Source: Brevundimonas sp. MF30-B
GTDB lineage: Bacteria > Pseudomonadota > Alphaproteobacteria > Caulobacterales > Caulobacteraceae
Assembly (NCBI RefSeq): GCF_004683885.1
Contig: NZ_CP038440.1
Location: 468,001-532,000, forward strand
DNA length: 64,000 nt
Direction: 5' to 3'
A model generated the notes under the pieces. The model saw only the letters and a list, made by a program, of their open reading frames with translations, searched no databases and was not told the DNA's origin. Within the stretch, counting starts at the first letter, position 1, and every line of letters begins with the position of its first letter. This document shows positions 1 through 64,000 of the stretch, one piece after another. The position numbers and the translations under genes are program-made.

Positions 1-546
1 CGAACGCCTCACGTCATGCTGGCCGGCGAAGGCGCCGCGCGGTTCGCTGCCGATCAGGGTCTGACGACGGTTGACGACCCCGCCGCCTGGTTCACCGGCG
101 CCGGCCAGGGCGAGGACAATCATCCGCCCGGAACCCTGGCGCACGGCACCGTGGGCTGCTGCGTGCTGGACATGGAGGGGCGGCTGGCGGCCGCGACCTC
201 GACCGCCGGCGTGTTCGGCAAGATGCCGGGCCGGGTCGGCGACACGCCGATCCCCGCCGCTGGAACCTGGGCCGACGGACAGGCCGCCGTGTCCTGCACC
301 GGCCAAGGCGAGTATTTCATTCGCTTGGCCGCCGCCGCGCGGGTCGCCTGGGGCGTGGAGGGCGGACAGACCCTTGCTCAGTCCGCGCAATCCGTCATCG
401 ACCGGATCGGCGCCCTGGGCGGCGACGGCGGCCTGATTGCTCTCAGCCACGACGGACAGATTGCGGCGCCCTTCAATAGCCAAGGCATGAAGCGCGCCTG
501 GCTGGGCGTTGACGGCGAGATCGGGGTTGAGGTCTTCGGTCGCTGA
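1..546 (+). CDS. Isoaspartyl peptidase/L-asparaginase, C-terminal part
   Basis: Cut by the window edge: the reading frame is open from base 1 (RTPHVMLAGEG...). The segment keeps the Ntn-hydrolase autocleavage site HGTVGCCVLD, where the Thr becomes the N-terminal nucleophile of the beta subunit, and a downstream TGQGEYFIR segment typical of plant-type asparaginases. These enzymes remove isoaspartyl residues from peptides or hydrolyse asparagine. The region before the cleavage site has SPHVMLAGEGA-like spacing normal for the family, so only the N-terminal half is missing. The stop codon abuts the stop of the convergent protease gene with no intergenic space, and no terminator is visible between them. 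Confidence 0.88.
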   Translation, partial: RTPHVMLAGEGAARFAADQGLTTVDDPAAWFTGAGQGEDNHPPGTLAHGTVGCCVLDMEGRLAAATSTAGVFGKMPGRVGDTPIPAAGTWADGQAAVSCTGQGEYFIRLAAAARVAWGVEGGQTLAQSAQSVIDRIGALGGDGGLIALSHDGQIAAPFNSQGMKRAWLGVDGEIGVEVFGR

Positions 547-1377
547 TCAGGCGGACAGGCAGACGACCTGGGCCACCCGAAGGTCGCGCCTCAGCCCTTC
601 CGCCACCTGGCCGTAGTTGTCGGTGTTCACCGGCTCGCCCAGCACCTGTTCATCGGCTGCCTGCTGCCCGCCGACTGTGGGTCCGAAGGTCTCGGGCGAG
701 GTAGTGTAGACGCGGCCCCGGCGCGGGGATTCCGCCAGGGTGACGCCCACGGCCCGCCCGCGCGCGTCCAGCACCGGACCGCCCGACAGGCCCGCCAGGG
801 TGCCTTCCAGCCCTCGAGTGCGTCCGACCTCGGCCCAGGCCAGGACGGGCTCGTCGCGCTCGCCTCGCCCCCGGACCCGCAGGGTTTCGCGGCCCAGCAG
901 CCGGCTGGCCACCTCGCCGGGCCGCCCCTGCGGAAACCCAGGATGGTAGGCGCGCTGGCCGCGCCTCAGTTCTGACCCCGAATAGACGGGCAAGGCAGGC
1001 GGCCCCCCGTCGGTCAGCAGCACGGCGATGTCGGCCCGTGGCGCCAGGCGCACGTCGGCGGCCACCGCACGCCCGCCGCCGACGACAAGGGCAGGCTGGC
1101 GACAGCCCTCAACCACGTGGCGGGCCGTGACCCATCGGCCTTCTCCGGCGATCGAAAAGGCAGTGCCGGAGGACGGCTGGAACGGGATGTCGGGAGCGTT
1201 GACCACCACGGCGGGATCGAAAGGTGTTATGGGGCCCAGAAGCTCGCCCTCGGCCTCTGCGTCGACAGGCGGGCTTGATGCGACGTCGGCGTTCTCCCGG
1301 CGGCCCAGAGAGGCGGCCAGAAGCACGCCTACCACCGCTGCATAGATGGCCCAGTCCGGCAGGCGTGGGAAATGCAT
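547..1377 (-). CDS. Secreted or membrane-anchored trypsin-like serine protease
   Basis: A 276-residue protein. Residues about 8-25 form a hydrophobic signal or anchor segment. The catalytic triad of a trypsin-like peptidase is visible: His in TARHVVEGC, Asp in PRADIAVLL and Ser in GLSGGPVLD. There is no PDZ domain, so it resembles short periplasmic trypsin-like peptidases rather than full DegP. Substrates cannot be told from the sequence. ATG start at 1375-1377. It ends directly against the convergent asparaginase gene, and its start lies just downstream of the DUF350 gene (5 bases apart, same strand), so the two are probably one operon. Confidence 0.8.
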   Translation of the reverse strand: MHFPRLPDWAIYAAVVGVLLAASLGRRENADVASSPPVDAEAEGELLGPITPFDPAVVVNAPDIPFQPSSGTAFSIAGEGRWVTARHVVEGCRQPALVVGGGRAVAADVRLAPRADIAVLLTDGGPPALPVYSGSELRRGQRAYHPGFPQGRPGEVASRLLGRETLRVRGRGERDEPVLAWAEVGRTRGLEGTLAGLSGGPVLDARGRAVGVTLAESPRRGRVYTTSPETFGPTVGGQQAADEQVLGEPVNTDNYGQVAEGLRRDLRVAQVVCLSA

Positions 1378-1381
1378 GGGC

Positions 1382-1816
1382 TCAGCCCGTCAGGGCGGCG
1401 GCCAGCACCAGAGCGGTCGCAAGCTTCGCGCCCACCAGGACGACGGCGGCGGACATCTCGCCCTTTTCGATGCGCTGCGGCAGGCCGGTCAGCACCAGAT
1501 CGACGAGCCGGAAGCACAGCAGTTGAATCACCAGCGTGGCCACGCCCCAGATGACGATGTCGCGGGCCGTGGTCGAAACAGAAAGAGACACCGCCAGCGG
1601 AACAGCCAGCCCCACCAGCACCCCGCCGAACGCCAGGGCTGCGGCCGCATTGCCCTGGCGGATCAGGGTGACCTCGCGCCAGGGCGTCATCAGCGAATAC
1701 AGCACCGCGCCCGCGCCCAGCAGCACGAGCGTCACCGCCAGGTGCAGCAGCATCACTGGAAATCCGCTGGCGAAGGCCTGAACTTCCGGGCTGGACAGGG
1801 CGTTGGACGGGTCCAT
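1382..1816 (-). CDS. DUF350 family integral membrane protein
   Basis: About 144 residues with four predicted membrane helices: a hydrophobic N-terminal helix (GFPVMLLHLAVTLVLLGAGA), two in the middle (ALAFGGVLVGLAVPLAVSL and IVIWGVATLVIQLL) and one at the C terminus. The pattern fits DUF350 (YjfL-like) proteins, whose function is not established. The first possible start, a TTG at 1834, is less likely than the ATG at 1816 (MDPSNAL...). It lies 4 bases upstream of the trypsin-like protease gene and is probably cotranscribed with it. Confidence 0.72.
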   Translation of the reverse strand: MDPSNALSSPEVQAFASGFPVMLLHLAVTLVLLGAGAVLYSLMTPWREVTLIRQGNAAAALAFGGVLVGLAVPLAVSLSVSTTARDIVIWGVATLVIQLLCFRLVDLVLTGLPQRIEKGEMSAAVVLVGAKLATALVLAAALTG

Positions 1817-1939
1817 CAGACGGCGCCTGATCAAGGAGTGCAGATAGGAACGAAACCGGACCGTCCTTGCCCCATTGCCGCCCCAATCCGCAAGGGCGTC
1901 GAGGTCACAGTCCGCGACTGAAGTTTACAGACGACGGTC

Positions 1940-3097
1940 TCAAGCCGCCGCCTGCTCCGCCTTCCTGAGCGCAGACGCCCGGACCTTCTCGCTCTCGGAC
2001 TTCAGCTGGCCGCAGGCGGCGAGAATGTCGCGACCGCGCGGGGTGCGGATCGGGGAGGCGTAACCGGCATTGTTCAGGATCGCCGCGAACCGCTCGATGG
2101 TCTTCCAGTCCGAGCATTCGTAATCGGTGCCCGGCCACGGGTTGAACGGGATCAGATTGACCTTGGCGGGGATGCCCTTGATCAAGTCCAGCAGGGCGCG
2201 GGCCTCCTCGGGGCTGTCGTTGACGCCCTTCAGCATGACGTATTCGAACGTCACCCGCCGTGCGTTGGACAGGCCCGGATAGGCGCGGATGCCGGCCATC
2301 AGCTGGTCCAGCGGATATTTCTTGTTCAGCGGCACCAGAACGTCGCGCAGCGCATCGTTGGTGGCGTGCAGGCTGATCGCCAGCATGGCAGCGGTGCGCT
2401 CGCCGAGCTCGTTCAGCTTGGGCACGACGCCCGAGGTCGAGACGGTGATCCGCCGACGCGAGAGGGCGATGCCCTCGTTGTCAGAGATGATGTCGATGGC
2501 GTCGGCGACGTGGTCCAGATTGTAGAGTGGCTCGCCCATGCCCATGAAGACGATGTTGGACAGGCGGCGGTCTTCCTTGGGCGACGGCCATTCGCCCAGA
2601 TCGTCACGAGCCACCTGGACCTGAGCCACGATTTCGGCCGTGGTCAGGTTGCGCACCAGCTTCTGCGTGCCCGTGTGGCAGAAGGTGCAGTTCAGGGTGC
2701 AGCCGACCTGGGAGGAGACGCACAGCGCCCCGGCCCGGCCCACGTCGGGGATGTAGACGGCCTCGACCTCGATGCCCGGCGCCGTCCGGATCAGCCATTT
2801 GCGCGTGCCGTCCTTGGACACCTGGCGCTCGACGATCTCGGGGCGGGCCAGGGTGAAGTGCGCGGCCAGCTTGGCCTGCATGTCCTTGGCGACGTTGCTC
2901 ATGGCCGCGAAGTCGGTCACGCCGTAGTGGTGGATCCAGCCCCAGATCTGGCTGGCGCGCATCTTGGCCTTTTCGGGCGGGCAGACGCCGGCGTCGATCA
3001 GCGCCTGGCGCAGCCCCGCACGCGTCAGACCGCTGAGGTTGACGGGGGCCGCAGCGGCCGGCGACGAAGCGCGCGAAAGATCGAGCGTGATGCTCAA
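1940..3097 (-). CDS. rlmN: Dual-specificity 23S rRNA (A2503)/tRNA (A37) methyltransferase RlmN
   Basis: Radical-SAM enzyme that makes 2-methyladenosine at 23S rRNA A2503 and some tRNAs. The 4Fe-4S motif CTLNCTFC (CxxxCxxC) is present, as are the GMGEPLYN motif and a C-terminal [11 protein letters not shown] segment holding the Cys that carries the methyl intermediate. Length of 385 residues is usual. The start is not an ATG: the only plausible in-frame start is a TTG at 3095-3097, with AGGA 9 bases upstream. It stands alone on the minus strand, with about 105 bases before the DUF350 gene. Confidence 0.95.
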
Positions 3098-3166
3098 GGC
3101 TGATGATCCTGAACGACGGGAGGCGCGCCTTATAGCACGGATCGCGCTGGTTTTAAGGCAGGGGCG

Positions 3167-5863
3167 TCAGCCGCTGTTGCGCAGGCCCGCCGCCACGCCG
3201 TTGATGGTCAGCAGAATGGCGTCGCGCAGCTGGGGGTCGTCGTCGCCAGCGCGCCGGCGGCCGATCAGTTCGACCTGGACGTGGTTCAGCGGCTCGACAT
3301 AGGGCATGCGCAGCTGGATCAGCTGCTCCAGTTCGGGCTGGCCGCCCAGCAGTCGATCCTCGCCGGTGATCGCCAGGACGGCGGCGTGGGTGCGCTCCCA
3401 TTCGGCGCGGATCTCGCCGAGCACCCGCTCCGCCAGGGCGCGATCGGGCACCAGTCCGGCGTAGCGTTCGGCCAGTGTCATGTCCGACTTGGCCATGACC
3501 ATCTCCATGTTCTGGATCAGGGTGCGGAAGAAGGGCCAGTCGCGGTTCAACTCCGCCAGCCGCGCCATGTCCGCGCCCTGCACCGCCGAGCCGAAACCGA
3601 ACCAGCCCGGCAGCATCACCCGCGACTGCGACCAGCTGAACACCCAGGGAATGGCCCGCAGATCCTCGATCCGCGTCGAGGACGTCCGCGACGCCGGGCG
3701 CGAGCCGATCTTCAGCTCGGCGATCTCGGCGATGGGGGTGGCGGCGCGGAAGTAGTCGACGAAGCCGGGGGTGTCATAGACCAGGGCCCGATAGGCGCCG
3801 CGCGACCGCTCCGACAGATCGTCCATCAGCGCCAGCCGGTCGTCGTCGTCCGACAGGTCGGGACGGGGCTCTAGCGACGCCAGAAGCGTGCCGCAGGCCA
3901 GGGCGTCCAGGTTCAGCCGCGCCACCGCCGGCTCGCCGTATTTGTTGGCGATGACCTCGCCCTGTTCAGTGATGCGGATGCGGCCGCTGACCGTGCCTCG
4001 AGGCTGGGCCAGGATGCCGGCGAAGGCCGAGCCGCCGCCGCGCCCGACCGCCCCGCCGCGACCGTGGAACAGCTGCAGCCGCACGCCCGCCGCCTCGGTT
4101 ACCTCCAGCAGGGCGCGCGAGGCCTGGTGCAGCGACCAGCCCGAGGTCAGGTACGAGCCGTCCTTGTTCGAGTCCGAATAGCCGATCATCACCTCCTGCA
4201 CGCCGCGCGCGCGGGCGACGGCACCGGCCGAGGGCTGGGCCAGAAGGCGTTCGAGCGTCGGCCGCGAAGCGTGCAGGTCCTCGATGGTCTCGAACAGGGG
4301 CGCCGCCTGGATCGGACAGGCGCCGGGGTCGGCCGGATCGAACAGACCGGCTTCCTTGAGCAGCAGATAGACCTCAAGCAGATCGGACGCCGCGTCGGTC
4401 TTGGAGACGATGTGGGTGCGGATCGCCTGCGGCCCGAACCGGGCCAGCGCTTCCGCGGCCGCCGCCAGGATCTCGCGCTCCTTCAGGGTCTCGGCGTCAT
4501 AGTCGGCATAGGCCGAGAACAGCGGGCGGGGCGAGGCCAGCTCGGCCTCAAGCACCGCGACGCGCGCGTCCTCGTCCAGGTCGAGATAGTCGTCGGCGAC
4601 GCCCGCGCCTGTCAGCAGATCGGCCACGACCCGTTCGTGCATATCGGCATTCTGACGCAGGTCCAGGGTCGCCAGGTGGAAGCCGAAAGCCTGCACTGCC
4701 GCGATCAGACGCGACAGGCCGTCGTCGGCGAAGGCCGCGCCATGGCCCTGCACCAGGCTGTCGCGCAGCAGCCGCAAGTCGGCCTCCAAGGCGTCCGGCC
4801 CCTCATAGGCGGGGGCCTCGAACCCGGCCGGGCGCGGCGGGGCGGCGTCGGCCAGTTCCAGATGCGTCGCCGCCAGCCGGGCGTAGATGTGCGACAGCGC
4901 TCGACGATAGGGCTCGTCCGCGCGATGCGGCGAAGCGTCGCCCGAGGCGTCGGCCAGGGCCTGCAAGGCAGGGCTGACCTTCGCCAGATCAGCCGACAGG
5001 CTCAGCTCGCCGCCCAGCGCATGCACGGCCTCCAGATAAAACCCCAGCACCGCCCGCGCCTGGGTGCGGAAGGCCGCCTTCAGCGTCGAGGCGTCGACAT
5101 TGGGATTGCCGTCGCGGTCGCCGCCGACCCAGGCCCCGACCTTGAGGAACGGCTTGAGCTCCGGCGCGTCCAGCAGACGCCGCCAGTCGGCCAGCTGTTC
5201 GGGCACGACCTTCAGGAAGACCCGCTGCATGAAGGACACCGCCGTGTCGATCTCGTCCTGCACCACCAAGCCCTCGGCGCGCACCAACCGGGTCGCCCAC
5301 AGGATCAGTATCTGGCGCATCAGCCCGGAGTTCAGCCTATCCGGCGCGTCGGCGACGCTCGCGCGGTCGTACTCATCCAGCAGATCGCCGATGGCCGTGA
5401 TGCGGTCGATCACGCTCTTGCGCCGCACCTCCGACGGGTGGGCCGTCAGCACCGGCGAGATCAGGGCGCTGTCCAGCAGATCGCGCGCGGCCTCCGGCCC
5501 CACCCCGGCCTTGGCCAGCCGACGCAGCGCGCCCTCGGGCGTGTCGGGCCGTTCGCCGGCCGAGGTCTGAGCCCGCGCGCGGCGCTGGCCGGCCCGATCC
5601 TCGGCGATGTTGGCCAACAGCGAAAACAGGGCGAAGCCGTGCGCCAGACCCGCCGCCTCGCCCGCGTCCAGATCCTTGAGCAGGCCTTCCAGCGTCTGCG
5701 CCTCGGCGTCGGCGCCGTCGCGGTGCCAGGCGACCGAGGCCTGACGCACCGCCTCGACGCGGTCGAACAGAGCCTGTCCGCCCTCGTCGCGGATCACATC
5801 GCCGAGCAGGCCGCCCAGCAGACGGATTTCCTCGCGCAGTCGGTCGTCGGCGGCCTGGATCAT
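3167..5863 (-). CDS. ppc: Phosphoenolpyruvate carboxylase
   Basis: Carboxylates PEP to oxaloacetate to refill the TCA cycle. The 898-residue length is normal. Visible family signatures include LTAHPSEVRRKS (catalytic His region; Ser replaces the more usual Thr), WVGGDRDGNPNV, GYSDSNKDGSYL, FHGRGGAVGRGGG and the C-terminal TINGVAAGLRN. The open frame continues about 313 codons upstream over the peptidase gene, but homology begins at MIQAADDRLREEI, so the ATG at 5861-5863 is taken as the start. It is separated by 68 bases from the S9 peptidase gene on the same strand. Confidence 0.96.
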   Translation of the reverse strand: MIQAADDRLREEIRLLGGLLGDVIRDEGGQALFDRVEAVRQASVAWHRDGADAEAQTLEGLLKDLDAGEAAGLAHGFALFSLLANIAEDRAGQRRARAQTSAGERPDTPEGALRRLAKAGVGPEAARDLLDSALISPVLTAHPSEVRRKSVIDRITAIGDLLDEYDRASVADAPDRLNSGLMRQILILWATRLVRAEGLVVQDEIDTAVSFMQRVFLKVVPEQLADWRRLLDAPELKPFLKVGAWVGGDRDGNPNVDASTLKAAFRTQARAVLGFYLEAVHALGGELSLSADLAKVSPALQALADASGDASPHRADEPYRRALSHIYARLAATHLELADAAPPRPAGFEAPAYEGPDALEADLRLLRDSLVQGHGAAFADDGLSRLIAAVQAFGFHLATLDLRQNADMHERVVADLLTGAGVADDYLDLDEDARVAVLEAELASPRPLFSAYADYDAETLKEREILAAAAEALARFGPQAIRTHIVSKTDAASDLLEVYLLLKEAGLFDPADPGACPIQAAPLFETIEDLHASRPTLERLLAQPSAGAVARARGVQEVMIGYSDSNKDGSYLTSGWSLHQASRALLEVTEAAGVRLQLFHGRGGAVGRGGGSAFAGILAQPRGTVSGRIRITEQGEVIANKYGEPAVARLNLDALACGTLLASLEPRPDLSDDDDRLALMDDLSERSRGAYRALVYDTPGFVDYFRAATPIAEIAELKIGSRPASRTSSTRIEDLRAIPWVFSWSQSRVMLPGWFGFGSAVQGADMARLAELNRDWPFFRTLIQNMEMVMAKSDMTLAERYAGLVPDRALAERVLGEIRAEWERTHAAVLAITGEDRLLGGQPELEQLIQLRMPYVEPLNHVQVELIGRRRAGDDDPQLRDAILLTINGVAAGLRNSG

Positions 5864-5931
5864 GAAGCGTCTCTCGTCAGAAGGGATGCGAGCAGAAGTC
5901 CCGGCGGCCAGGCCGGTTGCGCGTCGTAACC

Positions 5932-7935
5932 CTATTGTGCGCTGACCGGCGGCAGGTCGAAGACGTCGCGCAGGAACAGGTTGGTCACCTCGGCCTGGGC
6001 GTCGGCGTTGGATTTCTTGCGGAAGCCGTGACCCTCGTCCATCGCCAGCAGGTACCAGACCGGCCGCCCATGGCCGCGCACGGCCGTCACGATCTGCTCG
6101 GCCTCGGAGCGCGGCACGCGCGGGTCGTTGGCGCCCTGGATCACCAGCAGCGGGCTGGTCATCCGGTCGGTCAGGTTCAGGGGCGAGATCTGGTCGAAGA
6201 CCGCCCGCATGGCCGGGTCGCGCTCGTCGCCGTACTCGGCCCGGCGCAGGTCGCGGCGATAGCCCTCGGTGTTCTCCAGGAAGCTGACGAAGTTGGAGAT
6301 GCCGACGATGTCGACACCGCCCGCCAGCCGATCCGCATAGGCCGCCATCGAGGCCAGCACCATGAAGCCGCCGTACGATCCGCCGTGCACGACCACCCGC
6401 TCCGGATCGAGGTCCGGCTGGGTCGCGATCCAGTCCAGCAGGGCTCCGATGTCCTTGACCGAATCCTGGCGCAGCGGGCCGTTGTCGAGCGAGACGTAGC
6501 GCTTGCCGTAGCCGGTCGAGCCGCGCACGTTGGGCACGATCACCGTCGCGCCCAGGTCGGCGATCCACTGCTGATAGGTGGTGTTGAAGCCCGGTCGGGA
6601 CTGGCCTTCGGGGCCGCCGTGAATATCGATGACGACCGGCGCGCGGCCCGAGGCGTTGGGCGCGCGATAGACGAAGGCCGGCACGCTGAGGCCGTCGAAG
6701 GAGTCGAACCGCACTAGCTCCGGAATGACGAAGGCCGAGGCGTCGATCGGGCCTACTTCGGACTCGGTCCAGCGCGTCAGACCGCCCCCGGCGACGTCCC
6801 ACGTCCAGACGTCGCCCGACGATCGGGGCGTCGACATGGTGATGGCCAGCGAGCGGCCGTCCGGCGAGAACTTGATCCCACCCACCACGCCGGTCGGCAG
6901 TTCGGGCTGCGGCAGGGCGCGGCGCGTGCGCAGGTCGCGCAGGTGCAGTTTGGAATAGCCGTCCTCGTTGGTGACATAGGCCAGCACCCGGCCGTCATCC
7001 GACAGCTCGACGGACGCCACGTCCCAGTTCAGCCCTTCGGTCAGCGGCGTGACCGCGCCGTCGGCCAGCGAGATTTCGACCAGGCCGCGGAAATCGGACC
7101 CCTCGTCGCTGGTGGCGATCACCGAGCGCGCATCCGGCCCGAACAGGGCGTCGCCATAGGAGACGGGCGTGTCGGACGAACGAACCTCGCGCACCTGGCC
7201 CGAGGCGACATCCAGCACCCACAGCTCGCTGTCCTGGATCGAGTTGTACTTGGTCAGCAGGATCGACCGGCCGTCCGACGAAATGTCCGCCGGCTGCCAA
7301 AGCCCGTCGCCGCGATACAGCACCCGCCGCTGGCCCGGCTGAGACGGATCGGCCGCCACGATCTCATAGGTCGCCTGGCCCGGCCGCACCTGGCTCCACA
7401 CCGCCAGACGGCCGTCGTCGGACACCCGCAGGCCTTGGTTGCGCGTCCCGGCCTCGGTCAGCGCCGTCTCGGTGCCGTCCGGTCCCGCCACATAGATCTG
7501 GAAATATTCGGCGCCGCCGCTGTCGCGCGAGTAGGCATAGCGGTCCGAGCCCGGCAGGGCGGTGGCGCCGCCCACCGGCTCGGCGAAGAAGGTCAGCTGC
7601 CGCCGGTCCGCGCCGGGCGCTGCGACCCGGTGGATCTGCGCGGTTTCGCCGAAGCGCGTGCTGATCAGCATGCCGCCGTCTGCGGTCCAGTCCTGGAAGG
7701 ACGCCGAGCGCGCGTTGCGATAGCGCTGCAGCTGCGGCTTCAGCTCGGCTGGGATCGCGGGGATGCCGTCGAACACCAGCGCACCGACTTCGCGCCGGTC
7801 CGGCTGGCCGGCGGCGGTCTGGGCTCCTGAGGTCTGCGCCCCGGCGCTCTGCTCGCCCTGCGCCAGCGCCATCGGCGCCGTCGAGGCCAGAAGCACGGTC
7901 GCCAGCGCCATGCGGCACGCCAGATTGCGGATCAT
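5932..7935 (-). CDS. Secreted S9-family (prolyl oligopeptidase-like) serine peptidase
   Basis: Begins with a Sec signal peptide (MIRNLACRMALATVLLASTAPMALAQ), so it acts in the periplasm or outside. The middle forms a beta-propeller of WD40/PD40-like repeats (SDDGRLAVW, SPDGRSLAI). The C-terminal alpha/beta-hydrolase domain holds Ser in GGSYGGFM, Asp in GANDPRVP and His in DEGHGF. It probably cleaves peptides as a dipeptidyl or acylaminoacyl peptidase. The ATG at 7935 is preferred over an upstream one at 7956 because the signal peptide starts there. Ends about 70 bases before ppc. Confidence 0.88.
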   Translation of the reverse strand: MIRNLACRMALATVLLASTAPMALAQGEQSAGAQTSGAQTAAGQPDRREVGALVFDGIPAIPAELKPQLQRYRNARSASFQDWTADGGMLISTRFGETAQIHRVAAPGADRRQLTFFAEPVGGATALPGSDRYAYSRDSGGAEYFQIYVAGPDGTETALTEAGTRNQGLRVSDDGRLAVWSQVRPGQATYEIVAADPSQPGQRRVLYRGDGLWQPADISSDGRSILLTKYNSIQDSELWVLDVASGQVREVRSSDTPVSYGDALFGPDARSVIATSDEGSDFRGLVEISLADGAVTPLTEGLNWDVASVELSDDGRVLAYVTNEDGYSKLHLRDLRTRRALPQPELPTGVVGGIKFSPDGRSLAITMSTPRSSGDVWTWDVAGGGLTRWTESEVGPIDASAFVIPELVRFDSFDGLSVPAFVYRAPNASGRAPVVIDIHGGPEGQSRPGFNTTYQQWIADLGATVIVPNVRGSTGYGKRYVSLDNGPLRQDSVKDIGALLDWIATQPDLDPERVVVHGGSYGGFMVLASMAAYADRLAGGVDIVGISNFVSFLENTEGYRRDLRRAEYGDERDPAMRAVFDQISPLNLTDRMTSPLLVIQGANDPRVPRSEAEQIVTAVRGHGRPVWYLLAMDEGHGFRKKSNADAQAEVTNLFLRDVFDLPPVSAQ

Positions 7936-8252
7936 CGTCGCCTCCCCTTGTGTCAAGGTAGGGAATCAAACGGGCTGAAGTTCCGCCTGGCAAGCGTCGG
8001 CCTTGTCTTTGACCCGCTTTTCCCTCATAAGCCGCCGCTTCCGGCGCAAGTGAACCCTGCGTCTCCACCCGCACGACCCCTTTCTTGGTCGTGCTACCGC
8101 GCTTCGCGCTACTTGAGCACGCGCTCAAGCAGGCCGAAGGCCGGTAGCGCAACGAAGATGAGGACGAGGCGGGCGAGAACCCTCTGCCGACGTGATCGTC
8201 GCCAGAGGCCGTTTCGCTATGGAGACCCGTTCGAGCGCATGAAAGGGTTTGA
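7936..8252. other. Divergent 317-bp promoter region between S9 peptidase and ffh
   Basis: No credible gene. The only notable content is the compact inverted-repeat structure at 8091-8150, listed separately. Promoters for the leftward peptidase gene and the rightward ffh gene must lie here, but I cannot assign -35/-10 elements with confidence. Confidence 0.5.
8091..8150. repeat. Compact multi-hairpin element upstream of ffh (REP-like or structured RNA)
   Basis: A 9-bp closing helix (8091-8099 with 8142-8150, one G-T pair) encloses a perfect 7-bp hairpin (cttgagc 8112-8118 / gctcaag 8123-8129), a small GCG..CGC hairpin near 8099-8109 and ggcc-gaa-ggcc at 8132-8142, which slightly overlaps the closing helix. 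The arrangement is cloverleaf-like but lacks tRNA features and the 4.5S RNA tetraloop. It could be a genome-wide palindromic repeat, a 5'-leader element of ffh, or a small RNA. I see no second copy in the window. Confidence 0.45.
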
Positions 8253-9773
8253 ATGTTCGAGGCTCTGAACGAGCGGCTGACAGGCGTATTCGACCGGATC
8301 ACCGGCCGCGGCGCCCTGTCCGAAAAGGATGTCGAGGCCGCGCTGCGCGAGGTCCGCGTCGCCCTGCTCGAGGCCGACGTCGCCCTGCCCGTCGTCAAGG
8401 ACTTCATCGCCAAGGCCAAGGAGGCCGCGACCGGCGAGGACGTGATCCGTTCGGTCAAGCCGGCCGATCAGGTCATCAAGATCGTCTATGACGGCCTGGT
8501 CGACATGCTAGGCGGCGAAGAGCCTGTCGGGCTGAACACCAACGCCACGCCCCCCGCCGTCATCCTGATGGCCGGCCTGCAGGGCTCGGGCAAGACGACG
8601 ACCTCGGCCAAGCTGGCGCTGCGCCTGACCAAGTTCGATCGCAAGAAGGTCATGATGGCCTCGCTGGACACGCGGCGTCCGGCGGCGATGGAGCAGCTGC
8701 AGACCCTTGGCAAGCAGATCGAGGTCGCCACCCTGCCGATCGTGGCGGGCGAGAGCGCGGTCCAGATCACCCGCCGGGCCCTGTCCTCGGCCAAGCTTCA
8801 GGGCTTCGACGTCCTGATCCTGGACACCGCCGGCCGCATCACCCTGGACGAAGGGCTGATGAACGAGGTGGCTGAGGTCGCCGACATCAGCCGCCCCGTC
8901 GAGACCCTGCTTGTCGCCGACAGCCTGACCGGCCAGGACGCGGTGCGCACCGCGGCCGCCTTCCACGAACGCCTGCCGCTGACCGGCCTGGTGCTGACCC
9001 GCGCCGACGGCGACGGGCGCGGCGGCGCCATGCTGTCGATGCGCGCCGTCACCGGCTTGCCGATCAAATATCTGGGCGCGGGCGAAAAGGTCGACCAGCT
9101 GGACGTCTTCGACGCCCGCCGCGTCGCCGGCCGCATCCTGGGCCAGGGCGACATCGTGGCCCTGGTCGAAAAGGCCGCCGGCGAGCTGGATCAGGCCAAG
9201 GCCGAGAAGATGGCCCGCAAGCTGGCCAAGGGTCAGTTCGATCTGGACGACCTGGCCGGCCAGCTGGCGCAGATGAAGCGCATGGGCGGTCTGCAGGGCG
9301 TCATGGGCCTGCTGCCGGGCGTGGCCAAGATGAAGGCCCAGATGGCCGACAACAACATCGACGACCGCATGATCGCCCGCCAGGAGGCCATTCTGTCGTC
9401 CATGACCAAGGCCGAGCGCAAGAAGCCCGACCTGCTGAACGCCAGCCGCAAGCGCCGCGTGGCCGCCGGCGCCGGCGTCGAGGTTCAGGATATCAACCGC
9501 CTGCTGAAGCAGCACCGGCAGATGGCCGACATGGTCAAGTCGCTGTCGCGCGGCGGACCCAAGAAGATGCAGCAGATGGCCGCCATGCTGGGCGGCCTGG
9601 GCGGCGGTGCGGGCGGGGCCGACATGGCCCGCCTCAAGGCGATGGGCGGGGGCAAGATGCCCGAGCCGGACGCCGAACAGATGAAAGCCCTTCAGGACCG
9701 GTTCGCCGGCCTGGGCGGCGGACAAACGCCGGGGGGCCTTCCGGGTCTTCCCGGCCTCCCCAAGAAGAACTGA
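8253..9773 (+). CDS. ffh: Signal recognition particle GTPase Ffh
   Basis: Protein part of SRP; binds signal sequences at the ribosome and delivers them to FtsY at the inner membrane. N domain at residues about 1-90, G domain with P-loop [15 protein letters not shown] and [10 protein letters not shown] (TRAD replaces the more common TKxD), and a methionine-rich M domain from about residue 300 with a Gly/Pro-rich tail. Length 506 is slightly long because of the tail. ATG start at 8253. First gene of a ffh-rpsP-rimM run; rpsP follows after 20 bases. Confidence 0.97.
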
Positions 9774-9793
9774 TTCCTAGAAAGAGACTGACA

Positions 9794-10357
9794 ATGCTGA
9801 AGATTCGTCTGGCCCGCGGCGGCGCCAAGAAGCGCCCCTACTACCACATCGTCGTCGCCGACTCGCACTCGCCGCGCGACGGCAAGTTCATTGAGAAGGT
9901 CGGCAGCTACAACCCGATGCTGCCCAAGGACGGCGACAAGCCGCGCATCGCCCTGAAGGCCGACCGCATCGCCGAGTGGCTCGGCAAGGGCGCCCAGCCC
10001 ACCGACCGCGTCGCGCGCTTCATCAGCCAGTCGCAGGACGAAGCCCTGGTCGGCAAGGTGAACTGGACCCAGTCCAACAACCCAAACAAGGCCCAGCCGG
10101 GCAAGAAGGCTCAGGAACGCGCCGCCGAGCGCGCCCAGCGCGAAGCCGACCGCGCCGAAGCCGAAGCCGCCGCCAAGGTGGAAGCCGCCGAAGCCGCCGA
10201 GCGCGCCAAGGCTGAAGCCGCCGCCGCCGCTGAAGAAGCCAAGAACGCCCCGGCTGCTGAAGACGCTCCGGCTGAAGACGCCCCCGCCGAGGAAGCCGCC
10301 GCTGAAGAGGCTCCGGCCGCTGAAGACGCCCCGGCTGAAGACAAGGCCGAGGGCTGA
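9794..10357 (+). CDS. rpsP: 30S ribosomal protein S16 with long Ala/Glu-rich tail
   Basis: Residues 1-85 are ordinary bS16 ([20 protein letters not shown]). The protein is then extended to 187 residues by a charged segment (Arg/Ala/Glu, probably helical) and a low-complexity Ala-Pro-Glu-Asp tail made of [14 protein letters not shown] units. S16 is normally about 80-100 residues, so more than half of this protein is tail. Alphaproteobacteria often carry shorter tails of this type. Probably cotranscribed with ffh. A terminator follows at 10397-10430, before rimM. Confidence 0.95.
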
Positions 10358-10396
10358 TCCCTTCGCGGCGTCCGGTTTTGACCGGATCGGATATGG

Positions 10397-10430
10397 AAAG
10401 CAGCGTCCTCACGGGCGCTGCTTTTCTGTT
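10397..10430 (+). terminator. Rho-independent terminator or attenuator between rpsP and rimM
   Basis: A 9-bp stem (10397-10405 with 10416-10424, aaagcagcg/cgctgcttt) with a 10-base loop followed by a T-rich stretch. It sits 40 bases after the rpsP stop and 30 before rimM, so part of the ffh-rpsP transcript should stop here and rimM would receive less transcription. Confidence 0.75.
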
Positions 10431-10459
10431 ATGGGCGGGCAGGAACTGCGGAGAGCGGC

Positions 10460-10987
10460 ATGGCCGGCGATGACAGACTGATCCTGGTGGGCCAAGTGGC
10501 CGGCGGCTTCGGCGTGAAGGGCGAGGTGCGGATCACCGCCTACACCGCCGACCCGCTGGCGCTGACGGCGTACGGCCCCCTGTTGCGCGCCGACGGCTCG
10601 CCCGGCCTGACCCTGACCTCGGCCCGGCCCGACAAGAACGGCGTCGTCGGCCGCGCCCGCGAGATCGCCACCAAGGAGGAGGCCGACGCCCTGCGCGGGT
10701 TGAAGCTGCACGTGCCGCGCGACCGCTTTCCCGAGCCCGACGAGGACGAATTCTATCTCGCCGATCTGGTGGGCGTCGAAGCGCGCGACCCCGACGACGC
10801 CGCGCTGGGCGTGGTGAAGTCGGTTCAGAACTTCGGCGCCTCGGACATGCTGGAAATCGCCCCCGCGACCGGCGGCCCGACCTGGTATCTGCCCTTCACC
10901 CGCGAGGCCGTGCCCGAACTGCACCTGACCGCCGGCTGGCTGCGCGCCGTGCGCCCGACCGAGGTGGGCGAGCGCGAGCCGGACTGA
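10460..10987 (+). CDS. rimM: 16S rRNA processing/30S maturation protein RimM
   Basis: Assembly factor that binds S19 and helps mature the 30S head. The N-terminal RimM barrel starts VGQVAGGFGVKGEVRI and is followed by a PRC-barrel domain (EDEFYLADLVGVEA ... TWYLPFTREAVPEL). 175 residues, usual size. In most alphaproteobacteria trmD and rplS follow directly; here the next gene is an unrelated convergent lipoprotein only 2 bases away, and trmD-rplS lie at 33.7-34.8 kb on the other strand. Confidence 0.95.
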   Translation: MAGDDRLILVGQVAGGFGVKGEVRITAYTADPLALTAYGPLLRADGSPGLTLTSARPDKNGVVGRAREIATKEEADALRGLKLHVPRDRFPEPDEDEFYLADLVGVEARDPDDAALGVVKSVQNFGASDMLEIAPATGGPTWYLPFTREAVPELHLTAGWLRAVRPTEVGEREPD

Positions 10988-10989
10988 GC

Positions 10990-11385
10990 CTAGGGCCTCT
11001 GGCGAGACGGCAGGGCCTCGACTTCCGCCTCGGTCAACTGGCGGCGCACGACCGCGCGGCACGGCTCGGCTCCCGCGCCGATGACGACCCAGTCGTCAAC
11101 GCAGACGCGATTGCCGCCCCCGGCCTGAGGTCGGATGACGATGGCGTTGACGAAATCCAAATCTCGACAAAAGCCTGAAGTGTCCAGTTGGAAAACATTG
11201 CGCGACAGGTCGCGGATGTAGATGCTCTGGCTGTCGCCGGAACGGAAGTTGCGAACGAAATCGGTGCGGAAGCACGCTCTCGGTTCGCCTATCACATCCT
11301 CGCTCGACAGGCTGGGCGAGAGCGGCGCGCACCCGGCCAGGCCCGCCATCGTGGCTATCACTGTAAGAAGCGGTATCGATCGCAT
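10990..11385 (-). CDS. Small lipoprotein, probably DUF6491 family
   Basis: 131 residues with a lipoprotein signal peptide (MRSIPLLTVIATMAGLAGC; lipobox LAGC with Cys19). The mature part contains CFRTDFVRNFRSGDSQSIYI and a second pair of Cys, resembling DUF6491 proteins of Caulobacterales and Sphingomonadales. Function unknown; expected to sit on the periplasmic face of a membrane. It lies tail-to-tail with rimM at one end of the apparent inversion described in the findings. Confidence 0.7.
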   Translation of the reverse strand: MRSIPLLTVIATMAGLAGCAPLSPSLSSEDVIGEPRACFRTDFVRNFRSGDSQSIYIRDLSRNVFQLDTSGFCRDLDFVNAIVIRPQAGGGNRVCVDDWVVIGAGAEPCRAVVRRQLTEAEVEALPSRQRP

Positions 11386-11418
11386 GGTCGGCTTCCCTGA
11401 CTGTCCCCTGCCGCAAAC

Positions 11419-13221
11419 TTAAGCCTCGTCTAGGCCATCAGGTTGCGCAAGAGGCCGCATCCGAAAGCGGAGCGGATTAAGCCGAGCGGCCTGATCAACA
11501 GTGAGCGGCGACGGCGCGCCGACAATCCGCGCGGCGATATGCTCGGCCAGCAGCGGCGCCACGCAGAAGCCTCGGGACCCCAGGCCACCCAGAACGTGCA
11601 GACCGGCTTCGATCTCACCGCAGAGGGGCAGTCGATCCGGCGTCGTGGCCCTGACGGCGGCGCGGGCGGAAGACTCGGCGGCGGAGACCCGATCGGCCTT
11701 GCCGGGCATTCGCGCCTGCAGAGCCGCCAGGTTTCGCGCGGAGTCTTCCGCGCGGACCGTCGTGTCGGTCTCGCCTCGATCATGGGTGGCCCCAAACAGC
11801 ATCAGCCGTCCGTCAGACACGCCATATCCGCCCCAGGCGGCGGCGAAGGGCGCACCGTCGGTAGCGACCCAGTCCGCTTGTCCTCGCACCGGGCTCAAAG
11901 GCGCCTCCGACCACAGGCCTTGGACGCCCCATCCACCGGCCAGAACGAGGTGATCCGCCGCCGCAATCGCCTCGCCGCCGGCGTCGATCAGCGCCCACAG
12001 GTCGCCCCTTCGCTCCACCCTTGCGATGTGCGCGGTGATGCGTGCCGTGCTTTCCAGCCATGATTGGCGAATGACGGAGGGCCGGACGGCCAGCGCTCCG
12101 GACATCAGCAGCGCGCCGGGAAGATCAGCTTCCTGCAGGCGCGACGCGACCTCCGCGCTCTCAAGCCGGTTCATTGCGCCGACCGGCCACACGGCCTGCT
12201 GGGCGATGTGATCGTACCGCCTGGCGTCCCGGTCGGCCGCCTCCATCTGGACAACGCCTTCCACGGCTACGGCGTCAGGCAGGTCGAGATAGAGACGTCT
12301 CGCCCGCTCCAAGACCGCGGCGTAGAGGGCCGCCAGCACCGCATCCCCTGCATCGAGCCGCGGGGTCGCCAGCGCCAGCGGAAAACCCGAAGCCAGGTCG
12401 GACGCCCCATCTTCGACCACGGTCACGGCGACCCCTTCGGCGCCCAGGGCGCGCGCAACGGCGGCGCCGCCGACGCCAGCGCCCAACACCAGGGCCGAGG
12501 GTGCTGCGGTTGCAGACGCCGCGCCAGGCAGGCGCGCCTCCAGCCGCTCGCGCTTGCGGCCATGACCCGGGCGCTTCTCCACCTCAAAGCCACGGGCCGC
12601 GAGCGCGCGCCGCACATGACCCGCGACGGTGAAGGTTGACAGGCGCGCCCCTGCGGCCGAGCGGACGGCGACGCCGTCCATCACGGCCTCGGACCACATG
12701 GCGGGATTGAGCGCCGGCGAGAATCCGTCGAGGAACCAGGCGTCCGCCCGGCCCGTCCATTGGCTCAAAGCGGTTTCGACCTCGCCGATGAACAGGTCCA
12801 GCACCGCGTCGAACTGGGGCAGGTCCAGGCGGTGCAGGCCGGGCGTGCTCTCGGGCCACGCCGCCAGCAGGGCCTCTGCGGCGGGCGCAATCTCGGGCCA
12901 GGCGGTCAGCGCGCGGCGCGCCTCGTCACGCGACAGCGGATAGGCCTCGATCGAAAAGACATTCAGTCGCGCGCCCGCCGGGCGGCTGTCTCTCCACAGC
13001 GTCAGCAGGGCGGCGATATTCAGACCGGTGCCGAAGCCCAGTTCGCCCACCACGAAGCGGCGCCGGCCGGCCCAGGCGTCGGGCAGGCCGCAACCGGCCA
13101 GGAAGACCGCGCGGCTTTCCGCCAGGCCGTCGTCCTTGGAGAAATAGACGTCGCCGAACCGGCCCGAGCGGGGCTCGCCCTCAAGGCTCCAGTCCAGGCG
13201 GGGATCGGTGTCGATGGTCAC
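11419..13221 (-). CDS. mnmC: Bifunctional tRNA mnm5s2U biosynthesis protein MnmC
   Basis: Completes 5-methylaminomethyl-2-thiouridine at tRNA wobble position 34. The N-terminal methyltransferase domain has GELGFGTGLNI and DAWFLDGFSPALNPAMW; the C-terminal FAD-dependent demodification domain starts at about residue 245 with VLGAGVGGAAVARALG. 600 residues, normal for the fused form. GTG start at 13219-13221. Its partner proteins MnmG and MnmE, which make the precursor, are encoded at 55-58 kb of this window. Confidence 0.93.
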   Translation of the reverse strand: MTIDTDPRLDWSLEGEPRSGRFGDVYFSKDDGLAESRAVFLAGCGLPDAWAGRRRFVVGELGFGTGLNIAALLTLWRDSRPAGARLNVFSIEAYPLSRDEARRALTAWPEIAPAAEALLAAWPESTPGLHRLDLPQFDAVLDLFIGEVETALSQWTGRADAWFLDGFSPALNPAMWSEAVMDGVAVRSAAGARLSTFTVAGHVRRALAARGFEVEKRPGHGRKRERLEARLPGAASATAAPSALVLGAGVGGAAVARALGAEGVAVTVVEDGASDLASGFPLALATPRLDAGDAVLAALYAAVLERARRLYLDLPDAVAVEGVVQMEAADRDARRYDHIAQQAVWPVGAMNRLESAEVASRLQEADLPGALLMSGALAVRPSVIRQSWLESTARITAHIARVERRGDLWALIDAGGEAIAAADHLVLAGGWGVQGLWSEAPLSPVRGQADWVATDGAPFAAAWGGYGVSDGRLMLFGATHDRGETDTTVRAEDSARNLAALQARMPGKADRVSAAESSARAAVRATTPDRLPLCGEIEAGLHVLGGLGSRGFCVAPLLAEHIAARIVGAPSPLTVDQAARLNPLRFRMRPLAQPDGLDEA

Positions 13222-13255
13222 AGGCGCTTCTAGGGCCGAACCGACCTTGCGCGCA

Positions 13256-13290
13256 CGAAAAAAGGGGCCGCCCGAGGGCGACCCCTTTCC
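13256..13290 (-). terminator. Terminator of the first Ala-rich lipoprotein gene
   Basis: On the minus strand a GC-rich hairpin (13261-13267 with 13282-13288, aaagggg/ccccttt, continued by gccc/gggc) is followed by six T residues. It lies about 45 bases past the lipoprotein stop and just before the mnmC start. Confidence 0.8.
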
Positions 13291-13333
13291 GTCATCCCGG
13301 CGAACCGGGACGAACCGTCAAAAGACCGAAGTC

Positions 13334-13618
13334 TTAGTGAGCGGCGGCCGGAGCCGGAGCAGCAGCCGGAGCTTCCGTGGTGGCCGGAGCAACGGTGCCG
13401 TCAGCAGCCGGAGCGGCGGCGGCGGCGGCCGAAGCTTCGCCAGCGGCGGCAGCGGCGTCGGTGGCGGCGGCGTCGGCGGTGGCGGCGGCGTCAGCGGCGG
13501 TGTCGGCAGCGGCCGAAGCGTCGGCGGCGGCGTCGGTCGCGGTGTCTTCGGCGGCCGGTTGGCAAGCGGCCAGGGCCAGAGCGGCGGCCGAGGCGGCGAT
13601 CAGAGCGGTGATGCGCAT
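13334..13618 (-). CDS. Alanine-rich lipoprotein A
   Basis: 94 residues from the ATG at 13616-13618 (MRITALIAASAAALALAAC), preceded by an AAGGA ribosome-binding site 6 bases upstream. The lipobox LAAC puts the lipid on Cys19. The mature chain is almost only Ala, Asp, Thr, Glu and Pro (DTAADAAATADAAATDAAAA). No catalytic motif. It is a paralogue of the next gene upstream; the two form a tandem pair. Such chains could be periplasmic spacers or entericidin-like stress lipoproteins, but the function is not known. Confidence 0.7.
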   Translation of the reverse strand: MRITALIAASAAALALAACQPAAEDTATDAAADASAAADTAADAAATADAAATDAAAAAGEASAAAAAAPAADGTVAPATTEAPAAAPAPAAAH

Positions 13619-13735
13619 GGTTTTGTCCTTCAGAAGGGAAATGGCGGGGTCATGAACCCCCGCTGAGGACAGATAACGGGATCGTGAGCGAAACCGCAAG
13701 CGAATTCTCACAGCTTCGTGATCGATTGCGGTGAA

Positions 13736-13769
13736 CACGCGAGGCGGGCGTCTGCGCCCGCCTCGCGTG
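13736..13769. terminator. Perfect 15-bp hairpin between the two lipoprotein genes
   Basis: Arms 13736-13750 and 13755-13769 are exactly complementary with a 4-base loop. It lies 8 bases past the stop of lipoprotein B. The T content after it is poor on both strands, so it may work as a transcript 3'-end stabiliser rather than a classical terminator. Confidence 0.6.
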
Positions 13770-13776
13770 TGTCGAT

Positions 13777-14043
13777 TTATTGCGCCGGAGCCGGGGCGGG
13801 AGCGTCGGCTGGCGGCGTGGTGCCGGCGGCGACGGCGGCGTCGGTCGCTTCAGCCGCGGCGGCGTCCGCCGAGGCTGCGGCCGAGCCGGCGGCTTCCGCG
13901 GCCTGATCGGCGGCGACCGCAGCGGTGTCGGCGGCCGCGTCAGCGGTGGTGTCTGCGGCCGTGGTGTCGGCCGGCTGCTGGCAGGCGGCGACCGAGAGAG
14001 CGGCCACGCCGGCGGCGGCGGTGATCAGCGTACGGATCTTCAT
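13777..14043 (-). CDS. Alanine-rich lipoprotein B
   Basis: 88 residues starting MKIRTLITAAAGVAALSVAAC; lipobox VAAC. The mature chain, like its neighbour, is Ala/Asp/Thr-rich (TTADAAADTAAVAADQAA) and ends in a Pro-Ala tail, which may reach into the periplasm. The shared signal-peptide style, composition and tandem arrangement point to duplication. Its Shine-Dalgarno sequence (aggggtaag, 4 bases before ATG) is buried in a 5'-leader hairpin, annotated separately. Confidence 0.7.
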   Translation of the reverse strand: MKIRTLITAAAGVAALSVAACQQPADTTAADTTADAAADTAAVAADQAAEAAGSAAASADAAAAEATDAAVAAGTTPPADAPAPAPAQ

Positions 14044-14048
14044 GTGTC

Positions 14049-14098
14049 TTACCCCTGTCTGTCAGTCGGGCCGATCCCGACAAGCTTTACAGGGGTAA
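14049..14098 (-). promoter_or_regulatory. 5'-leader hairpin hiding the Shine-Dalgarno site of lipoprotein B
   Basis: On the minus strand the leader contains uuaccccugu (14098-14089) and acagggguaa (14058-14049), perfectly complementary over 10 bp, with an inner 6-bp hairpin gucggg/cccgac (14081-14065). The second arm is the Shine-Dalgarno site itself, ending 5 bases before the ATG at 14043. Pairing would block ribosome access, as in RNA thermometers or sRNA-controlled leaders. What opens it is unknown. Confidence 0.6.
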
Positions 14099-14134
14099 CG
14101 CGGCCGTGAGCCGATGTGCAAGTCTCGGCTTGGT

Positions 14135-14707
14135 TCAGCGGGTGGCGCCGGGCCGCCATTTCACGTCCCCGGCGCCGTTGGCATTGGCGCGGCGGGCGGC
14201 GACGAACAGGTGGTCCGACAGGCGGTTGAGATAGCGTACCGCCTCCGGGTTCAGCTCCGCCCCGGTCTCGACGAGGGCGACCGCCTCGCGCTCGGCGCGG
14301 CGACAGACGGTGCGCGCCAGATGCAGGTGCGCCGACAGGGGCGCGCCGCCCGGCAAGATGAAGCTGTCGAGCGCCTTCAGGCTCTCGTTCATCCAGTCGA
14401 TCTCCTGCTCCAGCCGTTCGACCTGCGAGGCGACGATGCGCAACGCCTCCCAGGCGGGCGGCGGATCCAACGGCGTCGCCAGATCGGCTCCGAGGTCGAA
14501 GAGCTCGTTCTGGATGCGAGCCAGCATGGCGTCGATGCGGTCGTTCTGGCCCGAATGCAGGCGAGCGACGCCCAGGACGGCGTTCAGCTCGTCGACCGTG
14601 CCATAGGCGGCGACGCGAGAGTCGGTCTTGGAGGTCTCGGCGCCTGAGGCCAGGCGGGTGCGGCCGCCGTCGCCAGTCCGGGTGTAGATCTTGTTCAGCA
14701 CCACCAT
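14135..14707 (-). CDS. ATP:cob(I)alamin adenosyltransferase, PduO type
   Basis: Transfers adenosyl from ATP to cob(I)alamin to make adenosylcobalamin. The N-terminal signature TRTGDGGRTRLASGAETSK and the VAAYGTVDELNAVLG segment are the family's ATP-binding region; the C-terminal RYLNRLSDHLFVAARRAN forms the rest of the active site. 190 residues, usual size. ATG at 14705-14707. It is 4 bases downstream of the HIG1 gene and probably cotranscribed. Confidence 0.92.
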   Translation of the reverse strand: MVVLNKIYTRTGDGGRTRLASGAETSKTDSRVAAYGTVDELNAVLGVARLHSGQNDRIDAMLARIQNELFDLGADLATPLDPPPAWEALRIVASQVERLEQEIDWMNESLKALDSFILPGGAPLSAHLHLARTVCRRAEREAVALVETGAELNPEAVRYLNRLSDHLFVAARRANANGAGDVKWRPGATR

Positions 14708-14711
14708 CGCA

Positions 14712-14915
14712 TCAGGCTCCGTGCGTGGATTTCCACCAGAAGCCGATCAGCAGCAGGACGACCGCCACCGCCTGCAGCAGCACTCGCAGCCGCATGATCT
14801 TGTTGGACCGCGAGCGGGCCAGGTCGCCCCCGCGATACAAGGTGTAGAGGCCATAGAAAAGGGTGATGGCCACCGCCGCCACAGCCGCCAGGATCAGGAT
14901 GTCAAAGACGCTCAT
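14712..14915 (-). CDS. Twin-transmembrane HIG1-domain protein
   Basis: 67 residues with two membrane helices (residues about 4-25 and 47-62) joined by a basic loop containing SNKIMRLRVLLQAV, which matches the conserved loop of HIG1 (hypoxia-induced) proteins. In alphaproteobacteria HIG1 proteins associate with respiratory oxidases. First gene of a two-gene unit with the cobalamin adenosyltransferase, an arrangement I recall as common in the class. Confidence 0.72.
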   Translation of the reverse strand: MSVFDILILAAVAAVAITLFYGLYTLYRGGDLARSRSNKIMRLRVLLQAVAVVLLLIGFWWKSTHGA

Positions 14916-14967
14916 GGCTGTCTTCTAGGCTTGTGTCCGCCCTTGCGCCAGCAGTTCGCTCAGCAAG

Positions 14968-15016
14968 TGCGACTAATTCGCATTTATCCTTGACAGGGAG
15001 GGGGAGTCGCTATTGA
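14968..15016 (+). promoter_or_regulatory. Fur-box-like palindrome and promoter of the TonB receptor
   Basis: TGCGA-ctaat-TCGCA (14968-14982) is a perfect 5+5 inverted repeat in the 15-bp Fur style. Seven bases downstream are TTGACA (14989-14994) and, 16 bases on, TATTGA (15011-15016), a good -35/-10 pair, leaving a leader of about 30 bases. Iron-dependent repression is inferred from the gene type. Confidence 0.5.
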
Positions 15017-15050
15017 GAGGCGCTCGCAAGTATCTCTTTGGGGCGCCTTC

Positions 15051-17213
15051 ATGATCATCTCCTCCGTTCTCTCGCGCAAATCCGGCTGGTTGAGCGCGGT
15101 CGCCCTCAGCGCCGTGGCGTCTTCAGCCCTTGCATCGCCCGAAGAGACGGATCAGAGCCGCCAGCAGCAGGCCCACCAGGTGGCCGACGTGGTCGTCACC
15201 GCGGCCGGTTTCGAGCAGCGCATCCAGCAGGCGCCGGCCTCAATCAGCGTCGTTCCGCGCGCCGAGATCGAGGAGATGCGCGCGGTCTCCATCGCCGAAA
15301 TCCTGACCGCCGTCGAAGGCGTCGATGTCGGGGCGCCCGTCGGCAAGACTGGCGGCCAGACCATCAACATCCGCGGCATGGGCTCGGACTACACCTTGAT
15401 CCTGATCGACGGTCGCCGCCAGAACACGGCCGGCAGCGTTACGCCCAACGGCTTTGGCGAGACCGCGACCAGCTTCCTGCCGCCCGTCTCGGCCATCGAG
15501 CGGATCGAGGTCGTGCGCGGCCCGGTCTCGACCCTGTACGGCTCCGACGCCATGGGCGGCGTGGTCAACATCATCACCCGCAAGGTCGGCGATGTCTGGA
15601 CCGGCTCCGGCACGGCTCATTACACCCTGCAGGGTGATAACGAGTTCGGCGACATCCGCGGCGGCGACGTCTACCTCAGCGGCCCGCTGATCCGCGATCG
15701 CCTGGGCCTGACGCTACGTGCCTCTCGGTCCGAGCGCGAGGCGTCGAGCCTGACCTTCGAGAACGCGGTCGGGACCGATGCGCCCGTCACCGGTTTCGGG
15801 CGCAGCTCGACCGCCAACCGCATCTGGAGCGTCGGCGGCCGCCTGTCGGCGACCCCGCACCCCGATCACGACGTCTGGCTGGACGTCGATGTCGCGCGCC
15901 AGTGGTACGACAACCGCAACAGCGAGATGGGCACCGCCACCACCGCCGGCGGCTATGACAAATTCCTTGAGTTCAACCGCGACCAGGTCTCGCTGGCGCA
16001 CGACTGGCGCCTGCCGTTCGGCATGCTGGAGTCCAATGTGTCGCTGGGCCGCACCGAGACCGTTGGCCGGATCATCCCCAACGGCGTCGCCGGCGCTGGC
16101 GGTCCTCGCACCCTGGAGAGCGAGAACCGCATCTTCGACACCAAGCTGTTCTCGCAGTGGCGCAACCACACCTTCACCGTCGGCGGCCAGTACTGGGAAG
16201 CCGAGATGGTCGACGGCGTGGCGCCCGAGCGGTTCGAGCACACCCAGTGGGCCCTGTTCGCAGAGGACGAGTGGCGTTTCACCGACACCCTGGCCCTGAC
16301 CCTGGGCGCGCGTCACGACGACCACTCCAAGTTCGGCTCGCACTTCAGCCCGCGCGCCTATCTGGTGTGGAACGCGACCGACGCCTGGACTTTCAAGGGC
16401 GGCGTAAGCCAGGGCTTCAAGACGCCGCGGCTGGAGCAACTGGCGGAGGGCATCAACGGCTTCGGCCAGCAGGGCCGCCTGCCGCTTTTGGGCACGCCCA
16501 CGCTGAAGCCCGAGACCTCCACTTCGACAGAGATCGCCGCCTTTTATGACGCCGGCGGCCCGATCCGGGCCAGTCTTACGCTGTTTCACAACACCTTTGA
16601 GGACAAGATCGCCTCGGGCGTGCCAATCGCCAACTGCAGCTTCGGCCTGACGGCGGCGCAGTATGCGGCCGGGGGCTATCCGACCACGGGCTGCGCCGAC
16701 GTCGGCTTCTGGCCCACCTTCGCCACCTTTGGCCAGTCGGTGAACATCGACGAGGCCGAGACGCGCGGCGCCGAGGCTTCGATGCGCTGGCGCTTCGCCC
16801 CGGATTGGATGCTGCAGGCCAACTACACCTTCACAGAGAGCGAGCAGAAGTCGGGCGCCTCGGCCGGCCTGCCCTTGACCGACACGCCCGAGCATATGGT
16901 CAACGCCAATCTGCGCTGGCAGGCCACCGACCGCCTGGGCCTTTGGGTGCGCGGCGAATATCGGTCGGAGCGTTATCGCGGCGCGGGCGTGCCCCAGGAC
17001 GTCTGGGGCGACTACGAGGCCTATGGGCTGATGCACATCGGCGGCGCCTATGACGCGACCGACAACGTCACCTTTACTGCAGCCGTCTACAACGTGTTCG
17101 ACACCGACTTCGTGCAGCTGCTGCCGTACGGAACGCCGGTCGCCTACACGCCGAAGTACGCCAACAACCAGGAGCCTCGACGCCTGTGGGTTTCTGTGAC
17201 GGCGCGCTTCTGA
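15051..17213 (+). CDS. TonB-dependent outer-membrane receptor (FepA/CirA-like)
   Basis: 720 residues. Signal peptide ends near SALASPEE. The TonB box region reads ADVVVTAAGFEQ, followed by the plug domain (PASISVVPRAEIEEM ... INIRGMGSDYTLILIDGR ... IERIEVVRGPVSTLYGSDAMGGVVNIITR) and a 22-strand barrel ending in a terminal Phe (VSVTARF). The plug and barrel sequence resemble ferric-catecholate/colicin receptors, so a siderophore is the likely ligand; the exact one cannot be told. The Fur-like box upstream agrees with this. No ABC transporter genes are nearby. Confidence 0.9.
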   Translation: MIISSVLSRKSGWLSAVALSAVASSALASPEETDQSRQQQAHQVADVVVTAAGFEQRIQQAPASISVVPRAEIEEMRAVSIAEILTAVEGVDVGAPVGKTGGQTINIRGMGSDYTLILIDGRRQNTAGSVTPNGFGETATSFLPPVSAIERIEVVRGPVSTLYGSDAMGGVVNIITRKVGDVWTGSGTAHYTLQGDNEFGDIRGGDVYLSGPLIRDRLGLTLRASRSEREASSLTFENAVGTDAPVTGFGRSSTANRIWSVGGRLSATPHPDHDVWLDVDVARQWYDNRNSEMGTATTAGGYDKFLEFNRDQVSLAHDWRLPFGMLESNVSLGRTETVGRIIPNGVAGAGGPRTLESENRIFDTKLFSQWRNHTFTVGGQYWEAEMVDGVAPERFEHTQWALFAEDEWRFTDTLALTLGARHDDHSKFGSHFSPRAYLVWNATDAWTFKGGVSQGFKTPRLEQLAEGINGFGQQGRLPLLGTPTLKPETSTSTEIAAFYDAGGPIRASLTLFHNTFEDKIASGVPIANCSFGLTAAQYAAGGYPTTGCADVGFWPTFATFGQSVNIDEAETRGAEASMRWRFAPDWMLQANYTFTESEQKSGASAGLPLTDTPEHMVNANLRWQATDRLGLWVRGEYRSERYRGAGVPQDVWGDYEAYGLMHIGGAYDATDNVTFTAAVYNVFDTDFVQLLPYGTPVAYTPKYANNQEPRRLWVSVTARF

Positions 17214-17224
17214 AACGCGCGCGA

Positions 17225-17266
17225 GGTTGATCGACCAAAGTTTTTCAAAGGCACGGTTGATCAACC
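17225..17266 (+). promoter_or_regulatory. Duplicated palindromic operator GGTTGATCRACC
   Basis: Two copies of a 12-bp palindrome: GGTTGATCGACC (17225-17236, one mismatch) and GGTTGATCAACC (17255-17266, perfect), exactly 30 bp apart start to start. They lie just after the TonB receptor stop and end 37 bases before the next ATG. I do not recognise the regulator; the site lacks the spacer of an FNR/FixK site. Confidence 0.55.
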
Positions 17267-17303
17267 TTTACCCTGTATGGGTCCTTCTTAGATCGGGGGA
17301 TCC

Positions 17304-18428
17304 ATGTCAGACCGCAACGTTCGCAATCTCGAGCATCTCCGTCGCACGGCCTCGACCGCGCGCGTGCTCAACTTGTTGAACGTCGCCGAGGAACACGGTC
17401 ACACCGAGGAATGGGCCGAGAAACCCATGTTCCAGACCGCCGGACTGAACCGTTCGCTGATCATCAAGCACCGCCTGCGCCGCAACGAGCTGGACCTGTT
17501 TCCCGGGCGTCGCCAGATCGCGACCAAGGTGGTCATTCCGATCGACAGCACCGACCTGAAGAGCGGCGGCCGCTATGTCTTCGTGGACCAGTTCGGCTTC
17601 GAGCGGGCGCTGCACGAATCCTTCGGCCTCGGCCACGACCATCCCGACCTGCAAACCTTGCGCCTGATGGACAAGTTGCCGTCGCTGGACCCCTTCCTGC
17701 TGCGCGAGCAGCTTCGTCGCGGCGGGGTGGATGCGGGCGCCTGCTATTTCGCCCTGTCAGAGGCCGACCTGGATCGGATGCTCAGCTTCGTGAAACAGGA
17801 GATCGAGCCGCTCGTCATCCTCAGCCTGGGTGGAGATGTAACCGCTTCCAGCTCTATCGAGCGGATGGCGGCCAAGATTCTGTCAAACGCGCCTGGCGAC
17901 GGCATGGAGGTTCTGGGCCAGACGCTGCGTCTGCAGCCTGAGCAGTACCAGGAGGGCGTTTTCTGCTGGAAGGGCTTCCTCTATTACAAGTGGTCGCTCA
18001 ACGCGATGACGGCCGACGTGGCGAGCGTCGCGGACGCCGTTGCCAAGGTGAAGCCGACCGGCCCCAGCGATCCAGCGGCGCGCGAGTACATCGAGCGCGG
18101 CCGCCACGTCCTTCGCAGCCACATCCTCAAGACCTGCGTCGAGGTCAGTCGCACGCTCAAGGTCTACGACGAGGCCTATGAGGGTCTGACGCGCGAAGGC
18201 AATCCGCTGGCCTTCCGCGACTTCCTTCTGGAGGCGCCGGCCATGTTCAGCCGCCTGGGCGATCAGTTGGGCGCGGTGCAGCACATCGTCAGCTTCTGGA
18301 ACTTCCGTTTCGGACCCAAGTCGCCGCCGGTCGGGGTAGACGAGCTGATCGACATCTTCATGGACTTCGAGACGGGCCTGATGGGCCGCGAGTCCAGCGC
18401 CGTAGACCCGCGCGACATCGCCGCCTGA
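17304..18428 (+). CDS. Conserved-looking protein of unknown function, 374 residues
   Basis: I do not recognise this family. It is soluble (no signal peptide or membrane helix) with an N-terminal basic helical segment (NVRNLEHLRRTASTARVLNLL), a middle with KVVIPIDSTDLKSGGRYVFVDQFGFE, and a largely helical C-terminal half. No nucleotide-binding or catalytic signature stands out. The ATG at 17304 has ggggg 4 bases upstream. It is preceded by the duplicated GGTTGATCRACC palindrome and closed by a strong terminator, so it looks like a monocistronic, regulated gene. Base composition is like its neighbours. Confidence 0.6.
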   Translation: MSDRNVRNLEHLRRTASTARVLNLLNVAEEHGHTEEWAEKPMFQTAGLNRSLIIKHRLRRNELDLFPGRRQIATKVVIPIDSTDLKSGGRYVFVDQFGFERALHESFGLGHDHPDLQTLRLMDKLPSLDPFLLREQLRRGGVDAGACYFALSEADLDRMLSFVKQEIEPLVILSLGGDVTASSSIERMAAKILSNAPGDGMEVLGQTLRLQPEQYQEGVFCWKGFLYYKWSLNAMTADVASVADAVAKVKPTGPSDPAAREYIERGRHVLRSHILKTCVEVSRTLKVYDEAYEGLTREGNPLAFRDFLLEAPAMFSRLGDQLGAVQHIVSFWNFRFGPKSPPVGVDELIDIFMDFETGLMGRESSAVDPRDIAA

Positions 18429-18438
18429 CAACGAAAAA

Positions 18439-18464
18439 GGGCCCGGCGTTCGTTCGCCGGGCCC
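18439..18464. terminator. Bidirectional terminator between the unknown gene and ahcY
   Basis: Perfect 10-bp stem gggcccggcg/cgccgggccc (18439-18448 with 18455-18464), 6-base loop, with a run of five A on the left and T-rich sequence on the right, so it can serve both converging genes. Confidence 0.85.
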
Positions 18465-18486
18465 TCGTCTTTTCGATCGCTTGTGA

Positions 18487-19878
18487 TCAGTAGCGATAGT
18501 GGTCCGGCTTGAACGGGCCCTCGGTCGGCACCGAGATGTAGTCGGCCTGGTCCTTGGACAGCTTGGTCAGCTTGGCGCCCAGCTTGGCCAGGTGCAGGAA
18601 GGCGACCTTCTCGTCGAGGTGCTTGGGCAGGACATAGACCTGGTTCTGATAGGCGGACTTGTTGGTCCACAGTTCGATCTGGGCCAGCGTCTGGTTGGTG
18701 AAGGACGCACTCATCACGAACGAGGGGTGGCCCGTGGCGTTGCCCAGGTTCACCAGGCGGCCCTTGGACAGCAGGATGATCTTCTTGCCGTCCGGGAACT
18801 CGACATGGTCGACCTGCGGCTTGATCTCGTCCCACTTCATGTTCTTCAGGCCGGCGACCTGAATCTCGGAGTCGAAGTGGCCGATGTTGCAGACGATGGC
18901 GTTGTGCTTCATCGCCCGCATATGCTCGACGGTGATGACGTCCTTGTTGCCGGTCGCGGTGACGAAGATGTCGGCCTTGCCAGCCACGTCTTCCAGCGTC
19001 TGGACGTCATAGCCTTCCATCGCCGCCTGCAGGGCGCAGATCGGGTCGATTTCGGTCACGATCACGCGCGCGCCGCCCTGGCGCAACGAGGCGGCCGAGC
19101 CCTTGCCCACGTCGCCGTAGCCGCAGACCACCGCGACCTTGCCCGACAGCATGACGTCGGTGCCGCGGCGAATGGCGTCGACCAGCGATTCACGGCAGCC
19201 ATACAGATTGTCGAACTTGGACTTGGTGACGCTGTCGTTGACGTTGATGGCGGGGAAGGGCAGTTCGCCGCGCTCGGCCATCTGATACAGGCGGTGCACG
19301 CCGGTGGTCGTTTCTTCCGACACGCCGCCGATGGCGTCGCGGATCGCCGAATAGAAGCCGGGCTTCTCCTTCAGGTACCGCTTCATCACCGCGTAGAGGG
19401 CTTCTTCTTCTTCGTTCTGCGGGTTGTCCAGGACGCTGGCGTCCTTCTCGGCCTTGGGACCCAGGACGCACAGCAGGGTGGCGTCGCCGCCGTCGTCCAG
19501 GATCAGGTTCGGATAGCCGCCGTCGGCCCATTCGAATATCTTGTGGGCGTAGTCCCAGTACTCTTCCAGCGTCTCGCCCTTAGTGGCGAACACGGGCGTG
19601 CCGCTGGCGGCGATGGCGGCGGCGGCGTGGTCCTGGGTCGAATAGATGTTGCACGAGGCCCAGCGGACCTCAGCGCCCAGCGCTTCCAGCGTCTGGATCA
19701 GCACGGCGGTCTGGATAGTCATGTGCAGGCTGCCGGCGATCCGGGCGCCCTTCAGCGGCTGAGCCTTGCCGTATTCATCGCGCAGGGCCATCAGGCCGGG
19801 CATTTCGGTTTCGGCGATGGCGATTTCCTTCTCGCCCCAGGGAGCGAGAGAGATGTCGCGCACGATATAGTCGGCCAC
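18487..19878 (-). CDS. ahcY: S-adenosylhomocysteine hydrolase
   Basis: Splits S-adenosylhomocysteine into adenosine and homocysteine, relieving inhibition of methyltransferases. 463 residues. NAD-binding motif [18 protein letters not shown], the substrate segments [15 protein letters not shown] and [14 protein letters not shown], and the C-terminal KPDHYRY tail are all present. The start is a GTG at 19876-19878 ([10 protein letters not shown]) with AGGAG 6 bases upstream; the longer open frame above it is not coding. A perfect inverted repeat 77 bases upstream of the start is annotated separately. Confidence 0.97.
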
Positions 19879-19954
19879 GGTCGGCTCCTGATGTCGTCTT
19901 TTCGGGAAAGTCAGCCGCCGTATAGCCGCCGCCGCCGCTCGGGGCAAGAAACCC

Positions 19955-19970
19955 ATAAGGATGTCCTTAT
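19955..19970 (-). promoter_or_regulatory. Palindromic operator candidate in the ahcY promoter
   Basis: ATAAGGA-TG-TCCTTAT, a perfect 7+7 inverted repeat, 77-92 bases upstream of the ahcY GTG start. AT-rich palindromes of this kind are used by ArsR-family SAH/SAM-responsive regulators in other proteobacteria; assignment to that class is inference. Confidence 0.5.
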
Positions 19971-20039
19971 ATCCGTGCCTGCGGTTTTTCTTGCCGCGCG
20001 GGCCGCAAAGGCGTTTGCTGCGGCTGAGGAGGAATGGCG

Positions 20040-20960
20040 ATGCTTTCTCGCCGTTCGTTGCTGTGGACCGCGGCCGGATGGGCCGTCGGAGCGCCGGCTG
20101 CGGTCGCTCAGGAAGCCGCTCCCGGCGACACACCGCATGAGCCGGCGTCGGCGAGGACCCGTGGACGGGTCGTCGCCGCCACCCATGTGAACGGGCGCGG
20201 GCCTTTGCGTTTCGCGATCGACAGCGCGGCCAACTGCTCCGTCATCGCCAGCGACCTGGTTGCGCCGCTTGAATTGCGAGCGGGGGAGCCCCTGACCATG
20301 CACACGCTTCTCGGCGCGGAGGTCGTCCCATCCGTCTGGGCCGAAGAGATCGCCAGCGGAGCGCGACGCCTTCAGCGTCAGCGTCTGGCCGTCGGCCTTC
20401 GGTCGGCCATGGAAGGTCTGGATGGTCTCCTGGGAATGGACTTCCTGCTTCGGCAGCGACTGACGCTCAATTTCCGAGGGGGCGTGCGGGCGCGCATCGG
20501 CGGCTCCTCCGCGCGGCGAGGCCTGTCGGAAACGTCCCCCTCGCTGCTGAAGCGGACGAATCTGCTTCAGGTCGGGCCGTTCGATCTTTTCGCCATCCCC
20601 GTAAAGCTGGGCCGGGCGGCGGCGGTGGCCATCGTCGATTCCGGCGCCGAAGCAAGCGTGATCAACCTGCCCGCCGCCATCGCCGGACGCGCCAGGACGA
20701 TACCTCCGGCGGAAGGCGGACAAAGCCGGATCCAGTCACCCAGCGGCCTCTCCGCGGCGGCTCACGTCCGCGTGCTGCCAAGGCTCAGCTTCGCGGGATA
20801 CACGATTTCGCAGTTGCCGGTGGTCGTCGGGGATTTTCACACGTTTCGTATTTCGGGTCTGGAGCAGCAGCCCGCCATGCTTCTCGCGGTTGACGTCCTG
20901 AGTCTCTTCGACAGCGTCTGGATGGATCTCGGCCGAGGCGAGTTCGGCGCGTCCCTATAG
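20040..20960 (+). CDS. Exported protein with two retropepsin-like aspartyl protease domains
   Basis: 306 residues from the second ATG (20040); GAGGAGG lies 8 bases upstream of it and too close to the first ATG at 20034. The N terminus ([22 protein letters not shown]) looks like a twin-arginine signal. Domain 1 has [12 protein letters not shown] (Asp61-Ser-Ala, where DTG/DSG is usual) and GLLGMDFL; domain 2 has [12 protein letters not shown] (Asp200-Ser-Gly) and a matching MLLAVDVL near residue 285. Two domains in one chain could form an internal dimer like a pepsin-type enzyme. The substrate is unknown. Confidence 0.75.
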
Positions 20961-21025
20961 CCGCAGCGGGACTGCTGAGCGGATGCAAACCGCGTCTTAA
21001 CGAGCAACGGCCCATGATCGCCCCC

Positions 21026-21397
21026 ATGGAACGCCGGGTCCTCATAGGTCTGAAGCCGCGCCGCACGGGCGGGCCCACCGCCCCGCCTTCGGCCAACACC
21101 TACCTGCGTCTATCGACGGCGACCGGCACGGTGGTGCGCGGCGACGGTCGTAGAGGCGTGATGTCGGTGGAAGTGGGAGTGGATGTCGCGGACGTCGCCC
21201 TCCGCACAAGGGCCGAACAGTCGCAGCCCCGCTTGAACGCGGCCTACGGGGCCGTCATCCAGCGCACCGCCCAAGGTTTGCTGCCGGCGGCTGTTCCTGA
21301 CGTCGATGCGCTGGCGCGGGCCCTACAATCCGCCACGGACCAGGTGCTCGGCCGGCCGGGCGCTCGCGTGCTGCTGGGCACGGTGATGGTGGTCTGA
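21026..21397 (+). CDS. Hypothetical protein, 123 residues
   Basis: Starts most likely at the ATG at 21026 (MERRVLIGLKPRR); an ATG 4 codons earlier is also possible. No export signal. The sequence has a basic N terminus, a beta-rich middle (GVMSVEVGVDVADVALRTR) and a helix plus a C-terminal strand (ARVLLGTVMVV). The fold pattern faintly recalls the C-terminal domain of FliL-type proteins, but I cannot support that. Codon usage is normal for the window, so I take it as a real gene. A single TTAAC half-site lies about 30 bases upstream. Confidence 0.5.
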   Translation: MERRVLIGLKPRRTGGPTAPPSANTYLRLSTATGTVVRGDGRRGVMSVEVGVDVADVALRTRAEQSQPRLNAAYGAVIQRTAQGLLPAAVPDVDALARALQSATDQVLGRPGARVLLGTVMVV

Positions 21398-21439
21398 TCG
21401 TTGATCTCCACCGCGCGGGCGGCTAGAGGGACGCCCACC

Positions 21440-21575
21440 CGTTGGGGAGTAGCCGCCGGCAGCGTCATGGCCGGGGTCGCGTCAACACATTCGCCTTCGC
21501 CGTTTTCGGCGCGGGCGTGGCGCGATCAGTGAAGCCTTGGCTTCACCTGGCGAGACCAGCGCGTCCTGTCGCCTT
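21440..21575 (+). promoter_or_regulatory. yybP-ykoY manganese riboswitch upstream of mntP
   Basis: The family's core GGGGAGTAGC is at 21444-21453, followed by the conserved AGCGTCAtggcc and GCGTCAACACA segments (21461-21491 region) and the closing GGCGAGACCAGC (21549-21560). All appear in the order expected for the yybP-ykoY class, which senses Mn2+. The downstream Shine-Dalgarno site lies in a self-complementary GGAGTACTCC next to the mntP ATG, a possible expression platform. Exact ends are approximate. Confidence 0.85.
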
Positions 21576-21627
21576 GCCGGGCTGACGGAAGGACGCGCGT
21601 CTCGTTGCTCGCCCGGCGGAGTACTCC

Positions 21628-22209
21628 ATGACCCCAGGCGCCATCGCGATCCTGTCGCTCAGCATGTCCACGGACGCCTTCGCCGCCGCCGTCGGCCGTG
21701 GCGCGGCGCACCGCCCGACCTGGCCCGCGGCCGTGCGCGCGGGCCTGGTGTTCGGCGTGATCGAGGCCATCACCCCCATCATCGGCTGGGGCTTGGGCAT
21801 GATCGCCGCCGGCCTGGTGGAGCGGATCGACCACTGGATCGCCTTCGGCCTGCTGGCGGTGGTCGGCGCCAAGATGATCCACGAGGGCCTGAAGAAGACC
21901 GACGAGGACGCCCCCCCGCGTCGCGCGGGCGTGTGGCCCCTGATCGCCACGGCCGTCGGCACCTCGATCGACGCCGCAGCCGTGGGCGTGGGCCTGGCCT
22001 TCATCGGCGTGAACATCTGGATCATCGCGCTCAGCATCGGCGTCACCACCTTCGTGCTGACCACGGTGGGCATGCGCATCGGCGCGGCCGTCGGCGTGCG
22101 GTTCGGCAAGGCGGCCGAGATCATCGGCGGCGTGGCCCTGATCGGCATCGGCACGCTCATCCTGGCGGAGCACACGGGCCTGCTGTCCGGCGGGGGCGTG
22201 AAGCTCTAG
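21628..22209 (+). CDS. mntP: Manganese efflux pump MntP
   Basis: 193 residues, six membrane helices in two related halves. The metal-site acidic motifs of the family are present: SMSTDAFAAAVGRG in helix 1 and GTSIDAAAVGVGLAF in helix 4. It exports Mn2+ when it is in excess. The manganese riboswitch immediately upstream supports both the identity and the regulation. Its TAG stop overlaps the TAG of the convergent methyltransferase gene (shared CTAG). Confidence 0.94.
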   Translation: MTPGAIAILSLSMSTDAFAAAVGRGAAHRPTWPAAVRAGLVFGVIEAITPIIGWGLGMIAAGLVERIDHWIAFGLLAVVGAKMIHEGLKKTDEDAPPRRAGVWPLIATAVGTSIDAAAVGVGLAFIGVNIWIIALSIGVTTFVLTTVGMRIGAAVGVRFGKAAEIIGGVALIGIGTLILAEHTGLLSGGGVKL

Positions 22210-22727
22210 GGCCGCCGCGCGGCCTGCTCGTGCGCCAGCAGCCAGCGCTTGCGCTCCAGCCCGCCGGCATAGCCGGTCAGGGTTCCGTTGGCGCCGACGA
22301 CGCGGTGGCAGGGCGCGATGAGGGCGATGGGATTGGCGCCGTTGGCCAGGCCGACGGCCCGCACCGCGCTCGGCCGGCCGATCATGGCCGCCAGTTGGGC
22401 GTAGCTGCGGGTCTGGCCCGCCGGAATGGTCTTCAGCGCCGCCCAGACCTGACGCTGGAAATCCGTTCCGCCCGTGCGGGTCGCCAGGCCGTCCAGCGCG
22501 TGCGCGTCGCCGTCGAAATAGGCCCGGACCGCCATCCGCACGGCCTCGGGCGCCAGGCCCTCTGACAGTTCCACTGCGCCGTAATGTCGCGCGAGCAGCT
22601 TCATCATGCGCGGTTCGAAGTCCGTGAAGTCCAGCGCGCGCACCGCGCCCTCGGCGTCGGTGACCAGCAGCACTTCGCCCAGCGGCGTCTCGATCCGGTC
22701 AAGCGTCAGGCGTTCAGGCCGCGACAT
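22206..22727 (-). CDS. ogt: Methylated-DNA--protein-cysteine S-methyltransferase
   Basis: Takes alkyl groups from O6-methylguanine onto its own Cys in IAPCHRVVGANG. The upstream FQRQVWAALKTIPAGQTRSYAQLA helix and the RAVGLANGANP segment are family signatures. 173 residues from the ATG at 22727, which overlaps the end of the Ada-like gene by 14 bases, so the two are translationally coupled. In Escherichia coli Ada the same activity is a domain of the Ada protein itself; here it is a separate chain. Confidence 0.93.
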   Translation of the reverse strand: MSRPERLTLDRIETPLGEVLLVTDAEGAVRALDFTDFEPRMMKLLARHYGAVELSEGLAPEAVRMAVRAYFDGDAHALDGLATRTGGTDFQRQVWAALKTIPAGQTRSYAQLAAMIGRPSAVRAVGLANGANPIALIAPCHRVVGANGTLTGYAGGLERKRWLLAHEQAARRP

Positions 22728-23787
22728 CACGCGTCTCCATCGTCTTGAGATACAGCGCCCCATAGGCGCGCCAGGGCCGCCAGGCCTCGGCCCGCTCGGC
22801 CAGCGTCCTGGGAAAATCCTCGGGCAGTCGATCGCTGGGCGCCGTCTCGACCGCCTCGAGCCAGTCGCCCGCCAGCCTCAGCCCCGGCCGCGCCTCAAGC
22901 GCCGACCGCAGGCCGGGATCCAGCGCCAGATCGGCGGCGATGGCCTCGGGGTCGGCCGACAGGTCGAACACTCGCCGCACCCGCGCCAGCACGCCCGGCA
23001 GAACCCGCAGGTCCGGCGTCTCGACCTCGACCGCCAGCCGACCCTTGGCGAACCGGGCCGAGACCGAACCCGCCGCGCCGTCGACCTCTCGCGACAGGGC
23101 GCGCCGCCAGACGCCGGCCTGAACGCTGTCGCCGCGCGCCGTGAGCGCCGCCAGCATCGCCCCTTCATCATAGGGCGCGCGATAGGCCAGGCTCAGCCTG
23201 ACGCCGCCACCTTCGCCGCGTGTAGCCCCGCGCCGAAGCGCCGAGGGCGGGCGGCCATACAGGGCCTGGAAGGTCTCGTTGAAGCGCCGCACGCTGCCGA
23301 AGCCCGAGGCCAGCGCCACCTCGGCCAGCCCTAAGTCCGTCTCCTGAATCAGCGCCTTGGCCAGCAGCACGCGCCGGGTCTGAGCCACGCTGACCGGCGC
23401 TGCGCCCAGATGTCGTCGGAACAGACGCCGAAGCTGCCGCTCGCCCATGCCCAGCCGGGCCGCCAGGGTGTCCACGTCGGCTTCGTCCAGCACCCCCGCC
23501 TCGATCAGGGCCAGGGCCCGGCCGACGGTGGCCGATGTGCCTTTCCACGCCCCCATGTCGGGCGCCGTCTCGGGCCGGCAGCGTAGGCAGGCCCGGTATC
23601 CCGCCTCTTCCGCCGCCGCCGCGCTGGGGACGAAACTGACGTTATCGCGCCGAGGCGTGCGCGCCGGGCAAACCGGCCGACAGTAGATTCCCGTCGTCTT
23701 CACGCAGGTGAAGAACCGACCGTCGAACCGCGGGTCGCGCGTGACGACCGCGCGGTAGCAGGCTTCGGGCTCCAGCGACTGGTTCAT
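22714..23787 (-). CDS. Ada-type methyl-sensing activator fused to a truncated AlkA-like region
   Basis: 357 residues from MNQSLEPEACYRAV. Domain 1 (1-75) is the Ada methylphosphotriester domain; its zinc cysteines are C36, C40, C67 and C70. Domain 2 (about 80-175) is an AraC-type helix-turn-helix (LAEVALASGFGSVRRFNETF). Domain 3 (about 183-300) matches the AlkA N-terminal domain. After it the chain jumps from RPGLRLAGDW to DRLPEDFPRTLAERAEAWRPWRAYGALYL, so the roughly 110-residue helix-hairpin-helix glycosylase core is missing while the family's C-terminal end is kept. It may still activate transcription but should not excise bases. An upstream start at 23868 is possible. Confidence 0.85.
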   Translation of the reverse strand: MNQSLEPEACYRAVVTRDPRFDGRFFTCVKTTGIYCRPVCPARTPRRDNVSFVPSAAAAEEAGYRACLRCRPETAPDMGAWKGTSATVGRALALIEAGVLDEADVDTLAARLGMGERQLRRLFRRHLGAAPVSVAQTRRVLLAKALIQETDLGLAEVALASGFGSVRRFNETFQALYGRPPSALRRGATRGEGGGVRLSLAYRAPYDEGAMLAALTARGDSVQAGVWRRALSREVDGAAGSVSARFAKGRLAVEVETPDLRVLPGVLARVRRVFDLSADPEAIAADLALDPGLRSALEARPGLRLAGDWLEAVETAPSDRLPEDFPRTLAERAEAWRPWRAYGALYLKTMETRDVAA

Positions 23788-23814
23788 GAGCTCAGCATGA
23801 GCCCGACGCCCGTC

Positions 23815-23879
23815 GATGTCTCGCGGTTTTCGGACATCGCAGCGGCACCCGGCCGTTTCCCGCGACATCCTTCGACATC
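23815..23879. promoter_or_regulatory. Four CGACATC/GATGTC repeats, probable Ada-type operator
   Basis: The hexamer GACATC occurs four times in 65 bp: 23815-23820 (reverse), 23833-23838, 23864-23869 and 23874-23879, three of them preceded by CG or GG. They fill the gap between the leftward Ada-like gene (start 23787) and the rightward CoA transferase (start 23897), so one or both promoters may be controlled. Binding by the Ada protein is inference. Confidence 0.5.
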
Positions 23880-23896
23880 AGTCCTAGATTGGCCGC

Positions 23897-25063
23897 ATGA
23901 CCACTACTTCCTCTCCGCCCCTCAAGGGTGTCCGCGTGCTGGACCTTTCGCGCGTGCTGGCCGGGCCTTGGGCGACCCAACTGCTGGCGGACCTCGGCGC
24001 TGAGGTGATCAAGATCGAACGGCCGGGCGTCGGCGACGACACCCGGCACTGGGGTCCCCCCTTCACCATCCGCACCGACGGCTCGCGTGGGGACGCGGCC
24101 TATTTCCTGTGCGCCAACCGGGGCAAGGGCTCGGTGGAGCTGGACATCGCCACGCCCGACGGCGCCGAGGCGGTGCGCCGCCTGGCCGCGACCTGCGATG
24201 TGGTGGTCGAGAACTTCAAGGTCGGTGGCCTGAAGAAGTACGGCCTGGACTACGCCAGCCTCTCCAAGGACCGCCCAGAACTGGTCTATTGCTCCATCAC
24301 CGGCTTTGGCCAGACCGGCCCGCGCGCGCACCAGGCCGGCTACGACTACATGATCCAGGCCATGGGCGGGCTGATGAGCGTGACCGGCCAGGCCGATGGC
24401 CAGCCGGGCGCCGAGCCCATGAAGGTCGGTGTCGCCGTAGCAGACCTGTTCACCGGCCTGTATGCCGCCAACGGCGTGCTGGCCGCTCTGCTGAGAGCGC
24501 GGGCGTCGGGAGTCGGCGGCCATGTCGACATCGCCCTGTTCGACGTCCAGGCGGCCATGCTGGCCAATCAGGCGACGAACTGGTTCGTTTCGGGACAGGC
24601 GCCCGGCCGCATGGGCAACGCCCACCCCAACCTGGCCCCCTACCAGCCCTTCGCCTGTTCCGACGGCTCGGTCGTGGTCGCCGTCGGCAACGACGGCCAA
24701 TTCCGCGCCCTGGCGACCGCCTTGGGCGCGCCTGAGCTGGGCGAGGATCCGCGCTTCGTGACCAACGCCGTCAGGGTCGAGCACCGCGCGGCTCTCTCGG
24801 CCGCCCTTTCGGCCCTTGTCGTCGGCTTCACCCAGGCCGGGCTGATCGCGGCGCTGGAAGCGGCGGGCGTGCCCTGCGGGCCCGTCAACACTGTGGATCA
24901 GGTCTTCGCCGAGCCTCAGGCCGTGGCGCGCGGCTTGGTGGTCGAGCAGACGCGCCCGGACCTGACCCAGCCGGTCCGCACCGTCGCCAATCCGATCCGT
25001 CTGGACGGAGCCCCGCTGGTGGCTGCTGCGCCGCCCCCCGCCCTGGGCCAGACGAATGGTTAG
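23897..25063 (+). CDS. CaiB/BaiF family (class III) CoA transferase
   Basis: 388 residues. The N terminus LKGVRVLDLSRVLAGPWATQ is the class III signature; the catalytic Asp lies in AGYDYMIQAMGGLMSVTG, followed by the GMP/KVGVAVADLFTGLYA segment. These enzymes move CoA between carboxylic acids such as formate/oxalate, carnitine or bile acids; the substrate is not evident and no linked pathway genes are present. Monocistronic, divergent from the Ada-like gene. Confidence 0.9.
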   Translation: MTTTSSPPLKGVRVLDLSRVLAGPWATQLLADLGAEVIKIERPGVGDDTRHWGPPFTIRTDGSRGDAAYFLCANRGKGSVELDIATPDGAEAVRRLAATCDVVVENFKVGGLKKYGLDYASLSKDRPELVYCSITGFGQTGPRAHQAGYDYMIQAMGGLMSVTGQADGQPGAEPMKVGVAVADLFTGLYAANGVLAALLRARASGVGGHVDIALFDVQAAMLANQATNWFVSGQAPGRMGNAHPNLAPYQPFACSDGSVVVAVGNDGQFRALATALGAPELGEDPRFVTNAVRVEHRAALSAALSALVVGFTQAGLIAALEAAGVPCGPVNTVDQVFAEPQAVARGLVVEQTRPDLTQPVRTVANPIRLDGAPLVAAAPPPALGQTNG

Positions 25064-25170
25064 CGCCCGCTAAGCCTGTTCGCATACCGCTCGCTAAGCG
25101 TGTCTGATCGCCTGACCTTAACAGGGCCGGGTCTAGGGTCGTGTCACAACGGCATGGATCGGACGACCCG

Positions 25171-25590
25171 ATGACCAAGACCTTTCGCGTGATTTCCTCG
25201 GCCGCCGCCCTGGCCGCCGCAATGACCTTCGCCCAGGCCGCCCAGGCGGGCCCGACCGGCAGCCACACCTTCCGGGTGACGGCGACGGTGCCGGTCGCTT
25301 GCTGGGTTCGCCCCGCCAGCCCGGTGCTGGCTGAAACCGGCCGTTCGGGCCAGGTGGTCGAGGCGTGCAACAGCCCAGGCGGCTTCACCGTCTCGGCCAA
25401 TTACCGACCGCTGCTGGCGACCGAAAAGGCGCGGCTGATCTACGGCGACCGTGCGCTGGATCTGGCCAAGACCGGCGACCAGGTGCTGCGTCGCTCCAAC
25501 CTGGCCACCATCCGCACGGTCGACTACCGCTTCGACGAGGTCGAGTTGGAGCAGCCGCTGGTGCTGGCGCTGACGATCCAGCCGATCTGA
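25171..25590 (+). CDS. Small secreted pilin-like protein next to the fimbria locus
   Basis: 139 residues from the ATG at 25171; signal peptide MTKTFRVISSAAALAAAMTFAQAAQA. The mature part (HTFRVTATVPVACWV ... VVEACNSPGGFTVSANYRPL ... LIYGDRALDLA ... LVLALTIQPI) has a beta-sandwich pattern with two Cys, like spore-coat-U/pilin domains of alternate chaperone-usher systems. It faces the fimbria operon tail-to-tail and shares its terminator. A role as minor subunit or accessory factor is inferred from position and size. Confidence 0.6.
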   Translation: MTKTFRVISSAAALAAAMTFAQAAQAGPTGSHTFRVTATVPVACWVRPASPVLAETGRSGQVVEACNSPGGFTVSANYRPLLATEKARLIYGDRALDLAKTGDQVLRRSNLATIRTVDYRFDEVELEQPLVLALTIQPI

Positions 25591-25617
25591 CGACGCCCTT
25601 CGACGTGCCTTTAAATG

Positions 25618-25650
25618 AGGCCGGGCCGTCGTTCGTCGGCCCGGCCTTTT
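25618..25650. terminator. Bidirectional terminator at the end of the fimbria operon
   Basis: Perfect 11-bp stem aggccgggccg/cggcccggcct (25618-25628 with 25637-25647) followed by TTTT on the plus strand. It lies between the pilin-like gene and the stop of the tip-like subunit gene. Confidence 0.85.
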
Positions 25651-25654
25651 CGCG

Positions 25655-26578
25655 TCAGATCGCCGACACCGTGAAGGTCAGGACATCGGAATAGTCCCCG
25701 GCCCGGCGGCCCGCCGTCGAGCCGATGTTGATCGACAGGGGATAGTCGTCCAGGCGCGGGCGGCGCGACACCACTTCCAGCTGATCGCCCTGCGCCAGGT
25801 TCATGGCGCGGTCGCCGATCGCCAGACCATAGGGCACGAACCAGTCGCTGGCCCCTTGACGGAGCCGCCCGGCGTTTGCCGAGGTCACCGACACGCGATA
25901 GCCGCCGGTGCTGAGCACATACAGGCTGGTGTTCAGGGTCCGTCCACCCTGGGTCAGGTCGCCCAGGTCGATGGTGGCGAGACCGCCGCGCCGCGTGAAC
26001 TCGCCCTTCAGCCCCATCAGCGCGGTCGAGGCCACCTGCACGCCCAGCGTCACGGGCTTCTGCGTCTGGGGCGCTCCGTTGGGATGGTTCACGCCGATGA
26101 AGACGTTCTGTGAATACAGCCCCGCTCCCAGCAGCGACTGAGGATCGACGGCGAAGCTGAAGCGCAGGATTTCGCGCTCGCCGGGGCGCAGGTTGAATGA
26201 TCGGCCGCCGGGCCGCCGGGCGCTTTCGCCCGTGCGGGGCGTCACGTCGATCGAGCCGCGCTCGTCGACCAGCACATAGGGCAGGCGCTGCGGATCGCCG
26301 CTCAGGGCCAGGCCGAAGGGGTCGCCCGACGTATCCACGACCACCTCGCCCGTGCACGGGCCGGAGCCGCGGTTGACGACGGCCAGGTCGAACTGGCGCG
26401 CCGCCTCGCTGTCGGCGAAAGGATCAAATTGGACGATCCACTGGTCCGGGCCGGACTCGAACGCCAGCTGGCAGTTGGGCTGGCCCTGGCCTTGGCCTTG
26501 GGCGGCGGCCTGACCGGCAAGGGTCAGAACCCCTAGGGCGGCGGCGAGCGCGGGGACGAGCGTCTTGGCGCGAAACAT
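25655..26578 (-). CDS. Spore-coat-U-like fimbrial subunit, probable tip adhesin
   Basis: 307 residues from the ATG at 26578 (signal peptide MFRAKTLVPALAAALGVLTLAGQAAA); a GGAG site precedes it. Two beta domains: residues about 35-165 (CQLAFESG ... FNLRPGEREILRFSFAVDP) and a C-terminal domain (LGVQVASTALMGLKGEF ... YPLSINIGSTAGRRAGDYSDVLTFTVSAI), which resembles spore-coat-U/CsuE-type pilins. Two-domain subunits at the distal end of such operons are tip adhesins in the Acinetobacter Csu system. It lies 15 bases after the usher gene and is the last gene of the operon. Confidence 0.75.
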   Translation of the reverse strand: MFRAKTLVPALAAALGVLTLAGQAAAQGQGQGQPNCQLAFESGPDQWIVQFDPFADSEAARQFDLAVVNRGSGPCTGEVVVDTSGDPFGLALSGDPQRLPYVLVDERGSIDVTPRTGESARRPGGRSFNLRPGEREILRFSFAVDPQSLLGAGLYSQNVFIGVNHPNGAPQTQKPVTLGVQVASTALMGLKGEFTRRGGLATIDLGDLTQGGRTLNTSLYVLSTGGYRVSVTSANAGRLRQGASDWFVPYGLAIGDRAMNLAQGDQLEVVSRRPRLDDYPLSINIGSTAGRRAGDYSDVLTFTVSAI

Positions 26579-26592
26579 GAGCGACCTCCGGG

Positions 26593-29271
26593 TCATTCGG
26601 GAATATTCAGCGGGACGCGCAGGATCTGCAGGTCCAGCAGGCCGTCGTTGTCCGCCGGGACGGCGAACTCGAAGCTGGTCGCCGGGCTGGAGAACAGCTC
26701 GACGCGATAGCGTTTGCCGGGTTCCAGCTTCTGCACAGCGAAACGGCCCACCGAGTTGGTGAAGAACAGTTCAGGCTCGGCCGTCGGATCATCCAGCGCA
26801 ATCACTCGACCCGACACCAGGGCGACCGGCTTGTCCTGATTGCCAACCAGGCGGCCCAAGGCGCTGACGAACTTCGAGGACCCCACTTCGATGGCGTAGC
26901 CGCTGCGATAGGCGGGGCGCACGCGCACGATGCCTTCGCCGATGTCGTAGCCGAGCGGCGCGTCGATGGCGTCATAGCGCACCGACTGATTCACGTAGGA
27001 GGTCAGGGTGTTGTCCAGCGCCGGTCCGAAGGCGCCGCTTCGCGAGGTGAAGCGTCCGCCCTCCAGCGTCTCGCCGGCGATCACGCCGCCGTCCAGCGTC
27101 TCGTGCGGATAGACGATGGCGAAGCTGTCGAAGATGGTCCTGCCCATGGCGACCTTGCCGCCCGTGGTGGCGAAGGAGGTGCCGACACGCAGGCTGGTGA
27201 CCTGTTCCTGGGTGATGTTCGAGAAGCTCTCGCCAAAGGCCAGATGCGACAGGCTGGCGTCGAAACGGTTCGAGATGTAGTCGACCTGGCCCGACACCGT
27301 CTTGGCCCCGTCGTCATGCGTGGCCGCCAGCGAATAGCCGAAGCTGTCGACGCGGTTCTCTGGCGCCTGCTGGAAGCGGATGCTGCCGGAATCGCGGGCG
27401 CTGGAGTAGCGGGCCTCGGCGCGGCGGTCGTAGCGCGGCGTCCAGACCAGGGCGGCCGTGACGCCGAAGCCGTCGCCGCCCAACCCGCCGAACGGCGAGT
27501 TGCTGGGCAGACCCAGTTCCACGTATTCAGCGCCCACCTGGACACTCCATTGGCGTGCGTAACGGTAGCTGGAGGTGAGGTTCAGAGAGTAAGAATCTTC
27601 GCGAAAGGCGTCACGGCTCTGACGGTATGAACCGCTAAAAGCCATAGTCCAGTCTGGCGAGAACCGTCGTGAATATGCTGCAGACAGGGTCCAAGCCGTC
27701 TGATTTTGACCTAGAGAATTTCCCAGATCGGCAAAGTTCTCGGAGGTGTAGTCCGCTACCACGGTCCAGACGTCGGCGGTGCCGCCGTAGTCCAGGATGT
27801 AGTCGTAGCTGACGGTGAAGGCGTAGCCCTGGTCCACGAAACTGCTGTTCGAGACCGCGCCGTCCAGCCGAAGGCGCGAGCCCGCGTTCAGCAGGTACTG
27901 CGTCTGGCCGGTCAGGGTCTGCACATCGGCCGAGGCCTGCAGGCCCACGCCGATCGACGGGCGGTCCAGAAAGGCCTTGCGGTAATAGCCGGTAAAGGCG
28001 ACGTCGCCGCCGGAATAGTCGGGCGAGCCAAAGCCGCGGTTGCTGACCACGCCGACATAGGCGGCGTATTCATAGTCGCCGGGCTCCAGGTCGATGCTGT
28101 CCAGATAGGCGTTGTAGGCCACGCTCTCGCGGCGGCCGGACTGGCCCTCGATCTCCAGCTGGATGTCGTTGCTGCCGGTGGTCAGCGGCAGGTTGGAGAC
28201 GTCGTACTGGCCGGGATCCAGGCGGAACTCGCGCACGAAGACGCCGTTGCGCAGCACCCGAACGACCGAGTTCTCCTGCAGCACGATCTGGCGCGCGCCG
28301 GTCAGGACGTTGTTGCGGAAGGATTCGAACCGGCGCTTCTGGCGCGCCACGCCCAGGCCGCCCAGCTCGACGAAGCCCTGCCGGCCGCGCGTCTCGGCGC
28401 TGAGGTCGCCCAGCACCCAGCGGCGATACTCTTCGGGCTGGTCATAGACGAAGCGGGCGTAGCGGCGATCGACCTCATAGGTGTCGGCGAACCGATCGTC
28501 GCGACCTTGGACGTCGGCTTCGAACACCAGGCCGCCAAGGCGAACCGCGCCGTTCAGGAAGATGCTGGGCTTGTCGACGTCGCCGGTGGATTCGCGACGT
28601 TGCAGCGCCATGCTGGTGTTCAGATAGGCGCTGAACGATTCCGGGCCGCGTTCCGGCGCGTCGGGCGTGCCGCCGCGGAACAGGGATTCAGGCACGCGGC
28701 GTGTAGGATCGATGCGCAGCACCAGCACGGCCAGCTGTTCGGGATCGTAGTCCAGCGCGATGCCGGATCCGCCGATGGCTTCCGGCTCGAACGACGTCCG
28801 GCCCGCCAGGGTCACGTCCAGTTCGCCCTGCGCCTCGGGCGTCAGCAGCGGATTGATCAGGGCCTTGAAGCCGGCGGAATCGACGATGAAGCGGTCGTCG
28901 CGCGTCAGCAGAACCGGCAGTTCGCCCAGCACCCGGCGGTTGAACTGCAGCGGCACCGTCAGATTGATGTCGCGGTCATAGGGGTTGATGTTGGGCCGCG
29001 TCGGCTGGGCCTGGCTCTCGGCCGAGGCCTGGGCGGCGGGCGCGGCGTCCTGGGCTGGCGCCTGTTGAGGCGCGGGGGGTGCGGCGGGCGCGGCCTGGAC
29101 CTGCTCGACCGCGCGGGCCGCGGCCAGGCTGGCCAGATTGAGCGCAGCCGTCTGCGCCGCCTCCAGCGAGTCCAGCGTGGCCCGCGCGGCTTCGGCCGCC
29201 GCCGCATTGGTGGTCGACGAAATCGCCGCGATCAGGGCGATGGCCGAAACTGTCCCCCCCGAGACCTTCAT
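26593..29271 (-). CDS. Outer-membrane usher (PapC/FimD family, alternate class)
   Basis: 892 residues from the ATG at 29269-29271, which overlaps the chaperone stop (ATGA). After a signal peptide and an Ala/Pro/Gln-rich linker (residues about 30-95), the chain shows the usher N-terminal and barrel signatures (FRLDPGQYDVSNLPLTTGSN, PGDYEYAAYVGVVSNRGFG) and C-terminal carboxypeptidase-like plugs (FFTNSVGRFAVQKLEPGKRY). Ushers thread chaperone-bound pilins through the outer membrane. The Ala/Pro linker before the usher domain is unusual. Open frame upstream of 29271 belongs to the chaperone's antisense frame and is not coding. Confidence 0.93.
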   Translation of the reverse strand: MKVSGGTVSAIALIAAISSTTNAAAAEAARATLDSLEAAQTAALNLASLAAARAVEQVQAAPAAPPAPQQAPAQDAAPAAQASAESQAQPTRPNINPYDRDINLTVPLQFNRRVLGELPVLLTRDDRFIVDSAGFKALINPLLTPEAQGELDVTLAGRTSFEPEAIGGSGIALDYDPEQLAVLVLRIDPTRRVPESLFRGGTPDAPERGPESFSAYLNTSMALQRRESTGDVDKPSIFLNGAVRLGGLVFEADVQGRDDRFADTYEVDRRYARFVYDQPEEYRRWVLGDLSAETRGRQGFVELGGLGVARQKRRFESFRNNVLTGARQIVLQENSVVRVLRNGVFVREFRLDPGQYDVSNLPLTTGSNDIQLEIEGQSGRRESVAYNAYLDSIDLEPGDYEYAAYVGVVSNRGFGSPDYSGGDVAFTGYYRKAFLDRPSIGVGLQASADVQTLTGQTQYLLNAGSRLRLDGAVSNSSFVDQGYAFTVSYDYILDYGGTADVWTVVADYTSENFADLGNSLGQNQTAWTLSAAYSRRFSPDWTMAFSGSYRQSRDAFREDSYSLNLTSSYRYARQWSVQVGAEYVELGLPSNSPFGGLGGDGFGVTAALVWTPRYDRRAEARYSSARDSGSIRFQQAPENRVDSFGYSLAATHDDGAKTVSGQVDYISNRFDASLSHLAFGESFSNITQEQVTSLRVGTSFATTGGKVAMGRTIFDSFAIVYPHETLDGGVIAGETLEGGRFTSRSGAFGPALDNTLTSYVNQSVRYDAIDAPLGYDIGEGIVRVRPAYRSGYAIEVGSSKFVSALGRLVGNQDKPVALVSGRVIALDDPTAEPELFFTNSVGRFAVQKLEPGKRYRVELFSSPATSFEFAVPADNDGLLDLQILRVPLNIPE

Positions 29272-30110
29272 CGCGTGAACCGCACCGTCACGGGCTTGGA
29301 GGGATCGAGGGCGACGCCGCCGGTCGGGATCTTGAAGGTGCGGCGTGCGCCGCCGGGCGCCAGGTAGCCGACGCCGACCGTGGCCGCGACCGTCTGGCTG
29401 GAAAGGGCCTGAGAAAAGGGCTGGCCGGCCATGTCGGTGCCGGTCACGGTCCAGGTGGCGCCGCTCATCAGAGCATAGCGCTTGCCGCGGTTGACGACCG
29501 TAACCTCCAGACCCGGCTCTTCGGGCGGAGCGGCCAGGGGCGTGTCGCCGCTCAGGGACGGGTCGATCTCGGCGGCGGGCGGAGCGACCAGGGCCGGCTT
29601 GGCGGACTCGACCTGAACGTCGGCCTCGGCACCCGGAGGCGCGACCACGATCAGGGCCTTCATCGTATAGAGGACAGACACCTGCAGCGATCCGCCGCCT
29701 TCGCCGTCGGGCGTGGTGGCGACCGGCAGCTGGCGGACCCACAGGTAATAGGCGCGCGAGGTATCGATGGCGGTGTCGCCGACCCACTGGACGCGCACGA
29801 CCTGGCGGCCGTTGGCGGGCACCAGGCCCTGGGGCGGGAAGATCAGGAAGCTGTCGTCGGCGGGCGTTTCGGTCAGCCCGCCGTTCTCGTCCATCGTGAT
29901 CTCGGTGATCATGGTTTCGAACGGCATGGCAGACGAGCCGATGTTGCCGACCTCGATCCGAGCGGCCGATCCGGCGCCGCTGGTGGTCAGCTCGGACACC
30001 ATGGGGGAGACACGCATGGCCTCGGCCGAACTGACGGCCAGGAAACCCCCGACCACCACGGCCGTCACCGCACCCAGGCGGCGCGCGCTTTGAACCAATC
30101 CGCGAAACAT
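29268..30110 (-). CDS. Periplasmic PapD-like pilus chaperone
   Basis: 280 residues from the ATG at 30108-30110, with GGGGAG 7 bases upstream. Signal peptide ends at AVSSAEA; mature start MRVSPMVSELTTSG is typical of alternate-class chaperones. Conserved features: pilin-capping strand VGDTAIDTSRAYYLWVRQLPV and a second Ig domain at about 175-280 ending FTR. The loop between domains carries an extra Pro/Glu-rich stretch (PPAAEIDPSLSGDTPLAA). It escorts subunits to the usher encoded next. Confidence 0.93.
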   Translation of the reverse strand: MFRGLVQSARRLGAVTAVVVGGFLAVSSAEAMRVSPMVSELTTSGAGSAARIEVGNIGSSAMPFETMITEITMDENGGLTETPADDSFLIFPPQGLVPANGRQVVRVQWVGDTAIDTSRAYYLWVRQLPVATTPDGEGGGSLQVSVLYTMKALIVVAPPGAEADVQVESAKPALVAPPAAEIDPSLSGDTPLAAPPEEPGLEVTVVNRGKRYALMSGATWTVTGTDMAGQPFSQALSSQTVAATVGVGYLAPGGARRTFKIPTGGVALDPSKPVTVRFTR

Positions 30111-30214
30111 CTCGATACTCCCCGACGGCCCCCCGGCCAGCTGGCCAAAGAAGCCCACAAACTGTGGTTATGCAACCAAGCAATTCTCGTGCCGAACGCG
30201 TTGCCTGCGCCCAT

Positions 30215-30245
30215 AAAAAACGAGGGGGCGCATCGCGCCCCCTCG
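30215..30245 (-). terminator. Strong intrinsic terminator between pilin and chaperone genes
   Basis: Perfect 11-bp stem cgagggggcgc/gcgccccctcg (30221-30231 with 30235-30245) and, on the minus strand, six T (30215-30220). It lies right after the pilin stop, so most pilin transcripts should end here and the chaperone-usher genes would be expressed at lower level by read-through, which fits the subunit ratio of a fimbria. Confidence 0.88.
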
Positions 30246-30266
30246 CCCTTCGCAAGGATGCGCGCC

Positions 30267-31103
30267 TCAGTTGGCGGCGATCGTCACGGTGAAGCTGCCG
30301 TCATACGAGCCGGCGAGCAGCGCGTTCGGCGCTTGCGGGATGACAACGCGCAGGCTCATGTCCGACTTCCAAGCTCCGTGAGAAGCAGAACCGGCATCGG
30401 CGTTCAAGCCAACGTTCAGCGTTTGCGTCTGACCGATACCCATGCCCGTGCCATTGGCGGCAGTGTATTGGGCAGCGATCTCGTAAGGCAGGTTAGCCTG
30501 GAACACGCTGGTGTCGTAGTTGGAGCCGGTGCTGTTGACCAGACCACGAACATCATCCTTTTGAATGGTGATCGTATTGGCGGTGTTGCAGCCGGCCAGG
30601 TTGGTGTCGAAGGTCATCGCGGCGGGAGCAACCATGGTGAATGCCGCCGCAGCACCAGTGTTGTCAGAAGCGTAGACGCCGATCTGGCCAAAATCGAAAT
30701 TGAGGCTGTTGCTGGTGCCGGTGTAGAAGGCGCAGTCAGGCGTCACGGTGCCGCTCAGCGAGAACGTTGCTTCCAAGCTATCGTCGGCGGTGCCGACGTT
30801 GCCGACCGACAGCGCAACCCCGTGCCACGCGGCGTTATTGGCGTCCGGATTGTTTGCGGTGGCCAGATTAGAAGCGTTGCTGATGGCTCCGAAGCCGAGA
30901 ACGCCGCCATACGGGATGTTCACAGTCGGATTGATCAGGGTAGGCGCTGTGATGGAAACGTTGCCAAGCGCCCCAAAGCCGAGGGTGATGTTGTTCACGC
31001 GCGCCTGTTGGCCTTGCTGAACAGTCCGAAGAGATTGAGCCGAGACGGCGGTGGCCGACAGGGCGACGACGGCGACGCCGGCGAGAAGCGAAGCGATTTT
31101 CAT
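30267..31103 (-). CDS. Major fimbrial subunit (secreted pilin)
   Basis: 278 residues with signal peptide MKIASLLAGVAVVALSATAVSA. The mature protein is rich in Asn, Gly, Ser, Thr and Ala and nearly free of Lys, a typical secreted beta-protein composition, with Cys at two places (DCAFYTG and GCNTANT). It ends in alternating hydrophobic residues (GSFTVTIAAN), the donor-strand-accepting C-terminal strand pattern. First gene before the terminator and with its own CtrA-type promoter, it is the best candidate for the shaft pilin. Composition is lower in GC than most of the window. Confidence 0.78.
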   Translation of the reverse strand: MKIASLLAGVAVVALSATAVSAQSLRTVQQGQQARVNNITLGFGALGNVSITAPTLINPTVNIPYGGVLGFGAISNASNLATANNPDANNAAWHGVALSVGNVGTADDSLEATFSLSGTVTPDCAFYTGTSNSLNFDFGQIGVYASDNTGAAAAFTMVAPAAMTFDTNLAGCNTANTITIQKDDVRGLVNSTGSNYDTSVFQANLPYEIAAQYTAANGTGMGIGQTQTLNVGLNADAGSASHGAWKSDMSLRVVIPQAPNALLAGSYDGSFTVTIAAN

Positions 31104-31164
31104 TGGAAGTCTCCAAGCGAGGTTTGACGAAAAATCGTGCCGACCGAGATGGAGAAGTCCCCCC

Positions 31165-31194
31165 GATCTAACGCTGGTTTTAACGATCCATTAA
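31165..31194 (-). promoter_or_regulatory. CtrA box and sigma-73-type -10 of the pilin promoter
   Basis: TTAA-N7-TTAA at 31180-31194 matches the CtrA consensus exactly. On the minus strand GTTAGATC (31172-31165) follows 7 bases later and matches 7 of 8 positions of the Caulobacter housekeeping -10 GCTANAWC, so CtrA would sit at the -35 region as an activator. Leader length to the pilin ATG is about 55 bases, with GGAG near the start codon. Confidence 0.72.
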
Positions 31195-31273
31195 GAACCG
31201 GGTCAACAGTAAAAAACGACGATTTTGCGTTTTCTACCGTCAGGTGAATAATAACTATTGAACACAAATACCC

Positions 31274-31311
31274 AAAAAGCCCAACGATTCTGTCATTGCT
31301 GAGCTTTGGGC
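31274..31311 (-). terminator. Weak terminator candidate after the minor pilin gene
   Basis: On the minus strand gcccaa (31311-31306) pairs with ttgggc (31284-31279) across a 21-base loop, followed by five T (31278-31274). The stem is short, so efficiency is uncertain. Confidence 0.35.
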
Positions 31312-31348
31312 CAGTATTAATGATGTAGAGTTTGAGTTTAGTCGCCGC

Positions 31349-31927
31349 CTACATGCGCGGCGTGACCGTCAGGGTCACCGTCTCGGTGTAGCGGCCGGCC
31401 AGAAGTCCCGCGCCCTCGGGTCGTCGGGTCTGGAATTCGATCATGCCGCCGCCGGCGCTGATGCCGTCGCCGCTGCTCAGCGTGCGGCGGGCCAGAAGCT
31501 CGCGCGAGGTGAAGCGCTCCTCGACCGTCGCCGGCGCCGGGCGCACCGTCGGCACCACCAGACGCAGGTCGTATTCCAGCAGGCCCGCGAACGGCCCCTC
31601 GCCGCCCGGCTTGGTCACATGGGCCAGGCCGCCGCGCGCCGAGCGCACGTCGATGTCGAAGGGCACGTTGCAGTCCAGACCGAACGCCGCCTGGGCGCCT
31701 TCGCCCCCGCGCAGCTCGCCCAGATCGATGTCGCCGCCGCCCGACAGCATGCAGCGCGAGGCGATCCGGCCGGTCACGCCCACATCGAGGCTGCGACCCA
31801 GGGCGACGCTCTTGTCGGGCCCATGCGCAAAGGCCGGAGCGGCGCATGCTGAAGCGGTCAGGCCCGCAGCCAGCGCGACAGCGCGCAAGCGGTTCACCCG
31901 CGAAAAGTGCTTTTTCCCCACGCCCAT
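31349..31927 (-). CDS. Spore-coat-U-like minor fimbrial subunit
   Basis: About 192 residues from the ATG at 31927 (MGVGKKHFSRVNRLRAVALAAG; signal peptide ends APAFA). The mature chain (VGVTGRIASRCMLSGGGDIDLGEL ... AAFGLDCNVPFDIDVRSARGGLAHV ... LAGRYTETVTLTVTPRM) matches the spore-coat-U pilin pattern: Cys in strand 1, FxLDCNxPF-like second Cys, and a GxYxDxxTxTxTP end. Earlier starts at 32023 and 32008 exist but lack a signal. Upstream is a full CtrA box. It is separated from the pilin gene by the AT-rich control region. Confidence 0.78.
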   Translation of the reverse strand: MGVGKKHFSRVNRLRAVALAAGLTASACAAPAFAHGPDKSVALGRSLDVGVTGRIASRCMLSGGGDIDLGELRGGEGAQAAFGLDCNVPFDIDVRSARGGLAHVTKPGGEGPFAGLLEYDLRLVVPTVRPAPATVEERFTSRELLARRTLSSGDGISAGGGMIEFQTRRPEGAGLLAGRYTETVTLTVTPRM

Positions 31928-32050
31928 CGTCTTGGTCCCCACGCCGCCGAAGCGGCCGCCCGCCGATGTGGCGAGCCCTCCCCTCGTGAGTTCCAAGAAC
32001 CGTGCCATCTCATTGTGACACACCCTTCAGGGCGCACCGGATGGTCGTGG

Positions 32051-32065
32051 TTAAGGAACCCTTAA
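32051..32065. promoter_or_regulatory. Second full CtrA box, upstream of the minor pilin and kynA
   Basis: TTAAGGAACCCTTAA: TTAA-N7-TTAA with GTTAAGG/CCTTAAC as a perfect inverted repeat. It lies 124 bases from the minor pilin ATG and 140 from the kynA ATG. No convincing -10 follows in either direction, so the controlled gene, and whether CtrA activates or represses, are open. Confidence 0.6.
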
Positions 32066-32204
32066 CGGCGGTCGTCATACTCCTGCCCCGCGGCCGACGC
32101 AACCTCGTTCTGTGATCGCCACAATCTCAACCCACGGAAGAATATGGTTAAGCTGTCGGCCGGGCGCGTCTGGCCGGGGCCTGCGGGACGGGTCATAAGG
32201 GGCC

Positions 32205-33038
32205 ATGACCGACACCCGCACGACCGCTATCGAGACCGCCGCCCATGAGCCTGGCGGCATGACCTACGCCGGCTATCTGGCGCTGGATCAGCTGCTGGCG
32301 GCCCAGCATCCGTGTTCGGATCAGCATGACGAAATGCTGTTCGTCATCATCCACCAGACCAAGGAGCTGTGGCTCAAGCAGATCCTGCACGAGGTCGCCC
32401 TGGCCCAGGCCCTGGTGCGGGCGGGCGATCTGGTGCCAGCCTACAAGTCGCTGGCGCGGGTCAGCCGCATCCAGGCGGTCATGACCCAGAGCTGGGACAT
32501 CCTGGCCACCATGACACCGGCCGACTATCTGCGCTTTCGCGGCGAGCTGGGGGCCTCCTCGGGCTTTCAGAGCGATCAGTTCCGCCGGCTGGAGGCCATG
32601 CTGGGGCTGAAGGATGAGCGCTTCCTGCGCTTCCACGTCGAACGGCCCGAAGCCCATGCGGCGCTGAAGGCCGCCATCGCCGCGCCCAGCCTGTACGACG
32701 ACGCCCTGCACCAGCTGGCGCGCGCGGGCCTTGCGGTGCCGGCGACTGTGCTGAATCGGGACGTCTCGCAGCCCTATCAGGCCGACCCCGGCGTCGAGGG
32801 GGCCTGGCTTGAGGTCTATCGCGACACCGAGCGCTGGTGGCCGCTGTATCAGCTGGCCGAAAAGCTGGTCGATCTGGACGACGCCCTGCTGACCTGGCGG
32901 CACAAGCACGTCGTGACGGTCGAGCGGATCATCGGCCGCCGGCGCGGCACCGGCGGCACCGACGGGGTCGGCTATCTGGTCGAGACGCTAAACCGGCGCT
33001 GCTTTCCCGAGCTGTGGTCGCTGCGCACGGCGCTGTAG
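32205..33038 (+). CDS. kynA: Tryptophan 2,3-dioxygenase
   Basis: Haem enzyme that opens tryptophan to N-formylkynurenine, first step of the kynurenine route. 277 residues. Signatures: DEMLFVIIHQTKELWLKQ near the N terminus with the active-site His, and RHKHVVTVERIIGRRRGTGG with the proximal His and TGGTDGVGYL. ATG at 32205 with GGGG-containing leader. kynB is not in the window; a kynureninase-like enzyme is encoded 1.8 kb away on the other strand. Confidence 0.95.
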   Translation: MTDTRTTAIETAAHEPGGMTYAGYLALDQLLAAQHPCSDQHDEMLFVIIHQTKELWLKQILHEVALAQALVRAGDLVPAYKSLARVSRIQAVMTQSWDILATMTPADYLRFRGELGASSGFQSDQFRRLEAMLGLKDERFLRFHVERPEAHAALKAAIAAPSLYDDALHQLARAGLAVPATVLNRDVSQPYQADPGVEGAWLEVYRDTERWWPLYQLAEKLVDLDDALLTWRHKHVVTVERIIGRRRGTGGTDGVGYLVETLNRRCFPELWSLRTAL

Positions 33039-33098
33039 GCCCGAAACCAAAGCTCGGCGAAAGGGTTATGGGCTCCGACCCCACTCAAGGAGCCGGTC

Positions 33099-33584
33099 AT
33101 GAGCAACCCCAACGACCCCGACATCAAGGTTCTGAACGGCCTGATCGAAACGACGCTGGACAGCGTCGACGGCTATCGCGAAGCCGCCAAGGAAACCGAC
33201 AACTCCGCCTATCGCGCCCTGTTCGAACGCCGCGCCGAGGAGCGCGCGGGCGTCGCCTCAGACCTGCAGGCCTGCGTCCGCAGCCTGGGCGGCGACCCCG
33301 AGGACGACGGCTCGATCCTGGCCAAGGCGCATCGCGCGTTTCTGGACATCAAACACGCCCTGCTGCGCAACGAGCAGTCGGTCGTGGACTCCGTCGAAGC
33401 CGGCGAAGACCATATCAAGGCCAAGTACGAACGCGCGCTGGAAGACACCAAGCTGTCGGCCACCACGCGCGAGACGGTGCGCCGCGCCTATGCCGTGGTG
33501 AAGACCGGCCACGACCAGATGCGCGACCTCAAGCACAGCCTGGAAAGCCGCAGCGACGCCGACAGCCCGGTCTATCCGACCTGA
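33099..33584 (+). CDS. PA2169-type four-helix-bundle protein (DUF2383)
   Basis: 161 residues, all helical, ferritin-like: NGLIETTLDSVDGYREAAKE, YRALFERRAEERAGVASDL and NEQSVVDSVEAGEDHIKAKYE match DUF2383, with Glu/His positions that could bind metal. Members are often stress-induced but have no settled function. An AAGGAG site precedes the ATG. Closed by a strong terminator. Confidence 0.85.
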   Translation: MSNPNDPDIKVLNGLIETTLDSVDGYREAAKETDNSAYRALFERRAEERAGVASDLQACVRSLGGDPEDDGSILAKAHRAFLDIKHALLRNEQSVVDSVEAGEDHIKAKYERALEDTKLSATTRETVRRAYAVVKTGHDQMRDLKHSLESRSDADSPVYPT

Positions 33585-33606
33585 CCGCGCTTCAACCCTG
33601 AACGAC

Positions 33607-33640
33607 AAAGGCCCCGGTCCTGCGACCGGGGCCTTTTTTG
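33607..33640. terminator. Bidirectional terminator between the DUF2383 gene and rplS
   Basis: 13-bp stem aaaggccccggtc/gaccggggccttt (33607-33619 with 33624-33636), 4-base loop, TTT after it and AAA before it; serves both converging transcripts. Confidence 0.88.
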
Positions 33641-33662
33641 ATCTGGGCGTGCGCCGAGCCGA

Positions 33663-34085
33663 TCAGGACTCGGTGTCGGCCGCCTCGGCCTTGCCGGTTT
33701 CCGGCACCGCGACCTTGGGGGTGCGCACGGTCTGGCGCTCGGCGATCCGGGCCGACTTGCCGCGACGATCGCGCAGGTAATAGAGCTTGGCGCGCCGCAC
33801 GACGCCGCGACGCTTGACCTCGATGGACTCGACGTTCGGCGACAGGATGGGGAAGCGACGCTCCACGCCCTCGCCGAAGGAAATCTTGCGGACCGTGAAG
33901 GTCTCGTTCACGCCGCCGCCGTCACGGGCGATGCAGACGCCTTCGAACGCCTGGATGCGTTCGCGCTCGCCTTCCTTGATGCGCACGTTGACGCGCAGGG
34001 TGTCGCCGGGCTGGAAGTCGGGAATCTTGCGGTCACCCAGGACGCGGGCTTTTTCTTCGGCAGCGAGCTGCTGGACGATGTTCAT
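33663..34085 (-). CDS. rplS: 50S ribosomal protein L19
   Basis: 140 residues; the core ([35 protein letters not shown]) and [15 protein letters not shown] are standard bL19. A C-terminal extension of about 20 acidic residues is added. Its ATG lies 1 base after the trmD stop (TGACATG), so translation is coupled. It normally follows rpsP-rimM-trmD in one operon. Confidence 0.97.
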
Positions 34086-34086
34086 G

Positions 34087-34812
34087 TCATTCTCCTCGGG
34101 CTTTTTCGCCCTTTAGCTGTGAGTTGGCGAGATGCGCCGCCCAGAGGTCCGGACGCCGTTCCCGCGTGGTCGTCTCCCGCTGCGCCTGCCGCCACTGAGC
34201 GATCCGCCTGTGATCGCCCGACAGAAGCACCTCGGGTATGTCGAGCCCCTCGAACGTCCGCGGTCGCGTGTACTGCGGATGCTCCAAAAGCCCGTCCTCG
34301 AAGCTTTCGGACGACAGGCTGTCGCCTGAGCCGAGCACGCCGGGGATCAGTCTTACGCACGCCTCGATCGCGACCATCGCCGCCGCCTCGCCGCCGGCGA
34401 GAACCGCGTTTCCGACCGAAACCTCCTCGAACCCGCGCGCGTCGAGCACACGCTGATCCACCCCCTCGAACCGACCGCAGAGAACGGTGACGCCGTCCGC
34501 CTTGGCCCATTCCTTGACGCGCGCCTGGGTCAGGGGCCGACCCCGGGCGCTCATGTACAAAAGCGGCCGCCCGGCCCCGGATACGCTGTCGAGCGCCCTG
34601 GCCACCACGTCCGCCTTCAGAACCGCTCCCGGTCCGCCGCCCGCAGGGGTGTCGTCCAGGAAGCCGCGCGTATCTGTGGAAAAGGCGCGAATGTCAACCG
34701 TATCCAGGCTCCACAGGCCCCGCTCGCGCCACGCCGTGCCGATCAGCGAGACGCCGAGCGGCCCCGGAAAGGCCTCGGGAAACATGGTCAGGACGGTGGC
34801 GGTGAAGGGCAT
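34087..34812 (-). CDS. trmD: tRNA (guanine37-N1)-methyltransferase
   Basis: Makes m1G37 in tRNAs reading CNN codons, preventing +1 frameshifts. 241 residues with the SPOUT knot signatures [47 protein letters not shown] and [14 protein letters not shown]. Start ATG at 34810-34812. Upstream lies the kynureninase-like gene on the same strand, not rimM as usual; see the inversion finding. Confidence 0.97.
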
Positions 34813-34851
34813 GGCGCGGGCTTCATAGAGACAAAGCGCGCGCGGTGCGAC

Positions 34852-36021
34852 TCAACCGTTCAGGACGGAGGCGCAGCGCTGGATCAGGGCGTCCAGGTCG
34901 GCGTCATCCTGATACAGGCCAAAGCCGAAGCGGATGACGTCGTCGCGCACGTCGGTGACGACGCCCGCCTCCAGCAAAGCCGCGCGCCAGGCGGCGGCGT
35001 CCGGGTGACGCAGGGCCAGGAAGCGTGCGCGCGGCGCCTGCGCCTGCACCGGGTTCAGCACCTCGGCCTCGACCAGACGGCCCGCGCGGCCCTCAGTCAC
35101 AGCCGCCTGGAAACGCTCGGCCAGGCTGCGGGCGTGGGCGGCGACGGCCGCGGTGTCCAGGCCGGCCTCGTCCAGGGTGCGACGTACGGCGTTGAAGCGG
35201 TATAGGGCCGTGAAGTCGAACGTAGCGCCCCAGAAGCGGCCCCCGTCGGTGCGGTAGCCGACGCCGCCGGGCGGCCCGGCCAGATCGCCGAACTCTGCGA
35301 ACCAGCCTGTGACGACCGGCCGGGGGCAATAGCCGGCCGGGGCGTGCAGGAAGCAGACGCCCTCCCCGGACATGGCGTATTTGTAGCCGCCGCTCAGGTA
35401 GAAGACGCGGTCCTGGACCGCCGACAGGTCAGTCGGCAGGGCCATGAAGCCATGATAGCCGTCCACCACCACCCACGGCCCGCCGGGGCGAGCCAGCTCG
35501 GCCAGATCCGCGATGCGGTCGAACACGCCGCCGGTGCGGAAGAAGACCTGACTGACCAGGATCAGGTCGTGCGCGCCGGCCCGCGCCGCTTGGACGAAAC
35601 GCTCGGCGAAGGTGTCGAACGGGTCCAGCGCCACGCGCTCGACGACCACCGCGCCGGCCTCTTCCCAGCGGGCGGCCTGGCGGCGGAAGGAATGGAATTC
35701 GCCGTCGGTGGCCAGAATGCGCACGGGACGGCGTTCGATCCCCGACACCAGCCGGACCAGCAGGTCGTGAGTGCTGGAGGCGAACACCACGGTGTTCGGG
35801 TCCGACAGGCCCAGCTCGGCCGCGACATGGGCCTGGGCCTGCGGCACGACCTCGCCGAAGATCTGGTCCCACTTGCGGTCGGCGTGCCGGTTGGCCTCGT
35901 CCCAGGCCGCCTGGTGAGCTTCGAAGCTGGCGTCGGGCCACAGGTGGTGGCTGTGCGCGGCGAAGTGCAGGCGGTCGGGAGCGAGCGACAGGGAGCGGGA
36001 GAACAGGGGTTTGAAACTCAT
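34852..36021 (-). CDS. Kynureninase-like PLP enzyme (aminotransferase class V fold)
   Basis: 389 residues from the ATG at 36019-36021; the frame open above it covers the argJ end and is not coding. The PLP Lys is in YLSGGYKYAMSGEGVCFLHAP, the Asp in VVVDGYHGFMAL, and the phosphate site near ASSTHDLLVRLVSG. The layout is that of kynureninase, which splits kynurenine to anthranilate and alanine, but the sequence is a side branch, so another substrate is possible. kynA at 32-33 kb makes a kynurenine role plausible. It lies 27 bases after argJ. Confidence 0.75.
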   Translation of the reverse strand: MSFKPLFSRSLSLAPDRLHFAAHSHHLWPDASFEAHQAAWDEANRHADRKWDQIFGEVVPQAQAHVAAELGLSDPNTVVFASSTHDLLVRLVSGIERRPVRILATDGEFHSFRRQAARWEEAGAVVVERVALDPFDTFAERFVQAARAGAHDLILVSQVFFRTGGVFDRIADLAELARPGGPWVVVDGYHGFMALPTDLSAVQDRVFYLSGGYKYAMSGEGVCFLHAPAGYCPRPVVTGWFAEFGDLAGPPGGVGYRTDGGRFWGATFDFTALYRFNAVRRTLDEAGLDTAAVAAHARSLAERFQAAVTEGRAGRLVEAEVLNPVQAQAPRARFLALRHPDAAAWRAALLEAGVVTDVRDDVIRFGFGLYQDDADLDALIQRCASVLNG

Positions 36022-36047
36022 GGTCGTCCTTGCGGCCGCCGGAACCG

Positions 36048-37457
36048 TCAACTGCGATAGTCGCCGTTGATCTCGATGTAGCGCTTGGTCAGATCGCAGG
36101 TCCACACCGTGGCCGAGGCGCGGCCAGAGCCGACGTCCACCGTGATGTCGATCTCCGGGCGCTTCATATAGGCGCTCATCTTGGCCTCGTCGTAGGTCGG
36201 CGAGGGCGCGCCGTCGACCGCCGCGACATGGGGGCCGAAGCGGATAGCCAGGCGGTCGCGGTCGACCGGCTCCTCGGTCTTGCCCACCGCCATGACGATG
36301 CGGCCCCAGTTGGCGTCCTCGCCGGCGATGGCGGTCTTGACCAGAGGGCTGTCGGCGATCGACTTGGCCAGCTTGCGCGCCGACGCGGGGCTGGCGGCGC
36401 CGTCCACCGTCACCTTGACGAACTTGGTCGCCCCCTCGCCGTCGCGCACCAGCTGGTGCGCCAGGTCCAGCATGACCTTGTCCAGGGCGGCCGAGAAGCT
36501 CTTGAGCCGGCGGTCGCCGACCCGGCCAATGCGCGGCGCGCCCGAGGCGCCGGTGGCGAAGATCAGGGCCGTATCGTTGGTCGAAGTGTCGCCGTCCACC
36601 GTCACCGAATTAAAGGTGGTGCGCACATGCACGTTCAGCAGCGCCCTCAGCACCGGGGGCGCAATGGCGGCGTCGGTGACGATGAAGGCCAGCATGGTGG
36701 CCATGTCGGGCGCGATCATGCCCGACCCCTTGGCGATGCCGGCGACCTTCACCTTGACGCCGTCGATCTCGGCCTCGGCCGCCGAGCCCTTGGGGAAGGT
36801 GTCGGTGGTCATGATGGCCTGGCCCGCCTCGGCCCAGCGATCCGCATGAAGGGCGGCCTCGACGTCGGGCAGGCGCGCCACGATCTTCTTCTCGTCCAGC
36901 ACCACGCCGATGACACCGGTCGAGGCCAGCATGACGTCGCGCTGGCGGCAGCCGAAGCGCTTGGCCACTTCCGACGCGGTGCGCCGAGCCGCGTCGGCGC
37001 CGGCCTTTCCGGTGAAGGCGTTGGCGCAACCCGCGTTGACGACCAGGGCGCGCACGTCCTCGCCGCCGCGATCCGCCTCCAGATGCCGCCGGCACCAGTC
37101 CACGGGGGCCGAACCCACCTTGTGCCGGGTGAAGACGCCGGCGCAGGTCGTGCCGGGCGCGAAGCGGAAGACCGTCAGATCCTGTCGCTCGTGCTTGTAG
37201 AACCCGGCCCGCGCTGTGGCGATCTCGACCCCGACGATCGGGGCGATCGCGGGGAAGGGCACGGCCAGAGGCGACACGTCCAGGCCCGGCTTGCCCGGCG
37301 CGGCCGGCGCAGCGGTGGCGACGGTTCCCCCAGTCGCCCGCTTCAGCGCCGTGGCGAACGGATCCAGCGCCTTTTCGAGCGCATGTTCGAGCTTGTGCCC
37401 CGTCGAGGCCTTCGAAGGCTTCTGTGGCCGGCTTGGAGGCGTGGGCTTGCGGCTCAA
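36048..37457 (-). CDS. argJ: Glutamate N-acetyltransferase/N-acetylglutamate synthase ArgJ
   Basis: Cyclic arginine pathway enzyme that moves acetyl from N-acetylornithine to glutamate. It is made as a precursor cut before the Thr in GMIAPDMATMLAFI. Other signatures: FTRHKVGSAPVDWCR and ATGASGAPRIGRV. A 60-residue Lys/Pro/Ala-rich N-terminal extension precedes the family start (SPLAVPFPAI). The start is TTG at 37455-37457 and overlaps the stop of the PpiC-type gene (TTGA), which suggests coupling; a GTG just before SPLAV is an alternative. Confidence 0.93.
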   Translation of the reverse strand: MSRKPTPPSRPQKPSKASTGHKLEHALEKALDPFATALKRATGGTVATAAPAAPGKPGLDVSPLAVPFPAIAPIVGVEIATARAGFYKHERQDLTVFRFAPGTTCAGVFTRHKVGSAPVDWCRRHLEADRGGEDVRALVVNAGCANAFTGKAGADAARRTASEVAKRFGCRQRDVMLASTGVIGVVLDEKKIVARLPDVEAALHADRWAEAGQAIMTTDTFPKGSAAEAEIDGVKVKVAGIAKGSGMIAPDMATMLAFIVTDAAIAPPVLRALLNVHVRTTFNSVTVDGDTSTNDTALIFATGASGAPRIGRVGDRRLKSFSAALDKVMLDLAHQLVRDGEGATKFVKVTVDGAASPASARKLAKSIADSPLVKTAIAGEDANWGRIVMAVGKTEEPVDRDRLAIRFGPHVAAVDGAPSPTYDEAKMSAYMKRPEIDITVDVGSGRASATVWTCDLTKRYIEINGDYRS

Positions 37458-38341
37458 GACGCGACGACCCCCTTGGAAGGTGACTTGGACGGCGTTTGCG
37501 GCGCCGGCAGGATTTCGACCTCGGCCTTGCCGCGCAGATCCTCAAGCAAGCGACGCACACCCTCATAGGTCAGATAACGCACGATTTGGGGGCGCGCCTG
37601 CTCCAGCGTCGGCGGCGTGGCGGGGCGTCGGTCCTCGACCTTGACCACGGCCCAGCCGCCCTCGGTCTCGAAAGGGCCCACCAGGGCGCCCGACGGCTGG
37701 TCGCGCAGCGCGTCGGCGTATGCCTGCGGCAGGACGTCCAGAGTGGAATAGCCCAGGTCGCCGCCGGAAAAGCGCGTCGCCTCGTCAACTGAGCGTTCGC
37801 CGGCCACCGCCTCGAAGGCGGCGCCTTGGGCCAGCACGCCGACCACGGCCTCTGCTTCCGGCCGGGTGCGCAACAGGATCAGGCGAAGGCGCAGCTCTTC
37901 GGCGTTCTGCGCCAGCCTGAGCTGCTCCTGATACAGCCGCTCAACCGCCTGGTCGGAGATCGAGCCGTTGACCACGCTCTCGACCAGCATGTCGCCGAGA
38001 ATGCGCTGACGCGTCGCTTCCAGCCGGCGCTGGGCCAGGGCGGACTGGTCCAGACCCCGCCGTTCGGCCTCGCGGGCCAGCAGGCGCTGATCGACCACTT
38101 CGTCAAGCACGCGGCGGAACAGGTCGGAGGTGGCGTCCAGCGGTTCGCCGTCGCCGACCAGACCTTGGGCCACCGCCTCGCGTCGCACGTCGGAGGCCCA
38201 GATAGTCTGGCCCTCGACCGTGGCGACCGCCTGGTCGCCGGCCTCGGGCGGACGGCCTTCGCCCCCCCGGCCGCAGGCGGCCAGGGTCAACAGTCCCAGA
38301 GCCAGCGCCACAATGGTGATCGGGCGCGAAACCAATCTCAT
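37454..38341 (-). CDS. PpiC/SurA-type peptidyl-prolyl isomerase lipoprotein
   Basis: 295 residues from the ATG at 38339-38341, GGGGAG 5 bases upstream. Lipoprotein signal MRLVSRPITIVALALGLLTLAAC (lipobox LAAC). A SurA-N-like helical domain (residues 40-140) is followed by a parvulin-type rotamase domain (about 145-245; RFSGGDLGYSTLDVLPQAYADAL, GPFETEGGWAVVKVEDRR). It probably assists folding of outer-membrane proteins. The frame is open far upstream through secA, but only this part is coding. Operon with argJ. Confidence 0.88.
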   Translation of the reverse strand: MRLVSRPITIVALALGLLTLAACGRGGEGRPPEAGDQAVATVEGQTIWASDVRREAVAQGLVGDGEPLDATSDLFRRVLDEVVDQRLLAREAERRGLDQSALAQRRLEATRQRILGDMLVESVVNGSISDQAVERLYQEQLRLAQNAEELRLRLILLRTRPEAEAVVGVLAQGAAFEAVAGERSVDEATRFSGGDLGYSTLDVLPQAYADALRDQPSGALVGPFETEGGWAVVKVEDRRPATPPTLEQARPQIVRYLTYEGVRRLLEDLRGKAEVEILPAPQTPSKSPSKGVVAS

Positions 38342-38385
38342 CGGCGCTCCCCGCCCAGCGGCGCCGGAACCCAAAGGCCGTGCGC

Positions 38386-38461
38386 CCGAAAAGCCCCTCG
38401 CGTTGACAGGGGTATGGCCGGTGCTTAAGTCCCGCCTGCGCCCAAGTCGAGGGGTTTTCGG
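38386..38461. promoter_or_regulatory. Inverted repeat flanking a promoter upstream of secA
   Basis: Arms ccgaaaagcccctcg (38386-38400) and cgaggggttttcgg (38448-38461) are complementary except for one missing base. Between them is TTGACA (38403-38408) with a possible -10 near 38425-38430 (TTAAGT). The arms could form an operator pair or a leader structure for secA, whose ATG is 156 bases downstream. Confidence 0.45.
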
Positions 38462-38617
38462 CCGTTCGCGCGGCCCTGCGCGCGCTTGAACAGGCGCCCG
38501 GGGGCGCCGGCCGGCTTGATCCCGCCGCAGGCGCGTCGTCACCGCCCCACCCTGGGCCCCGTCCTGGGATCTTTTCAGAGCCGTCCCCACGCGCTCCACC
38601 GCCTTACCGGAAACTCC

Positions 38618-41461
38618 ATGCTCGGCATCAAGAAACTGTTCGGCTCCGCCAACGACCGCAAGGTCAAGGGCTTCATGGCCCAGGTGCAGAAGATCAATGC
38701 GATGGAGCCCAAGTACGCGGCCCTGTCGGACGACGAACTTCGGATGATGACGGACCACTTCCGCGACCGCATCGAGAAGGGCGAAAGCCTCGACAAAATT
38801 CTGCCGGGAGCCTTCGCCGTGGCGCGCGAAGCCTCCAAGCGCGTCCTGGGTCAGCGACAGTACGACGTCCAGCTGGCCGGCGGCATGATCCTGCACGAGG
38901 GCGGCATCGCCGAGATGCGCACGGGCGAGGGCAAGACCCTGGTCGCGATCGCGCCGGCCTATCTGAACGCCCTGGCCGGCAAGGGCGTGCACGTCATCAC
39001 CGTCAACGACTATCTGGCGCGGCGCGACGCCGACTGGATGGGCCGCGTTTATGGCTTCCTGGGGCTGGAGGTCGGGGTCATTGTCAACGGCCTGTCCCAG
39101 GGCCAGCGCCAGGCCGCCTATGAGGCGGACATCACCTACGGCACCAACAATGAATTCGGCTTCGACTACCTGCGCGACAACCTGGTCTATGACCGACGCG
39201 AGATGGTCCAGCGCGGCCACCACTTCGCCATCACCGACGAGGTCGACTCTATCCTGATCGACGAGGCCCGGACCCCTCTGATCATCTCGGGCCCGACCGA
39301 GGACCGGTCCGAACTCTACAAGATCGTCGACGCCATCGTGAAGAAGATGATCGTCGACAAGTCGACCTATGACCTCGACGAAAAGCAACGCCAGGCCCTG
39401 CTGACGGAAGAGGGCTCCGAATACATGGAGCGGGCCCTGGCCGAGGCCGGCCACCTGGATGCCGACACGACGGACCTCTATGAGGCGGCCAACGTCAGCC
39501 TGGTGCACCACATCAACCAGGCGCTTCGCGCCAACACCCTGTACCAGCGCGACAAGGACTACATCATCAAGGGCGGCGAGATCGTCCTGATCGACGAATA
39601 CACGGGCCGCATGATGACCGGCCGACGTCTGTCCGAGGGCCTGCACCAGGCCATCGAGGCCAAGGAAGACGTCAAGATCATGCCCGAGAACCAGACCCTG
39701 GCCTCGGTGACGATCCAGAACTATTTCCGCCTCTACTCCAAGCTCTCGGGTATGACCGGCACGGCCGCGACGGAGGCCCAGGAGTTCATGGACATCTACA
39801 AGATGGACGTCCTGGAGGTGCCGACCCACCGTCCGATCCAGCGCAAGGACTACGACGACGAGGTCTATCGGACCTACGCCGAGAAGAACCGCGCCATCGC
39901 CGCCCAGGTCGCCGACTGCCACGTGCGCGGCCAGCCCATCCTCGTCGGCACCGTGTCCATCGAGAAGTCCGAGGAGCTGTCCAAGCTGCTCGACACCTAT
40001 GACTACAAGGTCGAGACCGCCCGCACGCTGAAGCCTGAATACGCCGGCCGGGAAAAGGAAGCGCAGAAGATCGGGGACGACGCCTACGACATTACCTATG
40101 TCACGGGCCGCGGCATCCCCCACAGCGTCCTGAACGCCCGCCAGCACGAGCAGGAAGCCTTCATCGTCGCCGACGCCGGCCTGCCGGGCGCGGTGACCAT
40201 CGCCACCAACATGGCCGGCCGCGGCACCGACATCCAGCTGGGCGGCAATCTGGAGATGCGCCTGGACAAGTGGCGTCTGGACCAGCGCAATATGGGCCTG
40301 GAGATCACGCGCGAGGCCGAAATCGCGATGGAGGTCCAGCTGAAGGCCGAGATCGCCGTTCAGCGCGAGAAATCGCTGGCCGCCGGCGGCCTGTTCGTTC
40401 TGGGCACCGAGCGCCATGAAAGCCGCCGCATCGACAACCAGCTGCGCGGCCGCACCGGCCGTCAGGGCGATCCCGGCACCTCGAAATTCTATCTGTCGTG
40501 CGAAGACGACCTGCTGCGCATCTTCGCCGGCGACCGGCTGGACGCCATCATGCAGCGCTTCGGCGTCGCCGAGGGCGAGGCCATCAGCCATCCGTGGCTG
40601 AACCGCGCGGTCGAGACGGCCCAGAAGCGGGTCGAGGCGCGCAACTACGACATGCGCAAGAACGTGCTGAAATACGACGACGTCGTGAACGACCAGCGCA
40701 AGGCCGTGTTCGAACAGCGCCAGGAGTTCATGGATTCCGAAGACCTGTCGGAACTGGTCGACGACTTCCGCCGGGACGTGGTCTCCGACCTGGTCGAGCG
40801 CCACATGCCGCCCAAGGCCTACGCCGAACAGTGGGACATCGACGGCCTGGACGAGAAGGTGAAATCCACCCTCGGCCTTGAGTTGCCGTTGCACGACTGG
40901 GCCGCCGAGGAAGGCGTCTCCAACGAAGAGATCGAGGAGCGCATCCAGGCCGCCGCCGACGCGCGCGCGGCCGAGCGCCTGGAGCAGATCGGCGCCGAGC
41001 AGACGCGCGGGCTCGAAAAGCAGTTCCTGATGCAGATGATCGACATGCAGTGGCGCGAGCACCTGGTGCATCTGGACCATCTGCGGGGCGTCATCGGCCT
41101 GCGTGGCTATGGCCAGCGCGATCCGCTGAACGAGTACAAGACCGAAGCCTTCAACCTGTTCGAAGGCCTGCTGCATGAGCTGCGCCACAACGTCACCCGC
41201 TGGCTGATGACGGTCGAGTTCCGGTTCCAGCCGCCGCCGGAGATGCCCGAGTTTCAGGAGATCCACCTGAACCCCGGCACCGGCGAAAACGAGATGGCCA
41301 ACCCCATGGCCCAGAACCCGGAAGGCCAATTGCAGGGCGACGACCGTGCGCGCCTGCCCGTCGAGGCCCTGCCTGCCGGCTGGCAGCAGACCTCGCGCAA
41401 CGCGCCCTGCCCCTGCGGCTCGGGCCGCAAGTTCAAGCACTGCCACGGGGCGCTGGTCTGA
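38618..41461 (+). CDS. secA: Preprotein translocase ATPase SecA
   Basis: Motor of the Sec export pathway at the inner membrane. 947 residues from the ATG at 38618 ([15 protein letters not shown]). Walker [44 protein letters not shown] and the C-terminal zinc site [14 protein letters not shown] are all present. Length is usual for alphaproteobacteria. The upstream region has a TTGACA promoter inside an inverted repeat. mutT follows after 13 bases and is likely cotranscribed. Confidence 0.98.
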
Positions 41462-41474
41462 TCGGGCCGAACTG

Positions 41475-41903
41475 GTGACCTCCGACAACGCGGCCATCGC
41501 AACGACGCCTGTCGTACTGGTGGTCGCCGTCGCCCTGGTCGACGCCGACGGGCGCGTGCTTATCGCCCAGCGGCCCGAAGGCAAGCAGATGGCCGGCCTT
41601 TGGGAGTTCCCAGGCGGCAAGGTCGAGCCCGGTGAGCGGCCGGAGCAGGCCCTGATCCGGGAGCTGAAGGAAGAGCTGGACATTGACGTCCAGTCGGCCT
41701 GCCTGGCGCCCTTCGTTTTCGCCAGCCACGGTTACGAATCCTTTCACCTTCTGATGCCACTGTATCTGTGTCGGCGGTGGTCCGGCGTGGTGAAGGCCCG
41801 CGAGCACGCGCGGCTTGCGTGGGTCAAACCGGATCGGCTGAGGGACTATCCCATGCCGCCGGCGGACGAACCTCTGGTCGCCTGGCTGCGCGACCTGCTC
41901 TGA
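41475..41903 (+). CDS. mutT: 8-oxo-dGTP diphosphatase MutT (Nudix)
   Basis: Removes oxidised dGTP from the nucleotide pool. The Nudix box GGKVEPGERPEQALIRELKEEL is intact with its REL.EEL core. 142 residues starting at GTG 41475 (VTSDNAAIATTPVVLVVAVAL); no ATG exists in the frame before the conserved region. It directly follows secA, a common neighbour in alphaproteobacteria. Confidence 0.9.
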   Translation: MTSDNAAIATTPVVLVVAVALVDADGRVLIAQRPEGKQMAGLWEFPGGKVEPGERPEQALIRELKEELDIDVQSACLAPFVFASHGYESFHLLMPLYLCRRWSGVVKAREHARLAWVKPDRLRDYPMPPADEPLVAWLRDLL

Positions 41904-41927
41904 CGCCTTGAGGAGGGCGGCCGGTCG

Positions 41928-42107
41928 ATGCAGACCTTCATTCAGCGGCTGATCGACGATGAATCCGGGGCCACGGCGCTGGAGTACGGCCTGATCATCT
42001 CGCTGATGTTCCTTGTCTTCCTCAGCGCCCTGACCGCCTTTGGCAACCACACCAGCGGCCTTTTCAATCGAGCCATGGACGCGATCCGTGGGGCGATGGG
42101 CGGCTGA
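41928..42107 (+). CDS. Flp-type (type IVb) pilin, orphan
   Basis: 59 residues, translated by hand: MQTFIQRLIDDESG, then ATALEYGLIISLMFL and a hydrophobic helix, ending RAMDAIRGAMGG. The prepilin peptidase cleavage site G/ATALEY with Glu at +5 and Tyr at +6 is exact for Flp pilins. AGGAGGG lies 8 bases upstream of the ATG at 41928. Flp pilins form tight-adherence pili, but no cpa/tad assembly genes are in this window, so secretion would need a machine encoded elsewhere. Located 24 bases after mutT. Confidence 0.85.
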   Translation: MQTFIQRLIDDESGATALEYGLIISLMFLVFLSALTAFGNHTSGLFNRAMDAIRGAMGG

Positions 42108-42110
42108 CCG

Positions 42111-42992
42111 CTAATCCTCGCCCGTCTGCTCCCTGACGCCCAGGGCGTCCGCCAAACGCATCTTCGCCGATCCGCGCGTCAGCGGCTTCTGCTGGCTCTC
42201 GTGCGGGGCCCAGCCGGCCAGGTGGATGATCTCAAAGGTCGCGCGCACCCGCCCGTCCGGATCCGAGAACCGTTCCGCATAAAGCGCCGCCGCACGCGCG
42301 GCGATCTCGCGCGTCAGGGGCCGGACGGGCCCGGCCAGGGCGTTGGTTTCGCCCATGGCCCGCAGATCGCGCATCAGGGCGAAGGCGTCGGAATAGCGCA
42401 CCACCACCGTGTCGACGTCCACCACCGGCAGGGCGAATCCCGCCCGTTGCAGCAGGGCCGCGCCGTCATAGCCGTCCGCGAAGGGCGACACCCGCGCCTG
42501 GGCGCCGCCGCGCACCTGAAGTTCTGCCTCGGTCAGGACCTGCCGCAGCTCCGATAACGTTCCAGCGCCGAAGATCGCACCGAGAAACAGCCCGTCGGGT
42601 CGCAACGCGCGCCGGATCTGGGCCAGGGCGCCGGGCAGGTCGTCGGCCCAGTGCAGGCCCAGCAAGGCCACGATCAGATCGGTCGATCCGGGCGCCCGAT
42701 CCAGCGGCTGATGCGCCGGCGCCGCGCGCCAGGCCGGATCGCCGGCCTCGACCGCCCCCACGCGCTCCGCCGACGGTCCCTCGGCCAGGGCCTCGGCGAA
42801 CAGGCCGACGTGAGGCGACAGGTCGACCGCGGCCGGAAACTCGCGCAGGATGGCCGCCAGACTGTCGGCGGCGTCGGCGGCGACGCGGCGGTGCAGGAAG
42901 TCGGCCTGGGGGAACAGGCCCTGCGCGCGCGCCAGACGGGCGGCGCGACGGGCGGGGTCGAACAGTCGGGGCGGGGCGGAGGAGGAGCTCAT
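42111..42992 (-). CDS. NDUFAF5-like SAM-dependent methyltransferase family protein
   Basis: 293 residues. Class I methyltransferase-like fold; the C-terminal FEIIHLAGWAPHESQQKPL motif is characteristic of the alphaproteobacterial/mitochondrial NDUFAF5 branch, whose human member hydroxylates an arginine of a complex I subunit. The N-terminal LFDPARRAARLARAQ is also typical. Here the SAM-binding glycine-rich motif is poorly kept. Start ATG (42992-42990) overlaps the start of comF on the opposite strand (shared CATG). Confidence 0.82.
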   Translation of the reverse strand: MSSSSAPPRLFDPARRAARLARAQGLFPQADFLHRRVAADAADSLAAILREFPAAVDLSPHVGLFAEALAEGPSAERVGAVEAGDPAWRAAPAHQPLDRAPGSTDLIVALLGLHWADDLPGALAQIRRALRPDGLFLGAIFGAGTLSELRQVLTEAELQVRGGAQARVSPFADGYDGAALLQRAGFALPVVDVDTVVVRYSDAFALMRDLRAMGETNALAGPVRPLTREIAARAAALYAERFSDPDGRVRATFEIIHLAGWAPHESQQKPLTRGSAKMRLADALGVREQTGED

Positions 42993-43782
42993 GTCGCTTC
43001 AGGATGGGGGCTGGACGCGCGGTTTGAAAGCCGCGCCGCACCTCAAGGCGTTCGGGCGCGCCCTCGCCGACGTGCTTTTGCCGCCCCTGGCGCACGACAG
43101 CCGCGAGGCCACCGCCTCCATGGGCCTGACGCCCGACGCCTGGAGCCGCGTGGTGTTCCTGGAGGATCCCGTGTGCGACGGCTGCGGAGCCGCGTTCGAA
43201 TTCGACGGCGGGGCCTTTGCCGAAACCAAATGCGCGGCCTGCCTGACCAAGCCCTACCGGTTCGAGCGAGCGCGGGCCGCCTGTGTCTATGACGAAGCAT
43301 CGCGCGGCCTGATCCTGAAGTTCAAGCACGGCGATCAGCAGCAGTTCGGTCCTCTGTTTGCGCGCTGGATCAGCCGATCGGCCGCGCCCTTGATCGCCGA
43401 GGCCGACGCCATCGCCCCGGTGCCGCTGCACCCCGCCCGCCTGCTGGGACGGCGCTTCAATCAGGCCGCCGAGATCGCGCGCCCGCTGGCCCGTGCGGCC
43501 CGGCGCGAGTATCTGCCCGACGCCCTGGCCCGCACCCGCGCGACGGACACCCAGGGCGGCAAGTCCGGCCGCGGTCGGCGCGAGAACGTGCACGGCGCCT
43601 TCGTGATGACCGAGGCGGGCCGCCTGAAGGTCAGAGGGCGGCGCATCCTTCTGGTCGATGACGTATTGACTACCGGAGCCACCGCCGAGGCCTGCGCCGA
43701 GGCGCTGATCGCCGCGGGCGCGCGCGCCGTGGATCTGGCGGTCGTCGCCAGGGTGCGCACCGCGCGCGAACTGCCTATCTAG
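42991..43782 (+). CDS. comF: ComF-family amidophosphoribosyltransferase-like protein
   Basis: 263 residues from the ATG at 42991, with ggaggaggagc immediately upstream. An N-terminal zinc-ribbon-like part (PVCDGCGAAF ... CAACL) is followed by a phosphoribosyltransferase domain (LVDDVLTTGAT PRPP-binding loop and NQAAEIARPLARAA). ComF proteins help natural transformation by aiding DNA uptake across the inner membrane in other bacteria; in this setting its role is unproven. It is divergent from, and shares start-codon bases with, the methyltransferase. Confidence 0.9.
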   Translation: MSLQDGGWTRGLKAAPHLKAFGRALADVLLPPLAHDSREATASMGLTPDAWSRVVFLEDPVCDGCGAAFEFDGGAFAETKCAACLTKPYRFERARAACVYDEASRGLILKFKHGDQQQFGPLFARWISRSAAPLIAEADAIAPVPLHPARLLGRRFNQAAEIARPLARAARREYLPDALARTRATDTQGGKSGRGRRENVHGAFVMTEAGRLKVRGRRILLVDDVLTTGATAEACAEALIAAGARAVDLAVVARVRTARELPI

Positions 43783-43806
43783 GGCTAGTCAACACGGAGA
43801 AGAAAT

Positions 43807-44064
43807 TTGGCCGAAGTCGTCCTCTACACCAAGCCGGGCTGCCCCTATTGCATGGCCGCAAAGTCGCTGTTCGAGCGCAAGGGCGTGGATTTCATCGAGA
43901 TCGTCGCCTCCAACGACCCCGAGAAGAAGGCCGAGATGGTCGAGAGGTCCGGCGGCAAGGCCACCTTTCCGCAGATCTTCGTGGGTGGAAAACACCTCGG
44001 CGGCTCCGACGACGTCCACGCCTTGGACAGCCGAGGCGGCCTGGATCCCCTGCTTCAGGCCTGA
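43807..44064 (+). CDS. grxC: Glutaredoxin 3
   Basis: 85 residues. Redox motif CPYC at residues 11-14 (TKPGCPYCMAAK) and cis-Pro in ATFPQIFVGGKHLGGSDDV. The start is a TTG at 43807 with GGAG 7 bases upstream, because no ATG is available. Reduces disulfides with glutathione. It sits 24 bases after comF and 3 bases before the nitrilase-family amidase gene, so the run comF-grxC-amidase-DUF1178 looks like one operon. Confidence 0.95.
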   Translation: MAEVVLYTKPGCPYCMAAKSLFERKGVDFIEIVASNDPEKKAEMVERSGGKATFPQIFVGGKHLGGSDDVHALDSRGGLDPLLQA

Positions 44065-44067
44065 CCT

Positions 44068-44904
44068 ATGGTCGAGCTCCCGCTCAGGATCGCACTGATC
44101 CAGGCCCGCTCGCCGGCGACGGCGCAGGCGGCGCTGGATCACGTCACGCCGCTGATCCGCGAGGCGGCGGCGGGCGACGCCCGCCTGATCCTGACGCCCG
44201 AGGCGACCAATCTGATGGAGCAGCGCCGCGACCGCCGCGGCGAGGCCATCGTCGATCAGGACGCGGACCCGGCGGTGCAGGGCCTGCGTGCGCTGGCCGC
44301 CGAACTGGGCGTCTGGCTGCTGATCGGCTCGGCTATCGTGCGGTCCGGCGACGATGCGCGATCGGCCAACCGGTCGCTGCTGATCGACCCGCAGGGTCAG
44401 ATCACGGCCGCCTATGACAAGCTGCATGTCTTTGACGTCGATCTCCCGAATGGCGAGACCTACCGCGAAAGCAACGGCGTCCGGCCCGGAGACCGTGCCG
44501 TGGCCGCCGACACGCCTTGGGGAAGAATGGGCCTGACGGTCTGCTACGACCTGCGATTCCCGCACCTGTTTCGGGCCCTGGCCAAGGCGGGCGCAAGCCT
44601 CATCGCCGTGCCGGCCGCCTTCACGGTTCCGACCGGCGAAGCGCATTGGGAGACCCTGCTGCGCGCCCGCGCCATCGAGACCGGCGCCTTCGTGCTGGCC
44701 CCCGCCCAGGGCGGAATGCACGAGGACGGCCGCCGCACCTGGGGCCGCTCGACCGTGGTGGCGCCATGGGGCGAGGTCATCGCGCGGCTGGACAACGACG
44801 CGCCCGGCGTGCTTTTCGCCGACCTCGATCTGGCGGCCGTGGACAAGGCGCGGCGCGCCATTCCCGCCCTGACGCATGACCGAGACTTCGACCCGCCCGC
44901 ATGA
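44068..44904 (+). CDS. Nitrilase-family carbon-nitrogen hydrolase (Nit1-like)
   Basis: 278 residues. The catalytic triad is visible: Glu in LTPEATNL, Lys in YDKLHVFDVDL and Cys in GLTVCYDLRFPHLF. The layout matches the Nit1/deaminated-glutathione amidase branch, which repairs deaminated glutathione. Next to a glutaredoxin gene this makes sense, but the exact substrate is an inference. The stop overlaps the DUF1178 start (ATGA). Confidence 0.88.
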   Translation: MVELPLRIALIQARSPATAQAALDHVTPLIREAAAGDARLILTPEATNLMEQRRDRRGEAIVDQDADPAVQGLRALAAELGVWLLIGSAIVRSGDDARSANRSLLIDPQGQITAAYDKLHVFDVDLPNGETYRESNGVRPGDRAVAADTPWGRMGLTVCYDLRFPHLFRALAKAGASLIAVPAAFTVPTGEAHWETLLRARAIETGAFVLAPAQGGMHEDGRRTWGRSTVVAPWGEVIARLDNDAPGVLFADLDLAAVDKARRAIPALTHDRDFDPPA

Positions 44905-45335
44905 TCCGCTACGCCCTGACCTGCGACCACGCCCACGGCTTCGAAGCCTGGTTCGCCTCGTCGTCCGACTATGACGATCAGGCCGCGCGGGGTCTGGTCG
45001 AATGCCCCTTCTGCGGTTCCCGACAGGTCGACAAGCAGATCATGGCTCCGGCGGTCGCGGGCACGCGCAAAAGCGCGCCGGACGGCGAGGCGGCGGCCAA
45101 AATGCAGGCCATGATGAGCCAGGCCGCCCGCCAGGTCCGCGCCCATGTCGAGGCCAACTTCGACTATGTCGGCGACGCCTTCGCCCGCGAGGCCCGCGAC
45201 ATTCACGAAGGCCGCTCCGAGAAACGGGAAATCTACGGCGAGGCCACCCCCGCCGATGTAAAGAAGCTCAAGGACGACGGCGTTCCCGTCGCACCCTTGC
45301 CGCCGGCTCCGATCGATCCGTCCAAGGCCAACTAG
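44901..45335 (+). CDS. DUF1178 family protein
   Basis: 144 residues. The N terminus IRYALTCDHAHGFEAWFASSSDYD with a following CPFCGSRQVDKQIMAPAV pattern is the DUF1178 signature; two Cys pairs may bind zinc. Function unknown. Couples to the amidase through an ATGA overlap. Its TAG stop overlaps the TAG of the convergent response regulator (shared CTAG). Confidence 0.9.
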   Translation: MIRYALTCDHAHGFEAWFASSSDYDDQAARGLVECPFCGSRQVDKQIMAPAVAGTRKSAPDGEAAAKMQAMMSQAARQVRAHVEANFDYVGDAFAREARDIHEGRSEKREIYGEATPADVKKLKDDGVPVAPLPPAPIDPSKAN

Positions 45336-46018
45336 GGCTGCAGGCGGTACCCACCCGTGTCGGTCAGCAACAGGCGCGCCTGGCCGGGCTCGGGCTCGAT
45401 CTTCTGGCGCAGGCGGTAGATGTGGGTTTCCAGCGTGTGGGTGGTGACCCCGGCGTTATAGCCCCATACCTCGGTCAGCAGCTCTTCGCGCGACACGGGC
45501 TTGGCCCCGGCGCGGTAGAGATACTTGAGGATGTTGGTTTCCTTCTCCGTCAGCCGGATCTTCCGCGCCTTGCCGTCCAGCAGAATCTTGGCGGCGGGCC
45601 GGAACTCATACGGGCCGACCTGGAAGACGGCGTCCTCGGACTGTTCATGGCTGCGCAGATGAGCGCGGATGCGCGCCAAGAGCACGGCGAAGCGGAAGGG
45701 CTTGGTCACATAGTCGTTGGCGCCGGAGTCCAGACCCAGGATGGCGTCGGAATCCGACGACTGCCCCGTCAGCATGATCACCGGCGTCGAAACTCCCGCC
45801 TTGCGGATCAGCCGGCACGCCTCGCGCCCGTCCATGTCGGGCAGGTCGACGTCCAGCAAGATCAGGTCGGCGCGGATCTCGCGCGCCTGGCGCACGCCGT
45901 CGGTGGCGGTCGCGGCCTGGACCGGCCGGAACTCCTCGTGCAGAGCCAGCTGCTCGGCCAGCGCCTCGCGCAGGTCGTCGTCGTCGTCGATGATCAGGAT
46001 GGTCTTGGGTGCGGGCAT
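45332..46018 (-). CDS. OmpR/PhoB-family response regulator
   Basis: 228 residues from ATG 46018. The receiver domain keeps the acidic pocket (IDDDDD), phospho-Asp in LILLDVDLPDMDG, Thr in MLTGQ and Lys in VTKPF. A C-terminal winged-helix DNA-binding domain follows (LTEKETNILKYLYRAGAKPVSREELL ... THTLETHIYRLRQKIEP). No histidine kinase gene is nearby, so its partner is elsewhere (orphan regulator). Not CtrA: its sequence and size differ. Confidence 0.9.
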   Translation of the reverse strand: MPAPKTILIIDDDDDLREALAEQLALHEEFRPVQAATATDGVRQAREIRADLILLDVDLPDMDGREACRLIRKAGVSTPVIMLTGQSSDSDAILGLDSGANDYVTKPFRFAVLLARIRAHLRSHEQSEDAVFQVGPYEFRPAAKILLDGKARKIRLTEKETNILKYLYRAGAKPVSREELLTEVWGYNAGVTTHTLETHIYRLRQKIEPEPGQARLLLTDTGGYRLQP

Positions 46019-46077
46019 GAACACAGAATGGCGAGGCTTGAGGGCCGCGCCAAGGCGTGCGGCCGCATTTGTCACAC

Positions 46078-46782
46078 TCAAGAGGGCGAAAGCGGCGCTT
46101 TTCGTTCCCCGAAAAGTCTCGAACCCAGTCGGACATGGGTCGCGCCGGCCGCAATGGCTGCTTCGAAATCGTCGCTCATGCCCATGGACAGGGTGTTGAG
46201 CCCGTTGCGGGCGGCGATCTCGGCCAGCAGTCGGAAATGCGGTTCGGGCGGCGCGTCGGCTGGTGGAATGCACATCAGGCCCTCGACCAGAAGGTCGGCC
46301 GCACGGGCGCTCGCGATGAGGGCGTCAGCGGCGTCAGGCGCGACGCCGGCCTTCTGATCCTCGAGGCCCGTGTTGACCTGAATAAGGACCCGTGGCGCTC
46401 GGCCCCGCCTTTCTCCGGCGCGGGCCAGGGCCTGGATCAGGCGATCGCGGTCCACCGTCTCGATCACGTCGAACAACGCCACGGCCTCGGCCGCCTTGTT
46501 GGTCTGCAGCGGACCGATCAGGCGCAGCTCTAGATCGGCAAGGGCATCGCGACGGTCGGCCCAGCGCGCTTGCGCCTCCTGCACCCGGTTTTCGCCGAAG
46601 ACGCGCTGACCGGCGTCCAGCGCGGCCCGGACCCGGTCGGGCGCCTGCGTCTTGGTCACGGCGGTCAGGGTCGGATGGTCGGTTCGGCCGGCGGCCTCAG
46701 CCGCCCGGGCGATGCGGTCGCGCGCCTCTGCAAGAGCCTCGGCGATGGACGAAGCCGGCGTGGCGGGCGATGAGGCGGACAT
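46078..46782 (-). CDS. YggS/PROSC family PLP homeostasis protein
   Basis: 234 residues from the ATG at 46782. PLP Lys is in TLTAVTKTQAPDRV; the TIM-barrel signatures FGENRVQEAQARW, RLIGPLQTNKAAEAV, LIQVNTG and GLMCIPP and the C-terminal MGMSDDFEAAIAAGATHVRLGSRLFG are standard. Keeps free pyridoxal phosphate in balance. Its ATG overlaps the start of the ThiE-like gene on the other strand (shared CATG). Confidence 0.93.
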   Translation of the reverse strand: MSASSPATPASSIAEALAEARDRIARAAEAAGRTDHPTLTAVTKTQAPDRVRAALDAGQRVFGENRVQEAQARWADRRDALADLELRLIGPLQTNKAAEAVALFDVIETVDRDRLIQALARAGERRGRAPRVLIQVNTGLEDQKAGVAPDAADALIASARAADLLVEGLMCIPPADAPPEPHFRLLAEIAARNGLNTLSMGMSDDFEAAIAAGATHVRLGSRLFGERKAPLSPS

Positions 46783-47437
46783 GACTGCTCTCCTCACGGA
46801 CGACGCCCAACGACTGTGGGACGCCGCACAGGCTCTAAACCGCGCCGCCGCCGCTGTCAGCCCGGCGGCCGGCCGCCTGCCGCCGCTGCTGTTCTTCACC
46901 GACCCGGCGCGGACGCCTCGCCCATGGGAGACCGCCGCGCGCCTGCCTGCCGGGGCCGGAGTGGTGTTTCGCCATTTCGGTGCGGCGGACGCTCTGGATC
47001 AGGCTCGACGGCTGAGGCAGGCGACGCGCTCGGCGGGGGTGCGTCTGCTGATCGGACTCGACGCCGAGCTGGCGCAGGCGGTCGCGGCGGACGGCGTCCA
47101 CCTGCCGGAGCGAGCGCTGTCGACCGCCTATGGTCTTTCGGAGCGATATCCGGGATGGATCATGACCGGCGCTGCGCATTCAAAGGAAGCTCTGAACACA
47201 GTGCGGGCGCTGGACGCCGTTGTGCTGTCGCCGGTGTTCCCCGCGGGCGGCGCTTCAGCTTCGCGACCATCGCTGGGTCTGGGAGGACTGGCCGAGTTGG
47301 CCGCCGCCGCGCCCTGCCGGGCCTATGCGCTGGGCGGAGTGACGGCGGCGAATGCGGCCACCCTGACAGGCGTGTGCGGCTTGGCGGCGGTGGATTCGAT
47401 CGCCAAGGCCTTCGGCCCCGACACGATCAGAACTTGA
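46781..47437 (+). CDS. Thiamine-phosphate synthase-like protein (ThiE/TenI fold)
   Basis: 218 residues from the ATG at 46781. TIM-barrel features of ThiE are visible: GVRLLIGLDAELAQAVAADGVHLPE, ITGAAHS-like MTGAAHSKEALN, VVLSPVFPAGGASAS and ALGGVTAANAATL. Thr/Lys of the diphosphate-binding HXSK region is shifted to HSKEAL. It could make thiamine phosphate or be a TenI-type relative; other thi genes are absent nearby. Overlaps the ntrZ-like gene by 11 bases at the 3' ends. Confidence 0.75.
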   Translation: MTALLTDDAQRLWDAAQALNRAAAAVSPAAGRLPPLLFFTDPARTPRPWETAARLPAGAGVVFRHFGAADALDQARRLRQATRSAGVRLLIGLDAELAQAVAADGVHLPERALSTAYGLSERYPGWIMTGAAHSKEALNTVRALDAVVLSPVFPAGGASASRPSLGLGGLAELAAAAPCRAYALGGVTAANAATLTGVCGLAAVDSIAKAFGPDTIRT

Positions 47438-47843
47438 AGATGGTCTCGAGCCGCACCCGAGGCTGGCCCCGGCGGTCGGTTTCGGCGGGGCGAGCGGGGT
47501 CCACCTCGCGCGCCCCCAGATCGGCGGCGGCGCCGACGCTGAGGCGACGGTTCAGACGATAATAGGCGCCGGCCTCTACGTCGCCTAGGTCCGCCTCGCG
47601 CCCGACAGGCTGATTTAGGTTGAAGTTCAGACCCCATCGGCCAGGATCATACCAGCGAAGGCCCCGGCGCGGCGCAGGGGCGGAAGTGGCCCGGTCAGCG
47701 GCCGTCGAAGCGTCGGCAAGAGAAGTCTGAGCGACCGGCGCGCGGCGCTGCGCAGTGTTCGCGCTCTGCGCCTGCGCGACTTCGGCGGCGCTGGCGCAAG
47801 CCAGCCCGAGGAATATCGCCGCCATGACGCCGCCGAAGCGCAT
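47427..47843 (-). CDS. ntrZ: NtrZ-like periplasmic regulatory protein
   Basis: 138 residues; signal peptide MRFGGVMAAIFLGLACASAAEVAQA. The mature C-terminal half LRWYDPGRWGLNFNLNQPVGREADLGDVEAGAYYRLNRRLSVGAAADLG ends in RVRLETIFKF, as I know the NtrZ family of Caulobacterales. In C. crescentus NtrZ inhibits the phosphatase side of NtrY and lies in the same near-origin neighbourhood as leuS, which agrees. A short hairpin lies just before its ribosome-binding site. Confidence 0.78.
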   Translation of the reverse strand: MRFGGVMAAIFLGLACASAAEVAQAQSANTAQRRAPVAQTSLADASTAADRATSAPAPRRGLRWYDPGRWGLNFNLNQPVGREADLGDVEAGAYYRLNRRLSVGAAADLGAREVDPARPAETDRRGQPRVRLETIFKF

Positions 47844-48187
47844 ATCCTGCCCTCTCGCGTCGGTTTTTCCGACGCCTGTCGTCTGGAATGCGGCATTGCC
47901 GACTTCAGACTCACTGCGATTAAGCGCCGTCTGTCCGCACGGTCAATGCAACGCGGGTTTCACGGGCCGGTTCCGGACGATTCGGTCGCCTCTTGTGTCC
48001 CATGCGTCACGCGATGGACGACAACGACGACCCACTTGCGTCAAAGGGAGGCCGCCAAGCGCCCATTCGCCTTGTCATCGCCCCTTTTCGCCGTGTTATA
48101 GACAATCGCCGCGCCGGCATCGGCCAAGGCCGCCGCTGATCGTCCGACGGTTCGGCTCGGTGTTTCACTTTAACGAAGAGGTTTTCG
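47844..48187. other. 344-bp divergent promoter region ntrZ/DUF3576
   Basis: No gene found. A 7-bp hairpin GCGTCGG-AAAAA-CCGACGC (minus strand, 47875-47857) lies just upstream of the ntrZ ribosome-binding site. Rightward, TTGTCA (48072-48077) and TTATAG (48096-48101) form a reasonable promoter for the DUF3576 gene with an 80-base leader. Confidence 0.5.
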
Positions 48188-48631
48188 ATGGGCCAGTTCC
48201 GCGGCGCTCTCAAGGCGATCGTCCCGGCCGTCCTGCTGGGCATGACCGTCACCGCATGCGGCGGCGTGCCGGGCTTCCGGTCCAATCGAGCAGCCGAGGC
48301 CCAGCCCGGCATCGGCGTGAACGCCTTCCTGTGGCGTGCGACCCTGGACACCCTGTCATTCATGCCCCTTGCCAGCGCCGACCCGTACGGCGGCGTGGTG
48401 AACTATGACTGGTACGCCGATCCGGCCACGCCGAACGAGCGCTTCAAGGCGACCGTCTTCATTCTGGATCGCCGCCTGCGCGCCGACGCGCTGAACGTGA
48501 CGGTGACCAAGGAAGTGCGCGACGCCTCGGGCGGCTGGGTCACGGCCCAGGTCGCTGCACAGACCGAGACCGATCTCGAAAACGCCATCCTGACCAAGGC
48601 GCGTCAGCTCAACCTGGCGACAGCCCGCTAA
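48188..48631 (+). CDS. DUF3576 family lipoprotein
   Basis: 147 residues. Lipoprotein signal ending VTAC (Cys24). The mature part GIGVNAFLWRATLDTLSFMPLASADPYGGVV is the DUF3576 signature of alphaproteobacteria; Trp-Arg-Ala-Thr-Leu-Asp is strictly kept. The function is unknown; these proteins are placed in the periplasm or outer membrane and are often encoded before leuS-lptE, as here. GAAGAGG precedes the ATG. Confidence 0.88.
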   Translation: MGQFRGALKAIVPAVLLGMTVTACGGVPGFRSNRAAEAQPGIGVNAFLWRATLDTLSFMPLASADPYGGVVNYDWYADPATPNERFKATVFILDRRLRADALNVTVTKEVRDASGGWVTAQVAAQTETDLENAILTKARQLNLATAR

Positions 48632-48701
48632 ACCTTCTCTTCGCAATCCTCGGGGGCCGGCTTCAGGGCTCAGCGCCTGAGCCGACGCTTCAGGACTGAC
48701 C

Positions 48702-51278
48702 GTGGCCCGATACGAGCCCAAGACCGCCGAACCTCGCCAGCAGGCCCGCTGGGCGGACGCCGACGCCTTTTCCGTCTCCAACGAGGATACGGGTCGTCCA
48801 AAGTACTATGTGCTTGAAATGTTTCCGTATCCCAGCGGGAACATCCATATGGGGCACGCTCGGAATTACGTCATGGGCGACGTGGTGGCGCGTCACAAGC
48901 GGGCCCAGGGCTTCGACGTTCTTCACCCGATGGGCTGGGACGCCTTCGGCATGCCGGCCGAGAACGCGGCCATGGAGCGCGGCGTCCATCCCGGCGACTG
49001 GACCTGGTCCAACATCGCCAACATGCGCGAACAGCTGAAGCTTTTGGGCCTGTCGCTGGACTGGTCGCGCGAGTTCGCGACCTGCGACCCCGACTACTAC
49101 GGAAAGCAGCAGGCCTGGTTCCTGGAGCTGTGTCGGCGCGGCCTGGTCTATCGCAAGGACGGCGTGGTCAACTGGGATCCGGTCGACAACACCGTGCTCG
49201 CCAATGAACAGGTCATCGACGGCCGCGGCTGGCGCTCGGGCGCCGTGGTCGAGAAGCGCAAGCTGAACCAGTGGTTCCTGCGCATCACCGACTATGCCGA
49301 TGATCTGATCGAGGGCCTGACCGAGCTGGAAGGCCGCTGGCCCGACAAGGTCCGGCTGATGCAGGAGAACTGGATCGGCCGCTCCAAGGGTCTGCAGATG
49401 ACCTGGGCCTGGGCGGGCGACGCGCCGGCGGGCTTTGAAAGCGGGCTGGAAATCTACACCACCCGGCCCGACACCCTGTTCGGCGCCAGCTTCATGGGGC
49501 TGGCCCCTGACCATCCGATCTCCAAACAGCTGGCCGAAGCCGATCCGGCCATCGCCGCTTTCGTGGCCGACTGCCGCAAGGGCGGCTCCAGCCAGGCCGA
49601 GATCGAACAGGCCGAAAAGATCGGGCGCGACACCGGCCTGAAGGTCGTGCACCCCTTCACCGGCCAGGAAATTCCCGTCTGGATCGCCAACTTCATCCTG
49701 TCGGAATACGGCACCGGTGCGATCTTCGCCTGTCCCGCGCACGACCAGCGCGATCTGGACTTCGCCCACAAATACGATCTGCCCGTAATCCCGGTCGTCC
49801 GGCCAGAGGGCGCGGGCGACGACTTCTCCGTGGGATCGGAAGCCTACACCGGCCCCGGCTTGATCTTCCATTCCGACTTCCTGGACGGGCTGGACATCGA
49901 GACCGCCAAGGCCGAGGCCGTGCGCCGCATCGAAGCCACTGGCCAGGGTCAGGGCGCGACCATCTATCGCCTCCGTGACTGGGGCGTGTCGCGCCAGCGG
50001 TATTGGGGCTGCCCCATCCCGATCATCCACTGCGAGGCCTGCGGTCCCGTCGAGGTTCCGGCCGACCAGCTGCCGGTCGAACTGCCCAAGGATGTCACCT
50101 TCGACGTGCCCGGCAATCCGCTGGACCGCCACCCCACGTGGAAGCACGTCAAATGTCCCTCGTGCGGGGGCGACGCCCGGCGCGAGACGGATACGCTGGA
50201 CACCTTCGTCGACAGCTCCTGGTACTTCGCCCGCTTCGCCGATCCCAAGGCGGCCGATCCGATCAACCGCGCCGCCGCCGCCCGCTGGCTGCCGGTCGAT
50301 CAGTACATCGGCGGGGTCGAGCATGCGGTGCTGCACCTGCTCTACGCTCGCTTCATTAGCCGCGCCCTGACGGACGCGGGCCTGATGGACGTGAAGGAGC
50401 CCTTCGCCGGCCTGTTCACCCAGGGCATGGTGGTCCACGAGACCTATTTCGACGGCGTTGACAACGGCAAGCCGCGCTGGATCGAGCCCTCGGACGTGCG
50501 CATCGAGACGGTCGACGGCCAGCGTGTCGCCACCCGGCTGTCGACGGGCGCCCAGGTCTCGATCGGCGACATCGAGAAGATGTCCAAGTCCAAGAAGAAC
50601 GTGGTGGCCCCGCAGGATATCATCGAGGCCTATGGCGTCGACGCCGGCCGCCTGTTCGTCCTGTCCGACAGCCCGCCCGAGCGTGACGTGCAGTGGTCGA
50701 CCGGCGGCGTCGAGGGCGCCAGCCGCTTCGTCCAGCGCGTCTGGGCCGAGTTCGACGGCTTCGACGCCGCTCAGTCCGGCGATGCGGCCGCTGGCGCCGC
50801 CCTGCGCCGCGAAACGCACAAGGCCATCAAGGCCGTGTCGGACGGGGTCGAGGGCTTCCGCTTCAACTCCGCCATCGCCAAGCTCTACGCCTTCGTCGCC
50901 ACCGTGCGTCAGTACGCCGGTGCCGACGCCGAGGCCCGCCGCGAGGCCCTGTCGGCCCTGGCGCGCCTGGTCGCCCCCTTCACGCCCCACCTGGCCGAGG
51001 AATGCTGGGCCCGCCTGGGTGAGGACGGCATGGTCCTGAATGCGCCCTGGCCCGTCTACGACCCCGCCCTGGCCGCCGATGACGAGGTCACCCTGCCGAT
51101 CCAGATCGGCGGCAAGCGTCGCGGCGAGATCGTCATGCCCAAGGGTGCAGACCCCAAGGCGGTGGAAGAGGCGGCGCTGGCCAATGCGGCCGTTCAGGCC
51201 TACCTTGCCGCCAACAGCCTCTCGGTCCGCAAGGTGATCGTCGTGCCCGACCGCATCGTCAATCTGGTGGCCGGATGA
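48702..51278 (+). CDS. leuS: Leucyl-tRNA synthetase
   Basis: 858 residues, GTG start at 48702. HIGH-type motif [19 protein letters not shown]-type [10 protein letters not shown], the CP1 editing domain (about 220-410, containing [14 protein letters not shown]) and a zinc-type region (CPSCGGDA) are present. The C-terminal anticodon/LeuS-specific domains are complete. The stop overlaps the lptE start (ATGA); lptE and holA follow as an operon. Confidence 0.98.
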
Positions 51279-51757
51279 GGCGCGCACTGGCGATTCTGGC
51301 GGCCTCCGTAGCTCTGTCGGGTTGCGGCTTCACGCCCCTTTATGGGGACCTCGGAGTAGCGGGCGGCTTGTCTCGCATCACGGTCAGCACGCCGGACGAC
51401 CGGCTGGGGTATCGGCTGCGCGAGCAGCTGGAGGACGCCCTGGGCTATGACCGGACCGCGCCGTCGGCCTACGCCCTCTCAACGGTCCTGGATGCGCAGC
51501 GCCGTCCTCTGGGTCGCCGCATCGACGACACCGCCAGCCGCTATGAACTGACCGTGCGCGCGGTCTGGACCCTCACCCCCGCCAGCGGCGGCGAAGCGCT
51601 GACAGGTACAGAGACAGCCACCGTCACCTATGCCGCGGCCGACCAGCCCTATGCCGCCATCGCCGCCCAGCAGGACGGCGAGGATCGCGCCGCTGCGGAA
51701 CTGGCCCGACTGATCCGGCTGGACCTCATGCGGGCGCTCGCCGTCGGCCAGCCCTAG
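51275..51757 (+). CDS. lptE: LPS assembly lipoprotein LptE
   Basis: 160 residues; lipobox LSGC ([17 protein letters not shown]) followed at once by GFTPLYG, the alphaproteobacterial LptE hallmark. With LptD it forms the outer-membrane LPS translocon. Start overlaps the leuS stop; holA follows 18 bases later, an order common across proteobacteria. Confidence 0.9.
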
Positions 51758-51775
51758 GCCGGGAGCGGTGACGCC

Positions 51776-52828
51776 ATGATCCTGGCCAAGCGGCCCGAGG
51801 TCGATCGCTTCCTCAAGTCACCGGACCCCGCCGTCCGCGCGGCTCTTTTCCACGGCAAAGACCGCTCCGGCGTGGGCGAGCGGGCGGTGGTTCTGTCCAA
51901 GACGGTGACGCCGGACCTCAACGACCCGTTCAACGTCACCCTGCTGACCGAGACCGACATCGACAACGATCCGGCGCGTCTGGAGGACGCCCTGACCGCC
52001 ATGAGCCTGATGGGCGGTCGGCGCCTGGTGCGGGTGCGACTGAGCGACGGCAAACCGGGCGTCGACAAGGCCCTGGCCGCCGCCCTGACGATCCATGCCG
52101 ACGGCGGCTTCAACCCCGACGCCATGCTGGTGATCGAGGCCGGAGCGCTGGGGCGGGAATCCGCGCTGCGCAAGGCGGCGGAAAAGGCCACGGGCGCCGT
52201 CTCGATCGCCTGTTATGAAGACGAGGTCGGGGATGTGTCGCGCATGACACGCGAGGCCCTCGCCGCCGACAAGGTGGGCCTGACCTCGGACGCGCTGGAG
52301 ATGTTCGTCGCCCGCCTGCCCCGCGAGCGTGGTCTGATGCGCCAAGAGATCGAGCGGTTGGCCCTGTTCATCGGACCCGGCTCAGGACGCAGCATTGGTC
52401 CCGAAGAACTGGAGCAGCACCTGGGCGTCGAGCCGGACGCCTCTCTGTCGGACGCCGCGCTCCAGGCCTTCGGCGCGCGGCCCGGTCCTGCCCAAGCCGG
52501 CCTGCGCCGCGCCTTCGCCGAGGGCGAGAGTGCTGTCATGGCCGTGCGCATGACCGCGCTTCACCTCGGGAAGCTTCGTCGAATCAATATCTTGCAACAG
52601 AGCGGCGCAGGCGCGAAGGAGGCCGCCAAGGCGGCCGGCGTCTTCTGGAAACAGGAAGCCGAAATGCTGCGTCAGGCGCGCGGCTGGCGGCTGGAAATGC
52701 TCGACGAGGTGCAGGACAGCGTCAACGCCGCCGATGTCGCGTCCAAGACGACAGGCCAGCCTGACCAACTGATCGCCGAGCGCCTATTGCTGGAGATCGC
52801 CGCGCGCGGGCGTCGCCTGGGGCTGTAA
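51776..52828 (+). CDS. holA: DNA polymerase III delta subunit
   Basis: 350 residues. Clamp-loader subunit that opens the beta ring. The N-terminal AAA+-like fold (FLKSPDPAVRAALFHGKDRSGVGERA) and SLMGGRRLVRVRL and RLPRERGLMRQEIERLALF segments match HolA. It has no P-loop motif, as expected for delta. Third gene of leuS-lptE-holA; ends 10 bases before a convergent small gene. Confidence 0.92.
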   Translation: MILAKRPEVDRFLKSPDPAVRAALFHGKDRSGVGERAVVLSKTVTPDLNDPFNVTLLTETDIDNDPARLEDALTAMSLMGGRRLVRVRLSDGKPGVDKALAAALTIHADGGFNPDAMLVIEAGALGRESALRKAAEKATGAVSIACYEDEVGDVSRMTREALAADKVGLTSDALEMFVARLPRERGLMRQEIERLALFIGPGSGRSIGPEELEQHLGVEPDASLSDAALQAFGARPGPAQAGLRRAFAEGESAVMAVRMTALHLGKLRRINILQQSGAGAKEAAKAAGVFWKQEAEMLRQARGWRLEMLDEVQDSVNAADVASKTTGQPDQLIAERLLLEIAARGRRLGL

Positions 52829-52838
52829 AGCCCGGCTT

Positions 52839-53024
52839 CTAGCCCCGCTTGGAGGCCTTGCGGAAGGCCGGCTTGTTCATTGCTGCGGCCTGACGCTGCA
52901 TCGACTTCTCGGTCCCGCCGACCGGCGCCTTGCCCGGCTTCCCGGGGGCCGACACGCCCGCCTTCTTGGCCGCCAGCGCGCGTTTCAGGGCGTCGAGCGC
53001 CTGGGCCTTGTCGGTGTCGGTCAT
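52839..53024 (-). CDS. Small basic hypothetical protein, 61 residues
   Basis: Lys/Ala-rich: MTDTDKAQALDALKRALAAKK, then a Gly/Pro/Lys segment and a C-terminal MQRQAAAMNKPAFRKASKRG. No known domain. It lies 4 bases after the parB stop on the same strand and fills the space before holA, so it may be cotranscribed with parAB. The composition suggests a nucleic-acid-binding or disordered protein, but this is only inference. Confidence 0.5.
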   Translation of the reverse strand: MTDTDKAQALDALKRALAAKKAGVSAPGKPGKAPVGGTEKSMQRQAAAMNKPAFRKASKRG

Positions 53025-53028
53025 GGGG

Positions 53029-53910
53029 TCAGCCCTTCATCAGTCGACGGCACAACTCGTCGAGCTGCTCCAGCGATCCATAGCGCAACGTCAGCTCGCC
53101 CTTGCCGCCTTTGTCGCTGAGCGCGACCTTCAGGCCCAGCGCGTCGGCCAGATCCTGTTCCAGCGCGGCGATGTCGGCGTCGCCGTCCGAAGATTTAGCC
53201 TTGCTCGGACGCGGCGTTTTCGGGCCCTCGGCCGCCTGTCGCGCCAGGGCCTCGGTCTGACGCACGTTGAGCCCTTTGGACAGGACCACATCGGCGAGCG
53301 CCTTGGGGTCCGGCGCGGTGATCAGCGCGCGCGCGTGGCCGGCCGTCAGCTTCTCCTCCATCACCAGATTCAGCACCGAGATCGGCAGCTGCAGCAGGCG
53401 CAGGGTGTTGGCTACGTGACTGCGGCTCTTGCCGACCACGCCGGCCAGGGCGTCCTGGCTGCGGCCGAACCGCTCCATCAGGTTTGAATAGGCGTTCGCT
53501 TCCTCGACCGGGTTCAGGTCGGCGCGTTGCACGTTCTCGATGATGGCGGCTTCCAGAACGTCGCTGTCCTCCATCTCATGGACGACGATCGGCACTTCCT
53601 TCAGACGCGCCGCCTGGGCCGCGCGCCAGCGCCGTTCGCCGGCGATGATCTGCCACACGCCCTCCTCGCCGGGCTGGGCGCGAACCAGGATCGGCTGCAG
53701 CACGCCCTTGTCGCGGATCGAAGCCGTCAGTTCGTCCAGATCTTCGCGCTGGAAGATCTTGCGCGGCTGATCAGGATTGGGCTTGAGACGTTCGATCGGC
53801 GCGCGCCGCACACTTTCGGTCGTCGTCTGGGCGCCGGCGGCGGGCGCGGCGTCCTGCTCGCCCATCAAGGCGGCCAGGCCCCGGCCGAGGCCTCTCTGAC
53901 GTTCGGACAT
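53029..53910 (-). CDS. parB: Chromosome partitioning protein ParB
   Basis: 293 residues from the ATG at 53910 (MSERQRGLGRGLAALMGEQD). N-terminal CTPase domain with GERRWRAAQAARL (box II) and ENVQRADLNPVEEANAY; central helix-turn-helix GVVGKSRSHVANTLRLLQLP binds parS; C-terminal dimerisation at 235-293 (TLRYGSLEQLDELCRRL). The three parS sites at 54557, 57272 and 58872 are its expected binding sites. Operon with parA (20 bases apart). Confidence 0.97.
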   Translation of the reverse strand: MSERQRGLGRGLAALMGEQDAAPAAGAQTTTESVRRAPIERLKPNPDQPRKIFQREDLDELTASIRDKGVLQPILVRAQPGEEGVWQIIAGERRWRAAQAARLKEVPIVVHEMEDSDVLEAAIIENVQRADLNPVEEANAYSNLMERFGRSQDALAGVVGKSRSHVANTLRLLQLPISVLNLVMEEKLTAGHARALITAPDPKALADVVLSKGLNVRQTEALARQAAEGPKTPRPSKAKSSDGDADIAALEQDLADALGLKVALSDKGGKGELTLRYGSLEQLDELCRRLMKG

Positions 53911-53929
53911 GGCGGTTCCTTTCAAGGCT

Positions 53930-54751
53930 TCAGGCGGCGCGGCGCTGGCGTTCGCGCGCCACGACTTCGCGGGCCAGGCGCAGATAGGCCTGGCTGCCCG
54001 CGCATTTCAGATCGTAGATCAGAACGGGCTTGCCGAACGACGGCGCCTCCGACACCCGCACGTTTCGGGGGATGACAGAGTCATAGACCTTGTCGCCGAA
54101 GTGCGCCCGCACGTCGTTGGCGACCTGGCCCGACAGCGCGTTGCGACGATCGTACATGGTCAGAACCAGACCCTGAATCTCCAGCGCCGGGTTCAGGCTG
54201 TGACGCACCATTTCGATGGTCTTCATCAACTGGCTCAGACCCTCGAGTGCAAAGAACTCGCATTGAAGCGGCACCAAGACCGCGTCCGCCGCAGCCATGG
54301 CGTTCAGCGTCAGCAGGTTCAGCGACGGCGGGCAGTCGATGAGCACATAGTCGTACCCGGTCTGACCCGCGCGGTCCTGCGCCGCCAGGGCGTCGCGTAG
54401 ACGATAGGAGCGTCTATCCGCCTGACTGAGCTCGATTTCCACGCCCGACATATCGGCGTCGGCCGGGATTATGGACAGACCCGGTACGGCCGTTTGCACG
54501 GCGGCGTCCTGAATTGAGCGTCCATCCACCACCACGTCGTAGATGGTGACACGCCGTGTTTCACGTGGAACACCCAGACCGGTGGAAGCATTGCCCTGCG
54601 GGTCCATGTCCACGATCAGCACGCGCTCGCCGATCGCCGCCAAGGCCGTGCCCAGATTGATCGCGGTCGTGGTCTTGCCGACGCCGCCCTTCTGATTGGA
54701 GACAGCCAAAACGCGCGGCGAGACGGGCGGCAGGGGCGTGTTATCGGGCAC
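53930..54751 (-). CDS. parA: Chromosome partitioning ATPase ParA
   Basis: 273 residues. Deviant Walker A KGGVGKTTTAINLG, ERVLIVDMDPQGNAS and DYVLIDCPPSLNLLTLNAM are all present. It moves the ParB-origin complex to the new pole. It contains an internal parS-like site at 54557-54572 and overlaps rsmG by 11 bases. Confidence 0.97.
   Translation of the reverse strand: MPDNTPLPPVSPRVLAVSNQKGGVGKTTTAINLGTALAAIGERVLIVDMDPQGNASTGLGVPRETRRVTIYDVVVDGRSIQDAAVQTAVPGLSIIPADADMSGVEIELSQADRRSYRLRDALAAQDRAGQTGYDYVLIDCPPSLNLLTLNAMAAADAVLVPLQCEFFALEGLSQLMKTIEMVRHSLNPALEIQGLVLTMYDRRNALSGQVANDVRAHFGDKVYDSVIPRNVRVSEAPSFGKPVLIYDLKCAGSQAYLRLAREVVARERQRRAA
54557..54572. promoter_or_regulatory. parS: parS site 1 (one mismatch), inside parA
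   Basis: TGTTTCACGTGGAACA, 15 of 16 bases of the consensus TGTTTCACGTGAAACA. It lies within the parA coding region. Confidence 0.75.
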
Positions 54752-55361
54752 GTCTCAGGCTCCGTATGGAAACGATCCGACCGCGCGCATCGCTCAACGA
54801 CGGCTTCAGCTCCGCTTCGAAATGCCAGACTCGGCGGGCGGCGATCAACTCACTGTCGGCCTTCTCTCCCTTGAGAAACAGCCCTTGTGCACCACGCTGG
54901 AAGTACGGCTGTGCATAAGCCAGCAGCTTATCGAGCGGCGCGACGGCCCTCGCTGTCACGACCTGGCATTTTACGGCCTGATCCTCGGCCCGGCCGTTGA
55001 TGACGGTGGCCGGAAGTTTGAGTTCGTCCGCGACCTGATCCAGGAAGCGGCAACGCTTGCCCAAGCTGTCAATCAGCCAGACGTGACCGCCCGCGCGCGC
55101 CTTCAACAGGATCGCCAAGACCACGCCGGGGAACCCCGCCCCCGCACCCAGGTCCGCCCAGGTCAAAGCCTCGGGCTGGTGTTCCAGCAGTTGCGCGCTA
55201 TCCAGCGCGTGGCGGTTCCAGAAGTCCGGCAGGCTGTCGGGACCGACTAGGTTCATAACGGCATTGGCTTGGGTCAGCAGGACCAGAAACCGATCCAGCT
55301 CCGCCATCGTCTCATCAGAACAGCGGAAGCGGGATTGAAAGGCGGCGCGGTCCGCGCTCAC
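54741..55361 (-). CDS. rsmG: 16S rRNA (G527) 7-methyltransferase RsmG
   Basis: 206 residues; GTG start (55361) overlaps the mnmG stop (GTGA). SAM-binding motif [18 protein letters not shown], plus NLVGPDSL and [17 protein letters not shown], are typical. Formerly gidB. Sits between mnmG and parA exactly as in C. crescentus. Confidence 0.96.
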
Positions 55362-57232
55362 GCCGCCGCCTCGGTGGCGCCGCGGCGAACGTGGGCCAGC
55401 AGCGCGGTAAGCGCTCCGGGCGTCATGCCCTCGATCCGACCGGCTTGGCCCAGCGTCTGGGGCCTGACCCGCTCCAGCTTTTCTCGAACCTCGTTGGACA
55501 GACCGCCGATCGCCGCATAGTCCAGACCCGCAGGTAGCGACAGGCCTTCGTCACGGCGCAGCGCTTCGGCGTCGGCCGCCTGGCGATCCAGATAACCGGC
55601 GTAGCCCGCGTCGATTTCGACCTGCTCGCGCACGGTCGCGGACCAGTCGGCGATCGCCGGCCAGCGACCCTCGAACCGCGTCAGGTCGACGCCCGGATAG
55701 GCCAGCAGATCCCGAAGCGAACGCCGCTGACCGTCGGCGTTGACCGACACGCCCAGAGCCTGAGCCTCATTTGGCGTCAGGCGGATATCGCGGGCAAAAG
55801 CCTGGGCCTCGGCGACAGCCGCGCGCTTGGCCTCGAAGGCAACGGCGCGGGCGGTCCCAACGACGCCAATCTCGACGCCCAGCCCCGTCAGCCGCAGATC
55901 CGCGTTGTCGGCCCTCAGGCTGAGCCGATACTCGGCCCGGCTGGTGAACATGCGATACGGCTCGGTGACGCCGCGCGTCACCAGATCGTCGATCATCACA
56001 CCGATATAGGCCTGGTCACGGCCGAGAATGACGGGGGCCTGTCCGCCAGCGGAGCGCGCGGCGTTCAGCCCCGCCATCAGCCCCTGCGCGCCCGCCTCTT
56101 CATAACCGGTCGTGCCGTTGATCTGTCCGGCCAGGTAAAGGCCTGGCCGCGCCTTGACCTCCAGCGCCAGCGTCAGTTCGCGCGGGTCGACATAGTCGTA
56201 TTCGATCGCATAGCCGAAGCGGAACACCTCCACCGCTTCCAGTCCCGGAATGGTGCGCAGGAACTTCAGCTGGGTCTCATCGGACACCGAGGTCGAGATG
56301 CCGTTGGGATAGACGGTTGGATCGTCCAGCCCCTCGGGCTCCAGAAAGATCTGGTGCGAGATCTTGTCGGCGAAGCGGACGACCTTGTCTTCGATGGAGG
56401 GACAATAGCGCGGGCCGCGACCCGACAGCCGCCCGCCGTAGACGGCGCTTTCGCCAAGGTTCTCGGCGATGATCCGGTGCGTTTCCTCCGTCGTGTGCGT
56501 CACGCCGCAGGCGATCTGAGGCACATCGATGCGGTCGGTCAGGAAGCTGAAAGGCACAGGCTCGGCGTCGGCCTGCTGCATCTCCAAACGGTCCCAGGCG
56601 ATGGTTCGGCCGTCCAGGCGCGCGGGCGTGCCGGTCTTCAGCCGCCCCATGCTCAGGCCCGCGCCATACAGATCGGCGGCCAAGCCGGTCGAGGGCGCCT
56701 CGCCGAAACGGCCGGCGGCGATCCGCTCTTCGCCGCGATGAATGACGCCGTTCAGGAAGGTGCCGGTCGTCAGAACGACGGCGCCCGCGCGCACTTCCTC
56801 GCCCTCGCCGGTCACCACCCCGACGACGTGGTCGCCCTCCAGCATCAGCCTCTCGGCCGTCGCGCCCTTCAGCGTCAGATTGGGCGTGGCCGCCAGTTCG
56901 GCCTGCATGGCTTCGCGGTACAGGCGACGGTCGATCTGGCTGCGCGGACCGCGCACTGCTGCGCCCTTGGAGCGGTTGAGCATGCGGAACTGGATGCCGG
57001 ACACATCGGCCAGCCGCCCCATCAGTCCGTCCAGCGCGTCGATCTCGCGAACCAGATGGCCTTTGCCCAGACCGCCGATGGCGGGGTTGCAGCTCATCTC
57101 GCCGATGGTTTCGAGTTTCTGGGTCAGCAGCAGGGTGCGCGCGCCAACGCGCGCCGAGGCGGCCGCAGCCTCGCAGCCGGCGTGGCCGCCGCCAATGACG
57201 ATGACGTCGAAAGCGTTCATGGCCGCTGACAT
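55358..57232 (-). CDS. mnmG: tRNA uridine 5-carboxymethylaminomethyl modification enzyme MnmG
   Basis: 624 residues. FAD-binding [45 protein letters not shown], Cys motif in CNPAIGG and the C-terminal [22 protein letters not shown] are standard. Works with MnmE to modify wobble U34. ATG at 57232; a second ATG at 57220 fits the family start slightly better. Its product is completed by MnmC (11.4-13.2 kb). Confidence 0.97.
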
Positions 57233-57271
57233 AGTCGAAGTGGACGGGTCCCGCCACCGAGGCTGTGGGAT

Positions 57272-57287
57272 CGTTTCACGTGAAACA
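57272..57287. promoter_or_regulatory. parS: parS site 2 between mnmG and mnmE
   Basis: CGTTTCACGTGAAACA, 15 of 16 bases of consensus with a perfect 14-base palindrome GTTTCACGTGAAAC. Intergenic, 2 bases from the mnmE stop. Confidence 0.88.
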
Positions 57288-57289
57288 GG

Positions 57290-58594
57290 CTATTTGCCGA
57301 TGCAGAAGGTCGAGAAGACCTCGCCCAGAATATCTTCTACTCCGATTTCACCAGTCACCCGAGAGAGGGCGAGCGCGGCCCGGCGGAGATCATCGCCGGC
57401 CATTTCGGGTGCGATGTCCAAGGCGCGACGCCCTGCATCGACCGCCTCAAGCGCCTCCACCAGACGGCGCCGATGGCGCTCTCGCGTCACCGCCGGAAAG
57501 TCCGCGCCGGACAAATCCCGCGCCAGGCGGCGAGCGATCCAATCGTGGAGTTCGGCCAGCCCCTGCCCCGTAGCGGTCGAGACGGACACCTCGTCCGGCC
57601 GATCGGCCGAGGGCGGCGCCAAGTCGGCCTTGGTGCGCACGACGAGATCATCCGGCCGAGCAAAAGCGGCGGCGGCGCCGTCCGCGTCGCCGGGCGCCCG
57701 GACCCATAGCCGCAAGTCGGCGGCCTCGGCCCGCGCGCGGGCGCGCCGTACGCCTTCCGCCTCCACCAAGTCATCGCTGTCACGCAGGCCCGCAGTGTCG
57801 GACAGCGTCACCGCATAGCCGCCGATCACCAGTTCGGCGTCCAGCACATCGCGCGTGGTCCCAGCGATGGGCGTGACAATGGCGGCTTCGCGCTCGACCA
57901 GGGCGTTGAACAGCGAGGACTTGCCGGCGTTCGTTTCTCCGATCAGCACGATCCGGTAGCCCTCTCGCACGCGCCGTCCGCGATCCGCATCGCCCAAGGC
58001 GCGGCGAAGGTCGTCGGCCAAGGCATCCAGAACCGGCCCCGCCGTCGCGGCCAGATGGTCGGGCACCTCTTCATCGGGAAAGTCGATCTCGGCCTCGACC
58101 AGCGAAAGGGCCTTGAGCAGGTCGCGACGAAATCCGGCGTAGGCGGCGGACAGCGCTCCATCCAACTGACCCAAGGCCTGCTCGCGCTGGGCCGCCGTCT
58201 CGGCGTCGATCAGATCCGCGACCGCCTCGGCCTGGGCGAGGTCCATCCTGCCGTTCTGGAACGCGCGACGGGTGAACTCGCCAGGCTCCGCAGGGCGTAG
58301 GCCGAGAACGATAAGGGCCTCGGTGGCCGCTTCGACGACCGCGCGTCCGCCATGCAGATGGAGCTCGGCCACGTCCTCGCCGGTGAAGCTGCGCGGGGCC
58401 ACAAACTTGAGCACCAGCGCCTGATCGATCGGGCGGCCGCGGTGCGCAAGGTCCCGCACGGACGCTTGACGCGGCTTTAGTCCGCCGGCGCCCAGGCCCG
58501 AGAGCGCCTCTTCAACGCCCGGCCCTGACAGGCGAATGACCGCGATGGCGCCGCGACCGGGCGGCGTAGCGAGCGCAAAGATGGTGTCGGTCAT
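57290..58594 (-). CDS. mnmE: tRNA modification GTPase MnmE
   Basis: 434 residues from ATG 58594 (MTDTIFALATPPGRGAIAV). N-terminal folate-binding domain, a G domain with IGETNAGKSSLFNAL (Walker A), AGTTRDVLDA and DTAGLR, and the C-terminal FCIGK tail whose Cys is required. Partner of MnmG. Upstream ATG at 58612 is less likely. Confidence 0.97.
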   Translation of the reverse strand: MTDTIFALATPPGRGAIAVIRLSGPGVEEALSGLGAGGLKPRQASVRDLAHRGRPIDQALVLKFVAPRSFTGEDVAELHLHGGRAVVEAATEALIVLGLRPAEPGEFTRRAFQNGRMDLAQAEAVADLIDAETAAQREQALGQLDGALSAAYAGFRRDLLKALSLVEAEIDFPDEEVPDHLAATAGPVLDALADDLRRALGDADRGRRVREGYRIVLIGETNAGKSSLFNALVEREAAIVTPIAGTTRDVLDAELVIGGYAVTLSDTAGLRDSDDLVEAEGVRRARARAEAADLRLWVRAPGDADGAAAAFARPDDLVVRTKADLAPPSADRPDEVSVSTATGQGLAELHDWIARRLARDLSGADFPAVTRERHRRRLVEALEAVDAGRRALDIAPEMAGDDLRRAALALSRVTGEIGVEDILGEVFSTFCIGK

Positions 58595-58634
58595 TGATTG
58601 TCCCCTCCCCACATCGTGGGGAGGCGGCGGTTCA

Positions 58635-58859
58635 CTACTTGACCGCCGCTTCCATCAGACGGCGGAATTGGTCCTGGGCCTGAAGCCCGAAGCTGGTCCA
58701 GGTCTTCATCAGCTCTTCGGGCTGCATGGCCGCGACATTGGCCTGCATCCGCTTCTGCATCTCGGCGACCATGGCCTCGTTCAGAGGCGTGACATCCGGC
58801 AAACCCAGAAAGGCGCGCGCTTCGGCTGGCGTGCAGTCCACTTCTACATTCATCTTCAT
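58635..58859 (-). CDS. DUF6489 family small protein
   Basis: 74 residues: MNVEVDCTPAEARAFLGLPD, then a helix rich in Met/Gln/Glu and FRRLMEAAVK. Recognised as DUF6489, common beside mnmE-rho in this order of bacteria; function unknown. Soluble, no export signal. parS site 3 lies 13 bases upstream of its start codon. Confidence 0.8.
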   Translation of the reverse strand: MKMNVEVDCTPAEARAFLGLPDVTPLNEAMVAEMQKRMQANVAAMQPEELMKTWTSFGLQAQDQFRRLMEAAVK

Positions 58860-58871
58860 GCGGCGCGCTCC

Positions 58872-58887
58872 TGTTTCACGTGAAACA
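58872..58887. promoter_or_regulatory. parS: parS site 3 (perfect) between DUF6489 and rho
   Basis: TGTTTCACGTGAAACA, identical to the consensus, in a 20-bp perfect palindrome (58870-58889). About 4.2 kb from the putative origin. Confidence 0.95.
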
Positions 58888-58931
58888 GGCCCTCAAGCAG
58901 CCTCCCGCAGCGCGGAGGCGTTCGGGCCTAT

Positions 58932-60347
58932 TTATGTATTCATCGACTGGAAGAAGTCCGAATTGTTCTTTGACTGACGCAGCTTGTCGAGCAGGAATTC
59001 GATCGCGTCCTGCGGACCCATCGGGTTCAGGATGCGCCGCAGGACATAGGTCTTGGCTAGCTGATCCTTCGGCGTGATGAGGTCTTCCTTCCGGGTGCCG
59101 GACTTGAGCACGTCGATCGCCGGGAAGATGCGCTTGTCGGCGACCTTGCGGTCCAGCACGATCTCGGAGTTGCCAGTGCCCTTGAACTCTTCGAAGATCA
59201 CCTCGTCCATGCGGCTGCCGGTGTCGATCAGCGCCGTGGCGATGATAGTCAGCGAGCCGCCCTGCTCCACGTTGCGCGCCGCGCCGAAGAAGCGCTTGGG
59301 CCGTTGCAGGGCGTTGGCGTCGACGCCGCCGGTCAGCACCTTGCCTGACGACGGCACAGTGGCGTTGTAGGCGCGGCCCAGACGGGTGATGGAGTCCAGC
59401 AGGATCACCACGTCCTTCTTGTGCTCGACCAGACGCTTGGCCTTTTCGATCACCATTTCGGCGACGGCGACGTGGCGGGTGGCCGGCTCGTCGAAGGTCG
59501 AGGCCACGACCTCGCCCTTTACCGTGCGCTGCATATCAGTGACTTCTTCGGGGCGTTCGTCGATCAGCAGGACGATCAGCGACACCTCGGGGTGGTTGGC
59601 CTCGATCGACTTGGCGATGTTCTGCAGCATCACCGTCTTGCCGACGCGTGGCGGCGCCACGATCAGGCAGCGCTGGCCCTTGCCCAGCGGGGCGACGATG
59701 TCGATGACCCGGCCCGAACGATCCTTCAGCGTCGGATCCTGGATCTCCATGTTCAGCCGCTCTTCGGGATAGAGCGGCGTCAGGTTGTCGAACAGGACCT
59801 TGGTGCGGACGGCCTCGGGGTCTTCGTAGTTGATGGTGTCGCACTTCAGCAGGGCGAAGTAGCGCTCGCCCTCGCGGGGCGCCCGCACAGCGCCGTGCAC
59901 CGTGTCACCTGAGCGCAAGCCGAAACGGCGGATCTGCGACGGGGAAACATAGATGTCGTCCGGTCCCGGCAGGTAGTTGGCGTCGGGGCTGCGCAGGAAG
60001 CCAAAGCCGTCCGGCAGGATTTCCAGCACGCCGTCGGCGATGATCTCGACCTCTTCCTCGGCCAAGGCCTTGAGGATGGCGAACATCAGGTCCTGCTTGC
60101 GCAGATTGGAGGCGTTCTCGACCTCCAGCTGTTCGGCGAAGGCGACTAGGTCGGCCGGCGTCTTCTCGTTCAGTTCCTGTAGGGTGATGCGGCCGGAAGG
60201 GACGACAGGATCGCCGTCTTCCTCGTCGTCGGCTTCCTGGTCGATCACAGCGTTGCCCTGATCTTCGCCCGCGGCTTCGGTCTGGACCTGCTCGTCCAGG
60301 GTCTCGGCTTCGGGGGCGGTGTTGTCGGTGTCGCGGACGTCGGTCAT
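58932..60347 (-). CDS. rho: Transcription termination factor Rho
   Basis: 471 residues from ATG 60347. The RNA-binding N domain ([37 protein letters not shown]), Walker [13 protein letters not shown]-loop/R-loop ([19 protein letters not shown]) and the ATPase core are complete. An acidic extension of about 50 residues ([19 protein letters not shown] ...) precedes the canonical start, which is longer than in E. coli. Preceded by a weak hairpin terminator for hemJ. Confidence 0.97.
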
Positions 60348-60470
60348 GTGCAGGCTCACGCTCGCGCGGCGCAGCGGCGCCGGCGATGGACTGGAAGTCG
60401 GATTATGCGGCCTCGCGGCCGAAAGGGAGGCGCGACGGTCTCCGGTCCGCTCAAGGGGACAGGCGTCACG

Positions 60471-60487
60471 AAAAGGCGGGGTCCGCC
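60471..60487 (-). terminator. Weak terminator candidate after hemJ
   Basis: On the minus strand ggcgg-acc-ccgcc (60487-60475) followed by TTTT (60474-60471). Only a 5-bp stem, so read-through into rho is likely. Confidence 0.35.
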
Positions 60488-60552
60488 CCAAGCTGGAACG
60501 GCATTGTCAGCGGAACCACGAAACACCCCTTCAGGTCAAGCGCAGCCGCTTG

Positions 60553-61017
60553 TCAGAAGGTCCACTCCAGAGTGACCGACAGCACCATGATGATGGCCAG
60601 CACAAAGGGGATTTCATTGGTCATGCGCCAGAACCGGCCAGTCCGCACCGAGGTCCCGGCCGCGATCCGCTTGCGCTCGGCGGACAGGAAGCCGTGCCAG
60701 CCGCTGAGCAGCAGCACGCCCAGAAGCTTGGTCAGCATCCAGGGCTCCAGCAAGAAGGTCCAGCCCCGCGCGACGGTGTCGATGTGGATCAGCCACAGAC
60801 CGAACGCCCAGGCCAAAATCATCGCCGGGTTCAGGATGATGCGCAGCAGCCGCGTTTGCCAGGCGCGCAGAAGCGTCTGCATCTCGCTGCGCAGCGGCTC
60901 GGGCTTGTCGCGCTGCTCGGCGTCATAGGCATACAGGCGAGGCAGGAACAGCAGGCCGGCCATCCAGGCGATGACGGCCAGAATGTGCAGACCGCGAACC
61001 AGGTCATAGACGCTCAT
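60553..61017 (-). CDS. hemJ: Protoporphyrinogen oxidase HemJ
   Basis: 154 residues with four membrane helices. The conserved His in LVRGLHILAVIAWMAGLLFLPR and Lys in PWMLTKLLGVLLLSGWHG match the HemJ (UPF0093/CopD-like) family, which oxidises protoporphyrinogen IX in the inner membrane. Overlaps hemH by 4 bases; hemJ-hemH-hemE form a heme operon on the minus strand, in reverse of pathway order. Confidence 0.92.
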   Translation of the reverse strand: MSVYDLVRGLHILAVIAWMAGLLFLPRLYAYDAEQRDKPEPLRSEMQTLLRAWQTRLLRIILNPAMILAWAFGLWLIHIDTVARGWTFLLEPWMLTKLLGVLLLSGWHGFLSAERKRIAAGTSVRTGRFWRMTNEIPFVLAIIMVLSVTLEWTF

Positions 61018-62066
61018 GCCGCATCCTTGCGTTCAGCCTGACAGGGACAGGCCTTCCAGCGTCCCTGACAGCCGGGACCAAAAGGTCGTGTCCCCTCGCG
61101 GCCCAGGGCCTCGGTGACGGCGTCCGCCAGTGTGTCGATGAACAGCGGCCCGGCGCCCACGGCCGGCGCGCGCAGATAGGGGCTGACGCCGTGCTCGTGC
61201 GCCAGTTCGGCGTATTCGATGTCCAACTCCACCAGGGTCTCGATGTGCTCCGACACGAAAGCGACGGGAGTGACCACGACGCCCACCTTGTCTCGGGCGG
61301 CCTGTTCGATCGCCTCGGGTGTCGACGGGCCCAGCCATTTCAGCGGGCCGACCCGGCTCTGATAGCAGAGGGCATGATGGATCGATCCGCGCAGCGCCTC
61401 GATGCGCGCCACCACGGCGGCCACGGTCGTCTCGACCTGCTCCTGATAGGGATCGCCCTTGCCGCTGACCAGCTTCTCGGGAATGCCGTGGGCCGAGAAC
61501 AACACGCGCACCGGCGCGTCGCCCGCCTCGTCCAGCTTGCCGATGACCGCCTGCGCCTGCGCCTCGATCCAGCCGTCCGCAGCCGGATAGCAGCAGACGG
61601 TGCGGCTACGGCCGGGGCCGGCGTAGACCTCGTTCCACTTCTTCAGCGACGACGCCGTCGTGGTCGTCGAGAACTGCGGATAGAGCGGCAGCAGGACGAT
61701 CTCGTCGGGCGCAAAGGCCGCCACCTCGGCAGCCGTTCGTTCCGTCAGCGGGTTCCAATAGCGCATGGCGATGAAGACGCCGACGTCCGCCCCGGCCATC
61801 CGCTGGCCCAGCGCAGCCTTCAGCGCCTCGGCTTGGGTGCGCGTCTCGGGCAGCAAGGGCGATCCGCCGCCCATCAGGGCGTAGTTGGCCTGGGCGCTCT
61901 TCTCGCGCCGGCTTGAGATCAACCGGGCCACCGCCGTGCGGGCGATGCCGGGCAGGCCAATGATGGCCGGGTCATTGAACAGGTTGAAAAGAAAAGGCTT
62001 TACCGACGCCTGGTCATCCGGGCCGCCGAGGTTGAACAGGACGACGGCGATACGGCGGCCGCTCAT
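61014..62066 (-). CDS. hemH: Ferrochelatase
   Basis: 350 residues from the ATG at 62066, which overlaps the hemE stop (ATGA). Inserts Fe2+ into protoporphyrin IX. NLGGPDDQASVKPFL near the N terminus, SAHGIPEKLV with the catalytic His, and ICYQS-like ALCYQSRVGPLKWLGP and VTPVAFVSEHIETL are visible. The C-terminal Cys-rich tail (CQGRWKACPCQ) could hold an iron-sulfur cluster. Confidence 0.96.
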   Translation of the reverse strand: MSGRRIAVVLFNLGGPDDQASVKPFLFNLFNDPAIIGLPGIARTAVARLISSRREKSAQANYALMGGGSPLLPETRTQAEALKAALGQRMAGADVGVFIAMRYWNPLTERTAAEVAAFAPDEIVLLPLYPQFSTTTTASSLKKWNEVYAGPGRSRTVCCYPAADGWIEAQAQAVIGKLDEAGDAPVRVLFSAHGIPEKLVSGKGDPYQEQVETTVAAVVARIEALRGSIHHALCYQSRVGPLKWLGPSTPEAIEQAARDKVGVVVTPVAFVSEHIETLVELDIEYAELAHEHGVSPYLRAPAVGAGPLFIDTLADAVTEALGREGTRPFGPGCQGRWKACPCQAERKDAA

Positions 62067-63106
62067 TGGGCGCCGATCCGACGCAGCGCCCGCTCGACGT
62101 GGGCGATGGGCACGTCCGGCAAGATGCCGTGGCCCAGATTGAAGATCCACGGCCCCTGGCCCCAGGCCTCCATCAGCTGATCGATGCGCCGATCCAGCGC
62201 TGGGCCGCCTGCTCTCAACAGCAGCGGATCCAGGGCGCCCTGGATGGGTTTGATCGCCTGCACCCTCTTGCCAACTTCAAGCGGGCAGGCCGTGTCCAGC
62301 GCCACGGCTTCGAAGGCCGTTTCGCGAGCATAACGCTCAGCCAGCGCCGCCGACCCGCGCGGGAAACCGATCAACGGAACGGTCACGCCCAGCTCGCGCA
62401 CCCGGCGGACCAGGGCCTGGTGCGGCCGCAGCACCAGCCGTTCGAACAGATCGTCCGGCAGACCCTCGGCCCAGCTCTCGAACACTTTGAGCACCTGGGC
62501 GCCGCTATCCGCCTGCATCTTCAGATAATGCGCCGTGGCCTCGACCAGCACGGCCAGCAGGGCGTCCACCGTTTCGGGCTGGGCGTAGGCGTAGGTGCGG
62601 GCCGTGGCCCGCTCGCCCTTGCCGATGGTGCGGGCCTCGCCGTCCAGCATGTAGGTGGCCACCGTCCAGGGCGCGCCGGCGAAGCCGATCAGGGCCCGTT
62701 CCGGCTCCAGCTTGTCGCGCACGATCGACAGGGTCTGGCCGACGGACTTCAGCGCCTCTCCGGCGCCCTGGGCCTTGTCGCGCATGCTCTCGACCGACGG
62801 CATGGCGCCCAGCCGAGGCCCTTCACCGGCCTCGAACCAGACCTCCTGACCCAGCGCACCGGGGATCAGCAGGATGTCGGCGAAGACGATGGCCGCATCG
62901 AAACCAAACCGCCGCATGGGCTGAAGGGTCGCCTCGGCGGCCTTGTCCGGCGTCATGCAGAAATCGATGAAGCCCGAGGTCGTGGCCCTCAGCGCCCGGT
63001 ACTCAGGCAGGTACCGCCCAGCCTGGCGCATGAACCACACCGGCGGCCGGTCTAGCGTCTCGCCCCGAAGGACACGGATCAGCGCGGGCGTTGTCATGAA
63101 CGCCAT
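62063..63106 (-). CDS. hemE: Uroporphyrinogen decarboxylase
   Basis: 347 residues. RPPVWFMRQAGRYLPEY, FCMTPDKAAEATLQP and NLGHGILPDVP are typical. Decarboxylates uroporphyrinogen III to coproporphyrinogen III. ATG at 63106 or, 9 bases in, 63097. In C. crescentus hemE borders the chromosome origin on its left and has a promoter within it; here the gap upstream is 63107-63578. Confidence 0.97.
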   Translation of the reverse strand: MAFMTTPALIRVLRGETLDRPPVWFMRQAGRYLPEYRALRATTSGFIDFCMTPDKAAEATLQPMRRFGFDAAIVFADILLIPGALGQEVWFEAGEGPRLGAMPSVESMRDKAQGAGEALKSVGQTLSIVRDKLEPERALIGFAGAPWTVATYMLDGEARTIGKGERATARTYAYAQPETVDALLAVLVEATAHYLKMQADSGAQVLKVFESWAEGLPDDLFERLVLRPHQALVRRVRELGVTVPLIGFPRGSAALAERYARETAFEAVALDTACPLEVGKRVQAIKPIQGALDPLLLRAGGPALDRRIDQLMEAWGQGPWIFNLGHGILPDVPIAHVERALRRIGAQ

Positions 63107-63578
63107 CTACGACCCGATGAACCGAGCCTCAAGGGCGTCTCCGTCGCAGGCTCCCTCTTTCTCCCTTTCAAGAATTGAAAGGATTGGAAGCAGAGGTGTG
63201 GGGCCGGGGATGGCGGGGATGACTCCGGTCGGACCCACCGGTCATGCCGGGCTTATCCCAGGGTTTTCCCAGGTCCGCGGCCTGGGCGCCGCCCTGTGGG
63301 CATGTGAGGGCGATCGGGCAGACGAGCCCGGTGTGTCGGGGCCAAGCCGACGTCCAGCGCCTGTGGACCCTGGGCGCCGTTAGGCTTTCATTAGGGTTTG
63401 CCCGACGTGTCGATGCGGGATTGTCCGCCCGTGGATGGACGCGGTTCAAGCCGTCGGGTTTTCCGAGCCCGTCCCCAGGATCGGCGGGTCGCGGGCGAGC
63501 CTTCATCCGGCTAAGAGGAAACGGCGCCCTGCGGCGCGTCAGAGGCTCAACCGTCATGTCCACAGAAGAGCGAACCTT
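63107..63578. other. oriC: Putative chromosome replication origin (oriC)
   Basis: 472 bp with no gene, between hemE and ppsR, the position of Cori in C. crescentus. It holds a perfect 8-bp inverted repeat cctttcaa-gaa-ttgaaagg (63164-63182) in an AT-richer stretch, several degenerate DnaA-box-like 9-mers (63253-63261, 63295-63303, 63362-63370, 63430-63438, 63556-63564; 6-7 of 9 bases of TTATCCACA), a relaxed CtrA-like TTAG-N7-TTAG (63380-63394), one CcrM site GACTC (63221-63225) and three GGGTTT(T/G)CC repeats. Motifs are weak one by one; the position is the main support. Confidence 0.75.
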
Positions 63579-64000
63579 ATGAGTCCGTCGCGCAGCGGCC
63601 CCGGTGGACGGCTGGCCACCTATTTCCATGTGCACCTGGTGTCGGACTCGACCGGCGAGACGCTGAACGCCATGGCCAAGGCGGTCACCGCCCGCTTCGA
63701 CGGCGTCATCCCCATCGAGCACATCTACGCGCTGGTCCGCTCCGAGAAGCAGATGGAGCGGGTGCTGGAGGAGATCGCGTCCGCGCCGGGCGTGGTGCTG
63801 CACACCATCGTCGACCGCGAGCTGCGCGAGCAGTTGGAGGAAGGCTGCCGACGGCTGGACATGCCGCAGATCGGGGCGCTGGATCCGCTGGTGGGCGCCC
63901 TGTCACGCTATCTGGGCGCGGCCTTGTCGACCCGGGTCGGCGCCCAGCACGCCCTGGACCATGACTATTTCAACCGCATCGCCGCCCTGGACTACGCCAT
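63579..64000 (+). CDS. ppsR: Pyruvate, phosphate dikinase/PEP synthase regulatory protein (DUF299), N-terminal part
   Basis: Translated by hand from the ATG at 63579: MSPSRSGPGGRLATYFHVHL, then VSDSTGETLNAMAKAVTARF and later GALDPLVGALSRYLG. It matches the bifunctional kinase/pyrophosphorylase family that controls PEP synthase or PPDK. Open to the window end, so about half is missing. In C. crescentus the same gene family lies just right of the origin. An upstream ATG at 63556 stops after 8 codons and is not the start. Confidence 0.88.
   Translation, partial: MSPSRSGPGGRLATYFHVHLVSDSTGETLNAMAKAVTARFDGVIPIEHIYALVRSEKQMERVLEEIASAPGVVLHTIVDRELREQLEEGCRRLDMPQIGALDPLVGALSRYLGAALSTRVGAQHALDHDYFNRIAALDYA

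Follow-up and report, generated by a model that had tools for sequence, protein, structure and literature searches.

Full CtrA-type boxes at two predicted promoters of a Brevundimonas chaperone-usher fimbria cluster suggest repression by CtrA

In Caulobacter, flagella, chemotaxis, type IV pili and adhesion are well known to be controlled by CtrA. In this bacterium full CtrA sites activate from positions near -35, half sites that lie over -10 repress, and a survey found the full TTAA-N7-TTAA sites mostly near -35 and activating, with the repressing class made up of half sites (PMC4287350). The same source reads the full motif at -14 of ctrA P3 as probably repressing and proposes that one full CtrA site serves two ctrA promoters in opposite senses. 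The hemE Ps promoter is repressed via a TTAA-N7-TTAA site at -35 plus a TTAA-N7-CTAA site over -10 (PMC11264516). As for Brevundimonas, the sciP gene of B. subvibrioides needs a CtrA site, its transcription being lost when both half-sites were changed (PMC7987155), and CtrA repression has been reported for a phage gene in the same species (PMC9437464). In the open-licence PubMed Central literature we found no description of CtrA control of a chaperone-usher fimbria, and in a preliminary description of the locus analysed here the arrangement was likewise not known to be described.

The window (the whole stretch of 64,000 nucleotides of Brevundimonas sp. MF30-B that was analysed) contains a gene cluster with a PapD-type chaperone and an usher, the hallmarks of a chaperone-usher fimbria (Table 1). 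Relatives of the pilin were counted at E <= 1e-10 in 131 genomes of the genus, and in other genera of the family they appeared in 2 of 21, with a weak match in one of the two. Named genomes yielded 29 loci when scanned, belonging to Brevundimonas, one other Caulobacteraceae bacterium and sphingomonads. The minor-subunit gene was found upstream of the pilin and in the same direction in all compared loci but L049, L058 and L111, in which none was matched there. The structural model of the pilin, a weak one, has a C-terminal beta domain with middling matches to fimbrial subunits (VIA-align) and no Foldseek match at E <= 0.001. Three loci (L042, L045 and L048) carry 2-3 tandem diverged pilin genes per cluster, as if the major subunit were being varied. 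The hairpin that separates the first gene from the pilin resembles a terminator, although a stricter terminator scan did not report it, and fits separate promoters for the two genes. A GC-rich hairpin with a T run, noted by eye, directly follows the pilin stop (window 30223-30245) and may act as a partial terminator, so that pilin would be made in excess of chaperone and usher.

Table 1 Features of the fimbrial cluster and of its predicted promoters (positions in the window)
Feature	Position	Strand	Remarks
First-gene -35 element TTGCGT	32097..32102	-	TTG at box-37 with TA at box-14 in 12/21 aligned loci
First-gene -10 element TATGAC	32074..32079	-	17-base spacer; predicted start about 32066; same 12 loci
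Second exact CtrA-type box TTAAGGGTTCCTTAA	32051..32065	-	First-gene promoter; exact upstream of this gene in 16/25 cluster genomes
First gene, minor subunit, spore-coat-U-like	31349..31927	-	Start codon inferred at about 31927; window copy without Pfam match
Terminator-like hairpin with T run, gap between first gene and pilin	31245..31320	-	RNA fold -21.6 kcal/mol, z -3.0
Pilin -35 element TTGACC	31201..31206	-	TTGAC starts 10-14 bases before the box in 14 genomes, and is also in boxless G050
Exact CtrA-type box, pilin promoter	31180..31194	-	Exact at the same place in 6/15 TTGAC-promoter genomes
Pilin -10 element TAAAAC	31177..31182	-	Overlapped by second half of the box; 18-base spacer; TA here in 12/14
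GTTAGATC, -10 of the preliminary description	31165..31172	-	More likely where transcription starts (AGATC; predicted start about 31169)
Pilin gene, 278 aa	30267..31103	-	Probably the major subunit; relatives in 25/131 genus genomes
Periplasmic pilus chaperone, PapD type	29268..30119	-	PF00345, E 6e-6, above gathering score; start approximate
Outer-membrane usher	26593..29286	-	PF00577, E 3e-8, above gathering score
Last cluster gene, putative tip subunit	25655..26596	-	ORF overlaps usher end by 4 bases; no NCBIfam match

The preliminary description had started from an exact TTAA-N7-TTAA sequence before the pilin, and TTAACGATCCATTAA at 31180-31194 is indeed an exact CtrA-type box in the pilin promoter (TTAATGGATCGTTAA on the minus strand); the pilin ATG (31103, minus strand) follows after 76 bases. 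Such boxes are rare, but the window has more of them than chance would give: it holds 2 exact matches and 100 dinucleotide shuffles gave 0. The second exact box is an addition to that finding. The whole genome (2,801,126 bases) has 8 exact boxes and none of the reversed control pattern, and two of the eight are in the fimbria cluster, spaced 856 bases. Over the 131 Brevundimonas genomes we counted 1-11 exact boxes in each (0-8 for the reversed control). The other six of this genome and some in relatives, viewed by eye, are located in mixed contexts, one of them apparently within a coding region, and no textbook CtrA target was apparent. CtrA itself is encoded in the genome (NF045991 equivalog, 415 bits for a cut-off of 350), and upstream of its gene a TTAA-N6-TTAA sequence is present and no N7 box within one mismatch.

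Some observations concern boxes and regulators elsewhere. In L122 and L123 (G043:C1 and G026:C17) the exact box TTAAGTCAAGATTAA stands upstream of what looks by eye like a small membrane-protein ORF, and it is shared by many of the genus genomes listed; to our knowledge this locus is not a known CtrA target. A second copy of the 15-base fimbrial box of G001, TTAACGTTTCATTAA, is found at an apparently unrelated locus (L121, G001:C6:123266-123280). The window also contains, at 45341-45565 (minus strand) and about 13 kb from the cluster, one of the 8 OmpR-type regulator genes found in the genome. As possible owners of the fimbrial boxes, CenR, with TGA-N8-TGA sites (PMC9275681), and ChvI, with TTGC-N3-GCAA sites (PMC9731502), were considered and do not fit.

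Upstream of the first gene, 6 of the 25 cluster genomes have the box with one mismatch, in addition to the 16 exact ones of Table 1, which include G127, and only three (G123, G024 and G119) have none within one mismatch; in the sphingomonad loci there were one-mismatch boxes or none. When 21 loci were aligned by the box, the TTG and TA pair of Table 1 was shifted by 3 bases in L053, and no other offset was found. The promoter is of sigma70 type (TTG-N20-TA, 17-base spacer) and its -10 ends 8 bases before the box. Among 8 divergent representatives (less than 65% alike upstream) the arrangement is kept in 7, that is, in 7/7 when L053 is left out, while 5000 letter shuffles reach at most 1 at any offset. 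Four of the 16 loci with an exact box (L056, L057, L106 and L120) do not have the -35/-10 arrangement. In 93% of cases the first base of an RpoD motif is found 34-37 bases ahead of the transcription start (PMC4287350). On this basis the start is predicted at roughly the first base of the box, which would then extend from about +1 to +15. We also considered whether this second box belongs to the divergent tryptophan 2,3-dioxygenase gene, and this was rejected: that gene and the two window genes beyond it were unmatched in 50 loci, within a reach of a few kb. In L040, L041, L043 and L044 the palindrome-like CCCAAAATGGG / GTGCCA...TGGCAC sequences flank the first-gene promoter, and in the B. diminuta group CCCCA-N3-TGGGG adjoins the box; these elements are possibly operators of a second regulator.

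The pilin promoter was compared in 14 genomes, or 15 once G050 (L015/L053) is counted. In the 14 the order is always TTGAC, then a TTAA-like half, then the place of the -10, and in G050 TTGAC is followed, after an 18-base spacer, by TAACGA. Apart from the six with an exact box (the window, G128, G061, G066, G095 and G093), the box has one mismatch in G038, two in seven genomes and three in G050, so that 9/15 are without an exact one. In the remaining 10 of the 25 cluster genomes a TTGAC pilin promoter was not seen; one of them is G005, where the stretch is partly N. Shuffling the spacer letters 20000 times placed an exact first half at the right position in 0.099 genomes on average and in 3 at most, compared with the 6/15 observed, and the result was nearly equal with 14 genomes, leaving G050 out. 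As the conserved pair is TTGACC with TAAAAC, the box overlaps both the spacer and the -10 (about -25 to -11). A promoter scan at an E. coli-like threshold gave no sigma70 site at either of these promoters.

The sequence from 31169 to 31104 (minus strand) is a conserved 5' leader of the pilin mRNA that starts with AGATCGGGG and shows a short stem closed by CTCGGTC with little covariation; both-side changes are seen in 1/12 predicted pairs, and the stem is weakly supported. The AGATC that opens this leader hairpin is compatible with transcription beginning at about 31169. A conserved sequence of roughly TAACGnCG followed by a T run directly precedes the pilin -35 in the window (31206-31236, minus strand) and in many of the compared genomes. 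No GANTC site (GcrA/CcrM) was found in the first-gene promoter stretch, and a single GAATC is located well upstream of the pilin -35.

The genome has a CtrA gene and the promoter box is conserved (exact in 16/25 at the first gene and in 6/15 at the pilin), the two properties by which we regard the cluster as a probable member of the CtrA regulon, and from these sequences CtrA is very probably its direct regulator. The presence of two promoters and many relatives makes the link stronger than the preliminary description could see. Both promoters look like targets of repression: the boxes are positioned over the core promoters, which by the Caulobacter position rule (PMC4287350) points to this sign. 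In terms of geometry the sites fall in the CtrA-repressed class, over the -10 or the start of a sigma70 promoter, and outside the activated class, in which the 5' end of the box is near -35; relative to the predicted starts it is near -25 at the pilin and at +1 at the first gene. On balance we favor a repressing role, in which phosphorylated CtrA would keep both fimbria promoters off and the fimbria would be made once CtrA has been cleared. In the mechanism that we infer, including CtrA binding, the start sites, the sign and the timing, two sigma70-type promoters would serve the cluster, at the minor-subunit gene and at the pilin, both having a full CtrA box inside the space taken by RNA polymerase. 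CtrA~P would bind both boxes and block the polymerase, so that swarmer and late predivisional cells, rich in CtrA, would make no fimbria; stalked or S-phase cells, where CtrA is cleared, would make it. Several properties count against this mechanism. Full sites in the Caulobacter survey mostly activate (PMC4287350), and in the exact-box genomes the pilin -10 elements are weak, as they might be in a CtrA-dependent promoter. An exact box is missing from 9/15 genomes at the pilin and from 9/25 at the first gene, 4 of the 16 exact first-gene boxes are without the -35/-10 arrangement, and the promoter scan gave no sigma70 site.

The preliminary description implied the opposite sense. GCTANAWC is the Caulobacter -10 consensus, and 7 bases beyond the pilin box the sequence GTTAGATC (31172-31165) matches it in 7 of 8 positions, which had been taken as a near-consensus -10. 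With it the box would be located at about -36, within the activated class, the start would be near 31158 and the pilin would be expressed in predivisional and swarmer cells like the type IV pilin. In favor of activation the window has the exact box, the 7-base gap and the 7/8 match, and near -35 full boxes activate in Caulobacter (PMC4287350). The sequence is there as described, but at that position it is found in the window only (1/14), with relatives carrying for example ACCAGATC, TCGATCGA or CCTGAGGT at that place, and for this reason it was set aside, whereas the shared TTGAC would idle at -48. Furthermore, in the 12 first-gene loci examined, which had been chosen for carrying an exact box, the 20 bases that follow the box contain no TANAW[CT]. 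We consider activation of the pilin by CtrA unlikely. From the preliminary description we retain CtrA control of the fimbria, now by genome comparison, but not the proposed architecture, and the fimbria is probably controlled in the opposite sense.

To see the extent of these promoters in the genus, two composite patterns were searched in the 131 genomes. The first one, TTG-N20-TA-N12-TTAA-N7-TTAA, was built from the 12 loci and contains nothing about fimbriae. It gave 15 matches in 15 genomes, one in each (control 0), and all 15 stand at minor-subunit genes; 12 are the known promoters and three (G047, G023 and G077) are new, in genomes without a pilin match. The second one, TTGAC-N6/7-TTAA-N7-TTAA, matched once in each of 7 genomes; six are the known pilin promoters and the seventh is found in G047 just after the minor-subunit gene, near the contig end. 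Because both patterns had been built on known loci, the blind part of the result consists of the three new first-gene matches, the new pilin match and the absence elsewhere. In G047 and G023 the first-gene match is upstream of relatives of the minor subunit (best matches of 60% and 48% identity), and in the short pieces examined chaperone and usher were unmatched. Chaperone and usher relatives are nearby in 10/10 of the composite-promoter relatives tested, besides the window and G077 (G095, G023 and G047 are outside this count). The G077 match is upstream of a diverged cluster in which the relatives of minor subunit, chaperone and usher have mostly 26-31% identity, with one short stretch of 39%. 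The 52-base first-gene promoter there (L125, G077:C1:2047500-2052500) is, although the chaperone-usher cluster behind it is clearly diverged, identical letter by letter to that of G001. Judged by these sequences the promoter module may be portable, unchanged before a different cluster, and in G077 either the promoter was kept while the genes differ or the cluster was replaced.

The restriction of the composite pattern to fimbrial genes over 131 genomes might also be expected if another regulator, perhaps specific for the fimbria, owned the TTAA-N7-TTAA sites and CtrA were not involved, and part of the N7 is alike in one subgroup (CGTTTCA, in 6/12 first-gene loci). The recurring part is however the CtrA consensus itself, eight letters exact in 16/25 genomes, and the N7 varies between subgroups of the 12 loci picked for their exact box, making such an owner improbable. 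Still less probable appears a mixed role, similar to that at the several ctrA promoters, by which CtrA would block the conserved sigma70 promoters and drive a second pulse from weaker starts downstream. The single full site proposed for two ctrA promoters of opposite senses in Caulobacter (PMC4287350) would be a precedent and a usable downstream -10 is present in the window, but in the window alone, as this -10 is not conserved. Finally, given the shuffle tests and the pattern searches with empty controls, the boxes are almost certainly neither chance nor a side effect of an AT-rich spacer next to a -10, even if at the pilin the -10, TA-rich in any case, shares its place with the second half of the box.

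Returning to repression by CtrA, its extension to much of the cluster-bearing Brevundimonas, with the fimbria as a CtrA-off organelle of the stalked cell, directly repressed at two promoters and alternating with the CtrA-on flagellum and type IV pili, falls in our judgement slightly short of an even chance. If true, the swarmer-to-stalked transition would swap one class of surface appendage for another, and the cluster would be a compact case for the rule that the position of the CtrA site sets the sign, with full boxes at the start site. We did not find a full CtrA box at the start site described in the literature passages on CtrA sites.

In its gene content the cluster resembles the archaic chaperone-usher fimbriae (Csu-type, spore coat U), as its genes for minor subunit, pilin, PapD-type chaperone, usher and putative tip all point the same way; it differs in that the window subunits are too diverged for Pfam, and for Csu-type fimbriae we did not find CtrA control described in the papers searched. 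Caulobacter pilA is also a pilin gene with CtrA sites, but it is CtrA-activated and belongs to a different pilus (type IV), with the driving site at -35 plus upstream repressing sites (PMC11264516), whereas the site at the fimbrial pilin overlies the core promoter. Within the same host genus, DELTA_120 of the Brevundimonas phage vB_BsubS-Delta has CtrA boxes and reported repression (PMC9437464), in this case in a phage intergenic region with many boxes and no surface organelle. The most similar promoters are ctrA P1/P3, mipZ P2 and hemE Ps of Caulobacter crescentus, with CtrA sites over the -10 region and active when CtrA is cleared (PMC4287350, PMC11264516). For ctrA P3 the repressing sign is an inference of PMC4287350 and hemE Ps also has a site at -35 (PMC11264516). 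Unlike these genes, none of them for a surface organelle, the cluster described here codes for an adhesive fimbria, and two of its promoters carry full exact boxes, in one case at the predicted start site.
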